Positions 1 to 64,000 of a stretch of 64,000 nt of DNA are shown here, piece after piece. Under the pieces are notes generated by a model. That model was not told where the DNA came from. It was given only the letters and a program-made list of their open reading frames with translations, and did not search any database. The first letter of the stretch is position 1. Each line of letters opens with the position of its first letter. Location: NCBI GenBank assembly GCA_963576565.1, contig OY755045.1, forward strand, positions 1,735,477 through 1,799,476, written 5' to 3'. The stretch is from Aspidapion aeneum (Eukaryota; Arthropoda; Insecta; Coleoptera; Brentidae). Made by a program: the position numbers and the translations under genes.

Positions 1-1215
1 GTAGATTGTACGGTAGGATTCTTGGACATCTAATGGAGAATAATTTTCATGAACAAGAAGAAGAAGAAGAGCAAAGTGAGTTTCGTGCAGGCAGATCTTG
101 TAATGAGAAAGTTTTTGTCTTAAACAAGTAATTGAGAAAAGGAGCGCCAGAAATATAGAGACTCATGTTACCTTTGTGGACCTACAAAAAGCATATGATT
201 CCGTTCCAGTAGAAAAATTATGGACAGTGTTAGAACAAACTAAATAAAAGCGATAAAAGAACTATAAAAAGGGTCAAAATCTAAAATTAAAATTGGAAAT
301 CGTCTTTCAAAAGAATTCCTGGTAACAGAAGGCTAAAGACAGGGATGTTTTATCCCTCCAACTCTTTCTAAAATATATATTGCTATAAAAAACTGGAAAC
401 GTAAAGTGCACGGCATGGAAATACAACTTAACGATCAAATTACCATATACACACTGCAGTTTGCTGACGACCAAGTAATTGTAGCTAATGATAAAGAAGA
501 CATGGAGTATATGATGAGACAGTTAACGGAAGAATACCAAAAAGTGGCGATTAACAGTGAACGTGGACAAGACACAGTACGTATATATTGGAAATGAATC
601 CAGTGAGTTAGAACTAGACAATGGACAAACAATATCTCCATGCAATGAGTATGTATGCTTGGGTGTCACATTTGATAAGACAGGAACAGATTGTAAAGAA
701 CTGGAAAAAAGAATAGTGAAAGCAAAAAAGGTTATTGGATGTCTTAACAGTATTTTATGGAGCCGAGAGATAAAAAAGAATGTAAAATTTAACATATATG
801 AAACAATGGTGAAAAGCAAGCTGTTGTATGGAATAGAGACCTGTCGCATAACAGAAAAATACAAAACAAAAATGGAAAGTATCGAAATGGATGCAATAAG
901 ATCAATGAGACTAGAATAGATCACATAAGGAATGAGATCATAAAAGAAAGAATGGGAATCGAGGGAAGCATAACGGATGACATCAATAAAAGGCAACTGA
1001 TATGGTACGGCCATGTACAACGGATGAACGACGAAAGATTACCAAAGTTGGTCCTAAAATGGCAACTAAGAAGGCGTCTTAAACTAGAATGGCAGCAGTA
1101 AATCCAAAGATCAATGAGCCGCAAAAACCTGACAGAACATGATTGTCAGGATCGAAGGAGGTGGAGAATAGGCGTCGGACGTAGAAAAACGTTCTAAACC
1201 GACATAGTAGTATTA
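1..1215 (+). pseudogene. RTE-like retrotransposon RT remnant (family A, copy 1)
   Basis: Decayed reverse transcriptase of an RTE-clade non-LTR retrotransposon. Translating all three frames gives, in order, the fingers segment with FRAGRS, FVDLQKAYDS near 176-205, a degraded RQGC box near 340, the catalytic FADDQ at about 460-475, KMESIEMDAIR near 870 and the RTE C-terminal signature WYGHVQRMNDERLPK near 1001-1047. Several frameshifts and stops break it, so no product is expected. The start lies outside the window. The 3' end carries AAAAACGTTCTAAACCGAC followed by short TAG-type repeats, the kind of trinucleotide tail usual for RTE elements. Four more copies of the same family lie in this window. 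The RT identification is secure; the exact lineage is inferred. Confidence 0.9.
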
Positions 1216-1557
1216 GTCTTTGAAAAAAGCGTGCGCTTAGTAGTTTCATTTTCAAATGGATCCTCTGAATTTGCCTACTGCATACAAATTAAAAATTTTC
1301 ATTTGTTTAAAAACTGCGGGATGCCCCGCTTTACTTTACTCTATAATTCAATAAAGCATGAGCTAATATTTGCCTGCGGAGTTCGTGAGTTTCTTGGTAA
1401 ACTCCACGAAACGCAAAGACTATGTGCGATATATTATTGTGGACATTGCAAACTAGAGTATCTACCCCAGACATGAATTTTTTTTTTTATAGGTTAATGA
1501 AATAAAAGGCATATTGTGAGGAAATGGTCAAAAGACTTGATAAAAACAGGTTTGCGA
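1216..1557. other. unassigned spacer
   Basis: Sequence between the RTE 3' tail and the start of hAT homology. It holds an imperfect inverted repeat around 1380-1420 (GAGTTCGTGAGTTTCTTGG / AAACTCCACGAAAC) and a T-run near 1478. It could be the degraded 5' part of the hAT element, but the other hAT copy in the window does not align here. No gene seen. Confidence 0.5.
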
Positions 1558-1894
1558 ATAGTTCCCTTACGACATGATTGTCTAGTTATTTTTATAATCT
1601 GCGGTTAACATCAAGCGATTAATGGGGTCAACTTTTTTAGCGTAAAAAATTACAAGCCGACAGCGCCGCGCGGGCAAGGTTTCAATTTTACCCGTTTTTC
1701 AGCGTTGTATGGGTTGGGAAGAATGTTTGGTTTAGTTGACGTCGGCCATCATCATCGTGCGTAAACGTTCGTTGCCCTTTCTAGTGTTGCCGGTTCTATC
1801 CTTAGTGAAGACGTATGAATTTGTTTTGATTTGGGTTTTGTCAGTAGTAAAAAGCTTGCCGGTCGCGTGTCATAGATTGTTTTCGTTATCGTTT

Positions 1895-3098
1895 CCCAAC
1901 TAACATTTATAGTAGCGGCTACATGTTCTAAAGGCTTTGCTACTTTCTTATAGTAGAAATGTGGTGATCCCAACCAAAATTTGTTACTTTTTAGTTCTAA
2001 CTACTATTTAGTATCAGGAAATAGTAGATGTTTCGTAAAAACGACCCTCTAAACTACTTCATAGGATTGTTTCTTGATAGTCGATTCTGATAGTCTTCTC
2101 TACCACAATAGGACGTTGCTAAAGTTTTACTTTCTTTTTAGTCGTTATGTCGTAGTCGCCCTGACTTTTATATCCTACTTAATTACCACTAGAAAGTTAA
2201 GCTTCATTGGAGTCCCAAACAAGTGTATCCGACAACTACATTATAACTTTAATTTTTACCACAAAAGTTTGTGTCATCATAGTAACATCTGATGTAACAA
2301 TGTAGACAAAATAACTTTTTGGATCAACTTTAAAGCCGCAAGTACTTTCAAGTAACCTTTTCGACTATCAGGGAATATAGTTTGGGACGCCATGTTTTTA
2401 TGTAAGAAAGAAAATTTAATATTTTTGTTGTCGTTTTATGAGCTCATATTAAAGAGCCATACTACATATATTATAAACAAATTAGTTGAAGCTTACCAAA
2501 AATGCTCTTCTTAAGCACCATTTGTTGGAGTTAACTGTCGATTATGAAAACATAACCTCCAAAATCACAACACAAAAATTCCATCAGCTACTAGAAAACG
2601 GGTCAATTTTACGGGCGCACCGGTTTTTTGCAATATATATAATGCATGTTATACAAAAAACTTTGCGTCGCACTCGAATTTTGATCCTCTGCTCGTAAAT
2701 TCTCACACTTTTGGATAACATAGTTCATATTATAACCATAACCAAACAAAAAAACTAAGCGAGTCTGTTTACCGTTGTGTCCACCATATTGTGTAACAAT
2801 TCTACCAAAAAGAAACGATTATATTATTTGCAACTACAACGCAACTTTTATGCCATTACGAAAAAAAAACAGCCTCTACGACGTAGTAGATACCTGGCTA
2901 CGACGTAGTAGTGTAGTTGTTACTACAGTGACTTTAAACACTTGGCCAAGTAGTTATAACCAGAAATTGGTTCCCCACTTAGGGAATTATAACGTCGCTG
3001 TATGGTATACTGAGACGTAGCGGGAGTACGTTGCGGTTACTTTTAAGAAATTCTTTCTAGTTGGGGTTTCGTCGTTACAACTTTAATTGTTTGTTGGG
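1895..3098 (+). mobile_element. 1.2-kb CCCAAC-ended DNA element, copy 1
   Basis: Begins CCCAACTAACATTTATAG and ends TTAATTGTTTGTTGGG, a short TIR of CCCAAC plus weaker similarity. It is flanked by TT on both sides (1893-1894 and 3099-3100). The empty site in the other hAT copy at about 62986-63000 shows the target had a single TT, which proves a 2-bp duplication. Two further near-identical copies lie at 17906-19104 and 46465-47661. The frames of 72, 70 and 81 codons inside resemble no transposase I know, so the element is probably non-autonomous. Superfamily not assigned: TA, TT and AT duplications are all seen. Confidence 0.88.
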
Positions 3099-3159
3099 TT
3101 GTTTATAAAATGGAAATAAATTCGATCGATTACATAATTAACTGTGCAAATTTAATACG

Positions 3160-3786
3160 TTGAAGGGACTTCGATTACAAATAAAATCTTCAAACTCAAA
3201 AATTAACCAAAATTTTAGTGTAAGTAATGCCGACGGGTGTTCCATAAAAAATAGAAAATTTAATAAAAAATTATACGATGCTGAATACTGGTTGTGCGGT
3301 TTTGAAAAAAGAAATGCTTTTTTTTGCTTTATTTGTCTTGTTATGAACAATCCACGAAGTGATCCTGCGTGCAAAGAAAATGTGTGATATCAAGCACTTT
3401 AGTGAAAAGTTAAAAAGACACAAAGTAAGTGGTATTCATTTAAATAACTACATATAATTTTCTATGCTAGGCAAGACTAAGATTAGGTGCCAATTGAATA
3501 GTGCCTATAGGCCGAGAACATAATAATATATTCTTTGACAATGCCTATGACAACAGTTAAATCTGAACGCTCCTTTTCAACAATAAAGCGTATTAAAACA
3601 TTTATAATATGTGAAAGTTGATTGAGCGACTTAGCTATGTGTTCAATTGAAAGAAAATTGTTGACTACAGACAATTATGATTTCGTTGAACACTTTGCGC
3701 AAGTAAAAGAAAGGCGAATGGACTTTATCTATAAAAAAAATAAACTACAAACTACACCAAGTCGCTGCTTGTTTGGAAAATACTGA
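3160..3786 (+). pseudogene. hAT (ZMYM1/TTF-type) transposase fragments
   Basis: Two separated pieces of one hAT transposase. The N-terminal part (about 3250-3370) reads NKKLYDAEYWLCGFEKRN then FFCFICLVMNN, like the TTF-type zinc finger of ZMYM1-like hAT transposases. The C-terminal part (3538-3786) reads MTTVKSERSFSTIKRIKTF, an internal stop, then LSDLAMCSIERKLL, the hAT dimerisation region (SERSFS...LS.LA..SIE). The catalytic centre between them is deleted. Stops and frameshifts rule out function. Assignment rests on these two motif blocks and the flanking hAT-like terminus. Confidence 0.8.
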
Positions 3787-4123
3787 AATAAAATTGTTTC
3801 GGTAAGTTTCTGGTTCCCCCCCCCCCCCCCCAATTTATAATGTCACCAGCCGCTACTGGCCCAAATAATTAATTTATTTGGTCTTTGACCACACTCAAAA
3901 AAAATCCCTTTGATATTTAATCTTAGGGATATCTTGTTCATATCGTGTTTATATCCGAACATCTTACGACCTTTATAAATGTATTTACATTTTGGAATGT
4001 TACATTGCAGACGACGTCAGTCGGTTCATGTCGGTCAGTAAGGAGATTTTACGCTGATTTCAAAAGTCAAATAAAGCGAGGATCACAAAAAATGTATATA
4101 TTTCATATATATATTTATCGGTT

Positions 4124-4660
4124 TCACAACGTTCTACGTCTTCCGATACCCAATCTCCACTCGTTTCTGTTTACCCATAATTCATCATCTAGGCCTTTTA
4201 TTCTTATTTCACTGTCCATTCCTTCTCTCCAGCTTCTCCTTGGCCGTCCTCGTTTTCTTCGGCCAGCTGGTTTCCATTGTAGTATTCGTTTGGGTAGTCT
4301 TTCATCATTCATTCTTTGTACATGTCCGTACCACACCAGTTGTTTTGTTCTTATATCATCCACTAAAGTACGTTCACCCACTGTCATAATTTCTCTTATT
4401 CTTTGATTTGTAACTCTTTGTAGCGGAAAGCAATTTTTCTGTTCTATCCTTGATTGGCCATACTTCTGAGCTGTATGTAATAATACTTTTTACAGTGGTG
4501 TTATATATAAGCTTTTTGTTATGTTTTGATATACTTTGGTCCCAAATTATTCCATTTAATAAAGTTATTGCTTTTCTTCCTTGTACGTTTCGATCTTTTA
4601 TAGCTTTGTCCAGTGTTCCGTCAGCTGTAATTTTTAGTCTGTCTTATTGAGATTAACCTC
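4124..4660 (-). pseudogene. RTE-like retrotransposon C-terminal remnant (family B)
   Basis: Reverse-strand RT C-terminal region. The upstream part reads GRKAITLLNGIIWDQS and YSSEVWPIKDRTEKLLSA; after one frameshift it continues REIMTVGERTLVDDIRT, LVWYGHVQRMNDERLPK and RRKRGRPRRSWREG and ends at a stop at 4124. The WYGHVQRM box followed by a basic GRPR stretch is the hallmark C-terminus of RTE-clade elements. The sequence differs throughout from family A, so it is a separate lineage. The RT catalytic part is absent. The partial open frame at the right edge of the window (63532-64000) may belong to this lineage. Confidence 0.85.
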
Positions 4661-4914
4661 TCTTAAATGTATATATTTCAAAAGTGCCTAATTTTGAATA
4701 CCCTGCACTCTAATAAACCATTTTGTTGACTCTGGACACCCTTGAGAAAGACCAAAAGACAAACAATAAACTTGTGAGTTCAGTTTGGCTAAAGTTATGG
4801 AATAGGGACCGTTTCATCTGATTGTGATTGTTTAAAAAGTAAATTTGTCTAGACCGCTTTTAATGTAATTAGATTTAAAGAAAATGTTTAAATTTCAATT
4901 ATTTTTTGCATTTT

Positions 4915-5130
4915 GTTATAACGATTGCTTATAAAAATTTTACGTTTACTTTGATGCCTATTTCTTCCCAATCTAAGCTTTTCAAAACATCTTGTAGGGC
5001 CTGGTTTAATAGTTTAGGGGATATTGTGTCACCCTGTCTGTCACCGATTTTGATTGATGTTGTTACTTCGCTATATTGTATATTGGCTATTAAGTCTGTA
5101 TTCTGTGATCTATTCGGCTATTAATTCAAG
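4915..5130 (-). pseudogene. RTE-like (BovB-type) RT fragment (family C)
   Basis: Reverse-strand peptide with IDHRNTDLIANIQYS, IKIGDRQGDTISPKLLNQ and DWEEIGIKVN. The RQGD-TISPKLF box and EEIGIKVNG segment are standard for BovB-like RTE reverse transcriptases, lying just before the YADD motif. Other pieces of this lineage occur at 13785, 23610, 33895 and 58045. About 250 bp of unassigned AT-rich DNA separates it from the family B fragment, so the two are independent insertions. Confidence 0.82.
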
Positions 5131-5657
5131 GAGTACTACGTTAAAAATCTATTTTGTACAAAAATACTAAATTGGTATTTTAAACATAACTTTGCCCATA
5201 CCAGAGAACATATATATATTTTTTCGAAGCCAAAAGATAAAAAACAGAACTAATATAAAATATTCTTAAGAAGTAAGGTAGCGACTCAATTTTTCTGGGG
5301 AAATTCTGATAAAGATTTAAGTGTTTTCATGGTAGAACAAAGAAATGCTTTAGGCATAAATGTAAAAAATTTTAGCTACTTATCTGGAAAACATACAAAA
5401 CAAAACAAAAAGTAAAATTTATTTTAAAAGGTATCAAGAAGCCCGGAAACTCGATTGGATTTCAAACAAAACGTTTTTCGGCTAAAGAATAACATAAAAG
5501 GCTTTTAGAGAAAAGCCCTTTTTTATTTTTAAAAAAGCTAAAAATATCATATATTTTTTTTAACATTTCTTTTCTTTTAAAAGTACACATTTTTAGAGGC
5601 CTTTTTTTGACACTCTTCTTACACACACATATACATAAGTAAAGTTTCTCTAATTTA
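5131..5657. other. AT-rich spacer, nothing recognised
   Basis: AT-rich sequence with A and T runs and no reading frame or repeat I recognise. The CA-rich stretch near 5622-5640 is too short to call a microsatellite. Confidence 0.5.
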
Positions 5658-5905
5658 TATCTGAGGGCACGGCAGTGCCTCGCCAAGTTCGCGCGCCGTA
5701 ACCATCTTTTCTTGAAACATTTCAGCCGATATTTGACCTACCTAAAACTCTACTTCGGAATGAGCTACTAGTTTAAAAAAACATTTTCAAACTAGTAAAA
5801 ACCTTTCATTTTGAAATTTGTATTGGAGAACTTGGCTTTACTTTTATCTCAATTCTTTTTACGGAATGCCATTTTCGCGTACTTGGCTTTTTTTTACATG
5901 AAATG
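5658..5905 (+). repeat. truncated copy of palindrome-ended repeat
   Basis: Joins the two ends of the composite element at 14585-15769: the GGCACGGCAGTGCC hairpin block with TTCGCGCGCCGTAACC (about 5661-5730), then one arm of the 283-bp palindrome (about 5775-5905, containing TTTTTACGGAATGCC and TTTTCGCGTACTTGG). The core tandem repeats and the other palindrome arm are missing. It ends with ACATG, as the full copy does. Confidence 0.75.
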
Positions 5906-5915
5906 TTTTTATTAT

Positions 5916-7179
5916 TGTAACAGGGGCCTGTGTGTGACAGTGGTACTGTCACCTCAAGTGGCCAAGGCTTAAATGTTGTAAGCTACCAACTTAGGCTACA
6001 ACTTATATAAATTATGAAAAGATTAAATGTTACTATATGTTATAAAATTTACACAATCTCGAAAGGGAATTTGACGGTTCTTGGAGGAAAAGTATGCTAT
6101 AAACGTTTTTCCCAAATGTATAACTAATGTAGGATAATCATACATACCTTTTCAATTTTCTTCTTGCAGCTTCACACTTTCACTTCTTATATTTATTAGT
6201 TGAATATCGACTTTTTACTACTATTAAACTTTTGTATTCAAATATTTACACTTCTTAAACTTTTAGGCTTTATAAACCTTTTATATATTTGTTGTAAATA
6301 TCAACATCTTAAACGTTGGTTGAATGAGTGAAACTATTCAATCAACTGTTTAGTTTACTTAATATTACTGTTTAGGTTTGGGATATGTTATTTATTAAAA
6401 ATGCCGATTTTAGGGCAACGAATGGTTTGTATTTTGTTGTTAAAAAAAACCATAAAACAGTTAAACACATTATTTCAAAACACTGGAACAGTAATAATTA
6501 ATGACTTTAAAATCAATAAACTCCAAAAGAAAAGACTAAAATAATTATGAATAATAAAGATAATAGCTTATACAAAGTTAAAATAATTGATAAATTTCCC
6601 CAGCTGAAATAAAACCCCCCTTAAGAAGTGTGAATGAAAGCGTAACGTACCAAGCAAAGGCAAACTAAAGAGTAAACTCCCTGACGACTTTCGAAAGTTT
6701 CCCGTCTCAGTTAAAGCGACCCTGCACTTGAAGGGACAAATATCTTGGCGTTGATTGGCTAGAATTCTACTCCCTTTCGCCTTGGCGAGAAAGAGATAGA
6801 CTGCGCTTTAAGCGCTCCACTAAGAGAGAAAATAGCAATGCAAGCCAGACTTAAAAACCCGTTAGAAAGTAAAATTACACCGTGTGTTTGTTTTAATTGA
6901 AAATAGTTTAGCTAATTTGTTTCCAGTTACAAAATATGAATTATTTTGATGTTAGTGGCTCAAAGGACATATTAGCCGAATACAACTTTTATTAAAATAC
7001 AGCGAACCTGAAAATATGCCTAAAAACAAGTCGCCGAGTTGCCATAAATTTTACTTAATCTTAACCTAGTCTTGCATATAATTAATGCTTGTTGATGTCA
7101 AAACAATATTTAATTAAAAATCTTTAAAAACTTATAAATGGCAAAAATACCATTTATGCTCAAATCCCGTTTTGTTACA
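5916..7179 (+). mobile_element. solo-LTR-like element, copy 1 (TGTAACA...TGTTACA)
   Basis: A 1264-bp unit starting TGTAACAGGGGCC and ending CCCGTTTTGTTACA, flanked by TTAT on both sides (5912-5915 and 7180-7183). A second copy at 58819-60092 has the same ends with a different 4-bp flank, TACC, so both ends and a 4-bp duplication are firmly defined. No coding frame is present. A 7-bp terminal inverted TG...CA repeat with a 4-bp duplication fits a solo LTR of a Ty3/gypsy or BEL-type element; a non-autonomous Ginger-like DNA transposon would look similar. The GTGACAGTGGTACTGTCAC hairpin lies close to the 5' end. Confidence 0.8.
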
Positions 7180-7237
7180 TTATGATATATATATTTTTTA
7201 AATTTTTATCCGTAACAATTTTGTCAATATGTGCAAA

Positions 7238-7891
7238 CAGTCGAACCTCTCTAACTCAAACCTCTACAACTCGAACCTCTCTATAACTCGAACCTTTTAA
7301 GTGGTCCCTGCACATTTTTCAATTTTTATATGTATTTTAACCTCTTTTTCTCGAATTTCTATAAGTCGAACCTCTCTATAACTCGAACCGTATTCCCAGT
7401 CCCGCCAACGTAAAGATCTCTCTAAGAAGAACCTTTTGATGAATTTTTAAATGTAGACGAGGATTTAGTAACAAGCGAAACTGTTACAGAGGATAAGATC
7501 TTGGAAAGTGTTGGCAAAATAGAGGATAACTTTGAGGAAAACTCTGACGATGACGATGAGAGTGAAGAAACTCCTAGACACAAACCCTCCAACGCTGAAA
7601 TTTTAAAAGCAATTAAAACCATACAGCTCGCTTCTTCAATGGCTATATAGACAAATAATGACCTGTCTCTTTTGTATGAAATACGAAAAAAAATTGAGTC
7701 CAACTGCGAAAAAAAAAACAAATTTAATAATTTAATAACTAATTATTTTTAAGTTTTTTAGTATGTATATGTTATAAGTTAGTTTTGTACTTTTCAACTG
7801 TTCTAATGCAAATTTTTTATTTATTGGAATACATGATTTTTTTTCTTTTTTCCATAACTTCCTTTAAGTTCGAATTATAGAGGTTCGACTG
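7238..7891 (+). mobile_element. pogo/Tigger-type DNA transposon relic
   Basis: Terminal inverted repeats CAGTCGAACCTCT... and ...AGAGGTTCGACTG, with repeated TCGAACCTCT boxes inside the left end (7238-7400), which is typical of pogo-type Tc1/mariner elements. The right flank is TA; the left has decayed to AA. It contains only the C-terminal tail of a transposase, so the middle has been deleted. Confidence 0.82.
7426..7650 (+). pseudogene. pogo/Tigger transposase C-terminal tail
   Basis: Frame reading EEPFDEFLNVDEDLVTSE, then an acidic run ENSDDDDESEE, then PSNAEILKAIKTIQLASS and a stop at 7648-7650. Tigger/jerky-type transposases end in just this way: an acidic linker followed by a short helix of the form ..EALKAI.T... 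. The N-terminal HTH and DDE catalytic domains are absent. No start codon is present, and expression is not expected. Confidence 0.75.
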
Positions 7892-8062
7892 TAGTTTCTT
7901 CCAGATAAGGAGACGCAATAGCTTATAATTTTTATAAAATATCTTAAACTTTAACCATATTAAAAAATAATAACGTTTAAAAAAGAAAAAAATATTAATA
8001 CATTTTAAATTTATTTATTGTAAAAATTGCATTATAATTCATCATTTGAAAGGCATTTTAAA

Positions 8063-8570
8063 ACCTTTTTTATACGACGGTCGTCTTGTAAAAGGGGGTT
8101 TTGCGCACGGAGAACACGATCTGAAAATTGCATTTTGCGCACGCTGTGTGCAAAACGTTTTGCACACGCTTATGTCATTTTTGCGCACGCCTATGTCATT
8201 TCTGCATACGGGTCTCCCGTCATTGTGATTTTTGTTGTTGTCACCCATCAATATAAGTTGGCTTAGTTCCGTAGCAACCGTCACTGCTCGTATGTTTTGT
8301 TGATTAGATACGTCAAAAAATTGTTGAATTTTTAAAGTTTTGTTGTAAAAATGCCGGAAATAAAAACAAGTTAAATTAAAATTTGATTTTTCTTTCTTTA
8401 TTAGCAGTCGTATAAAAAATATTGTAAAAAACTCGTTTGAAAACCTCTTTGCACACTCCCTCGACTTGTAGACCTCGCCTTTGGCTCGGTCTACCAAACT
8501 GTCTCGATCGTGTGCAAAGAGTCGTTTTCAAAGCTTGTTGTTTAAATAACTATTATAAATGCTATATGTC
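8063..8570 (-). repeat. hairpin-ended dispersed repeat, copy 1
   Basis: About 500 bp, also present in opposite orientation at 32826-33303. One end carries TTTTTTATACGAC boxes, with an inverted match near 8408-8425. The other carries a strong hairpin, CTCTTTGCACAC ... GTGTGCAAAGAG (about 8447-8512), whose inner arms are TAGACC / GGTCTA. A palindrome, GTGTGCAAAACGTTTTGCAC, lies at about 8146-8165. The segment ends TTTAAATAACTATTAT, shared with the unrelated-looking hairpin at 60095. No target duplication found; superfamily unknown. Confidence 0.7.
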
Positions 8571-9839
8571 ACTATCACTCTGTAAATAGTTCTCGAGATA
8601 CCTGATCTGAATTTATTTAAAAAAACTTTCTAAAAAGAGAACTTGAAAAAAAATAAATAGGAAATTTTTTATTTTTCTTACAGTAAATCGTTAAAATGGA
8701 AAAGATGGTCTTGTGGCCTTAAAAAAATTAAAAAAAAATGTGGGCGCCAATTTGTGGCCTTAAAAAAAAATTGTATGACATTTGTGGCAGCTTAAAGACG
8801 TTGCCGCCATTTTGTGACACTGAAACCCACTGAATAATTAAACAAATATCTGGAAGCAGAACTGTATTTTCCAGCTAGGTAAAACATTGATATGCCCGGT
8901 AACTTTTATACAGTGGAGAAGGGGGGGGTTCAGAAATAAGGAAATTTTAAGTGCGCCACATTATTTAATATCAATGTTTTACAAAGAAGATCTTAAATAA
9001 AATACAGTTCAACCCAAACGTTGCAGCCAAACAATGAAATTCTACTTACTTCCGAGGCTTCCAGAATATTTATGTAATTAAGAATAACCAAAAAAAAAAA
9101 TAAACAGAATAAAATTCTAAAAGATTGAATTAAGATGACAAAACTAGAAATACTTTACAGGTAGATGGACTCCTTTAACAGGTCATACTGTACCTACATC
9201 TGAGTCAGTAGCGCAGGACTCAATTATATAAATGATTGTTAAAAAAAATACACCTCCAAAATCATTCTGTCATAGGGGAGATTCAGACCAAATATCTGCT
9301 GTCATCATTCTACATTGGGTAGAATGAGACAGACAGCAACCCAGTCCGAGATCCACCCCATGAGGTAAAAATGTGTAACGAAACCACTAAAAAAAATAAT
9401 ATAATCTCATCTCTCTTTTGTCTCCGCAAAGTTGGTTCATTGGGTTGTACAAATAACACAAGAAAAATTAGTTCATCTTGTTTATTTTAAGGGTAAAATC
9501 AGATAAAATTACCGGAAACATAAAAAAAAAATAAATGAAATGGATGAAAACAAGGGCCAAAATAGCAAGGCACTTTAAATAGGGCCAAAATAGCAAGGCA
9601 CTTTAAATTTGACAGTAAAATTATCTTAAATAAATGAAATGAAGGAAAACAAGTCAATGTAGTAAATATGCCGCAAAACCAGGGTTATGACGTCATACCT
9701 TATCTTGCGTTTACAAGAAATGTTGAAATTATACTGGGAAACTTATATATGAAAAGATTACGTCTAAATTATATTAAAAAAATTATATATGAGAAAAAAA
9801 AAATTATAGTTAAGGCTTGCTCCTACCTTGGTCTTTGAT
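8571..9839. other. non-coding AT-rich spacer with small repeats
   Basis: No gene seen. It holds a 15-bp inverted repeat GTAAAACATTGATAT / ATATCAATGTTTTAC (about 8879-8981), short repeated TTTGTGGCCTTAAAAAAA units near 8710-8775, and a tandem duplication of AGGGCCAAAATAGCAAGG (about 9552-9606). Confidence 0.55.
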
Positions 9840-10497
9840 AAATAAAAAAAATATATTTTATTTTGTAAACCCGGAGTTCTGCTGTCCAGACATTCCTCTA
9901 AAACATGGTGTTCTCCTGCTACTTCGGGTCTCGTTCTGCCCGCGCCTCCCCTAGTGCTCGCTTAGCACATCATGCTGGGCATTACAGGGTCTTCAATCTG
10001 TTGCTGGATCCTTGCCCGAGCATAAAAACCCTGTGGAAAATGAAATGTTTCAGTTTCCTGGAATTCGTCAATTTTGCACGAAGTTCCCCTACACAGTAAC
10101 TTAACTCGAGGACCCCATGTCGACTCAATAAAACAAAGTAGATTTAAACAGATGAACTAAAATAATCCTAACGTACCTTTCTCAGGGTTATAACTGGCCC
10201 GTCCGGCTTCCCACCAGCGTCCAGCCCAACTGTCCCGTCGCTGGAATTGACAGGGCTGTAGACAAAGGAGAAAAACAATATATAGTTTTTATCCAACACG
10301 TGGTTAAAAGAAAAATATAAAAACGCCAACAATTCCCCACGTCCTTTGTCAAAAAAGTACATTTCCCACGAAAAATAATTACAATTTGGGAGGCAAATAT
10401 TATCTTGAAGAGTACTCAACTAATAAAAAAAAATTAAAAAAAATAAAATCGAACTTACCAATGCTTTCTTCCCCGTACAAATGGCGTAGGCCGACCT
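9840..10497 (-). CDS. candidate 3' exons of a spliced transcript
   Basis: On the minus strand I see exon-like blocks joined by consensus splice sites. An upstream block ends at 10459 before GTAAGT; a 79-nt block spans 10255-10177, preceded by TTTGTCTACAG and followed by GTACGT; a last block starts at 10030 after TTTCCACAG. Joined in one phase they read RGRKHCPVNSSDGTVGLD..., ...PDGPVITLRKGFYARARIQ... and end at a stop at 9964-9962. AATAAA follows at 9862-9857. The blocks are more GC-rich than their surroundings. I recognise no family. In the first block the frame is closed by an upstream stop unless splicing starts at a TTTTAG near 10497, so it may instead be a non-coding transcript or a pseudogene. 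Confidence 0.33.
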
Positions 10498-12564
10498 AAA
10501 ATCCCCTCAACAGGGTGTGAGCGTCACTTCCGATTACGCCGAAAACACGACGGCTCACTCCTCACAGTCTCTGGGATATCTCCTACAATTCGCTGCAGTG
10601 CCAAACCAAAAACAATGGCGATCCCAGAGCCTGTTGTCGACCCAACCAAATTTGTTAGCAAAGAGAGACCAAGCACTTCGTCGAGAATACCAGAATAATG
10701 AATTGGCCGGAAACCGTTTTGTAAATTTGGTGGGGAGTGGGGACGGTAAAACGCAATAGTACCAACCTAATCTTCCCGGTGAAATTCAAATAAAGGATGC
10801 AAACCTATTTATAAAAAACTTTTCCGCCAAAAATAAATCTCTACATTCAGTGGCCAGACTGGAAGAAAAAACCCGCTAACCAATGAGGAGATACCGCATA
10901 GTTCTATACAGGTATATAGGGGGCAGCACCGACCAAGGGGATAGGAAGTACGTAAAACAAACCTTGACGTGTTGTCGGATCTATTTCCACGGTTGAAATT
11001 TTTATAACAAGGACGTCGAGACACCCTCCATACACATTATTAATATTCGAACACTCAACCAATTCCCATATGAGTAAAGCTATACTAAGTGTAGAATTTA
11101 GTTGTATTTTAGCTACAGTTTTAGTCACAAGTTTCCTTTGCTCTTTATATATGTTTTCTCTAAGATTCATATGGTTTGGCGCCATTCTTGTAAAACATTT
11201 CTACTGTAATAAAGTTGTTTCTGAACCTGAACCCAAAAATACACACTGAACTACTGCTAAGAAGCTCGGCACAAGAGTGTTCAGAGGTTAACTCACACGA
11301 TTTCGTTTATTCTTTTAGTCTTGGTTTTTATCCCTCGTTTATCTCCCATTTACAAAAGTGCATAACTCGTATTTATTTTATCCTTTCCCTATCAAATTAA
11401 TAAAGATATCAAAGTGGCGGAGCCTCGGTTGTTCCTGGTCGACCCAAATATGTTTTTGTACTATCAAAACTAGTTAATCCGTGAAGGATATGAGGTTCGG
11501 ATTGTCCCAATATCCTCGAAATAAACGTAAGGGAATGAAATGTTCATCTAAATGTTTCCTTCCTGTTACTGAAACCATTTGTGATGCGGCAACGCCGCCA
11601 TTCCCCAGCATAACAGCTGTTTAACTTTATGAACGTCAAGAGAATCACAAAATTCCACAGATAAAAACAAAACAATCAAAATTTTTATGTGATTTTCCCG
11701 AAGCCTGTGATCTTAAATTCCAATTACGATGTCCAGATAATGCGGTGTGCGTAGTGTCCACAGTAATTCGATGGAATGCCTCCTTTTAAGGTAACTTCCT
11801 AGACCCTATATAACCTCCAAACCTAGCTCTATAAAATACCCTTACTTGTGTACAGAAAGACGAATCAAAGAGCCTTGATTATTTACCTAAATAAACAAAT
11901 ATGTAACGTTGTCTTAAACGTAAAAATGACACGTTACAGTCTTCCAAACGTCAAGTTTTTTGGTTAATTTCATATGAAATGAATCCCCGGAGAAAATTCC
12001 AGACGTCTAGGGACTTTTGTGAACCAGGAGTCATAGGAATATCATAGTCTGTCTTACAGGTCTTGACATTTTTTTTGTGCGGCTGTGTAACACAGGCACA
12101 CCTAGATGGTGGAAAGGGAGGAAACTGACCCCTTTTTTACCAGATTTTCTAAAATCAGAAGAAATACCTATTCAAATCAATTATGAATGTAACAGATATA
12201 AAATTTTTAAAAAAGTAAAAAGTAAAATAGAAATAAATAGAACAGGAGTGGAAACTAAAAATTAAAATTCTTCACAGGAATGGTTCGATGGCCGGTCTAG
12301 TATATGGGAAAAGTAAAAGCGTTTTCTTTCTGAAACGCTTTTCTGAATGTAACACGAGGGCTGACTGGGCTTTCGAAAATGATCAAAATCATAAAAATGC
12401 AAAGTAATACCTACTTTTGCATTTTGAACGAAAGTTTCTTATATACCATTTTTCTTTCGGGTGTTTGATATGGATGAAAATCGATGAGATTAGAGAACCT
12501 ACAAATTTTATTTTAAATTGGAGCTATTTGCTATGCATATTTTATAACAGTTCTAATATTCTAA
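10498..12564. other. unassigned region upstream of the candidate transcript
   Basis: Moderately GC-rich to about 11300, then AT-rich. On the minus strand a TATA-like TTTTTTATAAATAGG lies near 10808-10822. A 93-codon minus frame (11185-10904) begins in a good context but resembles nothing known. A hairpin AAAAGCGTTT / AAACGCTTTT sits near 12315-12341. No supported gene. Confidence 0.4.
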
Positions 12565-13628
12565 ATCTGCTCAACAAGCTTAAAGCAATGGGACTGTCGC
12601 CGAAACTTTTCACTTGATTTGAAAGTTACCTTAAGGATAGATCCATTTATGTTGCACTGGATGGCCAGAACTCCAACTCTTACCAAATAAATGCTGGTGT
12701 GCCACAGGGAGCAATCATTTCGCCAACACTTTTTCTGATATACATAAATGACATCATAGATAAAACAGTAAATCCACTTTATTGCATTGCAGATGATGGC
12801 AATGTAGTCTCTTCACTCATACCACCCACATGGCTCTCCGCACGTGAATTACATTATCTTAGACTAACTCAAATATCGCTGATAAAAAACGACCTGGAGA
12901 TAATAGAGGACTGGGGTAATAAGAACCTTGTACAGTTCAACGCGTAGTTAAACATCAAGTAGCGTCTTAAAAAAGACAAGCACCGGTGAGCCAAACATCA
13001 TGCTATCTGGAAGTGCTGTCACATTGCAGAGCCAGTTGAACATCTTAGGAGTCACTGCAGAGACCAACATGTTTTGGCACAGTGACGTGGCAGATATTGC
13101 TAAAAGGGCGTCCCAAAAGCTTGGGGTGCTATTTCGTACAAGACATCTGCATACACCAAGCCAACTGCTGACACTCTACAAAGCCCAGATTCGACCAACT
13201 ATGGAGTACTGCTCACATTATATGGAGTTCGGCACCCAAACAGACCATAATGATTTTGAACACCGTGCAAAAACGAGCTATCAAGCTGATCAATGACCCC
13301 GCACTTACCCGTAGCTTGGATAGTCTCGAACATCGAAGAACTCTGGGCGATCTATCTCTCTTCTACAGGTATTATCACGGAAAATGCTCTGAACACGTCA
13401 AACAGACGGTAACCATCGATTTACTGTCAAAATAGAGGCACCAAGAACCTCATTATATCAGAATTCATATCTCTGGAGAACAGCATCGCTGTGTAATAAA
13501 CTCCCTGCGACAGTTTTCCCTGCAGGTTGAAACCTGAACCGTTTCAAAACCAACATAAACCCACATTTCCGCGCACTTTCCGCTTCTCGAGCGTGATATG
13601 GATCTCATTGCGAGTGCGCATAGCCGTA
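12565..13628 (+). pseudogene. CR1/Jockey-like non-LTR RT remnant, copy 1
   Basis: RT palm and thumb region: LLNKLKAMGLSPK, a stop where copy 2 has Trp, ESYLKDRSIYVALDG, INAGVPQGAIISPTLFLI, then ADDGNVV, the degraded catalytic (F)ADD, here preceded by Ile. After a deletion near 12945-12975 it continues MLSGSAVTLQSQLNILGV and KRASQKLGVLFRTRHLH. The 3' end GAGTGCGC..AGCCGTAAAAAAA is shared with copies at 39885-41205 and 56545-56705. Against copy 2 it shows an internal deletion (13400-13410), frameshifts and stops. VPQG-SPTLF and FADD place it in the Jockey/CR1 supergroup; the clade is inferred. Confidence 0.88.
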
Positions 13629-13784
13629 AAAAAAATCCAAAATTTTTAACTTTTTTGTAATAAGCGAATTTTTGCCCCCCAGATTCCGTTGGGTAGATAT
13701 AGAGGTATAGTATTCGGAGTATTTTCTTCCCACCTGAGGACGATTTCCTTTCGTTTTCATATTTGCCATGATTTCTCCATTGGG

Positions 13785-14395
13785 AGGCACCATCAAAGTA
13801 AGCGGACAATACTTTAACCATCTAAGATATGCTGACGACATCGCTTTAATAACAGATGAGAAGAAACCACTGATAAAAATGCTGGAAGAACTGGATAGAG
13901 CAGTTAAAAATTAGGCTTGTGTACGAACTACACTAAAACTGAAATCATAACAAACAGAGATGAAGCCAAGAATAAAAAGAACAAGTAGAGGAGTAGATAT
14001 AAATGTGGGACAAATTATAAAACTACAAAAAGAAAAAAACAGCTGAAATCAAGAAACATATCCTGAGTACCTCGAAATAAAAGTATAAAACCAATGTATC
14101 CTTTCTGTACTCACCTATTGATCCCAGACCTGAACATTTACAAAATCAAATATGGATAATTTAACAAAAGCCCAAAGGTCAATGAAAAGACAAACGTTAT
14201 ATTTTAAGCTAACAGATAGAGAAAGGAATTAATGGATAAAAAGTAAAACAAATTAAGGACGTCATAATATCAAACAGAAAGACGATCGATGGAACAAATG
14301 TATTGTAGACTGGAGTTCTTGGGAATACAAAAAAATTAGGGAAAGACCCGAAATGAGATGGGCGGATGTTTTTAAGTTTGAAGCGTGCCAATAAG
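13785..14395 (+). pseudogene. RTE-like (BovB-type) RT remnant (family C)
   Basis: Starts at IKVSGQYFNHLRYADDIALI with an intact YADD, then MLEELDRAVKN and a stop. Further downstream, in shifting frames, come KAQRSMKRQTLYFKLTD and QKDDRWNKCIVDWSSW, the BovB-type C-terminus (R.TDGRW...V..W.P in other members). The N-terminal half is missing and frameshifts are frequent. It follows about 150 bp after the CR1-like 3' end with no detectable junction duplication. Confidence 0.85.
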
Positions 14396-14584
14396 TGTCT
14401 ACCTTTAGGTTTTCATAATGTACCTTAAACTTAATGTATTGATTTTAGATGATATATTTGAAAATTTAAGAAACATGTTTTAATGAGCTAATTTTTGTTT
14501 TGTTGTAATAATTGAGTTTTTTATTTGTTGGGTTTTGTAAATTAAATACAATAAATTCTAAATTTCAAGTACAAACAAACACAT
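14396..14584. other. AT-rich 3' flank of RTE-C
   Basis: Low-complexity AT-rich sequence, possibly the 3' UTR of the RTE fragment; no repeat unit resolved. Confidence 0.4.
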
Positions 14585-15769
14585 ATCTGAGGGCACGGCA
14601 GTGCCTCGCCAAGTTCGCGCGCCGTAACCATCTTTTCTGGAAACATTTTAGCCGATATTTGATCTGAGGGCACGGTAGTGCCTCGCCAAGTTCGCGCGCC
14701 GTAACCATCTTTTCTGGAAACAATCGTAGATCTCCATGGAGTTAACAACCCCTCCAAGTTTCATGGAATTCCATAAAGTAGTAAAGTAGTTACGAAATTT
14801 CAAAAAACGTCGAAATTGCCACTCACTCACTGACTCACTCATGTATAGATCATCAATATTCTACTGTACTTCCAGACATGCTACAAAGCTGAAATTTGGC
14901 AGACTGATAGAAATTATGACCAAACCCCTGGGAAAAATCAAAAAACCCCAAACTTTTAATTTATTCCCCTCCCCTATACATTTAAGTTATGTTAAAGTAG
15001 CATTGCCTACTTCCAGACATGCTAGAGAGCTGAGCTTTGGAAGACCGATGGTAACTATGATAAAGTTATAGAAAAAAATTAAAACACCTCAAAATTCTTA
15101 CTTAGTAACTTACTTCCTTTCCCTTTAAATGTAAAGTTATGTAAAAGTAACACTGCCCATGCACTTCCAGAAACGCTAGAGAGATGAAAAGACTGAAAGA
15201 CAATATGATAAAACTATATGAAAAAATTTAAAAACACCAACATTTTAATTTACTTCCATCTCCTATAAATGTAAATTTATATAAAACTAACATTGCACAC
15301 TTCCAGAAACGCTAGAGAGCTAAGCATAGGAATGCTGATAGAGATTATGATAAAACCATGGAAAAAATGTAAAAAGTCCAATATTTTCATTTACTCTCCT
15401 CCCCTATACATGTAATTTTACTACTTTAAAAATTAAGTATTATCCAATTCCTTTAAAAAAGAAGTGAAATCATAACAAAAATATTTCATGTAAAAAAAGG
15501 CCAAGTACGCGAAAATGGCATTCCGTAAAAAGAATTGAGATAAAAGTAAAGCCAAGTTCTCCAATACAAATTTCAAAATGAAAGGTTCTTGCTAGTTTGG
15601 AAATATTTTTCTAAACTTGGCTATTACTGTAATAGCAAAGTTTAAAAAAATATTTCCAAACTAGTAAGAACCTTTCATTTTGAAATTTGTATTGGAGAAC
15701 TTGGCTTTACTTTTATCTCAATTCTTTTTACGGAATGCCATTTTCGCGTACTTGGCCTTTTTTTACATG
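14585..15769 (+). mobile_element. composite repeat: hairpin boxes, core repeats, terminal palindrome
   Basis: Two tandem copies (about 76-bp period) of a block with the GGCACGGCAGTGCC hairpin and GTTCGCGCGCCGTAACC start the element at 14586 and 14662. A CACT/GACT-rich stretch follows near 14820-14845. Then come four diverged tandem monomers of about 140 bp (14865-15420), each with CTTCCAGA.A(C/T)GCTA. The element ends in a 283-bp palindrome. Short inverted boxes, an SSR, core repeats and a terminal hairpin resemble the layout of Helentron-type non-autonomous elements; the class is inferred. A deleted copy lies at 5658-5905. Confidence 0.65.
15487..15769. repeat. 283-bp near-perfect palindrome
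   Basis: Arms of about 141 bp run from CATGTAAAAAAAGGCC at 15487 to its complement ending at 15769, meeting at GCTATTAC-T-GTAATAGC near 15628. I count about three mismatches between the arms. The right arm alone occurs at 5775-5905. Confidence 0.92.
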
Positions 15770-16857
15770 ATTGGTTTTTTTTTGGTTAATTTAAAGACTA
15801 GTTCTCATATAATCGATATTATTAACAGATCGTGTTTAATATATTTGTCTAAATATCTCCTAATTTTCTTATTTATTAATTGTATGTACTCTAAACAATT
15901 GTAGGCCGTCTCAATCTCTTTACTAAAGGGCTTAATCTGTCGATCCATCTGGATATACTTTACTACCTATCTAAATGGATTCCTGATGCCAATAAATGCG
16001 TAATGGACGGCTTCTGATTTATCAGAGAATCAGCCATATTCTTTTATAAAGAAAAACAACTGACAATACTGATGAAAAGTTTTTTGATAGAAAGATAATT
16101 TTTGGGAATCACTTTAACAAAATTTTATGTTCAAGAATCCGTAGTCATACCCAATATCTTGCATATTCAAAATTTTTTGTCTTATATAAAATAAAATTCA
16201 GGTCAATTCCCATAATTTTTTGACCAATCGTCCAGGCAGTTCTGAGCTGGACAGCCAAGAGCAATAAAAGCCATTTTTATGTGTCCAAAAACTATGTTCA
16301 TTTACACTTTTGAAAAACCACTGAAATCACCCATGGTCAGATATCTACAGGAGTTAAACAAAGTAAATATGTGTGTCGGAGTGATTTTGGATAAACTGCT
16401 CGAGTTAAACGAATAGGTTAGTTTTTATATTTTCGATTAATTCTATTAGATACCTAGCTAAGTCTCTACGTAGTACGGTCTCGTTCTTATACACGATATT
16501 ATGTGGACTGCGGGTGATATAAAACAAGCTTCGATAGAGAAACGATTGAGCGTATTTTTCAAGAAACTAGTGTAAAGTAGTTTCAATTTCTCTAGCAGTT
16601 TTAAGTCCGAAATTAGTGGTGGCAAAAAAGAACGAGTTTTAATGGTTTTTCGGGCCAGAGGGTGAAGCAGTTTATTTCCCCCGCCAACCGAACATGCTGA
16701 ACTAAACGAATTTTGATATAGAGTGGTTTGATTTCTGAGATTTCTTTTGCAGACTCGTAACGGTTGAATCAATATCGATAGTAAATTGAAAGAAATATAT
16801 TTTTAAAAAGTATTTACCCATAAACGTCATCAATAACTACAAGTATACTTCTTTTAA
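15770..16857. other. unassigned AT-rich spacer
   Basis: No coding motif, TIR or tandem repeat recognised. The longest frame (104 codons, minus strand, 16772-16458) has no domain I know. Confidence 0.45.
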
Positions 16858-19157
16858 GGAGCGCCAGAAATATAGACTCATGTTACCTTTGTGGACCTAC
16901 AAAAAGCATATGATACCGTTCCAGTAGAAAAATTATGGACAGTTTAAGAGCAAACTAATATCAATCATACATACATAAAAGCTATAAAAGAACTATACAA
17001 AGGGTCAAAATCTAAAATTAAAATTGGAAATCGACTTTTAAAAGAATTCCTGGTAACAAAAGGCTTAAGACAGGGATGTTGTATCTCTCCAACTCTTTTT
17101 AAAATATATATCGCAGTAGCTCTAAAAAACTGGAAACGTAAAGTGCACGGCATGGGAATACAACTTAACGACTGATTTACCATATACACACTACAGTTTG
17201 CTGACGACCAAGTAATTGTGGCTAATGATAAAGAAGACATGGAGTATATGATGAGAAAGTTAACAGAAGAATACTAAAAGTGGGGATTAACAGTGAACGT
17301 GGACAAGACACAGTACTTATGTATTGGAAACGAATCCAGTGAGTTAGAACTAGACAATGGACAAGTAATATCTCCATGCAATGAGTATGTATACTTGGGT
17401 GTCACATTTGATAAGACAGGAACAGACTGTAAAGAACTGGAAAAAAGAATAGTAAAAGCAAAAAAGGTTATTGGATGTCTTAACAGTATTTTATGGAGCA
17501 GAGAGATAAAAAAGAATGTAAAACTTAACATATATGAAACAATGGTGAAAAGCACGCTGTTGTATGGAATAGAGACTTGTCGCGTAACAGAAAAATACAA
17601 AACAAAAATGGAGAGTGTCGACATGGATGCAATACGAAGATCAATAAGAATATCTAGAATAGATCTCATAAGAAATGAGATCATAAAAGAAAAAATGGGA
17701 ATCGAGGGAAGCATAACTGATATGGTACGGCCATGTACAACGGATGAACGACGAAAGATTACCAAAGCAGGTCCTAGAATGGCAACCAATAGGGCGCAGA
17801 AAAAGAGGGCGTCCTAAACTAGAATGGCAACAGTCAATCCAAAGATCAATGAGTCAAAAGAATCTGACAGAAGATGATTGTCAGGATCGAAGGAGGTGGA
17901 GAATACCCAACTAACATTTATAGTAGCGGCTACATGTTCTAAAGGCTTTGCTACTTTCTTATAGTAGAAATGTGGTGATCCCAACCAAAATTTGTTACTT
18001 TTTAGTTCTAACAACTATTTAGTATCAGGAAATAGTAGATGTTTCGTAAAAACGACCCTCTAAACTACTTCATAGGATTGTTTCTTGATAGTCGATTCTG
18101 ATAGTCGTCTCTACCACAATAGGACGTTGCTAAAGTTTTACTTTCTTTTTAGTCGTTATTTCGTAGTCGCCCTGACTTTTATATCCTACTTAATTACCAC
18201 TAGAAAGTTAAGCTTCATTGGAGTCCCAAACAAGTGTATCCGACAACTACATTATAACTTTAATTTTTACCACAAAAGTTTGTGTCATCATAGTAACATC
18301 TGATGTAACAATGTAGACAAAATAACTTTTTGGATCAACTTTAAAGCCGCAACTACTTTCAAGTAACCTTTTCGACTATCAGGGAATATAGTTTGGGACG
18401 CCATGTTTTTATGTAAGAAAGAAAATTTAATATTTTTGTTGTCGTTTTATGAGCTCATATCAAAGAGCCATACTATTTTATAAACAAATTAGTTGAAGCT
18501 TACCAAAAATGCTCTTCTTAAGCACCATTTGTTGGAGTTAACTGTCGATTATGAAAACATAACCTTCAAAATCACAACACAAAAATTCCATCAGCTACCA
18601 GAAAACGGCTCAATTTTACGGGCGCACCGGTTTTTTGCAATATATATAATGCATGTTATACAAAAAACTTTGCGTCGCACTCGAATTTTGATCCTCTGCT
18701 CGTAAATTCTCACACTTTTGGATAACATAGTTCATATTATAACCATAACCAAACAAAAAAACTAAGCGAGTCTGTTTACTGTTGTGTCCACCATATTGTG
18801 TAACAATTCTACCAAAAAGAAACGATTATATTATTTGCAACTACATCGCAACTTTTATGCCATTACGGAAAAAAACAGCCTCTACGACGTAGTAGATACC
18901 TGGCTACGACGTAGTAGTGTAGTTGTTACTACAGTGACTTTAAACACTTGGCCAAGTAGTTATAACCAGAAATTGGTTCCCCACTTAGGGAATTATAACG
19001 TCGCTGTATTGTATACTGAGACGTAGCGGGAGTACGTTGCGGTTACTTTTAAGAAATTCTTTCTAGTTGGGGTTTCGTCGTTACAACTTTAATTGTTTGT
19101 TGGGTAGGCGTCGGACAACGTAGAAAAACGTTCTAAACCGACATAGTAGTAGTAAAA
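16858..19157 (+). pseudogene. RTE-like RT remnant (family A, copy 2), split by insertion
   Basis: The best preserved family A copy. In order: FVDLQKAYDTVPVEKLW, RLLKEFLVTKGLRQGCCIS, FADDQVIVANDKEDMEYM (near 17197), then an open stretch 17293-17700 with NVDKTQYLCIGNESS, YLGVTFDKTGTDCKELEK and GIETCRVTEKYKTKMES. A deletion of about 25 bp near 17720 shifts the frame before the WYGHVQRM region. The element is interrupted at 17905 by a 1.2-kb DNA element and resumes at 19107 with GGCGTCGGACAACG and the 3' tail CGACATAGTAGTAG. Removing the insert and one TA restores the junction seen in copy 1 near 1165-1180. Confidence 0.92.
17906..19104 (+). mobile_element. 1.2-kb CCCAAC-ended DNA element, copy 2 (inside RTE-A)
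   Basis: 1199 bp, starting CCCAACTAACATTTATAG and ending AATTGTTTGTTGGG, flanked by TA at 17904-17905 and 19105-19106. The uninterrupted RTE at 1165-1180 (GAGAATAGGCGTCGG) is the empty site with one TA. Nearly identical to copies at 1895 and 46465, so the family moved recently relative to the RTE it hit. Confidence 0.92.
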
Positions 19158-19689
19158 CTACTGCTAATAAATGCATGTTAAGCCAGATTTACTTAAAATG
19201 TTGGCAAGAATGTATTTAATGCTTGGTAAACCATGCTTTATTTTTCATCCTCGACTAAAAATAATCTCAAAATTATCTATATTCAAAGACAACCCACAGT
19301 TTTGTAAGTAACCTAAGTTTTAAAATAAAGCCCTTGGCACCCTTTGATTATAAACTCCTGCACGGGTCTCTATTAAGCTCAAACTTTTGTCGGTTTGTCC
19401 CCTTAGGCGGTCTGTCTTAGCTTCCAGTCAGCTGAAAGGTCAGTAATACTTCCTAATTATTTACTAGCCCAAAACGACCACTATTCTAATCAGGCAAAAC
19501 CCTTCCTGCGGTTTTCACCCCTGACTATACAACTATTTCGTAACCTGACAAATTTTACAATCTATTTGTTTTCAATAAGTGCATATGACCAAGTATTTTA
19601 GAATCAAGACACTGCCCAAGGATCAAACTAGAATTTTTAGCTGCAGTGGTATGTTTATTTATTTTAAACACGACGTTTCGGTTAGTAAG
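19158..19689. other. unassigned spacer
   Basis: No supported gene or repeat. A GGT/AGT-rich stretch at its end (about 19690-19712) is the trinucleotide tail of the adjacent SINE. Confidence 0.45.
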
Positions 19690-19908
19690 TATTAGTAGTA
19701 GTGGTGGTGGGGAGACCATTTTTGGTCTAGCAACTAGAGACACGGCCGGCGCGTCCTTTTTGCAAAACCCTGATTTGTCCGTTCACCATATACCAAACTG
19801 ATGCACGTGCCCCTTAGAATGCAAGTTTTCTTTCTCTAAGAGGACTAATTTTGCCTGACTCCTCTTTGTTGAGGGCAGGGATCTTAATACTGCTTAGCAA
19901 GTATACAC

Positions 19909-21327
19909 CGCAGCCAACGATAAAGACCGGCCATGGCGCGTTATAAGCAAGTCGGCGGTCACGTGTTCTTAGGAGTCCCAGGATTCTTGTTGTATTGCTT
20001 AATATATTATATGTTTTTACACAATTTAAATAAATTAACAAAAAATTTTTGTTCTTTTATAGGCAAAAATTGAAAAAAATATTTTGCTGATATATGTGTT
20101 TATTATGGATAAAAGAACTGAATCTATAAAATAAAAAATTATACAAAATTTGCACTCTAATATCTTCAGGTACATATATTAGGTACATAATATCGTTAGT
20201 AACTTCAAATCTATACAAGTCTTTCAAAATTGGACATATCAAACCTAAGCTTTTAGTTTTTTAATTTTTCTTTGACTGTGATTAACTTTGAGTTCTTATT
20301 CAAATATTTATTAGCAGACACTAAATCATTGTGCTTTTTAATAAAATTATTTTAAAAAACTTTACATGCCCTTAAACTAATTTTTTCAAGCTTTGACAAT
20401 AGTTTTTCTCCACAAAAACACTCGCTAGAGTTATCTGAAGAAAAATTTTCAATATAAAACATTTCACAATAATTTATTAAAAAGAAACAAGTGATTTTGT
20501 GAATAAGTGAGATGGTTTTCCCATTCAATGAACTGAATGTAGTGGTCGTCAATAATTTTTTGAAAAATTACCCAGCACAAAGTTTAATATCTATTTCAAT
20601 AAAATGTAAGTTAACTACCAACTCATGTTCTTTTAAAAGCTGTATAATATTTCACACTACCAGAGAGATTACTATCTGTTAACAATATTTTACAAATCAG
20701 TTTTTTAATATTGCGAGGGTGTGGAAGACAATTACCTTAGAATTGTAAATTGACGTGTATGCACTGGATAACTGGATAAACAAAGATGAAGCCAACATTA
20801 AAGTGTATCCACCATATCTTCGATCCTCAGGTTACCTTTTCAAGAGACCTAATTGTTCAATAAGAAATGACAACTGAACACATTTTTCACTCTCACTATC
20901 GAAAATGTCACTAAGGATGTCTATTACTTGATCAATTTTATCCAAGATCTTATCTTTTACCACTTCTTTCCCGTTTGCAACATATTAGGTTTCAGTTTTA
21001 TAGTTGGACCGACAAGGAACAACACTAATTACACGTTCGCGGCATTGTTTATCTTATAGGTATTTTCTTTATAATTTACTCATTAGCCATTAATTATTTT
21101 AACGCAGCCCACTACAGTCTTTTTCGTGGGCTGCGTTATTTTAATAACTTTGATAAAATTCACATAAAATTCGTGCCCGAGTTAAAAAAAAATCGACGTA
21201 AACAAACATACCAAAACTGAACACACACATGTGTTATAATGACAGCGGGCCGTGAGGCGTTTTTTTGTAGGACTCCTACAGTCACGTGATATTTCCGCGC
21301 CCGGGCCGGTCTTTCTCGTAGGCTGCG
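19909..21327. mobile_element. CGCAGCC-ended DNA transposon with 8-bp duplication
   Basis: 1419 bp bounded by CGCAGCC-ACGA-AAAGACC type inverted repeats (similarity continues about 70 bp, including matching CACGTG and TAGGAGTCC boxes). It is flanked by GTATACAC at 19901-19908 and 21328-21335. The intact SINE copy near 60899-60906 has a single GTATACAC, confirming the duplication. No transposase is evident inside. An 8-bp duplication fits P, hAT, Merlin or Mutator-type mechanisms, but the termini are not diagnostic to me. Confidence 0.88.
21103..21135. mobile_element. 33-bp micro-element with the same termini
   Basis: CGCAGCCCAC...GTGGGCTGCG flanked on both sides by TTATTTTAA (21094-21102 and 21136-21144). 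Its right terminus CGCAGCCCACGAAAAAGAC (reverse strand) matches the termini of the surrounding 1.4-kb element, so it looks like an extreme internal-deletion derivative inserted in its own relative. A chance hairpin would not explain the 9-bp flanking repeat. Confidence 0.7.
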
Positions 21328-21790
21328 GTATACACAGTGGACCTACGCTTTTACACCTCTTCCGAAAGGTGGTCCTGCTACATGTTAGACTTGCATCTAC
21401 CTAACATCGTTATCGTCCCAGCAGAACTTGGTTATAGACGATAGACTTTTTTTTTTCAGCGCAATAGTCGCGGTCGTCATGAGTTGACTTTAAGAGATTT
21501 TTACTGGCGCCTTCCTGGTTCCAACTGTATAGCAGGCTCCTGGAGTATTAATCCTGGCTCCTTGGTGGTTGGCTCCTAGACTACACCTGTTTATATTCTC
21601 GATGTACAAGGTCAACTTATGTTTATGTGTGCATGTGTATCGCACACCATTTCGATGTCGACTGTACTACGTGATTTTTTTTTCTTTTTGCGTTGTTTGA
21701 GACGCGAACCTGGTATCTTCTGCATGTAAAGCCGACGACTATACCACTGGACTACTCTCTCGCACTAGACTACTTAACGTTCTTTGTGTT

Positions 21791-22122
21791 TTAGCCTCGA
21801 GGATGACGCGGAAGACGTCGAAACATTGATTGTTGGATTGCTAATTTGAAATAAAAGTCCACACAAGCTAAAAACAACCTTTTATTAATAATACTTACTA
21901 CATACAAGTGCTTCGAAGATATAACTTAAAGAACATGTTGGTCAAGAAAACAAATAGAAACTAGACCCCAAGTCGGCCAGTGGTTTCGGGTGCCATTCCT
22001 GACTATAGCTTTGCGGGGTCCTAATTATGGATATCTCAAATTTATTGGGGTAACAGCCAGGGTAAAATGTAAGACAACAAGATAAATTTTACACTAACGA
22101 TAACCTTAAAAAACGAAAAAAC
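21791..22122. other. spacer before the ribozyme array
   Basis: Contains GATGACG..CGTCGAAAC near 21800-21826, superficially like a hammerhead core but without a CTGANGA box or cleavage site. Otherwise unremarkable. Confidence 0.5.
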
Positions 22123-22373
22123 AAATATGTGCTGTAAGTCAAAAAGAATTAAAAAATAGGGAAAACCTATTTTTCAATCTACGAGTGAAACGACAGCGAA
22201 CCAAGGAAACCAAGTCCATGGCGGGACAAAAACGTCCACCGGTCTATAAGGAAGAAAGACATTCCGCCACAGTTCAACTAGACCATGCCATCAACGTCTC
22301 CACGGTATCGGTTTGAAACCGAAAACAATGAGTTAACAAAGCATAAAAGGCAACTTTATAGGGGTATATTCAA

Positions 22374-22431
22374 CCACGGACACCGGTGATTTGGAAAAAG
22401 GCATTTCCATCCTCAGCGTGGCTTGCGTGAC
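22374..22431 (-). ncRNA. hammerhead motif in inverted monomer, core broken
   Basis: Reverse-strand copy of the ribozyme. Stem I strand GCCACG, CTGAGGA, the stem II arms and the palindrome CACCGGTG followed by TC are kept, but the GAAAC core reads AAATC. Loss of the invariant G should abolish cleavage. Included because it shows what decay looks like beside the conserved copies. Confidence 0.75.
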
Positions 22432-22641
22432 ACAAAGTAGAACAAACTGACTACAAGATACAAGGTAAATCAAAAAGAATGAAAAAATAGGTCGTTTCAC
22501 TCGTAGAATGAAAAATAGGTTTTACTTCAAAAAGAATGAAAAAATAGGTCGTTTCACTCGTAGAATGAAAACTAGGTTTTACCTATTTTTTCATTCTTTT
22601 TGATTTACCTTGTATCTTGTAGTCGGTTTGTTCTACTTTGT

Positions 22642-22704
22642 GTCAGGCAAGCCACGCTGAGGATGAAAATGCCTTTTTCCGAAACACCGGTGTCCGTGGT
22701 TGAC
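22642..22704 (+). ncRNA. type I hammerhead ribozyme, monomer 1
   Basis: Core CTGAGGA (22657-22663, fits CUGANGA) and GAAA (22681-22684); stem III is the palindrome CACCGGTG (22685-22692); cleavage triplet GTC ends at 22694. Stem I pairs GCCACG (22651-22656) with CGTGGT (22695-22700), extended by GTCA (22642-22645) with TGAC (22701-22704) across a GGCAA bulge. Stem II pairs GAAAA with TTTTC around loop TGCC. Here 10.3 is A facing U, where other copies have a G-U wobble, so pairing is kept. The base of stem II is a U-C mismatch, which may slow cleavage. Confidence 0.82.
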
Positions 22705-22972
22705 TATACCCCTATAAAGTTGTCTTTTATGCTTTGTTAACTCATTGTTTTCGGTTTCAAACCGATACCGTGGAGACGGTGATGGCATGGTCTGGTTGAA
22801 CTGTGGCGGAATGTCTTTCTTCCTTATAGACCGGTGGACGTTTTCGTCCCGCCATGGACTTGGTTTCCTTGGTTCGCTGTCGTTTCACTCGTAGAATAAA
22901 AAATAGGTTTTACCTATTTTTTCATTATTTTTGATTTACCTTGTATCTTGTGGTCAATTTGTTCTACTTTGT

Positions 22973-23035
22973 GTCAGGCAAGCTACGCTGAGGATGGAAA
23001 TGCCTTTTTCCGAAACACCGGTGTCCGTGGTTGAC
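22973..23035 (+). ncRNA. type I hammerhead ribozyme, monomer 2
   Basis: Same architecture, exactly 331 bp downstream: CTGAGGA at 22988-22994, GAAA at 23012-23015, CACCGGTG then TC, predicted cleavage after 23025. Stem I is GCTACG with CGTGGT; the C-to-T change relative to monomer 1 gives a U-G wobble, so pairing is preserved. The GGCA bulge and TGCC loop are both kept. Confidence 0.82.
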
Positions 23036-23303
23036 TATACCCCTATAAAGTTGCCTTTTATGCTTTGTTAACTCATTGTTTTCGGTTTCAAATCGATACC
23101 TTGGAGACGGTGGTGGCATGGTCTGGTTGAACTGTGGCGGAATGTCTTTCTTCCTTATAGACCGGTGGACGTTTTTGTCCCGCTATGGACTTGTTTTCCT
23201 TGGTTCGCTGTCGTTTCACTCGTAGAATGAAAAACAGGTTTTACCTATTTTTTCATTCTTTTTGATTTACCTTGTATCTTGTAGTCAGTTTGTTCTACTT
23301 TTT

Positions 23304-23366
23304 GTCAGGCAAGCCACGCTGAGGATGGAAATGCCTTTTTCCGAAACACCGGTGTCCGTGATTGAC
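23304..23366 (+). ncRNA. type I hammerhead ribozyme, monomer 3
   Basis: CTGAGGA at 23319-23325, GAAA at 23343-23346, cleavage predicted after 23356. The core is intact. One stem I position is mispaired (CGTGAT against GCCACG), but the outer GTCA/TGAC helix remains. The monomer is cut off at 23400, shortly after the ribozyme, by the right-hand 13-bp flank. Confidence 0.78.
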
Positions 23367-23407
23367 TATACCCCTATAAAGTTGCCTTTTATGCTTTGTT
23401 AAATATG

Positions 23408-23490
23408 TGCTGTGTTTTAGCCGGAAATCGATCCTGGAACCTCTGGTTTTGTACACCAACGCTCTACCTATTGGGCCACCGAATCATATG
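23408..23490 (-). repeat. tRNA-like (SINE head) sequence
   Basis: Reverse strand: GGTGGCCCAATAGGTAGAGC (A-box-like), an anticodon-arm-like TGGT GTACAAA ACCA, then GGATCGATTTCC (B-box-like). The 3' side cannot pair with the acceptor arm, so this is a tRNA-derived relic and not a tRNA gene. The ribozyme array ends directly at its edge. Confidence 0.55.
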
Positions 23491-23609
23491 ATTATAAATT
23501 ATTAAAACTGCCAATCATGATTAGGGCAAAAAATTTATAAAAATGTATATAAATTTGTATAGAAATTTATAAAAATTTATATAAATTTTTATAGGTGTAG
23601 TAATTCAAT

Positions 23610-24538
23610 CCTCTTCGTGGAAGGAACCAAGCCAAATAGCAAATGAAGAGGTGTCGGACAGGATGCCACAATATCCCCTAAACTATTTAATCAGACCCTA
23701 GAAGATAAAAAATTAGATTGGCATCAAAGTAAGCGGACAATACTTAAACTACCTACGATATGCTGACGTATCGCCTTTATAACAGATAAGAAAGAATAAT
23801 TAATAAATGATGGAAGAACTGAAAAAAAAAACCAAACAGCTGAAGCCAAGAGACGAGTAAGATTGGTCTGGGCAGCATTCGGTAAATTAAGCTACGTATT
23901 AAGAAATAAAAAATACCCTCAGTACCTCAAAACGAAATTGTGTAACCAGTGGCGTATATAAGGGGGGGCAGGGGGGCCCGGCCCTCCCCGAAACTAAGAT
24001 TTTTTTAGATATTTTCCACATATTTCATGAATACAAACATAAAATAGTATAAAATACACCTTTATGGGGTCTCGGGTCCCCCCCGAAACTGTCTCGGCCC
24101 CCACCGAAACATTTTTCTATATACGCCACTGTGTGTAACCAATGTCTCCTTCCTGTACTTACCTATGGATCCCAGACCTGGACACTTACACAATCAAACA
24201 TGGATAAGGTAACAAAAGCCCAAAGATCAATGGAAGACAAATGTTACATGTAAAGCTAACAGATAGAAAAAAGAATGAATGGATAAGAAATAAAACAAAA
24301 GTAAGCGATGTCAGAGGAGAAGTGGCAAAATTAAAATGGAAGTTTGCCGGTAGTAATATCAGACAGAAAGACGATCGATGGAACAAATGTATTGTAAGCT
24401 GGAGACCTTGGAAAAATAAAAGAACTAGGGGAGAACCCCAAATGAAATCGGCGGACGATTTGAAGAAACACGTACACAGAGAAGAGACGAAGATATTGGG
24501 GGTGGCCTATGTCCAACGATGGATTGAAGAAGGCTAAA
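23610..24538 (+). pseudogene. RTE-like (BovB-type) C-terminal half (family C), with MITE inside
   Basis: Reads GIKVSGQYLNYLRYAD (YADD degraded), RRVRLVWAAFGKLSYVLRN and KYPQYLKTKLCNQ up to the MITE at 23947. It then resumes CVLPVLTYGSQTWTLTQSN and ends with a good open frame 24241-24537: WKFAGSNIRQKDDRWNKC, RGEPQMKSADDLKK, AYVQRWIEEG and a stop. This is the full C-terminal signature of BovB-like RTE elements. Frameshifts near 24230 and the insertion make it inactive. Confidence 0.9.
23947..24131. mobile_element. 185-bp hAT MITE with 8-bp duplication
   Basis: Starts CAGTGGCGTATATAAGG and ends CTATATACGCCACTG, flanked by TGTGTAAC at 23939-23946 and 24132-24139. CAGTGGCG termini with an 8-bp duplication are diagnostic of hAT. 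Interior homologous to 42285-42448. It splits the RTE-C frame. Confidence 0.93.
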
Positions 24539-24599
24539 TAGAATAGAAGTTTGTCGCGTCTCGTTTTCCTAAAATATGTCATACATACAAGGTCTCTAA

Positions 24600-24919
24600 T
24601 CATATCTAGCTCTATACATATACCTCCCTTAACAAAATGATTTACTATCTTCCATTAAAAAGTGGGAAGAAAAGTTTTCAACAAAATTAAGGTAGATTTT
24701 TCTTATTTAGCGAAGTTTTCCTTTTTTTGATAAGTCTTGAGAGCATGAGAGCACATTTTTTGGGTAATAAAAGGGGTCGTAAAGAGATGAAAAACTTTTC
24801 CGGAGTAAGTAGGTCTGGTCATAATTTGTCTCAATAAAATTCGAGGAAGACAGTTTGAATTAATATAAGTAATCATCTTTTAAATACAGGCTCTCCCCTT
24901 ATGGATTAGTTCCATATAA
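24600..24919. other. AT-rich spacer
   Basis: No gene or repeat recognised. Confidence 0.45.
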
Positions 24920-26420
24920 TGGGAGGGCGAAAAAAAACTGGACAATTTTTTTTTCATTATAACTTTTGAACTATCGTGTCGATTTTAATGGGATAAACTG
25001 AACATAGCCGAGAATTAATCAGAGTTTTCACTAAATATATATCTTTGTCCGCCATCTCAAAATCCAAGATGGCGGACGAAATTAAATTGTACCCTTCAAA
25101 GACGCTCGTTTATTCTTGGGTAGCGAACATATTTTTTAATTAATTTTTTTTTTGTAAAAAAACCGCGTTTTTCCCACGTACAACGAGGTATGAGTCAGCA
25201 AAATCGGTTTGGTGGTTCTAAAAAAAAAAATTTTTGTTTCGGCATTGGTTTGAATATTATACGATTACCTTGCCAATCATGTCTGCATTTATTTCCTTAT
25301 TGATTTATTAATACTGAACCGATTTTGATGAAATAAAAAACATTCTGGTGAGAATTAATTGCTTTTTAGAGATCATTATCAGTATTTATCGCCATTTTAA
25401 AATTGAAGATCTTACTTGATTCTTCAAAATGACGTGTTTATTCTTATATTCTAAAACTGTATTAGTTTTTTTTTTAATTTATAGAAAAGCACTACTAAAT
25501 ACACTACGCACAGCGAGTTACAAATTAGTCAAATCGCTGTAGTGGCTCTCAAAAAATCTATTTTTGTTTCAGACATTGTTTTACAGATTTTACAATTGCA
25601 TTGTGAATTCTGTCTGCATTCATTTTCTTATAAACTCATTGTTGATGAACCGATCTTAATGAAATAAAAAAAAACATGGTAAGAATTGATTGTTCTTTAA
25701 AGATTATAAGATGTCGGACAAAATCATACTTGACCCTTCAAAGAGGCACTTATATTCTTATTTTCCGAGAATGATTTAGTTTTTTTTTTAATTTATAAAA
25801 AAACACTACTTTTCTTACGCAGAAAGAAGTACAAATTATTAAATCCGGTTTAGTGGTTCTCATAAAATCTGATTTTGTATTAACTATTGTTTTACAAATT
25901 ATACGAATGCATTACCAAACCTGTCTGCATTTATTTCTTTAAAAATTCATTATTACTGAACCGATTTTAGTGAAATAAAAAACATTGTACTGATCTTTGT
26001 ACCATGATGTTTTTTATTTCACTAAAATCGGTTCTGTAATAATGAATTTATAAATAAATGAATGCAGGCAGGATTGGCAATGCAATCGTATAATTTGTAA
26101 AACAATGGTTAAAACAAAATTCGATTTTATGAGAACCACTTTACCGATTTTATTACTTTGTACCTTGTTAAGCGGGAGAAAAGTAGTGCTTTTCTATAAA
26201 TAAAAAAAAACTAAAATATTTTCGGAAAATAAGAATAATGATTTTTTTTATTTTACTAAAATCCGTTTAGTAATAATGAATTTAGAAGGATATGAATGCA
26301 GAGAGGATTGACAATGCAATCATATAATCTGTAAAATAATAATTGAAATAAAAATAGATTTTTTAAGAACCATTACAGCGATTTTACTAATTTATACCTC
26401 GTTGCGGTATAAACATTAAA
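24920..26420. repeat. palindromic block of ~315-330-bp repeats
   Basis: Diverged monomers each containing GAACCGATTTTNNTGAAAT followed by AAACAT (25316, 25647, 25961, weaker near 24970) run in one orientation. At about 25993 the order reverses and two inverted monomers follow (26026 and 26260). The centre is a fold-back around ACATTGTACTG. No TIR or coding frame identified. Probably a decayed non-autonomous element or satellite fragment. Confidence 0.7.
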
Positions 26421-26452
26421 TTGTTTTCTTACCAATTCCGAACGAGTCTCGC

Positions 26453-27626
26453 CATTGGCGTAGCTAAGGGGGGCAGGGGGGGCCTGCCCCCCCTGAAGTC
26501 CCTCAGGCCCCCCCTAAGATATTTTAGGCCTCCCCTACCGACTACTAGTAAAAGAACATGACGCTGAAAATACATACTTTTCTATTATTATTCGGGAAAT
26601 ATTCAAATAAAATAGGTGCATTAAAATTTAAAATCATTCAGATAATGTTTACATTTCAGGAAAATCCCTTGTCTTGCGGAATTAGGCTTTTTCTCTTTCA
26701 ATTATCGGTAACTTTTCTGCACTTATGCAATTTCCCGAAAATATTTTTTAAATTTAAACATAATTATGCATATTGAATATTTCATACATATTGGCGACAT
26801 CTTGTAAAATATTATAGAAGTGTAAGTTAAATTTCGCATTTAATAAAGACAGCGACCTTTGCCCCTCTGTTTCCGAAATCGGGTTGTAGATGTCGTAAGG
26901 TTATAAAAGATCTTTTTAAACTGTTTTTCTAAAATAAATATAATAATCTTTTTAGATTTTTTGAGGTTAACGTTTAGTGTCATGAAAATTTTCCGATTTT
27001 GGTGACAATTTCATAACCATTTTCATATTAAGTTTTCCCACGTCGTTAAATAGAATAAATTCGTCGAGCAATACCGGGAAATTTTTAATATTAATACTTC
27101 TACTCTAAGAGCAGAAATTACCGTTTTAAAGAATTGTATTTTTCGGTTAAATCAAACATGATTCTATCAAACAACATATAGCAGGAAACCTCTACCAACT
27201 TTTTAAAGTTGCGAGTATTGTTCCAATTTCAAGTGCAACTTGCGAGAGGTCTTTCTCTGCCATGAGGAGAGTTTTTAATTGGCTTAGAACAACTATGACT
27301 CAAGAGAGACACTCAGGTTTGTCATTGTTATTCACAGAAAAAGATGTTGAGGTCGACTTAGACAGTGTGGTAGACGCATTCAGTCAGCGACGTAGGAAAC
27401 TTTCTTTGTAGAATTGCTGAATTACATACTTCCTGTGTATACATATAAATAAGTTGGTAAATGTATTATTAAATTTGTTATATTAAAATATTAGAACATT
27501 TAATGCGCGTATTTTTTTTTATTCATTGCACACTTTGCACGACTCTTTAAAACCTATGTTTGCTTTTTGTTCAAGATAGACCGGGGCCACGGCCCCCCCT
27601 GAAAAGCAAGGCTAGCTACGCCAATG
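26453..27626 (+). mobile_element. hAT transposon, internally deleted, intact ends
   Basis: Starts CATTGGCGTAGCTAAGG and ends GCTAGCTACGCCAATG, flanked by AGTCTCGC at 26445-26452 and 27627-27634. The 8-bp duplication and subterminal G/C-rich runs are hAT-like. It retains only the 3' end of its transposase frame (27181-27411), so it would need help from another copy to move. Confidence 0.93.
27181..27411 (+). pseudogene. hAT transposase dimerisation domain
   Basis: Uninterrupted 76-codon frame: AGNLYQLFKVASIVPIS, SATCERSFSAMRRVFNWLR, QERHSGLSLLF and QRRRKLSL, then a stop. C-ERSFS-M-R and the L--L-LF segment are the hAT C-terminal dimerisation region, closest in style to ZMYM1-like transposases. 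It has no start codon or catalytic domain; the upstream 700 bp of the element is non-coding. Confidence 0.88.
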
Positions 27627-27634
27627 AGTCTCGC

Positions 27635-28932
27635 CCTTCTGACGGAATATCCGTATTTTAAAGCAGAAATGTTTTTTTTATCAATGTGTAGCATACCGTT
27701 AGAAAGGTAATCAACTAAAGAAGTTTTTAAAATAAAACAAAGTTCTCAATTGTCGATACTTTTTTTGATTTTTAATTTTGAAATTGATTTTCTTTCACAA
27801 AATCACAAATGTTCTTCAATAAAAAACCTCGTATGTCCCTTTGGTACATCAATTTTAACAAATGTATTAATTCGTTGAAAAAGCATAAGATTACAGAATT
27901 ATAAAGACAAAATGGGGCTTTTCCAGACATTAATAAAAAGCTTACGAGGGTTTAAAGGTTTTTGGATAATTTGAGAAAAAAAAATTAAAAATTCATATCC
28001 CTGTGGCCGTGACTCTTGCACCCAAGTTCCAAGGTTAAAAAGGTAGCAAATGACCCCAACAATATCCCAAAAAATTTTGACGGTTCATGTGCCGAACACC
28101 CTGTATACAAAATTTATTTGTTTAACAGTATTTTAGTTTTCCATGAAAAAATATATGGATGGCATTTTGACCCTTTTTTATCGAGAATATATTGTGTAAA
28201 CCACTTTTTCCCAACAATATCCGTTAAAATGAAAACAAAACACCCTTTTTGTGCTTTTAGAATTGTCTCAAGAAACCGACACACGTGTTATAACGGACGT
28301 GTGTGACACGAAACAATAAAGTAGTGAACCTTTTGTTTCGATAGACAAAAAGATAAAAATACCAATACAATTTTCTCCAAACCCATTTGGAGGAAAAATT
28401 ACATTTAAGCCGTTTTCAACTAGATAGCCACGAACTTAGATACAAATGTACTAGAAAAGAGACTCTAAAAATGGCTGCTACAAACAAGACGAGTCGTTAA
28501 ATACCGAGATGAATTCCAAGCCGTGCGCAAGCGTTGATCTCTCACTTCTGCCAACCAATCAACTGAGAGATATTTCAGTATGGTTTTATACAGCAAAACT
28601 TTAATAATTCCCAGTTCTTTTTGATGAAAATTCGTCGTTTTTGTTCTGTGAAAATGCCGGTGACGTGCAAGTTGTGTGACAAATTATTTATTGCCCAATT
28701 TAATTTGAATAAACACTGTCATCGGGGTTCTACTGTATGTCTATGATACGATAAACATTTTTTTAAAGATTTAGCGCATTTAAATTTGTCAATACTCCCA
28801 TGGCAAAACAAAATAAACGTGAAATGCATATGAAGAAATACTGCATATACCTCAAAAAATATTAATCGCAGCACTTAGATATTGTATATGTTTGAAATCA
28901 AAAAGAAAAGACGAATCTTAAAATGCAAAAAT
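27635..28932. other. unassigned spacer with small hairpins
   Basis: Contains one isolated TIR-like ACACCCTGTATAC (28097-28109) and a hairpin CACACGTGTTATAACGGACG near 28280-28300. A short ATG frame at 28654 reads CKLCDKLF...LNKHCHR, resembling a degenerate C2H2 finger, and stops after 30 codons. None supports a gene. Confidence 0.45.
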
Positions 28933-28980
28933 ATACAGGGTGTTCCCTCTCAAAAAATCGACTTTATTGTCACACCCTGT
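28933..28980. mobile_element. 48-bp mini element or paired ends
   Basis: TACAGGGTGTTCCC...TTGTCACACCCTGTA abuts the larger element next door, sharing its TA. It is either a miniature element with the same ends or the left-over ends of another copy. Confidence 0.45.
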
Positions 28981-28981
28981 A

Positions 28982-29796
28982 CAGGGTGTCCCAAATTCGT
29001 TGTTTTTTTGTGGTGTCGGGTATTTCTAGGGGAGAAAGAAAAAAACTGAGCCCCCTTTGCGACGCTCAAATTTTAAGAGAAGCCTAAAGGTGAAAACTAC
29101 ATTTAGATATAGCAAGCCGTTTTTAAGCTACGGAGTGTTTTTGTCTGCATTTTGCTTTTGTGTAAACAGCTTTCTTATAGATCTTTTCTTGAAGAATTGA
29201 CAGATGTCAACGGTTTTTATTTATCTCTTTTGGTTTTTAAAATATTGCATAAAGTTGTTATTTTTCTTACAGAATAACTCTAAAACTCTCTCTAAAATTT
29301 CCTTTAAAATGATGTATCACACTCAATATTTTAATTTTTAATTTTTTTTATTGTTTTCTTTATTTTTATTTTTTAATCACCTCTTTATTATTTTTTAATA
29401 TTAAGCAAACTAAAATATGTGGTAAAAATAAAAAAAAACAAAAATATAAAGAAATCCCACTAATCCCATAAAGAAAAATTAATTTTATGTGATATCTCAA
29501 AAACTAAACGTGACAAATGAAATTTAATTTAACAGTTGAATTCCTCTTAAAAGAGTGTCTAAAGAATGTTTTCACAGAAATAAAAATATTAATAAATAAA
29601 CAAGTTATAGACCCCTTCCCAAAATGCAGACTTTTTAAAAACACCCCGTAGTTTAAAAACGGCTTGCTATATCAAAATGCGATTTTCACCTTTAAGGTTC
29701 TTTTGAAATTTGAGTGTCGCAAACGTTGATGAGGTTTTTTTAGTTCCTCTAGAAATACCCGAAACTCCCCAAAAACATCGAATTTGGGACACCCTG
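28982..29796. mobile_element. 815-bp long-TIR element (CAGGGTGTCCC ends, TA flanks)
   Basis: Begins CAGGGTGTCCCAAATTCG and ends CGAATTTGGGACACCCTG. The inverted similarity continues for about 170 bp on each side, including TATAGCAAGCCGTTTTTAA. TA lies on both flanks (28980-28981 and 29797-29798). No transposase inside. A TA duplication and CAGGG start suit a Tc1/mariner-type MITE. A single related end is at 60626. Confidence 0.85.
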
Positions 29797-29798
29797 TA

Positions 29799-30164
29799 CA
29801 TGGTGACGGATAGAAAAAAATTATGTTGGCTTTTAAAGTTCATCATCATCATAATTAACCAAAAAAAATCTACAATTTATTATAGCCCTTTATTTTCAAT
29901 GATAAAGTTGCTGAGTGCTCCGGTTATAAAAAACCACCCGGTACCTACATAAAATCATACCTAAAAATTAGAATTGACCATTATTTTATACCTTGAATTT
30001 TTTATTATACGTTAAGCTCTTCGATCTCGCGCCAATCCCGGTATTCGCGCCAATAATTTAAATTAGACATTTTGACGTTAATTTTGGCGCATGCTCCTTT
30101 GATGGAATTCATCTCGGTATTTAACGACTCGTCAAACAAGCAAGCCGCCATGTTGAATTTTAAA
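29799..30164. other. AT-rich spacer
   Basis: No supported gene. The stretch GAATTCATCTCGGTATTTAACG near 30106-30126 recurs inverted near 28490-28515, a short dispersed repeat. Confidence 0.45.
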
Positions 30165-30735
30165 TGAATCCCAACCAGCGCTATCAAAACGGACGAGCCA
30201 CGATTCTCTACTTTTTTGACGTCACATAGGGGGCTGATTTTTGTTTTGATGCTCACGTCACTGGTGTTCTGTGGACACTGATTGTCTTTAAAATATTGAA
30301 GTTGAAATGACGGTTCATGAATATTTGATTTTTGTTGAAGTGTAAACTTCTTTAGGCGCGATTAGCAGTTTTTGTGGGTAGTGAATTGAACTGAGCCGTC
30401 AGGCTCGGCTATGTAACGCTCATTCGGGTGAAGTCGGCTCGAGTCGACTAACTGTGAGAAGAACATTCAGCGAGCGATATGATGATGCAGATGAATGTCG
30501 GTATTATTAATTTCGCCTTGTTGAAGTTTACACTTCTGTCGTGCGTTCATTCACGTCTTAAGCACATACATTTTTTTAAATAAAGCCAGTTTTGAGATTG
30601 TGTTTACTATATTCTTGCATAACATTTTTTTAAAATCTAAAGTAATTCTTAATTTTTGTTGAAAGTTGCTTCATTAGCTCCCACAAAAATCAAATTTAAA
30701 GCAAAAGCGAATGTGTTAAGATTAAAAAAAAAACG
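30165..30735 (+). repeat. CTATCAAAA-family repeat copy, itself interrupted
   Basis: Shares CTATCAAAA..GGAC, TTGACGTCACAT, TTTAAAATATTGAAGTTG and GACGGTTCATGA with copies at 50513, 50761 and 55161. Homology breaks near 30335 and resumes about 30565 with AATAAAGCC. The gap is bounded by the palindromes GAAGTGTAAACTTC (30337-30350) and GAAGTTTACACTTC (30523-30536), suggesting a nested small element. Confidence 0.7.
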
Positions 30736-30739
30736 TTAT

Positions 30740-32215
30740 TTAGCAAAATGGCCAAATTTTTAGGGAATCCTATAAGACCAAAATGGCCAAACTTTGAAAA
30801 TTCATATTTTAAAAACTATATAGTTTATCAACAAAAGCACCGAGTTGCAATATGGTGGGGCCATACAGATGCGAAAAAACCACACCCTGAGTTAAGATTC
30901 GGAAAAACTTCATTTCGCGAATTTTGGGGTAGGGAATCCCATAAGAGCAAAATGGCCACAGTTTGAAAATTCATATTTCAAAAACTATACAGTTTATTAA
31001 CAAAAGCACCAAGTTGCAGTATGGTGGAACCTTAGAGATGCAAAAAAACCACACCCTGAGTTAAGATTCGGAAAAACTTCATTTCGCGAATTTTGGGGTA
31101 GGGAATCCCATAAGAGCAAAATGGCCACACTTTGAAAATTCATATTTCAAAAACTATACAGTTTATTAACAAAAGCACCGAGTTGCAGTATGGTGGGACC
31201 ATAGAGATGCAAAAAAACCACACCCTGAGTTAAGATTCGGGAAAACGTCATTTAGCGAATTTTAGGGTAGGGAATCCCATAAGACCAAAATGGCCAAACT
31301 TTGAAAATTCATATTTCAAAAACTATACAGTTTATCAACAAAAGCACCGAGTTGTAGTATGGTGGGGCTATAGAGATGCAAAAAAACCACACTCTGAGTT
31401 AAGATTCAGAAAAACGTCATTTAGCGAATTTTAGGGTAGGGAATGCCATGAGACCAAAATGGCCAAACTTTGAAAATTCATGTTTCAAAAACTATACAGT
31501 TTATCAACAAAAGCACCGAGTTGCAATATGGTGGAGCCATAGAGATGCGAAAAACCCACACCTTGAGTTAAGATTGAAAAAAACGTCATTTAGCGATTTT
31601 TAGGGTAGGGAATCCCATAAGACCCAAATGGCCAAACTTGAAAAATTCATATTTCAAAAACTATACAGTTTATCAACAAAAGCACCGAGTTTCAGTATGG
31701 TGGGGCCATAAAGATGCAAAAAAACCCCACCCTGAGTTAAGATTCGGAAAAACGTCATTTAGCAAATTTTAGGGTAGGGAATCCCATAAGACCAAAATGG
31801 CCAAACTTTGAAAATTCATATTTCAAAAACTATACAGTTTATCAACAAAAGTACCAAGTTTCAGTATGGTGCGGCCATAAAGATGCAAAAAACCACACCC
31901 TGAGTTAAGATTCGAAAAAAACGTCATTTAGTGAATTTTAGGGTAGGGAATCCTATAAGACCAAAATGACCAAACTTTGAAAATTCATATTTCAAAAACT
32001 ATACAGTTTATCAACAGAAGCACCGAGTTTCAGTATGGTGGGGCCATAGAGATGCAAAAAAACCACACCTTGAGTTAAGATTCAAAAAAACGTCATTTAG
32101 CGAATCTTAGGGTAGGGAATCCCATAAGACCAATATGGAAATGGAATATGGAAAATTCATATTTCAAAAACTATACAGTTTATCAACAAAACCACCTAGT
32201 TGCAATACGGTGGGC
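30740..32215 (+). repeat. 169-bp tandem repeat array, ~9 copies
   Basis: GGGAATCC(C/T)ATAAGA recurs at about 30763, 30932, 31101, 31270, 31439, 31608, 31777, 31947 and 32116, a period of 168-170 bp. Each unit also has AAACTATACAGTTTATCAAC and CCACACCCTGAGTTAAGATT. Units are well conserved. Frames within it do not stay open across monomers. Confidence 0.95.
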
Positions 32216-32825
32216 CCAAGCGCGGGTTTAAGGGCGTTTACGTGGTAATTACCCACCCATCCCTAGAGAAAAAAAAAATCACAAATGTTTTTTTGTTGAC
32301 AATTACACCCCTCCAGATTTATTCCCAGATCCGCGCTTTATATCCTGTATTTTTTTAACAAAGCAAATTTTTGCAAGTGGGTTACTTTTTAACCATTTAG
32401 GCATTCCCCTTCGAGAGTTAACTTTTTTAAAGATTTGTGTTTCGAAATTTTACAACGTTGTAAAGACATTAAAGACAAGCGGGGGTTTGAGGGGGGTACC
32501 GTGGTAATTATCCCCCTCCTAGGAAAAAATATATGAACTTTTAGTTAAGAAATATCGGGCTAAGCGCATAATTACCCCCTCCCCCTCTAGAAAAATAAAT
32601 AAATACATAAATAGTGTTTCCGTCTACCAGTACCCCCCCAGCCCTTTAAAACAAGTTTTTACTCGCCCCACATTTTTATTAATATAAGGGTTCGTTTACT
32701 CTTCAAAGAGGGTGCGTGTATAAAAAATTTCAAAAAAATCAAACAGTGTCCCCAATACAAACAAAATCGACGTGTTCAAGAAAAAAACACTCTGTATAGT
32801 AGTTTCATAATAGTTATTTAAACAA
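32216..32825. other. spacer with diverged GTGGTAATTA repeats
   Basis: A weak direct repeat (GGGTTTNAGGG...CGTGGTAATTA) at about 32224 and 32482, with C-rich partners, suggests two or three decayed ~250-bp units. No gene. Confidence 0.5.
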
Positions 32826-33303
32826 CAAGGTTTGAAAACGACTCTTTGCACACGATCGAGACAGTTTGGTAGGCCGAGCCGAAGGCGAGGTCTACAAGTC
32901 GAGGGAGTGTGCAAAGAGATTTTCAAACGAGTTTTTTTCAATATTTGTTATACGACTGCTAATAAAGAAAGAAAAATCAAATATTAATTTAACTTATTTT
33001 TATTTCCGACATTTTTACAACAAAACTTTAAAAATTCAACAAATTTTTGACGTATCTAATCAACAAAACATACGAGCAGTGACGGTTGCTACGGAACTAA
33101 GCCAACTTATATTGATGGGTGACAACAACAAAAATCACAATGACGGGAGACCCGTATGCAGAAATGACATAGGCGTGCGCAAAAATGACATAAGCGCGTG
33201 CAAAACGTTTTGCACCCAGCGTGCGCAAAATGCCATTTTCAGATCGTGTTCTCCGTGCGCAAAACCCCGTTTTACAAGACAGTCGTATAAAAAAAAGTTT
33301 TCA
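32826..33303 (+). repeat. hairpin-ended dispersed repeat, copy 2
   Basis: Opposite-orientation copy of 8063-8570: ACTCTTTGCACACGATCG and GTGTGCAAAGAG arms at 32842-32921, TATACGACTGC boxes, and the GCAAAACGTTTTGC palindrome at 33199-33212. The aligned copies differ mostly by substitutions and few indels. A 165-codon frame is open here and 151 codons in the other copy, but differences fall at all codon positions, so coding is not supported. Confidence 0.75.
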
Positions 33304-33894
33304 AGTACAGTGAAAGTCGGATATAACGACGGCGAAGGGACCAACAATGATGGGTCGCTATAACCGGTAGCGCAGCCTTCGTAAACTAACGAGCCACGAA
33401 CCAGAAAAGGCAACATCGCAAATTGGCCGGCTGGTGGGCCGATATATACATGGGAGATATAAACATCTGCTATTTGTTTTGATTGTAGTTTCGCAATTTT
33501 GTATTTTTTTTTGTAAAAACTAATAAACTGTGTTTAGGCGTGTTACATTTAATTTTTAAAACAAACAGAACATTTGAATTAAATATCAGTGGCCTTTAAT
33601 CATGTTAAAAAATATGTAACAAAACCTAGAATAAACAGAAGAGAAATTACCTTTAAACAATTTGTGAGAACAACCCTAAAGTTCGATTCATAGTACCGTG
33701 AAGTAAGCTGTATGAAGTGAGCAGTAAGAAATAAAAATGGTTCCTTTCTTCCTGCTAAGTTATTACTGTCAAGTTTGAACAACAGGATGTTTGTGGGATA
33801 GTTTCTTATGTCTGACTGCTTACTTTACAGAACTATGAATCTAGTTTAAGTGGTAACATGTTAATTTAAACTTTAAATGAACTTACCTTTTTTT

Positions 33895-34706
33895 CTATCT
33901 ATTTTATTTAGCCTTCGTCAATCCATCTTTGGCCAAGTTCTCCAGTTTACAATACATTTGTTCCATCAATCGTCTTTCTGTCGGATAATATGACCGGCAA
34001 ATTTCCTTTTTAATTTTGCTACTTCTGCTCTGACATCCCTTACTTTTGTTTTATTTCTTATCAATTCATTCTTTTTTCTACCTGTTAGCTTTACATGTAA
34101 CATTGTCTTTCCATTGATCTTTGGGCTTTTCTTGCCTTATCCATGTTTGATTTTGTAAGTGTTCAGGTCTGGGATTCATAGGTAAGTACAGGAAGGATAC
34201 ATTGGTTATACACTTCCGTTTTGAGGTACTGAGGATATTTTTTATTTCTTAATATGTTGCTTAATTTACCGAATGCTGCCCAGGCCAATCTTACTCGTCT
34301 CTTGATTTCAGCTGTTTGCTTTTCTTTTTTCAGTTTAATAATTTGTCCCAGGTCCTATATATTCCTCTTCTTGTTCTATTTTCTTTTGATTGATTGATAT
34401 TATCAGCATATCTTGGTGGTTCAGAATTATCCGTTTACTTTGATGCCTATTTCTTCCCAATCTAAGCTTTTAAAAACATCTTCTAGGGCCTGGTTAAATA
34501 ATTTAGGGAATATTGTGTCACGCTGACACCTCTTCTTATGCGGATTGGCTTGGTTCCTCTGTGGATTTTGATTAATGTTGTTGCTTCACTATATATATTG
34601 TCTATTAAGTCTGTATATCTGTGATCTATTCGGCTATTAATTAAAGATCTTTCACTGCCCAGTGCTCAATGCTATCGAAAGCTTTTTCGAAGTCTATAAA
34701 CGCAAT
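33895..34706 (-). pseudogene. RTE-like (BovB-type) RT remnant (family C)
   Basis: Minus strand: AFIDFEKAFDSIEHWAVKDL, then IRIRRGVSVTQYSLNYL (degraded RQGDTISPKLF), EEIGIKVN, and later QRWIDEG with a stop near 33904. The middle carries AAFGKLSNILRNKKYPQYL-type sequence. It spans the palm to the C-terminus, with the YADD region damaged. The 3' end is AT-rich (AAATAAAATAG). It truncates the THAP frame to its right. Confidence 0.85.
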
Positions 34707-34719
34707 ATATATTTATATA

Positions 34720-35154
34720 TATTTCCATACCCTCCCTTTCTTCAATTTTTTTTCGCCTGTTGTCAGGATTTTCTCTTACTGAAGGTTTGGGGTTTGACAT
34801 ATACTCGGGTTGAGATTCAAATAGCCAAGGTATTGCCCCATTGTTTAACTTAGGGAATGTTAGTGGCACCTCCTTTTGTACTCCCTCTTTATCCCTAATT
34901 ATCTCGGTTCTAACAACGTCACTTATGTCAAAATGTTTCCAACAAACCACTGAAGATGCAGTCACAACATAATCTTCTTTGTGTATGGCCTGAAGCCAAG
35001 CATTTTTTAGGTCATTTTCTTTGCTAAAGGTTGTTTTGTGACCCTCTTCATTAATCATAGATACATGGTTACTTTTGCAACCCAACACTTTCGCGGCATG
35101 TTTAAAATTTAAAAAGAAAAAATAGACCAAAAATTCCAAACAAAAACAAACCAA
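34720..35154 (-). pseudogene. THAP-domain protein fragment
   Basis: Open frame with the THAP layout: GCKSNHVS, TTFSKENDLKNAWLQAIH (invariant Trp), TASSVVCWKHFD (the C-x2-H zinc ligand pair) and LNNGAIPWLF (AVPtLF-like box), about residues 26-115. The first zinc ligand of the usual pair near GC is not evident, and the frame runs into RTE sequence at its C-terminus. THAP domains bind DNA in P-element-type transposases and in cellular factors; which this came from is unclear. Not obviously joined to the Tigger relic upstream. Confidence 0.7.
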
Positions 35155-35691
35155 AGGTCTTTTTTACACAGCTTTTATTAAGTAGGTAATATAATTTTAA
35201 GTTCACCACACATCTCACTAAAACCAGAACAGTTGTTTTATTTGGTAACGCGATTTGAAATATACTAAAAGTTAAAAAAAAACATTATCTGCGCGGAAAC
35301 GGCCAGTAACTAGCGTGGTGGGCGACGCACGTGGACGAAAATGACTGGCCTCCACGCTGTGTTGCCGTTTCTTCTGGTTCGTGGCTCGTTAGTTTACGAA
35401 GGCTGTGCCGGTCGTCGTTATAATAGGACTTACTTATTTTAAATAAAAGCTCCTCCCTATTACAACTTTCTTATTATTTACCCTAAAAGTACATAAAAAT
35501 TCGGATAAAATCATCATATTCAATATAAAAAAGTAAACCTACTGAAACAAGTAAGACGTACCCAAATATTATGCACATAGGTATTAATATCTGCAATAAC
35601 TAAATATACATACATTTTACTTAATCAAATAATCTGTCATTTTTGCTTGTTTTTTACAACGTGAGTTGAAATAAATCGATTCGATTTTTTT

Positions 35692-36420
35692 CTATATGGT
35701 ACTGACTCCGTCTAGAAGCATTTTGTCACTGTCATGACTGTAAAGCACAAAGCTATTCAGAATTTTCACAGCTCGTAAAGCTTCTTTAGTAGGTGGTGGT
35801 CTAAATTCTTCTTCATAATCAGATGCGTCTTCACTATTTTGATGTGGGATCTCTTGATTCGCAAGCACTTCAGCTGCAATTTACTCATCAGACAAAGAAC
35901 TGTTTGCTTCCATGTAAAGATCAACATTTACAAAATCTGTCCATAATCCATCTGACAAGTTAACGTTATCTTTAATTACAGCGAGAGTTATCTCATCTTC
36001 AGTTTCGAAGCAATTATTCGTTCTTCTGGCAAACTCGGCCAAAGGAATATTATCTTCTTCTGAGTCTTTAAAATCGTCAGTGTCTGTTGTTAATTCTAAG
36101 AAACCTGCATGTTTAAAACAGTTCGCGATTGTTTGTTGCGACACCATGTTCCAGGCTTTGCTGATCATCGATATTGCATCCAGAATATGAATAACAGACC
36201 CGTTGTTTGTTTTCAAAGATATTCATTAACTGAAATTTATGATACCTTGGTCAACTGGCTGCAGCACTGATGTGGTGTTGAAGGAAGAAATTGAAGATTA
36301 ATATTCGTTAAATTTAAAACTTTTGGTTGCGCTGGACAGTTGTCTACTAAATAAGAGCCGAAACTGCCCAAGTAACATTTCTTTATTTATAGCAGAAGCT
36401 AAAAGGTTGCCAGCGCCTTT
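35692..36420 (-). pseudogene. Tigger/pogo transposase C-terminal half
   Basis: Minus strand, in order: VDNCPAQPKVLNLTN (the DDE-domain DNCPAH box), then after a frameshift NTTSVLQPVDQGIINFS, then ISKAWNMVSQQTIANCFK, SEEDNIPLAEF, EEEFRPPPTKEALRAVK and a stop at 35694-35692. One nonsense codon (35881-35883) and at least one frameshift. This is the standard end of a Tigger/jerky transposase (DNC, QP-DQG, acidic tail, EAL helix). The N-terminal HTH and the first catalytic Asp are missing. Confidence 0.85.
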
Positions 36421-36537
36421 CCTTAAAACCATTAGTTTCAATGTTTGGTCGCGAGCACGTTCCCATTACTCTTATATACCCCTTAGACCTCCTAAATGGG
36501 ACTCCCCAATTGGTGGTGGCAACCTATGTATTAAACT

Positions 36538-37174
36538 CACTATAAAACCATAAGAAATAAACTCCAGCTTCGCCCTCTAGCGGTTCCACCAGTATAGAAC
36601 CTTTTAGAGCTTAAAGCTATTAGCCAGGTTCAAAAAGCAAGTCAGAAACGTCCTCTAGCCTATTATAAAACTAGATTTGGTAATTTGGTATCCTGGCGAT
36701 TCTGTTGAATACCATATTACCTTTAAAGTAAAGAAGTTTTCCTATAAAAGCTATGGCGATATTTTAGATTCACAATGGCTATATAAAATAATTTAGGTCA
36801 CAAAATTGCCAAAAATGTCAAAGTCCCAAAATTATTTTATCACATAAAAATATACCGAGTTTGTCGTTTTGTTGATGATCAAATTGCCTGCCAGATTTAT
36901 TTTTCTGATAAAATCGTATCTGAAAAGCTCTCAAAACAAGCGCGCCAGCTCAAGAATGTTTTTTAATAGTTTTTTGATAACAAAATAACAAATATTTAAA
37001 ATTTAAAAACAAATCAATTACACTATTCACCATTAAAAAAGTCTGTTTGGTTTACATAAATCAAAATTAAAGTAAAATTATTATCAAAAAACACTGCTAA
37101 AACGACTAGATAAACATTTTCTCTTTACAATATTTTTTAAATAAATTTATATACGCCATTATGGTTTTATAGTG
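36538..37174. mobile_element. 637-bp TIR element (CACTATAAAACCATAA)
   Basis: A 16-bp perfect inverted pair CACTATAAAACCATAA / TTATGGTTTTATAGTG defines the ends. It sits upstream (in the minus sense) of the Tigger relic. No matching target duplication is evident, so it could be an old insertion or a rearrangement. Confidence 0.5.
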
Positions 37175-37619
37175 GTCACTTGGTTTTATTTGTTACTGTA
37201 TCGCAACAAGGATTTTTTAGTGCCCTTATGAAACCAACAAAAAAGAACAATGTAAACATAGTCAACATAACCTCACTTAAATTTTTTGTATTTGTTTTTA
37301 AAGTGTTTAAAAGCGTATAATTCAACACTTAAATGTTTTTTATCGTGCAATTTCGACACAATCGAGAGGGCCAGTGCAATGATATTCGTTGTGCCTGCAG
37401 GTTGGAGGGCAACCTCTTATATTGGCCGTCTAAACAGGCCTGCCTACCTACTCAGGAGGACGGAAACTCAACAATTATTAATTATTGGGCTTTAATTAAT
37501 CAATCTTGCAATAGGTAGGTACCAATCTGTACCTAGGTATAGCTATTATTTTTACAAGAAATACCTAAAAAAATAAAACACGAAAGTATTTACTTCTGTT
37601 ATATAAATATATATATATG

Positions 37620-38100
37620 AACCCTTAAGGAAACAAGGTTTTATATGGCCGCCTATTTAAATGATATGTATACATACAGCTATGGGTACCTGTAAATACA
37701 AAAGAATTAAGATTACCTTCAAGCCTTCCTATAAAACCTTTTTAAAATGCCTAAAAGTAATGGCAAAAACCAAAAGTCTAAAGTTTTTATTTACCACTCT
37801 TAAAAACCTTACGGAACCTAGGTTCTATATGGCCGCCTATCTAATCATATTTACTTTTAAACTACTGGTAACTATAAAAACAAAAGGATATAAGATAACC
37901 TTTCAGCTCTATTATAAAAAACTTTTGTGATGACCTAAAGTAATAAAAAAAACTAAATGACCAAAGTTTATATTTATTTCTTTTTAGAAACTTTAGGTAA
38001 AATGGTTTTATAAGACCATCTTTATAAATCAGAAATCAATAAAACCAAAAGTATTTAAAAGGAACAGAAGGAATATCAGTTTTATTATAGTCCCTTTATA
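37620..38100. repeat. short diverged tandem repeats (~165 bp)
   Basis: TATATGGCCGCCTAT recurs at about 37643 and 37828, each followed by AACTA/TAAATACAAAAG and a run ending in TTATAAAA.CTTTT. A weaker third unit follows near 37990. No coding signal. Confidence 0.55.
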
Positions 38101-38488
38101 AATCATTTTTTGGTTGTATAACACCCCTTTAGGTAATTGGCAATATAAATTACCTTTATGTAGCCAAATTGATCCTAAAACCCATAACAGCACCCTCTAA
38201 ATAACCTAGGAACCAAATTAATAAAACCTTGAGTGGTAATAATGTTACTTGGGTGAGGGACAATCACTAGGCAAAAATCGATTGCAGTAAGTCGTTATAT
38301 CCGGCCCATCACATTAAAAATTATTTTTATTATGGACGCTAAAGCGACTTCGTCGCTATAACCGGCGTCGCTGTAACCAGACTTTATCTGCAATACATTA
38401 AACGTAAATCCAACCAAACTACGCAGTCTCCGTCGTAATATGCGACTTGTTGTTATAAGCGACGTCGTTATTCGCGACTTTCACTGTA

Positions 38489-38999
38489 TTTTGCTTTAAA
38501 CTTTTCTTTTAATTAAAAAAAAGCTTTAAACATTTTATATCAAGTTTGCCCTTGCCCGCAGTAAAACAAGATTTAAGTACCGTCATAAAATCTTGCCTGA
38601 TCCATTCATCTTAACCAAAAATACACTGCCTGACATTTTTAAGTCCCATAATTTACCCCTAAAATACTCTAAAATACGATCTTTCCATGTGCGAAACGTT
38701 ACTTTATCTACCCTACACCTGGCAGAGGTGAGTTCGTTTCTCACCCCTCGATAACTTAATCCACCTGGAAAATATCTTGTTTGCTTTTTCCCACTGATGA
38801 GATTGACAGTGATGGATATATTTTTGGGTGACTTGGGGTGAGTTTAAAGAAGGTAGATGATTTTAGAAACTCTTATGAGGATGTAAACCGATTTCGTTTT
38901 ACAGGAAATTTCAGCAAATCAGCTGGATGGCATCACATTAGCCTTGCCGGGTGTCGATAGCAAATGTTTTTGAGGTCGTAGAGTAAGAAGGGCACACCT
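38489..38999. other. unassigned spacer
   Basis: No gene or repeat recognised between the pogo right end and the RNase H relic. Confidence 0.4.
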
Positions 39000-39775
39000 A
39001 GATCGGCAAAAAAGAAACTTTACCTCTGCGGAAAAGGCGAGGGAGCACTGGTTAGAGAACAGCACCAATTTTTCAAATAACGATAGCTTCTGGTATACCG
39101 ATGGATCTAAAATGCCATTGGGCGTTGGATCTGGAGTTGTTAGTATTCAAGAAAAAGTAGAGATTAAACATAGTCTCGGCCAATTGGCTACTATATTTCA
39201 GGCCGAACTCGTAGCCATTTAACTGTTTGCTCGGTGGATTACTGACCACGAATGGACCAACAGGACAATAAAATCTTCTTCTCGGACAGTCAAGCAGCCT
39301 TAAGAGCGCTTGATTCCTATACGGTCTCATCGAGAACCGTGAGGAGCTGTAAGGATTCGCTAAATACGCTTCGTAGCGCTAACATTGTGTCATTAGTATG
39401 GAGACCAGGGCATTCTGGGCGCGAGGGAAACGAGGCCGCAGACCTAGCAGCGAGGGAAGCGGCATGTGCCGAATTTTTTGGCCCCGAGCAGCCCTGGGGA
39501 TATCATACAATGCTGCTAAATCAACCATATTAAAATGGATAGAGAATAGCTTCCAACAATACTGGATAAATATACCAGAACTGGCTCACTCTAAAGAGTT
39601 CATTAAAGCACCTTGTAGAAACATACATTATTGGACTTACCAGACAGGAGATACGTATAATGACTGGTCTTTTCACGGGTCACTGTCGACTAAGAGTACC
39701 CATGCAAAGAATGGGACTAACAGAAGAGACTGAATGTAGACTCTGTAGGGAGAATGAGCGGATTCGTGAAAAATT
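39000..39775 (+). pseudogene. non-LTR retrotransposon RNase H and C-terminal relic
   Basis: FWYTDGSKMPLGVGSGVV, IFQAELVAI, a stop, then after a one-base frameshift FFSDSQAALRALDS and LVWRPGHSGREGNEAAD: the four acidic RNase H residues (YTDGS, AEL, SDS, EAAD) are all visible. It continues, frameshifted, TGLFTGHCRLRVPMQRMGL and TECRLCRENER, the C-terminal GH-x-R-L region and start of a CCHC knuckle found in RNase H-bearing elements of the I/R1/Loa group. The RT domain is missing; the next retroelement starts within 110 bp. Confidence 0.85.
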
Positions 39776-39884
39776 ACGTAACGCGTTGCGTTACACTCAA
39801 TAAAGTTTTGATTGAACATGCGTTAAGAAGGGGGAGGGGGATTCGGATCGGTTCGGTTCTTCTTTTCTCTGTCATAATAACACT

Positions 39885-41205
39885 CCTAGAGTTGTGAACA
39901 ATCACCTAACCAAGTACTTGGAAAAGTACAAACTTATCAACGACAAGCAATACGGATTTCGAAAATATAGGTCAACTGGCGATTTACTTACATACGTCAC
40001 TCATTTATGGCAAAAAGCGATTGAGTTACGGGGCGAAACAAGAACAATTGCCTTAGATATATCAAAAGCATTCGATAAAGTCTGGCATGAAAATCTGCTC
40101 AACAAGCTTAAAGCAATGGGATTGTCGCCGAAACTTTGCACTTGGTTTGAATGTTACCTTAAGGATAGATCCATTTATGTTGCACTGGATGGCCGGAACT
40201 CCAACTCTTACCAAATAAATGCTGGTGTGCCACAGGGAGCAATCCTTTCGCAACACTTTTTCTGATTTACATAAATGACCTCATAGATAAAACAGTAAAT
40301 CCACTTTATTGCTTTGCAGATGATGGCAATGTAGTCTCCTCAGTCATACCACCCACTCAGTGTCTATCCGCACGTGAATTCCATCATCTTAGACAAACTC
40401 AAATATCGCAGATAAATAACGACCTGCAGATAATAGAGGACTGGGGCAACAAAAACCTTGTACAGTTCAACGCGCAGAAAACCCAAGCAGCCCTGTTTTC
40501 AAAAAAGACCAGCACCGGTGAGCCAAACATCATGCTATCTGGAAGTGCTGTCACATTGCAGAGCCAGTTGAACATCTTAGGAGTCACTGCAGAGACCAAC
40601 ATGTCTTGGCACAGTCACGTGGCAGATATAGCTAAAAGGGCGTCTCAAAAGCTTGGGGTGCTATTTCGTACAAGACATCTGTATACACCAAGCCAACTGC
40701 TGACACTCTACAAAGCCCAGATTCGACCAACTATGGAGTACTGCTCACATATATGGAGTGCGGCACCCAAACATACCTTAATGCTTTTGAACACCGTGCA
40801 AAAACGAGCTATCAAGCTGATTAATGACCCCGCACTTACCCGTAGTTTGGATAGTCTCGAACATCGAAGAACTGTGGGCGATCTATCTCTCTTCTACAGG
40901 TATTATCACGGAAAATGCTCTGAAGAGTTGGCACGTATGATCCCCCCGGGAGTAGCACCTACTAGGCGAACACGTCAAACAGACGGTAACCATCAATTTA
41001 CTGTCAAAATAGAGGTACCAAGAACCTCATTATATCAGAATTCATATCTCTGGAGAACAGCATCGCTGTGGAATAGACAGTTTTCCCTGCAGGTTACAAC
41101 CTGAACCGTTTCAAAACCAACACACACCAACATTTCCGCGCACTGGCCGCTTCTCGAGCGTGATAGGGACCTCCTTGCGAGTGCGCTTAACCGTAAAAAA
41201 AAAAC
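39885..41205 (+). pseudogene. CR1/Jockey-like non-LTR RT, copy 2 (most complete)
   Basis: NNHLTKYLEKYKLINDKQ, YGFRKYRSTGDLLTYVT, TIALDISKAFDKVWHENLL (first catalytic Asp), INAGVPQGAIL, then a one-base deletion near 40252, FADDGNVVSS, NKNLVQFNAQKTQAALF, and an open C-terminal frame 40532-41104 ending LWNRQFSLQVTT and a stop. The 3' UTR ends GCGCTTAACCGTAAAAAAAAA. Apart from the frameshift it lacks only the endonuclease and the N-terminal part of RT. Comparison with 12565-13628 locates the damage in both. Confidence 0.92.
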
Positions 41206-42284
41206 CCAACGTATTATTATTTTGAGAATTTGCTACAATTGGTTTATTTTTAATTTTAGAGATCGTTGAGTTTATTAATTTCTCGCAAAACCATTCTGTC
41301 TTAAGTCCTTGTTTATATTGTAGATTTCTGTGGTTAATTCTTCATTATTACTACAAATATTTACTGCTCTTAAATACAAACTTCTTATAACTCTTCTTAT
41401 ACTCTATATACAGTGATTTTAATGTTTTTGTCACACATTGTGCACTCATTTATTGGCACGTTGGTTTAAAGACTTTCTACATCAAAATTTACAAATCTAT
41501 CGTCTGGATCTAACGCGATTCTTTTTAAAATCTCGACAAAATGATCCGAGTTTTTGACAAAAGTTTCGGATCTATCCTGTGATGATTGAATTATGTCTAA
41601 CAAAAAGCTGGAAAAAGTTCTGGTCGGTGCGTCCCTGGAGGTAGTAATTGATTGCAGTGGTATATCCGTCTTGTGGATCTTGGGTAGTTTATTGATTTTT
41701 AGCTTCTATATCAAGTGTTGTTATAATAATTTATCCCCCTTAAGCTTAATGTTTGATGTTATAAATCTATTTCTATAATTTGAAGGAAATTTTAAGCTCA
41801 TTTTCGGTACACTCAAACTGTTATTATTTTATCATAAGCTCAGCTAGTTTTAGAAGGTTAAATTAAATGCAAGAACAAAAAACCTCTATGTTAAACGATT
41901 TGTTTTAGCAGTTTTTCAAGCCCGCTAAAATTCCTGACTTTCCTGACAAGTTTATTTATTTTTGAGATGACATTAAAAAACTGTGCGACCTTTTATTTTT
42001 TGAGACAACTTTCTTTAAGTTATCAGAAAAAAAAACAGGATAGTTCAGCAAAAAAAGCGGTCTCAAAAATTATGAAACGAAATTTAGGATTTTTTAAAAT
42101 CAAAACTAGGTAATGTGACAAAGACCTTTTTAGTAGAATGTTATCAACAACCTCTAGATCATAGAGTTTAGCAAACACAGACGCGAATATCTCAAAGTTC
42201 GAGAGGGTATTTTAAATTCTAGGGCTACATTCCCACAGCGCCAGCGACGGAATTTGAGGAAAAAGTAATGCAAAAAGCAGTAGC
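41206..42284. other. unassigned AT-rich spacer
   Basis: No gene recognised. Frames are short and without known motifs. Confidence 0.45.
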
Positions 42285-42448
42285 GTCAAAAGGGAGGGGC
42301 TGCCCGCCCCCCGCTTTCCTAGCTAAGGCTTTTTAGATATTTTCCACATATTAAATGAATACAAACATAAAATAGCATAAAATACGACCTCGTGGGGTCT
42401 CGCCCCCCCCCCCCCAACTGTCTTGGGCCCACCCCGAAACTTTTTTCT
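42285..42448. mobile_element. degraded hAT MITE (relative of 23947-24131)
   Basis: Shares TTTAGATATTTTCCACATAT and AATACAAACATAAAATAG and the G/C-rich flanks with the intact MITE. Ends have decayed to CAGTAGCG and CAGTG. It directly adjoins the pogo element that begins at 42452. Confidence 0.75.
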
Positions 42449-42451
42449 ATA

Positions 42452-43784
42452 CAGTGAAACCTTTCCTTGCGGACACCTCTATTAAGCGGACACTCCCTTT
42501 TGAAACGGGCCGAGTGTGTATTAGCTTCTTCGCTAAGGAGCTATGGAGCTACCACTCAATCGGACACCTACTGTAAACAATAGGGAGCGCGAGAACAACA
42601 GAGCGTAATTTCAGCGGACGCAGTGAGGTGGGGGAACGACCCTTAATGGGTATAAAAAGGAGAGAAAAGGAGCTAAAAAAGAGTTATGTTTGAAAAAAAT
42701 GACTCTTTTTTAGTGTGCTTTAATCGTTTGTCCCTGCCAAACGCATACTGAAAAAGGGTTGATCATAGCCGCCCTGTGGCATGAATATACAGCCCTTGCC
42801 GAATTAATTAGTGTCAAACTGAACATAATTAAACAAAAATTCAAAATCGTTAAGCCGCGCGCGCGCAAAACCATAACAGTGCATTAAAGATATATTAGTG
42901 CGGTTAAAACCATAAACCCTATAAAAACTAAAAAAGAGTTAACAACACCGAACGAAGACATCATCATAGAATTACTCCATTTCCATGGTACCCTTCCTTT
43001 TAAAGAAAACACCATCGAGGTAAGTAATTTTTCAAAAATAACTCTTTTTAGCTCCTTTTCTCTCCTTTTCATACCCATTAAGGGTCGTTCGCCCACCTCA
43101 CTGCGTCAGCTGAAATTACGCTCTGTTGTTCTCGCGCTCCCTATTGTTTACAATAGGTGTCCGATTGAGTGGTAGCTCCATAGCTCCTCAGCGAAGAAGC
43201 TATTACACACTCGGCCCGTTTCACCTTTAGGCGGACAAATTTGTTGGAACCAAGCTTTTACCTATCTGTTAACATGTAAAATTCACTCCTATAACCAGAC
43301 TAAAAAATTCTGAAACCTACCTTAACCGGACGCGGTCCTCTGACAACGGGACAGAGCGCTGCACGACATGGGCATAAATATTATGTAGTTTGTTGGCAAC
43401 AACGCACTCTGCAGCCGGGGAATTACCTCTATCCGTTTTAGTGCGGAGACTAAATACTTCTGTCGTATTCAACATATTTTATTCGGCGGCACTGCTGTGT
43501 TTTATTTTTATTGTTCAGTTGGCTAGTAATAGATCTCTTAAATGGCGCCTGGTAAAAAAACTTCTTAGTTAACGTGAAAAAATGGAAGTTGTTAACGTTT
43601 CGGAGAAGGAACATCTATCAGCATGAAAGATCGCTGAAAAATTTAATATCGGAAAAACTCAACCAGCGGAAATTGTTAATAAATATAAAGTAAAATTTCG
43701 AAGTTTTCTCTCATAAGCGGACACATCCAATAAGCGGACAAAATCATCGAAACTGTGAGTGTCCGCTAATAGGATATTTTACTG
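42452..43784 (+). mobile_element. pogo/Tigger-type fold-back element
   Basis: CAGTGAAACCTTTCCTTGCG at the left and AATAGGATATTTTACTG at the right, flanked by TA (42450-42451, 43785-43786). AAGCGGACA-type boxes are repeated within both ends. Inside, arms of about 200 bp are inverted relative to each other (42505-42690 and 43035-43235; for example AGGAGCTATGGAGCTACCAC and its complement). Only the transposase N-terminus remains (43540-43715). Confidence 0.85.
43540..43715 (+). pseudogene. pogo transposase HTH (CENP-B N-type) fragment
   Basis: ATGGCGCCTGGTAAAAAAAC opens the frame; after a shift it reads REKMEVVNVSEKEHLSA, a stop, then KIAEKFNIGKTQPAEIVNKY. This matches the N-terminal helix-turn-helix of Tigger/CENP-B-like transposases (..KLA-KFG-S.T.V..I...). 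No catalytic region follows before the right TIR. Confidence 0.7.
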
Positions 43785-43786
43785 TA

Positions 43787-44764
43787 AACGCTAAAATATG
43801 CATTTATAATACATTCTATTTTTTTAAAATAAGTACCGAATCTTTCTTGCCAACTTTGGCTCCTGTACACTATTCTGCTTTTCTAAACCTGTACGTACTA
43901 TCCACCTCACAAGTCAGACCTTTTCCCCAGAAATTATTATTTATTTATCAAACTGGAAAACGCCATTAAGGAAAAAGTTTTGGTTTAAAAAATTTCAAGA
44001 AGCGATTCTCGCTCATTTTATAAATAAAACTTTAGGAGTAAAAGAACTAGACTAGGCCAAAATTAATTTATATTTTAGTAAATTTAAAATTTCTTTAAAA
44101 ACTACCAAGCAAAAAGTTTTAAAATATCCATCTCTTTTATTAAAGTGTCTCATAGAGTGTTATTCATATAAAAGCATATATCCAAGTACATTTTTGTCCC
44201 ACTTTTCGAGGAATGACGAAGACATCCAAAACTATTACTATTAAAACTTTTAAATGAACTTCCTCAAAGATCGTTTGAAATGTAAATTTTCACAGACAAT
44301 TTTACTCTAGAGTTTGTCTTTCAAAAAATTGCGCCAGCAGGCACCGACAGCGGGCCATAAGAATTAGTATGGTTTCGGATGCCGAGAAAGATATAAAAAC
44401 GAGTTTCTTTTTCGAAAAAATTCATCTAAATTTTTAAACCGCGTTTCGCTACCTTTGATTCTGGAATTATTTTTTTTAAACTCCCGTTCTGGTTTCTTCC
44501 AACCCCCCCCCCCACCCAATCAAAAACTAATGGCGGGACCCCCACGTGGGCACAAGCATGGCGTAATGGAAAATTCCAGTTCCATTTACTAACACTCTTA
44601 AGGCAGATAATTTACATTCGTTTTATTCCAGCATTGTACAAAGTTTCAATCAAAATAACATCAGAAGTTGATTCTTTAAGCTATTGAGTAGTGTTCATGT
44701 TAAAGATACATTTTTTTTTACTTCCAACTGATACAGTAGAAATTAAAACTATATTTAAAAACTA
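43787..44764. other. unassigned spacer
   Basis: AT-rich with a C-tract near 44500. No gene or defined repeat. Confidence 0.4.
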
Positions 44765-45395
44765 AAGAACAAAAACTCGTCAGCGATGGGATGGGATAAA
44801 ATGTCACTAAAAGTTTTTGAGGCACTGACAATTTTAGTGGAGTTAATTAATAAGTCTTTTGTTGCAGGGGAATTTCCGGCGTCATCCAAGAAGGCCGTCG
44901 AAGTTCCGTTGTTTAAGGGCGGTGATCACCTTGACCAAAATCATTAAAAAATTGGTTTGTTTCATGAAGGCCGTTTGACAGTATTTCTGACAAACAACAA
45001 TATTTTAAGCAGCCCTCAATTTGGTTTTTAGGCATCAAAAAATACTGACGACGCTATATTTAATTTCTATAGAGGATTTGTACCTTAAACTAAACACTAA
45101 ATAAAATGCAGCACCAGTATTATGCGACTGTCAAAAGCTTTTGACTCTGTGGATAACGAAATATTGCTGCAAAAGCTTGAGAGGTATGGCGTCAGAAGTA
45201 TAGCTTTGAATTGGCTCAGATAGTACCTGTCTGAAAGAGTTCGATCTGTTGCTTTTAATGGTCAAAGCTCATAGGAGTTTCAGATTTATACTAGGGTTCC
45301 TCACGGTTTTATCTTGGGTCCATTTTTATTTTTAATTTTTGCAAATGATTTGGCAAATATTCATATTAATGGCAAAATAACTGCTTTTTGTGAAG
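44765..45395 (+). pseudogene. non-LTR retrotransposon RT fragment, separate lineage
   Basis: Frame pieces SSAMGWDKMSLKVFEALT, INKSFVAGEFPASSKKA, VEVPLFKGGDHLDQNH, SSPQFGF, then [33 protein letters not shown] and ILGPFLFLIFANDLANI. These cover RT motifs 0 to 4, with the fingers and the first catalytic Asp region decayed ([10 protein letters not shown]) and no FADD; the copy stops at ITAFCEA just before it. Many stops. Unlike the CR1-like copies in sequence, but within the same Jockey/CR1 supergroup by motif spacing. Confidence 0.82.
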
Positions 45396-45580
45396 CAACA
45401 CGCAGAAAGGGCAACGAACGTTTTCGCACGATGAATATGACCGACGTCAACTAAAACAAACATTCGTTCCGCCTCCGCGCGAGAACAGCCACCCATATAC
45501 CGTTGAAAAACGGGTGAAATTGAACCCTTGTAATTATTTACCCTAAAAAAAGTTCACTTAATTAATCGCTGACTAAAAAA
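45392..45580 (-). mobile_element. hAT fragment, inverted, truncating the RT
   Basis: Reverse complement matches 1640-1795 of the hAT remnant (AAAGGGCAACGAACGTTT, CGACGTCAACTAAA and TTGAAAAACGGGT blocks). It abuts the RT fragment exactly where the FADD motif should be. No terminus survives. Confidence 0.7.
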
Positions 45581-46079
45581 GCTAATTTTGATTTGAAGTG
45601 ATATTAAAAAGTTTTTTTGGCAATCTCAGTAGCCTTTCATGTATGGTATGGATGCCTAAATGTCTTCAAACGGGGAAGCTGCTTAAGCGAAATTATGAAA
45701 TTATGCTCCTGTGCATCCTGCGCTTTAAAATTTACATAAGCATTATTCTTAGTGTACGAATTTTTTACATATTAAAGTGATTTTAAAACACATATTTAAA
45801 TTTTTCGATGTTTTTGCATAAAAATATTCAGAAAATGTAACTGATCAAGTTTTAGTTTTATGTATTTTGGAAATTCACAGAAATTCATATTTTACAATAC
45901 TTTATTAAAAACCGTAGGAGAGTATGTAATGGGGCATTGTGGGTTCCAGAAAAAAAAACTTAAAATGTTCTACAGTGCACAATAAAAATCAAATCTGCTA
46001 ACAGTAGCAAAAAACTTTTGAAATAAATAATGGATGACTGTCCTGTTGAATACTTCTTGTTTTTAATCTATATTTTTGC
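45581..46079. other. unassigned AT-rich spacer
   Basis: No coding motif or repeat recognised. Confidence 0.45.
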
Positions 46080-46277
46080 TTAACCCTTAAGTAGCCGCTA
46101 TGGCGTAAAAACTCGATGTAAAAACCATCCAACGTCTTTCTTGGCCCTTTTTTTCTTTGGCAGATATTATGGAAATAAAAGGTATTTTTGACTATTTATC
46201 TATATTTTAGGAATTATTAGTCTATACAGAAATATTATTAAGTGAAAATAAATAAAGAAAATCTAACATTTTCATAT

Positions 46278-46411
46278 TAGCTCACACTACTACTATAAGT
46301 AGTGTGAGCTATGGTGATCCTAATTTTTTCGAGAAAAAAAAAGTTGCTCCGATTTCAAAAATTTTTATATATCTTTGCGTTTCAGATGATTTTGAAACTT
46401 TTTTGTTTTGC

Positions 46412-46450
<39 letters not shown>

Positions 46451-48206
46451 ATGACTGTCTGTATCCCAACAAACAATTAAAGTTGTAACGACGAAACCCC
46501 AACTAGAAAGAATTTCTTAAAAGTAACCGCAACGTACTCCCGCTACGTCTCAGTATACCATACAGCGACGTTATAATTCCCTAAGTGGGGAACCAATTTC
46601 TGGTTATAACTACTTGGCCAAGTGTTTAAAGTCACTGTAGTAACAACTACACTACTACGTCGTAGCCAGGTATCTACTACGTCGTAGAGGCTGCTTTTTT
46701 CCGTAATGGCATAAAAGTTGCGATGTAGTTGCAAATAATATAATCGTTTCTTTTTGGTAGAATTGTTACACAATATGGTGGACACAACAGTAAACAGACT
46801 CGCTTAGTTTTTTGTTTGGTTATGGTTATAATATGAACTATGTTATGAAAAGTGTGAGAATTTACGAGCAGAGGATCAAAATTCGAGTGCGACGCAAAGT
46901 TTTTTGTGTAACATGCATTGTATATATTGCAAAAAACCGGTGCGCCCGTAAAATTGAGCCGTTTTCTGGTAGCTGATGGAATTTTTGTGTTGTGATTTTG
47001 GAGGTTATGTTTTCATAATCGACAGTTAACTCCAACAAATGGTGCTTAAGAAGAGCATTTTTGGTAAGCTTCAACTAATTTGTTTATAAAATAGTATGGC
47101 TCTTTAATATGAGCTCATAAAACGACAACAAAAATATTAAATTTTCTTTCTTACATAAAAACATGGCGTCCCAAACTATATTCCCTGATAGTCGAAAAGG
47201 TTACTTGAAAGTAGTTGCGGCTTTAAAGTTGATCCAAAAAGTTATTTTGTCTACATTGTTACATCAGATGTTACTATGATGACACAAACTTTTGTGGTAA
47301 AAATTAAAGTTATAATGTAGTTGTCGGATACACTTGTTTGGGACTCCAATGAAGCTTAACTTTCTAGTGGTAATTAAGTAGGATATAAAAGTCGGGGCGA
47401 CTACGAAATAACGACTAAAAAGAAAGTAAAACTTTAGCAACGTCCTATTGTGGTAGAGAAGACTATCAGAATCGACTATCAAGAAACAAACCTATGAAGT
47501 AGTTTAGAGGGTCGTTTTTACGAAACATCTACTATTTCCTGATACTAAATAGTAGTTAGAACTAAAAAGTAACAAATTTTGGTTGGGATCACCACATTTC
47601 TACTATAAGAAAGTAGCAAAGCCTTTAGAACATGTAGCCGCTACTATAAATGTTAGTTGGGATGTCTGTATGTCTGTATGTCTGTCTGTAACGACCAACC
47701 CGCATAACTCAAAAACCGCTTGTCCGATTTTAATGAAATTTGGTACCTAAGTTGGGTCTTGGGCCGTGATGGTCCCATTTAAAAATGAACAACATCCACC
47801 GAATGCAAGCCAAATAAAAGGGTGGGGGTAGATTCCAAAAATTAGAGTTTATGTGAAAATATGGCGTGTGTGATATCAAACGAAAGGTAATTAAGTCTGG
47901 AGTTAAAAAAAATTAATTTCAGTTTATTTTAAAAAAAAGAGTGGGGGTAGATGTCAAAAATTAGAGTTTAAGTGAAAATATGGCGTGTGTGATATCAAAC
48001 GAAAGGTAATTGAGTCTGGAGTTAAACAAAATACATTTTAGATTTTTTTAAACTGGTGGGGGGTAGATTAAAAAAAATTGAGTTTAAGTCAGAACATGGC
48101 TTGTATGGTATCAAACGAAAGGTAATTGAGTCTGGAGTTGAATAAAATATATTTCAGTTTTTGATTATATTAGCTCACACTATAACTATAGTACCTAGTG
48201 TGAGCT
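46278..48206. repeat. palindrome-bounded segment with SSR and core repeats
   Basis: Bounded by two similar palindromes: TAGCTCACACTACT / AGTAGTGTGAGCTA (46278-46311) and AGCTCACACTA / TAGTGTGAGCT (48172-48204). Between them are GTCT repeats (46411-46464 and 47664-47689), a GATTTTAATGAAATTTGGTA block and three tandem ~118-bp repeats (47819-48160). This layout resembles HINE/Helentron-type non-autonomous elements; that class is inferred. Confidence 0.55.
46465..47661 (-). mobile_element. 1.2-kb CCCAAC-ended DNA element, copy 3
   Basis: 1197 bp, in reverse orientation to copies 1 and 2. Starts CCCAACAAACAATTAAAG and ends AAATGTTAGTTGGG, flanked by AT (46463-46464 and 47662-47663) inside a GTCT/GTAT microsatellite. 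The AT flank shows that the duplication is two bases but not restricted to TA. Confidence 0.9.
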
Positions 48207-48306
48207 TAGGTGCCCATAGATTGGCAGAGTATTGTTCTTATGGCGTACAAAATACGCCAAACGACCATCTGCGTAAAAAAAATCATAGCGACTACTTAAG
48301 GGTTAA

Positions 48307-50373
48307 TTTTGCACTTAGATGCCCTGCATGTACGACAGATTTTAGAGAAATAGAGAAGCAACAAACCCATCAGGGTCACTGAAACTCATATTTTTTGAGT
48401 ATGTTATATTCTTCTTAAGTTCATTGGCGTTTTACAAAAGCAATTTAGTTTGTCAGCGGTAAGTGACGTCAGTCATCATGCAAAATAAAACAAACACGTT
48501 GCTCCATCTCCCCTGATATACCACGTGAACAAGTTCACATCTAGGGGTATAAATTTCCATAAGAGGAAAAAGGAAACAGATAGAGTATAGCATTTATTAA
48601 AAAGAGACCGCGATACGCCCGATTCCTGCAGAAGGCTTCGCAGCCTTGTCATAGGTGACCTTGATAAATTACTACAGGCGCATGCAGTCGCACTCGTCAA
48701 GGGGTAGACAATCTGAAACATTTTTTTAGGGCAAGAGTTATTACTTGACTTGTCACCATGCAAGAAGTGGACTATTGAAAACGTAAACATTTTATTTCTA
48801 AAATTTTATTAAATGTAAGTTATTATGTTCCTAAAACACTAGATCGGATAATAAAATAAATTGTCTGTCTCAGTACACGATAACTCGAGAAGACCTCAAA
48901 CGATTTTAACCCAATATGATACACAAATTTTATGTTGCTATTAGATTTTGCTTGAAAAGAAAGGGTTAGTTAAAAGTATTATTTAACCAATTTTACCTTA
49001 AAACCTTTGTTTAAAAATGTTCCTTTTGTATTTAAAACATTTTTGCCTGTGGCGCATGTCGCCTGCGAGCATTTAAAGTAACATTACTTCAATATTTTCT
49101 GAAAATTTTCGTTTTTAGTTTAAAAGGCATTACTACTCATAATTATGCTATTTGTCTTTAAAAAGTACTAAATGAGCTCCGCGGAACTACTTTTGAGACT
49201 CAATACCACCTCTGCCGCCCGCATATTTGTATACAACACCCAGGATCGCCAGTCGGCTTTCGCCCGAACATCTCTGGTAAATAGCAGACGATATGGTAAA
49301 TCGCTTGGGTAACTAACACCCGTGATCGCAAAAATGTTCGTTAAAAATCAGTCTGGATTTCAGAACCATAATCTTTCTTAAGAAAGAATTCGTAAATTTC
49401 TATTATATTTTTTTAAAACATACTCTCCTGACCTCTTTCCCGGGATCCTAGAGAATGTGAAACCTAACCGTTGTCAATCGATCGCCAACGTAACCGAACC
49501 GTGTCAATGTAGAATAGGGCTTCATTGACACGGTTACGGCAGCGTTCGGGCTACAACCGAATCGCAATCAAGGACGTCGTTTACAAATATGACTGCCGCC
49601 CCCCTAAGATCTCGACCACCCTCCCGCGTCCTATAACCAAGCTGCGTTCACTGTGGTCTACCATTACCTTGATTAAGGTTAGACTAAAAATGCCTTTAAA
49701 AAAATTAAACTTAAATAATAGTTAGCTTACCAATAGATTAGTAAACTGTGATGTAAAAAAATTGACGTTAGTGAATGTGAAACGAAAATCAATAACAAGA
49801 ATAACACTTTAAAATTCTGTTTGTTTTTAAAGGTAAGTGAAGTATTTACATTTAGGAACAAGCAGAATTTTTTTTTTACATATAACTAAAAAGTTGACTT
49901 TTCGCGAACCAAGTAGCGGGTTATACTGATATTTTCGCTAAACTGGCAACGTTGGTTTGTTCTCCCATTCAATCCTTATGACCCATACAAAAATTCTACC
50001 CCTAGATGGAATGTTGGCCACGTTTTACCAGAAATCGTTTATTTTTATATTCCGACGCCTATGAATTAACAAGGATGGAAGGTGCGTTTCTCTCTAAACA
50101 ACGCTAGGGTATAAAAGGACCGATATTTCCGTTCTTTGATTTTGACTTATACTTATATATAAATTTCACTTTGATAAGTTTGTCGCGTCTTTATTTCTTG
50201 AAAATATGTCATTTATATATCGCACACCCGCAGAAGAAGAGTCACAACTCAAAAATCGCCCTTATTGAAATAAACCTGCCGCCATCATCGAAATAACTTT
50301 CTTCCGTAAAAGCGTCAAATTTATGTTTCGACAATTCACCGCAAAATGGCGATGTGACTCTTTTATTTTGTCC
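48307..50373. other. unassigned region
   Basis: No supported gene. A 13-bp-arm hairpin AACCGTGTCAATG / CATTGACACGGTT sits near 49496-49536. A promoter-like GGTATAAAAGGACC is at about 50108-50121 with no recognisable gene behind it. Confidence 0.4.
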
Positions 50374-51508
50374 AGTTTAGCTGAGGATGCGTTCCTTTAA
50401 AGTGCCACTTTTGACTTTATAACAGCGTGAACGTGGAGTTTCATCCTGAAAAGAGTCAAATTTCGAGTTGTGAAGGTTTTTGTGTGAACTATTGGTTAAA
50501 TCTGACCCATATCTATCAAAATGGACGGGCCACGATCATCCACTCTGTTGACGTCACATCCGGGGCTGATTTTTTTTTGATGGTCACGTTACGACACAGC
50601 TGATTGTCTTTAAAATATTGAAGTTGGAATGACGGTTCATTGATAATTGATTTTTTTAAAAATAAAGCCGTTTTTGAGATTGTTTTTACTTTATTCTGGC
50701 AGAACAATTTTTTTTTAAATGTATAGTAAGCCTTAATTTTTCATAGCCGCTTCATTAGCTCAAGGCCAACACAAAAATAGAGGCCACGACCCTGAAAAAA
50801 TCAGCTGTTCTCCCGGGGCTGAATTTTACATTGGGTCTTATGGAAGGTCAGACGTTTTTTTATGATATTTTCAAAATGGCACTACAGGTTTCCGCAAAAT
50901 TTCAGTGAAATATTCTCAGACACCATCCCGATATTCCACCAAAGGTTTGTAAGGAAGCAACATGATTAAAAGGTTAACATCTTCAAGATTTAGCATTCCT
51001 TATTTTGAATTCAAATTACCCGCCATGTACCACATGCCAACTGTTATATTTGACATGTATTTGACTTTGTCATATGTGATTGTCACATTCGCTTCTGCTT
51101 TAAACTTAATTTTTGTGTGAGGTAATGAAGCGGCTATGAAAAATTAGGGCTTACTATACATTTAAAAAAAATTGTTCTGCCAGAATAAAGTAAAAACAAT
51201 CTCAAAAACGGCTTTATTTAAAAAAAAATCAAATATCCATGAACCGTCATTCCAACTTCAATATTTTAAAGACTATCAGCTGTGTCGTAACGTGACCATC
51301 AAAAAAAAATCAGCCCCGGATGTGACGTCAACAAAGTGGAGGATCGTGGCCCGTCCATTTTGATAGCCCTGGCTGAGGATGCGTTCCTTTAAAGTGTCAC
51401 TTTTGACTTTATAACAGCGTGAACGTGGAGTTTCATCCTGAAAAGAGTCACATTTCGAGTTGTGAAGGTTTTTGTGTGAAATATTGGTTAAATCTGACCC
51501 ATATAACA
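50374..51508. repeat. CTATCAAAA-family fold-back with duplicated flank
   Basis: Order: a ~135-bp flank block (GCTGAGGATGCGTTCC ... CTGACCCATAT, 50380-50512), a partial element (50513-50760), a full inverted element (50761-51371, CAAGGCC...GCCCTG), then the flank block again (51372-51507). The two arms CTATCAAAATGGACGGGCCA and its complement make a long fold-back of about 245 bp. The duplicated flank is far too long for a target duplication and points to recombination. Confidence 0.75.
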
Positions 51509-53349
51509 AGTAAAATACTGTTCTTTTTTGTGTTGTGACTGTTTTTTCGAATTGTTCAGTGTACTTAGAATTAAGGAGAATAAGAAAAAAATCTTTTGAA
51601 TTTATTAGAGAATAATCACATTCCCAGTTGTTATTCAGCAATTTATAACTCGCTGTTAAAATAAAAACAAAATTTCTTCTTTATTTGTTTTCTTTTTTTA
51701 TATTATTTACCATCCTGCGTGACATCCTGATTTACAACGTCATGATGCCTTGTTCTAAAAAAGTGTCACAATATCGGGTTTTTGTCTTTTTTTTAACTAA
51801 AAACGACAAAAATCATTTTTTCAGAGAAACATACTGCACCAATTACATTGAGTTAATAGGTTCCCGTTGACATAAAATAACATGTTAACTCGTAATTTGT
51901 CATGTAAGTGAAAAATGAATCTCTCTAATGAACTAAATTCTTTAACAGCGATTTTCTCAAAACAATGTTTTTTGAGTTGTGACTATTTTTTAGCGAGGGT
52001 GCAATATGATCTCTAGCTACACTTCTGTTTTTCTTATAGGCGAAATGTGTTTGTTTACAAACGGAAGTTAGTAAATAACCAGAGATCGAGACAGAGGTAC
52101 AGATAACGAGTGGCTTTTCCAGCGCTCATTGCTCAGCTACAAACCACACTAGTTTATTTACACCCATTAGCTTTTCCGTAGCTGAACACCGAAGCCATCA
52201 GCTTTCGTCGAATCGTCGGGGGACTAAAAGTCAGCTATCCGTATAGGAGCGTAGCTGTATAAGTACAGCGCTGACCATCAGTCAGGACCACAATATAAAG
52301 TCGTCCCAGTAAAGAGTGATCTAAACTAGCCATTTCTAAAATTATATTAAAATGTGCGCAAACATTGATGTAGTTGTAAAAACGGTAATTTGTTTTGTGA
52401 AAAGCTCCGTCATAATTTGATTGACATAAACAGTCAAAACAACAAAAATATTCAGTTATGTACAAAACAGCTCATCGAATACTTACATCAACATTTTAAC
52501 GTTTCTAAATTCCGCAGAACAAAAATCACTGTTGTTGGCAAAGAAGCCGCCACTATAAAGGAATTTAGCATTGGCAAGTTGGAGCTATCGGCTTTGGAGA
52601 ATCGGTTTTCAATTGAAAATGTTTTTTGTAAGTAAAACACAAAATAAAATCTAATTCAGGACGATAATTCGCACTTTAAACCAAAGCAAACATTACCATC
52701 CATACGAAAATAACACAGAAAATAGGTTCGTTCGAGGTGTTTACTGTTTTGTGACGTCTCTCGCAGCTGATTGGTAGACCGCCTGTTGTGAATCACGTGG
52801 CTAATTGTTTTAATTCAATGAATTTATTTAATTAAAAGAACTATGAATTTAAGAAAAAATTAAGCAAAAAAGTTTGTTCTTAGCATTCCCAAGAGCTAAA
52901 GAGATATCTAAAAATAAATATATATTTATTTTTTACTATTCTCTATCAAGTGCAGTTATAGTCTGCTGATTATAAATATAGGCTTTTTACTTTAGATAAA
53001 AATTAATGTTTTTTTATTTGCCGCATCCTGTACACATATATACTGTCGCTGTATATTCTAGCTAGCTACAGTGCATAGTAAATCGGCAACAAACCCGGGG
53101 ATTGGTCGAGTCGAAATTTATAGCCGAGTATGATTGCAAGAGGTGCAGTGCGCCCGTTAAATGAACCGTGTAGCTGTTATTAGCTGTTTAGCTGCCCGCT
53201 TCCGTCGCGCTGGCGACCGCTTTCGCCTGTGTGCTAATGTTGAGATAGCTATATATGGAATCAAGATCGTTTGACAACTCTTCCTATAATAATACATGGC
53301 ATATACATATTTGTGTTTTTCGGTGCCCTAATTGATAGGGCGTACATTG
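51509..53349. other. unassigned region
   Basis: No supported coding sequence. Frames up to about 120 codons on the minus strand near 51276-51641 overlap the duplicated flank block and carry no known motif. Confidence 0.4.
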
Positions 53350-54905
53350 TCAAACGTACTACTACTACGTCAGTTCAGAACGTTTTTCCACGTTGTCCGA
53401 CGCCTATTCTTCAACTCCTCCGATCCTGAGAATCATCTTCTTTCAGGTTTTTTTGACTCATTGATCTTTGGATTGACTGTTGCCATTCTAGTTTAGGGCG
53501 CACTCTTTTTCTGCGCCCTATTGTTTGCCATTCTAGGATCTGCTTTGGTCATCTTTCGTCGTTCATCCGTTGTACAAGACCGTACCATATCAGTGGTCTT
53601 TTAATGATGTCATCCGTTATGCTTCCCATTTTTTCTATAAAATGGTTTAGATATTCTCATTGACCTTCTTATTGCATTTCGACACTTTCCATTTTTGTCT
53701 TGTATTTTTCTGGCAAGTCTCTATTCCATACAACAGCATGCTTTTTTAATTTTTACATTCGTTTTTATCGCTCTGCTCCATAAAATACTGTTAAGGCATC
53801 CAATAACCTTTTTCTGCTTATACTATTCTTTTCCAGTTCTTTACAGTTTGTTCCTGTCTTATCAAATGTGAGACACAAGTATACATACTCATTGCATGGA
53901 GATATTGTGTGTCCATCGTCTAGTTCTAACTCATTTCATTCATCTGCAATACATAAGTACTGGTCTTGTCTATGTTCACTGTTTATCCTCCACTTTTGGT
54001 ATTCTTCCATTAACTTTCTCATCATATACTCCATATCTTCGTTATCGTTAGTTATAGTAAATTAGTCGTTAGGTTGTATTTTCGTGCCATGTACTTTACG
54101 TTTCAGGTTTATAGAGCTGCTTCGATATATATTTTAAAAAGAGTTGGAGAGATGCAACATCCCCGTCTTAAGTCTTTCAATACCAGAAATTCTTTTGAAA
54201 GTCGACTTCCAATTTTAATTTTAGATTTTGCCCCTTTGTGTAGTTCTTTTGTCGCTTTCATGTATGTATGATTGATATTAGTTTGCTCTAACAATGTCCA
54301 TAATTTTTCAACTGGAACGGCATCATATGCTTTTTGTAGATCCACAAAGGTAACATAAGTGTCTATATTTTTGGCACTACTTTTCTCACTTACTTGTTTA
54401 AGACAAAAAATCATTACTACAAGATCTGCCTGCACGAAACTCACCTTGTTCTTCTTCTTGTTCATGAATATATTTTTCTATTAAATCTCTAAGAATCCTA
54501 CCATACAATCTACTTAAAGAACTGATTACTAAAATTCCTCTGTAATTGCTACAAGCTTGTTTCCTTTTTTACATATTGAGGATATGAATGCAATTTTTTA
54601 ATCATCAAGTAGTGGATGTCCGTTTATGCATTGATTGATAATTTAATCTGAGATTTTCCAGTAGTTTCTTTGATCTATATTTAAATATTTTAGCGTTTAT
54701 TCCCCCAAGTTTTTTCGGATTTAAGTTTTTTAATACTATTTATCATTTCTTTTTTAATTATTACTTCACCTCCTTCTACTTGTACTTTTACTTCTGTCCT
54801 CGGATATATTCGGGTCTCGTTTCCTGCAGTCCTTTGTAGTGTTTTGTCCATTGTTCTTGTTTGATGATAGTATACTTTTTCTTTTGTTGGGTTTGTTACC
54901 ATAGA
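53350..54905 (-). pseudogene. RTE-like RT remnant (family A, copy 3, minus)
   Basis: The longest family A span. Minus strand, in order: VEGGEVIIKKEMINSIKKL, INQCINGHPLLDD, RILRDLIEKYIHEQEEE, TFVDLQKAYDAVPVEKLW, KIKIGSRLSKEFLV, a decayed palm with the FADD region deleted, YVYLCLTFDKTGTNCKELEK, WYGLVQRMNDERWPK, RPKLEWQQSIQRSMSQKN and a 3' end of CGT and GTA triplets. The 118-codon open piece 54465-54109 covers the first catalytic Asp. Many stops elsewhere. Confidence 0.9.
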
Positions 54906-55153
54906 AATGAATATTAATAATTCAGAACTTTGTCTACCTCCTACATTTTATTTTTTTCTGTGCGTATCAAACGTCACGTTCGGGTAAAAATCGCGACTGA
55001 TTCACAAAAAACTATTTTTGATTATTATTCGTTCTTTAATTTCAACCCTGGTTCGGTATGTTTGTTTACTGTTTTTAATAAAACATTATTGCATTTTGGT
55101 AAAAAAGAATTATTAATTGTTTGGTTTAGCGTAAGTTGGTAATCTTACCACAT
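54906..55153. other. short spacer
   Basis: Nothing recognised between the RTE 5' limit and the next TIR element. Confidence 0.4.
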
Positions 55154-55160
55154 GTAAAAC

Positions 55161-55778
55161 CAGGGCTATCAAAATGGACGGGCCACGATCCTCCACTTTG
55201 TTGACGTCACATCCGGGGCTGATTTTTTTTTGATGGTCACGTTACGACACAGCTGATTGTCTTTAAAATATTGAAGTTGGAATGACGGTTCATGGATATT
55301 TGATTTTTTTTAAATAAAGCCGTTTTTGAGATTGTTTTTACTTTATTCTGGCAGAACAATTTTTTTTTTAAATTTATAGTAAGCCCTAATTTTTCATAGC
55401 CGCTTCATTAGCTCACACAAAAATTAAGTTTAAAGCAGAAGCGAATGTGACAATCACATATGACAAAGTCAAATACATGTCAAATATAACAGTTGGCATG
55501 TGGATGGGGTACTTGGCGGATAATTTGAACTCAAAATAAGGAATGCTAAATCTTGAAGATTTTAACCTTTTAATCATGTTGCTTCCTTACAAACCTTTGG
55601 TGGAATATCGGGATGGTGTCTGTGAATATTTCACTGAAATTTTGCGAAAATCTGTAGTGCCATTTTGAAAATATCATAAAAAAACGTCTGAACTCCCATA
55701 AGACCCAATGTAAAATTAAGCCCCGGGAGAACAGCTGATTTTTTCAGGGTCGTGGCCTCTATTTTTGTGTTGGCCTTG
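55161..55778 (+). mobile_element. CTATCAAAA-family element, complete copy
   Basis: 618 bp, starting CAGGGCTATCAAAATGGACG and ending GTGTTGGCCTTG, flanked by GTAAAAC (55154-55160 and 55779-55785). Imperfect TIRs share GGCCACGATCC / GGCCACGACCC. The CAGGG start and 7- to 8-bp duplication suggest a hAT-type MITE. Partial or inverted relatives at 30165 and 50513-51371. Confidence 0.8.
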
Positions 55779-55858
55779 GTAAAACATACCGGTAAGGTGA
55801 AGTAACACGTACCTGGCATTTTAGCGAATAACCTCATCTGACCGTGACAGTTCACAGG

Positions 55859-56126
55859 TATTAGAGAATTATTGAATTAAAGCCAGGCTATAATAGTGCC
55901 AGGCACTATTTTGATACTTTCACATTGAACACTGACAGTTAATCCTTCAAAATTGACATATTAAAACTATCGTCGCACACTTATAAAGGAAGGCACTATT
56001 TATTCCGGTTCATATAGTAAACAAAGGCCGTATCTTGAAAGATCATAACTGATATTGCAGTGTGAAGGTGACAAAATAGTGCCTGGCACTAATATAGTCT
56101 GGCTTTATTTTAATAATTCTCTATTA
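55859..56126. mobile_element. 268-bp MITE with ~70-bp TIRs
   Basis: TATTAGAGAATTATT...AATAATTCTCTATTA ends with inverted similarity for about 70 bp, including ATAAAGCCAG and the palindrome TAGTGCCAGGCACTA at both sides (about 55893 and 56078). No coding capacity. A target duplication is not certain. Confidence 0.78.
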
Positions 56127-56544
56127 CGTTACGGTTACTGGGTAACGACTGTAGTAATCCACTTAAAAAAATTAAACAAAATTTTTCATATCACAAATCT
56201 TAGCTACCTCGTAATAGTTAAATTATTTTTCTTTGTGTTTAATTTTTATCCAAGCTGCTTATCTTATTTTTTTTGTACTAAATTGGCTTTCATTTCTATT
56301 CTTGTAAAAAGTCTGACTGCATTATCCAGGCGGTCATATTGTTTAGTTATTGCCCCCGAAACTATCCTCAACAACTCTAAAATAACCCCAATAATGGAGT
56401 TCACCCAATAAAGGGGAAAAGGTCTCGCCAGATAGAGTCTGGAACATGACATTTATAACAATAACTGTAGTGCCAAATTACCTGACATCTACCTTAATAA
56501 ATAAAATGTAAAGCCAAGGGAAACAAACAAAACAACTTGTAGGT
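56127..56544. other. unassigned spacer
   Basis: AT-rich; the 118-codon frame here has no recognisable motif. Confidence 0.4.
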
Positions 56545-56705
56545 CACAATTCATATCTCTGGAGAACAGCATCGCTGTGGAATAAACTCCCTGCGACAGT
56601 TCTCCCTGCAGGTTACAACCAGAACCGTTTCAAAACCAACACACACCAACATTTCCGAGCGTGATAGGGATCTCCTTGCGAGTGCGCTTAACCGTAAAAA
56701 AAGGT
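56545..56705 (+). pseudogene. CR1/Jockey-like 3' end, copy 3 (5'-truncated)
   Basis: Begins in NSYLWRTASLWNKLPATV and contains the 3' UTR ending GAGTGCGCTTAACCGTAAAA. Severe 5' truncation is typical of target-primed retrotransposition. It keeps the 15-bp stretch AATAAACTCCCTGCG, which copy 2 lacks. Confidence 0.85.
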
Positions 56706-57165
56706 TAAGGATAAAAAAATTTATTTATTTAAATAGAAATGTGACTACAACTACATTAACCATAATTCACGAAGGACCCAAGTCTATTCCCATAAAAAGA
56801 GGTGTCATACTGGTTCGAGAAACTGTCGACTGATGTGGTGCATCATTACCGAAAACAGAAATTAACTCGGCAAGGCATTCTTGTGGATATTATTATTTTC
56901 TTCGAAAGTTGTAAAAAAGTATAGCCCAAAAATGTACTGGGTTTAATTCAATTTTTCGACTGATTTGTTAACTTAAAAAATTTATTGTAGCTATAAAACT
57001 ATATGTATCGTACTGACGTTTTGAATTTAGGGTTCCTATATGCAAAATATAAAAGAATGCTCTCATATTAATATCTGTGACACTGCTCAATATACTTTTG
57101 TGAATTTTGGCACACACTTTTTCGGATGTATCTTTTTTTTTTTTATTTCGACCAGTGGTGTTCCT
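56706..57165. other. unassigned AT-rich spacer
   Basis: No gene or repeat recognised; a T-run lies near 57131-57142. Confidence 0.4.
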
Positions 57166-57172
57166 TTGGGAA

Positions 57173-57720
57173 TTATGAATGAGTCTCTATATTTCTGGCG
57201 CTCCTTTTCTCAATTACTTGTTTAAGGCAAAAAACATTAACACTACGAGATCTATCTGCAGCACGAAACCCACTTTGCTCTTCTTCTTCTTGTTCATGAA
57301 AATCATTCTCTACTAGATCTCTAAGAATCCTACAGTACAGTCTAGTTAGAGTAATAGTTACTGAAATTACTCTGTAGTTGTTCCAATCCAGCTTGTTTCC
57401 TTTTTTATGTATTGAGGATATGAATGCTATTTTCCAATCATCAAATACTGGATGTCCGTTTATGCATTGATTGATAATATATGTCAGATTTTCTAGAAGT
57501 TTCTCTGATCCATATTTGAGCATTCCAGCATATATTTCCCCAGCTTTTCCGGATTTAAGCTTTTTAATACTATTCTTTATCATTTCTTTTTCGATAATTA
57601 CTTCCTCTTCATGTACTTCTATGTCTCTCCTCGGAGAGGCTGCCAAATATTCAGGTCATATTTCCTGCAACAGTCCCTTGTAGTGTTCTGTCCATTGTTC
57701 GGGTTTGATGATCTGGATGT
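57173..57720 (-). pseudogene. RTE-like RT N-terminal fragment (family A, copy 4, minus)
   Basis: A 157-codon open frame: EVHEEEVIIEKEMIKNSIKK, LKSGKAGEIYAGMLKYGSEK, IINQCINGHPVFDDWKIAFI, HKKGNKLDWNNYRVISVT and EQEEEEQSGFRAADRSRS. These are the region linking endonuclease to RT and the RT fingers, matching copy 3 at 54905-54430. It stops before the catalytic palm, where it meets a poly-A-like run on the minus strand. Confidence 0.88.
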
Positions 57721-58044
57721 TTACTTTACTGTAGAAATAAAATTCCATACTTCAGAACTCTGCCTACCTCCTACGTTTATTATGTTGTAATTTTAAAAGA
57801 TACGTGAGCTTTAAAATCCGGGATAGAGCAAGTTATTTTGAATTACACCGCCGCTTTACAGGGCACAGTGCAATTGCACTTTCCTCTTATCTGGATGTAG
57901 TTCCGCGTTATGTGTCATAATTTTATTACTGTTCTACACGCATGCACATAAGTGGTCCATATATTTTATTTATTCTTGTCAGTTTTTTCTTATAATACTG
58001 CGACAACGATATTTTTATAAAACAATACAAACAAAACACAATTT

Positions 58045-58140
58045 TTGAAGAAAGAATAACACTAATAAAAATTATGGAAGAACTGGATACAGCGGCTAAA
58101 AATATAGACTTGAGTATAAATACACTAAAAAAAAGAAAGT
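58045..58140 (+). pseudogene. RTE-C (BovB-type) RT shred
   Basis: Reads ERITLIKIMEELDTAAKN, IDLSINTLKK, equivalent to the segment just after YADD in the family C copy at 13785 (KPLIKMLEELDRAVKN). Too short to say more. Confidence 0.6.
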
Positions 58141-58814
58141 TTTGTTTCTCTCATATGTTTCCGTGAGTATCTTAACGTAAAGCTTAACATCACGGGGGTC
58201 CAAGGTCTAATGGACACCTAATAAGTGTTGACAGTTAACTGTTTTGTCCTTATGGGACTCCTCAGAACACTGCTTGGTCAATGTGACACTCTTGCAAAGT
58301 TAATTAGACGGTTTTGTCCCTAATCCTATGTAAATAGTGAGAAAACTCTCGCAAGAAGCGCCATCTACCGAGATACGAAAGAAACCAGAACAAAAGCAGG
58401 CGAAAATAAAGTGCTATACATATCGATCAATGAAAAAATCGATTACAAATAAAAATAAACAAACTAATCCTGCCTACGACAGCTATTCTGCCTTTTAGGT
58501 CAGATCAACGCTTATTGCGTTTTTATCCGCCATCAGACACGTGAGCGTCAATCAGCGGAATTTTGTAAGCCAAATAATACTAATAAACGTGAAATTTTGA
58601 AAAATCCAGTGGAAAAAATTTTGACAGCAACTAAAATTTGGTTTAGCTTCTCGTGTGTGGTAAAGTAATTACTTTACCTCATGCGCACCACTTAAAAACC
58701 TTAGCAACGCGTCAATACAACAGATTCAATATTTGTTAACATTTTAAATTCATCTTATCTGACATGTTTATTTAAAAATTTTATTTATTTTTTTTGAAAA
58801 CAAAAAAGGTATTG
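58141..58814. other. spacer with a perfect 20-bp palindrome
   Basis: GGTAAAGTAATTACTTTACC at 58659-58678, followed by TCATGCGCACCAC. Its arms resemble the hairpin arms at 60095-60211. No gene. Confidence 0.5.
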
Positions 58815-58818
58815 TACC

Positions 58819-60092
58819 TGTAACAGGGGCCTGTGTGTGACAGTGGTACTGTCACCTCAAGTGGCCAAGGCCTAAATGTTGTAAGCTACCAACTTAGGCT
58901 ACAACTTATATAAATTATAAAAAGATTAAATTTTACTATATGTTATTAAATTTACACGATGTCGAAAGGGAATTTGACGGTTCTTGGAGGAAAAGTATGC
59001 TATAAACGTTTTTCTCAAATGTATAACTAATGTAGGATAATCATACATACCTTTTCAATTTTCTTCTTGCAGCTTCACACTATCACTTCTTATATTTATT
59101 AGTTGAATATCGACTTTTTACTACTATTAAACTTTTGTATTCAAATATTTACACTTCTTAAACTTTTAGGTTTCATAAACCTTTTATATATTTGTTGTAA
59201 ATATATATATTTATCAACATTTTAAACGTTGATTGAATGGGTGAAACCATTCAATCAACTGTTTAATTTACTTAATATTACTGTTTAGGTTTGGGATATG
59301 TTATTAATTAAAAATGCCGATTTTAGGGCAACGAATGGTTTGTATTTTGTTGTTAAAAAACCATAAAACAGTTAAACACATTATTTCAAAACACTGGAAA
59401 CAGTAATAATTAATGACTTTAAAATCAATAAACTCCAAAAGAAAAGACTAAAATAATTATGAATAATAAAGATAATAGCTTATACAAAGTTAAAATAATT
59501 GATAAATTTCCCCAGTTGAAATAAAACCCCCCTTAAGAAGTGTGAACGGAAGCGTAACGATACAAGCAAAAGCAAACTAAAGAGTGACCTCCCTGACGAC
59601 TTTCGAAAGTTTCCCGTCTCAGTTAAAGCGACCCTGCGCTTGAAGGGACAAATATCTTGGCGTTGATTGGCTAGAATTCTACTCCCTTTCGCCTTGGCGA
59701 GAAAGAGATAGACTGCGCTTTAAGCGCTCCACTAAGAGACAAAATAGCAATGCAAGCCAGACTTAAAAACCCGTTAGAAAGTAAAATTACACAGTGCGTT
59801 TTTTTTTTAATTGAAAATAGTTTAAAATTTGTTTCCAGTTACAAAATATGAATTATTTTGATGTTAGTGGCTCAAAGGACATATTAGCCGAATACAACTT
59901 TTATTAAAATACAGCGAACCTGAAAATATGCCCAAAAACAAGTCGCCGAGTTGCCCTAAATTTTACTTAATCTTAACCTAGTCTTGCATATAATTAATGC
60001 TTGTTGATGACAAAAACAATATTTAATTAAAAATCTTTAAAAACTTATAAATGGCAAAAATACCATTTATGCTCAAATCCCGTTTTGTTACA
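58819..60092 (+). mobile_element. solo-LTR-like element, copy 2
   Basis: 1274 bp, co-linear with 5916-7179 and differing by scattered substitutions and short indels (for example an extra TATATATT near 59200). Ends TGTAACAGGGGCC and CGTTTTGTTACA; 4-bp flank TACC at 58815-58818 and 60093-60096. No internal retroviral genes in either copy, so both behave as solo LTRs or as a non-coding DNA element. Confidence 0.82.
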
Positions 60093-60094
60093 TA

Positions 60095-60211
60095 CCTAAC
60101 ACATGCGGAAAGTATCTTAACCACCCTTGACGGCTTGACCGAACTCCGCTCCGCGTCGTTCAGCCAACTGCCATCGCGTGCAGTAAAGTATTACTTTCCG
60201 CACTTGTTAGG
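60095..60211. repeat. 117-bp hairpin element
   Basis: CCTAACACATGCGGAAAGTA ... TACTTTCCGCACTTGTTAGG form the outer arms; inside is GACCGAACTCCGCTCCG. It is followed by TAAATAACTATTAT, the same sequence that follows the hairpin of the 8063/32826 repeat. The LTR-like element inserted at its left edge. Confidence 0.6.
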
Positions 60212-60741
60212 TAAATAACTATTATTTTTTAAACTTTAAAATGGTATTAGAATTGACGTAGATTGACTTTTTCAAATAGCGTTTATTCCACGGTTGAAAT
60301 CGTTTTTAGGTCCACGTAAAGCTGTTCGAAATTGAGCGAAAAATAAAAAAATCTCGTAAAAAATACTATAGGCTTGACAGGCTCATCAAAAATTTTACAT
60401 CTCTGGGTACAGGCAGATGTTTTACAAAAAAACGCAATAAAAAAAACGTTGAATGATTGGATTTTTGCAGCGCATTTTTTAACTGGATCTATCAAAAATA
60501 AATTGGCTTTTATTTTCAAACTATGTATTGATATTGTTTCCATTATTCGAAAAAAGTGTGAACGTTATAATTTATTTATTTATTCTACGGACATCAAAAC
60601 TAAATTAAACAAGTGAATGTTAATACAGGGTGTACCAGATTCGATGTTTTTTAAAGGATTTTACCCAATACTTGCGAGCCTCTGTTTTTAAGAGATCATT
60701 ATTAGTGAAAACCAAATTCCATGTCATTTTTTGAAGGAGGC
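60212..60741. other. unassigned spacer with one orphan TIR
   Basis: TACAGGGTGTACCAGATTCG at 60625-60644 resembles the end of the 28982 element, with no partner nearby. No gene. Confidence 0.45.
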
Positions 60742-61285
60742 TTACAGTAGTGGTAGTGGTGGGGAGACCCCGATTTGTCCGTACATCATATATCAAACTG
60801 ATGCACATGCGTCTTAGGATGCAAGTTTTCTTTCTTTAAGAGGACTTAGTTTTACCTTATACGTCTTTGTCGAGGGCAGGGATCTTTATACTGCGTAGCA
60901 AGTATACACAATGAACCCACGCTTTTACACCCCTTCCGAAAGGTGGTCCTGCTACATGTTAGACTTGCATCTGTCTAACATCGCTATCGTCCCAGCAAAA
61001 CTTGGTTATAGACGATAGACTTCTTTCCGTTTCAGCGCAACAGTCGTGGTCGTCGTGAGTTAATTGTAGGAGATTTATGCTGGCGCCATCCTGGTACCGA
61101 CTATGTAGCACTTATAGCAGGCTCCTGGGTTAATATTCCTGGTTCCTCGGTTGGCTGCGTGTCGGCTTCTGGACTACACCTGCGTATATTGCATCCTTGT
61201 TCGAGACACGAGCCTGGTACCTTCGACATCTGAAGCCGACGACCATACCACGGCACCACTGCCGCTTAACGAGGCTTATAGCTAA
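60742..61285 (-). mobile_element. tRNA-related SINE, copy B (uninterrupted)
   Basis: Minus strand: head CAGTGGTGCCGTGGTATGG (A-box-like), CCAGGCTCGTGTCTCG (B-box-like), a body with CTTTCGGAAGGGGTG, then a 3' tail of ACC/ACT triplets (about 60742-60762). About 540 bp. Keeps a single GTATACAC at 60899-60906 where copy A is split, so it is the empty-site control for the 19909-21327 insertion. Confidence 0.72.
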
Positions 61286-61817
61286 AAAAATAACACATCA
61301 TCCCAAGAAAGAAGAGTTTCGATGAAAACAATGCTAGAAAGGTAAAGATAGTTTTGTTTTCCTTTATATTCTTTATCCTGAAACCCACGAAGAATAGTAG
61401 CAATAAAAATAAGTTTTGTTATAAAGTTCGAACAACCTGTAAAAATCTAGAGAACATTCTATACGTCGTGGGTATCATAAAGAGAAGAAACGAAGTTTCT
61501 TTTTAAAATAAATACACGTGTTTCTTTGGCCAGTGTGTGTGTGGATTGTATTGTGCAAAAAGCAAAAAAGAAAACAAAATATAAAAATAAATTTCGTGCT
61601 TTTAAAAAGATATTGCTTGCGGAAGTACGTGACAAACATTTTCTCAATAGATATAAAACATTTTTGGTAAAAACTTGTGCATTTTTTTTTAGTAGGAGAA
61701 ACATTTTAATTAAGTAATTAAAAATCATTAAAATCATAGATAATAAAAAAGCTTTTGATTGGGTTAAACAGAGTGGGGGGGGGCGCAAGCGGTTCGCAGA
61801 CCCCCCCCCACCCCCTA
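61286..61817. other. unassigned spacer with G and C tracts
   Basis: Long G and C homopolymers near 61774-61815 flank the junction with the RTE copy. No gene. Confidence 0.4.
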
Positions 61818-62395
61818 GAGAATGGACAAACAATATCTCAATATACTTGGGCCTCACATTTGATAAGACAGGAACAGACTATAACGAACTGGAAAAAATA
61901 ATAGTAAAAGCAAAAAAGGTTATTGGATGTCTTAACATTATTTTATGGAGCAGAGAGATAAAAACAAATGTAAAATTTAATATATATGACACAATGGTGA
62001 AAAGCACGCTGTTGTATGGAATAGACTTGTCGCGTAACAGAAAATACAAAACAAAAATGGAAAGTGTCGGAATGGATGTCATAAAAAGATCAATGAGAAT
62101 ATCTATAAAAGAAAGAATGGGAATCGAGGGAAGCATAACGGATGACATCATTAAAAGACAACTGATATGGTACGGCCATGTACAACGGATGAACGACGAA
62201 AGATTACCAAATCAGGTCCTAGAATGGCAACCAATTGGGCGCAGATACGCGTCCTAAACTAGAATGCCAACAGTCAATCCAAAGATCAATAAGTCAAAAA
62301 ATCCTGACAGAAGATGATTGTCAGGATCGTAGGAGGTAAAGAATAAGCATCAAACAACATAGAAAAACGTTCTAAACCGACATCGTAGTAGTAGT
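61818..62395 (+). pseudogene. RTE-like RT C-terminal remnant (family A, copy 5)
   Basis: Open for 136 codons (61847-62257): LTFDKTGTDYNELEKIIVK, KVIGCLNIILWSREIK, KYKTKMESVGMDVIKRSM, DDIIKRQLIWYGHVQRMND and LEWQPIGRRYAS. A short deletion near 62243 removes the basic GRP region. Ends AAAACGTTCTAAACCGACAT plus GTAGTAGTAG. It preserves the segment deleted in copy 2 near 17720. The 5' end is truncated. Confidence 0.9.
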
Positions 62396-62616
62396 AAATG
62401 ATAAAATGTCAATGACAATTCGCCATTATAAAAAACCTACTACGAATCCTCTTTTAAAGCCAGAAAAGGAAAACCAATTCTTTTATTAATAAGATTGGCT
62501 TAATTTTGCTTTATATTCTGGAAGACTCAACGGCCGTTCCCCCCCCCCCCCCTATAATAGGTTATCGCTATCTCATGATTCATGTCTAGCCACATTGGTG
62601 CTAAATCGGTCTTATA
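62396..62616. other. short spacer
   Basis: Contains a C-tract near 62540. Nothing else recognised. Confidence 0.4.
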
Positions 62617-63497
62617 CAGTGGCGGCTGTTGCAGGGAGGCCAACGGGGCAGTGCCCTCCTAAAACTAGAAAACAAACGGAATTTTGAATTGATTTATTTT
62701 TAAAAAGTTAAATCTTCCCTTACGAAATGATTGTCTAGTTCTTTTTATTATCTACGGTTAGCAACAAGCGATTAATTGGGTGCGGTGCGGGGCAAGGTTT
62801 TAATTTTATCCGTTTTTCAGCGGGGTATGGGGAGATGTGCTCGAGCGGGGGCGGGAGGTATGTTTATTTTAGTTGAAGTCGGCCATCATCATCGTGCGAA
62901 AACGTTCGTTGCCCTTCCCAGCGTTGCCGGTTCTGTCCTTAGTGAAGACGTATGAGTTTGTTTTAATTCATTGTTTGTTTTTGTTATCGTTTGTTTATAA
63001 AATGGAAATAAATACCGTCGATTAAATTTTAGTGCAAGTAATAAAAAATTATGCGATGCTGAAAACTGGTTGTACGGTTGTGAAAAAAGAAATGTTTTTT
63101 TTGCTTTATTTGTCTAGTTATGAATAATCCACGAAGTGATCCTGCGTGGGTGGCAAAGGAAATGTGTGATATCAAGCACTTTAGTGAAAAGTTAAAAAGA
63201 CACAAAGTAAGTGGTATTCATTTAAATAAACACATAGAATTTTATATGCTAGGCAAGACTGATATTAGGTGCCAATTGAATAGTGCCTATTGGGAAAACA
63301 TTACATAGTGAAAATAGACATATACTTGGTAGGTTAATAGACTGTTTAAAATTCTGTGGGATTTTTGAGGTTGCTCGACAGGGCCATAAAAAAGAAAGGC
63401 GAATGGACTTTATCCATAAACAAATAAACTTACAGCTACACCAAGTAGTGGCTTGTTTGTAACATGCTAAAATAAAATTGTTTCGGTAAGTTTTTTT
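62617..63497 (+). mobile_element. hAT transposon remnant, copy 2
   Basis: Starts with the hAT terminus CAGTGGCGGCTGTTGC. Lacks the 1.2-kb insert, so it supplies the empty site (ATCGTTTGTTTATAA near 62986). The transposase is reduced to NKKLCDAENWLYG and a 62-codon open piece (63120-63308: NNPRSDPAWVAKEMCDIK, HFSEKLKRHKVSGIHL, LGKTDIRCQLNSAYW) of the TTF-type N-terminal domain, then, after a deletion, the far C-terminus KERRMDFIHKQ. The right terminus is lost where RTE sequence begins. Confidence 0.82.
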
Positions 63498-63531
63498 ATT
63501 ATTAAAAAAAAGGAAAAAAAAAAAAGGAAGG

Positions 63532-64000
63532 AAAGATATATGTGACAATTATAGAGGTATATCTGTAACTAGTACGCTAAGCAGAATATATGGCAAAATA
63601 ATAAGAAATAAAGTGGAGAGCGAATATAAAGATATGGAGGCAGAAGAACAAGCTGGTTTCAGGGCGGGTAGATCGACTTCAGATCATCTCTTTTGTATAA
63701 CCCAAGTTATTGAAAAGAAAATGGCATACGGACAAGAGCTCCATCTGCTTTACGTAGATTTGCAGAAGGCATATGATAGTATACCACTAAATCTACTTTG
63801 GAAAGCGTTGGAAAAGACAAACATAAGCGTACAACTAATTAAGGCCATCAAAGAGTTATACCGCAATAGTAAGGCAAAAGTTAAAATAAAAGCAAAACTA
63901 ACCAAAGGCTTTCAAGTAAATAAAGGTCTTAAACAAGGTTGCTGTATCTCGCCTACGCTCTTCAAGATATATTTGGAACAGGTCCTTAAAGTCTGGAAGA
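63532..64000 (+). CDS. RTE-like reverse transcriptase, open frame, partial at both ends
   Basis: One frame stays open for 156 codons to the window edge: CDNYRGISVTSTLSRIYG, EEQAGFRAGRSTSDHLFC, ELHLLYVDLQKAYDSIP (first catalytic Asp), KELYRNSKAKVKIKA and LKQGCCISPTLFKIYLEQ. These are RT motifs 0 to 4 in order, without a stop or frameshift, unlike every other RT in the window. The catalytic YADD lies beyond the edge. The left boundary is a purine-rich run at 63505-63531. It differs from family A throughout and could be family B. No start codon is seen, so the real start is missing or upstream sequence was lost. Confidence 0.88.

Follow-up and report, generated by a model that had tools for sequence, protein, structure and literature searches.

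The locus described here occupies positions 22136-23400 of the window, by which we mean the whole 64-kb stretch of Aspidapion aeneum DNA that was analyzed. A sequence-only reading had described this range as a tandem array of 331-bp units with hammerhead ribozymes, and direct 331-bp repeats are indeed present: TRF on 22548-23402 returns a period of 331 with 2.6 copies and 95% matches. What the description lacked is an inverted fourth copy (22134-22492), which meets the direct units head-to-head, and a flanking 13-bp repeat in the manner of a target-site duplication (TSD); the range that had been marked is exactly the stretch between the two 13-bp direct repeats (Table 1). The inverted copy and the flanking repeat together indicate one insertion rather than a plain satellite array. 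The 13-mer AAATATGTGCTGT occurs exactly twice in the 64-kb window when both strands are searched, both times on the + strand, and in 2000 random placements, with slides of 5 bp, the longest perfect direct repeat obtained by chance was 10 bp.

Table 1. Coordinates of the insertion, its parts, and its hammerhead domains
Feature	Position	Strand	Remarks
Whole insertion	22136..23400	.	1265 bp between the two TSD copies
TSD, left copy	22123..22135	.	13 bp, AAATATGTGCTGT; last two bases also fit the unit
TSD, right copy	23401..23413	.	13 bp, AAATATGTGCTGT; first two bases, AA, also fit the unit
Inverted arm	22134..22492	-	359 nt; unit positions 218-331, then 1-244
Head-to-head joint region	22470..22582	.	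holds a 57-bp tandem duplication
Direct array	22548..23402	+	855 nt = 2.6 units; unit positions 185-331, 1-331, 1-331, 1-46
Complete 331-nt unit	22695..23025	+	between two predicted cut sites
Second complete 331-nt unit	23026..23356	+	between two predicted cut sites
Hammerhead, inverted arm	22369..22431	-	core GAAA changed to AAAT; presumably inactive
Hammerhead copy 1	22642..22704	+	predicted cut after 22694; one stem II pair broken
Hammerhead copy 2	22973..23035	+	predicted cut after 23025; all model pairs possible
Hammerhead copy 3	23304..23366	+	predicted cut after 23356; one stem I mismatch

The outer ends of the element lie at unit positions 46 (right) and 242-244 (left), counted from the predicted cut. 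Neither coincides with a cut site; both are 3' ends of the unit, ~196 nt apart on it, and each shares a 2-nt microhomology with the target (AA at the right; AC at the left, GT on the + strand). At the joint, where the inverted arm begins with unit position 218 and the direct array with position 185, the two arms share a GT next to a hairpin of the unit itself, formed by AGAATGAAAAATAGGT opposite ACCTATTTTTTCATTCT. The tandem duplication found there comprises 22470-22526 and 22527-22583, which differ at 2 of 57 positions. From the orientation of the arms and the joint, it follows that each arm abuts target DNA at its 3' end and the other arm at its 5' end. Long inverted arms and a TSD would also be expected of a DNA foldback or MITE-like transposon carrying a hammerhead-like motif by chance, but the termini are not mutual inverted repeats (9/30 positions match) and lie at different unit positions, so that we regard this origin as extremely improbable.

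Both complete units have a GC content of 42.3%. The longest stop-to-stop frame overlapping the element is 83 aa, and within the element no RT or GIY-YIG gene was found. A pattern search of the 64-kb window found no other copy of the unit, which is therefore represented by one locus; the window also holds no convincing second copy of the target as an empty site, the joined flanks giving two weak matches (E 1.6 and 4.6). Searches with exact patterns (viral contigs, genome contigs) and with blastn (phages, plasmids) returned no relatives, and neither did a chance antisense frame used as a protein probe. This says little, because the DNA collections searched were not of animal genomes. A sigma-70/terminator scan, which is not meaningful for animal DNA, found nothing.

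Several other features lie in the window. Directly at the right end of the insertion is a tRNA-like sequence (23413-23485, - strand; Rfam 31 bits, gathering 29) that is perhaps a SINE head; ARAGORN (bacterial code) found no tRNA in the window. About 0.3 kb to the left of the insertion, a pattern match at 21799-21824 (+), GAGGATGACG...CGTCGAAAC, has the look of a decayed, minimal hammerhead of the Penelope type. Two copies of a further sequence, tRNA-like by eye, are found at 21693-21756 and 61197-61260 (81% over 64 bp). Tandem arrays are present at 30761-32218 (169 bp, 8.6 copies, 91% matches), 47812-48162 (119 bp, 3.0 copies), and 15106-15420 (141 bp, 2.2 copies). An open frame at 34672-35163 (-) has a THAP domain (E 3.5e-07) and possibly derives from a transposon. 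LINE-like RVT_1 frames lie at 39816-41104 (+) and 54109-54477 (-), the piece 40169-41104 being below the Pfam cut-off. This LINE reverse transcriptase frame (40169-41104) gave 300 protein matches, the best of which is 94% identical; among the matches listed (120 of 300), the named ones are mostly from the beetles Callosobruchus, Acanthoscelides, Gonioctena, and Phaedon, alongside two Pieris (butterfly) sequences and one with the label Streptococcus, which suggests a beetle host on the evidence of a transposon only.

Hammerhead cores and their predicted folds

The arrangement CTGAGGA + stem II + GAAA + CACCGGTG + TC occurs three times on the + strand, with cores starting at 22657, 22988, and 23319. 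As had been claimed, these direct cores are spaced by exactly 331 bp, their GTC ends falling at 22694, 23025, and 23356. A fourth hammerhead lies on the - strand, with its GTC end at 22379. The conserved core CUGANGA...GAAA...UH is intact in 3 of the 4 copies; the inverted copy combines two broken pairs with a mutated core and, having AAAT for GAAA, is presumably inactive. The complementary stem I strands GCCACG and CGTGGT of the earlier description are both intact in copy 1, where a G>A change has occurred in stem II, while the other direct copies depart from it: copy 2 has GCTACG, giving a G.U pair, and copy 3 has CGTGAT, giving a C.A mismatch. The U-C mismatch that the earlier description noted at the foot of stem II recurs in all four copies.

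A full type I descriptor, requiring the core, at least 4 stem II pairs with slack at the base, 2 stem III pairs, and 5 contiguous stem I pairs, yields 2 matches in the real window versus 1 in 400 random order-1 Markov windows, with both strands searched. The third + copy escapes this descriptor because its stem I has only 4 contiguous pairs. A looser hammerhead pattern also picks out two copies of CTGACGACTTTCGAAAGTTTCCCGTC at 6681 and 59593 (+), which form part of a repeat; these have 5 nt between CTGANGA and GAAA and were rejected as hammerheads. The covariance check that the sequence-only reading had put forward did not come out in its favor: the Rfam hammerhead models gave no match at the gathering threshold in the whole window and none up to E=10 in 22000-23600, in a search run without a positive control. 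We do not take this negative as decisive because, in our own reading, stem III has next to no loop and stem II carries a mismatch at its base.

In the model of the domain, stem I is divided by a 5-nt internal loop (GGCAA): GUCA/UGAC pair on the outer side, and six pairs lie on the inner side, or seven if the loop is shorter. Stem II comprises five pairs after an unpaired U. Within one molecule, the palindrome ACACCGGUGU is predicted to close a CCGG loop with three pairs; between two molecules it is predicted to form ten, and as modeled it suits a double hammerhead. For single + domains, the best predicted folds have energies of -16.0, -21.0, and -18.4 kcal/mol versus -6.4, -11.0, and -6.3 kcal/mol for the hammerhead, meaning that an alternative fold is predicted to be favored by 9.6-12.1 kcal/mol in the three copies; the majority domain alone behaves similarly (-21.0 vs -13.3 kcal/mol, a difference of 7.7). 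When two copies of the 68-nt majority domain are folded together, the best predicted joint fold is exactly the double hammerhead, at -46.9 kcal/mol. A palindromic stem III suited to pairing between two units agrees with the earlier description; for the three pairs of actual copies, however, the double hammerhead is predicted to lie 5.0, 4.0, and 7.1 kcal/mol above the best joint fold. These best joint folds do retain the ten palindrome pairs. Copy 2 paired with itself is likewise predicted to prefer another fold over the double hammerhead, and in an 820-nt array transcript palindromes 1 and 3 are predicted to pair with a probability of 0.73-0.995, the other two combinations hardly at all. We dropped the dimerization energy gain as evidence, since an equal or larger gain was obtained for 299 of 300 shuffles of copy 2. 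When the units are folded as circles, one is unusually stable (z -3.8) and the other is not (z -1.1).

Four Watson-Crick pairs are possible between GGCA of loop 1 and UGCC of loop 2 in 3 of the 4 copies. This predicted contact resembles that of loop 1-loop 2 pseudoknot hammerheads, a device which ~40% of the hammerheads examined are predicted to use and of which types I, II, and III are all capable (PMC3088659); four such pairs arise by chance in 1.7% of random loops and in 12.6% of shuffles of these loops. At stem II, A9-U-G reads ATG in all three + copies and opens 25 codons to a stop, an open frame of a length common by chance. The distance from its A to the cut is 32 nt, and in the last copy the stop coincides with the right end of the element.

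These folds bear on whether the element still cuts itself. One of the four cores is broken and two other copies have stem mismatches, which counts against reading the element as a retrozyme and, together with the predicted misfolding, could instead mean that it is a retrozyme relic that no longer cuts here. A read-through transcript would then form a long hairpin from the 359-nt arms, which are 96% complementary (22134-22492 with 22581-22939) and 88 nt apart, and may feed small-RNA silencing. Since copy 2 can form all model pairs, we consider such a silent relic somewhat unlikely.

Variation among the copies and origin of the insertion

With 55 nt at the joint (22493-22547) excluded, 28 positions vary on the unit. 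Twenty of these are covered by four or five copies, and at all 20 the variant is a singleton, none being shared. The private changes per piece are 4/193, 7/331, 7/331, and 10/356. The lack of sharing alone is weak evidence, having a probability of 0.20 under a neutral coalescent of four lineages, and for this reason the evenness of the private changes was added to the test. No sharing with evenness at least as observed has a probability of 0.00064 under the neutral coalescent, whereas the same evenness has a probability of 0.084 under a star; the evenness threshold in both cases is the observed value, set after seeing it. All-singleton sites and even private changes suggest from the alignment that the copies were probably identical when they arose, at a single time. 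An RNA circle copied round more than once would yield this pattern; so could a fresh multimer that had not been cut, or template jumps from one monomer to another.

This pattern weighs on two further explanations. Hammerhead-bearing satellites are known in newts and cave crickets (PMC7229834, PMC2837043), and the units might accordingly be ordinary satellite DNA that carries a hammerhead and multiplied through unequal crossing over; the TSD, the inverted arm, the mere 2.6 direct units, and the absence of shared variants make this very improbable. We rejected the satellite and DNA-transposon readings on the TSD, the variant pattern, and the termini. Alternatively, a direct array may have inserted and acquired its inverted arm by a later rearrangement, in which case two-sided priming would not be needed. 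The 57-bp tandem duplication at the joint does show that local rearrangement happened, but the private change of the inverted arm equals that of the direct units, with no variant common to any, and the TSD stands at the outer ends of the whole element. A later rearrangement therefore seems to us quite unlikely.

The explanation that we consider probable is that 22136-23400 is a single non-autonomous animal retrozyme insertion. It has in its favor four unit copies that reach through a type I hammerhead, one of them inverted, as well as the 13-bp TSD and the star-like differences. Double hammerheads, formed as the ACACCGGUGU palindromes of two units pair, would do most of the cutting of multimeric transcripts after GUC, and a host ligase would circularize the resulting 331-nt monomers. 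An enzyme acting in trans, the reverse transcriptase of a Penelope-like or LINE element, would then copy the circle, primed by the two 3' ends of a break with a 13-nt stagger. One of the cDNAs would extend for 2.6 turns and the other for 1.1, after which they would be fused head-to-head next to the hairpin of the unit. The observed ends, microhomology, and head-to-head joint are what would remain after priming from both target strands, and the layout agrees with two-sided priming on an RNA circle, the boldest part of the explanation, for which one insertion is the evidence. We take the element to be real, a moderately decayed insertion of a known kind whose layout is informative.

Relation to retrozymes and Penelope elements

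Animal retrozymes are described as tandem units of ~170-400 nt with low GC, type I hammerheads, and, where present, long TSDs (PMC7229834). We compared the element with them in four respects, namely a conserved core, tandem units of ~150-450 bp, low GC, and a TSD longer than 4 bp when present, and found the core in 3 of 4 copies, a unit of 331 bp, 42.3% GC, and a TSD of 13 bp. The type I hammerhead, the 331-bp tandem units, the GC below 45%, the lack of a protein gene, and the long TSD are all shared with the animal non-LTR retrozymes described there (PMC7229834), and this anatomy supports the original identification of a type I, retrozyme-like 331-nt unit. The element differs from them in its inverted head-to-head copy and in the 8-nt palindrome CACCGGTG, which sits between A15.1 and U16.1. 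In axolotl hammerheads, either a very weak helix III is capped by a palindromic tetraloop or helix II has a U.U mismatch at its base, and dimers are the more active form; the U.U of axolotl HHR_Amex2 offers a parallel to the U-C found here at the foot of stem II, although the bases themselves differ (PMC7229834). The retrozyme repeats of Nematostella likewise combine tandem hammerheads with a long TSD, 15 bp there and 13 bp here, and their long TSDs have been called LINE-like; the element has an inverted copy, whereas none is mentioned in the available portion of that account (PMC4918200). We conclude that the element belongs to a kind already known in animals, and its mirrored layout hints at how such elements are copied back into DNA.

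A similar mirrored layout is described for Penelope-like elements. In Adineta vaga, Penelope copies show direct and inverted pseudo-LTRs, mostly head-to-head, with palindromes at the joint and short TSDs of 8-10 bp, an arrangement that its authors attribute to self-priming on an antisense template (PMC3846280). The same combination of head-to-head inverted repeat, joint palindrome, and short TSD is found in our element. In Anolis, both strands are cut and extended in vitro by the Penelope PAc protein, whose ORF begins at stem II of the hammerhead (PMC11167929); the unit likewise has an ATG there in all three + copies, opening a frame of 25 codons. For Penelope, there are reports of double hammerheads whose stem III loop is palindromic (PMC6466107), and Penelope hammerheads are reported to cleave as dimers (Lunse et al., cited in PMC6466107, PMC10085705). 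On these grounds, the unit could be a pseudo-LTR without its protein gene, moved by a host Penelope element, a proposal that overlaps with the retrozyme explanation and assigns the element to another family.

We consider assignment to Penelope unlikely on several counts. The Adineta elements carry an RT-endonuclease gene (PMC3846280), whereas the element has no RT or GIY-YIG gene (frames ≤83 aa). In PMC6155905, Penelope hammerheads are said to have neither helix III nor tertiary contacts, whereas stem I is extended in our copies. Reverse transcription starts at two adjacent sites in PAc (PMC11167929), while the 3' ends here, at 46 and 242-244, do not fall at one site or two adjacent ones but lie ~196 nt apart on the unit, and a 25-codon open frame is common by chance. 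A further result on PAc counts against the retrozyme explanation: ribozyme mutants were without effect on insertion in vitro, and none of the reads terminated at the cut site (PMC11167929), from which we gather that a circle is not required in PAc.

Returning to the retrozyme explanation, we also entertain a broader proposal, which we offer only tentatively and which may well prove wrong. The insertion would record retrozyme integration itself, in that both 3' ends of a break staggered by 13 nt primed reverse transcription of a circular RNA, and the two outward-pointing rolling cDNAs that resulted were fused head-to-head at the unit's hairpin. Taken with the AUG at stem II, this might suggest that retrozymes descend from Penelope pseudo-LTRs and still integrate in a Penelope-like way. 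By analogy with the PAc start codon, the U at the base of stem II may be kept because of the A-U-G there, and would then be a start-codon relic rather than a flaw. LINE twin priming gives a head-to-head topology like that of this insertion. Because twin priming yields the same topology and the long TSDs of Nematostella were called LINE-like, the helper may have been either a Penelope or a LINE element.

Among the titles and abstracts listed by a literature search, none described head-to-head retrozyme insertions. The return of retrozymes to DNA has so far been inferred in the literature, where Penelope elements are named as likely helpers (PMC7229834). The readable ends, joint, and variants of this insertion lead to a concrete prediction, in which a circle or a fresh multimer serves as the template and priming occurs from both strands, and this prediction can be tested by a survey of all copies in one genome.
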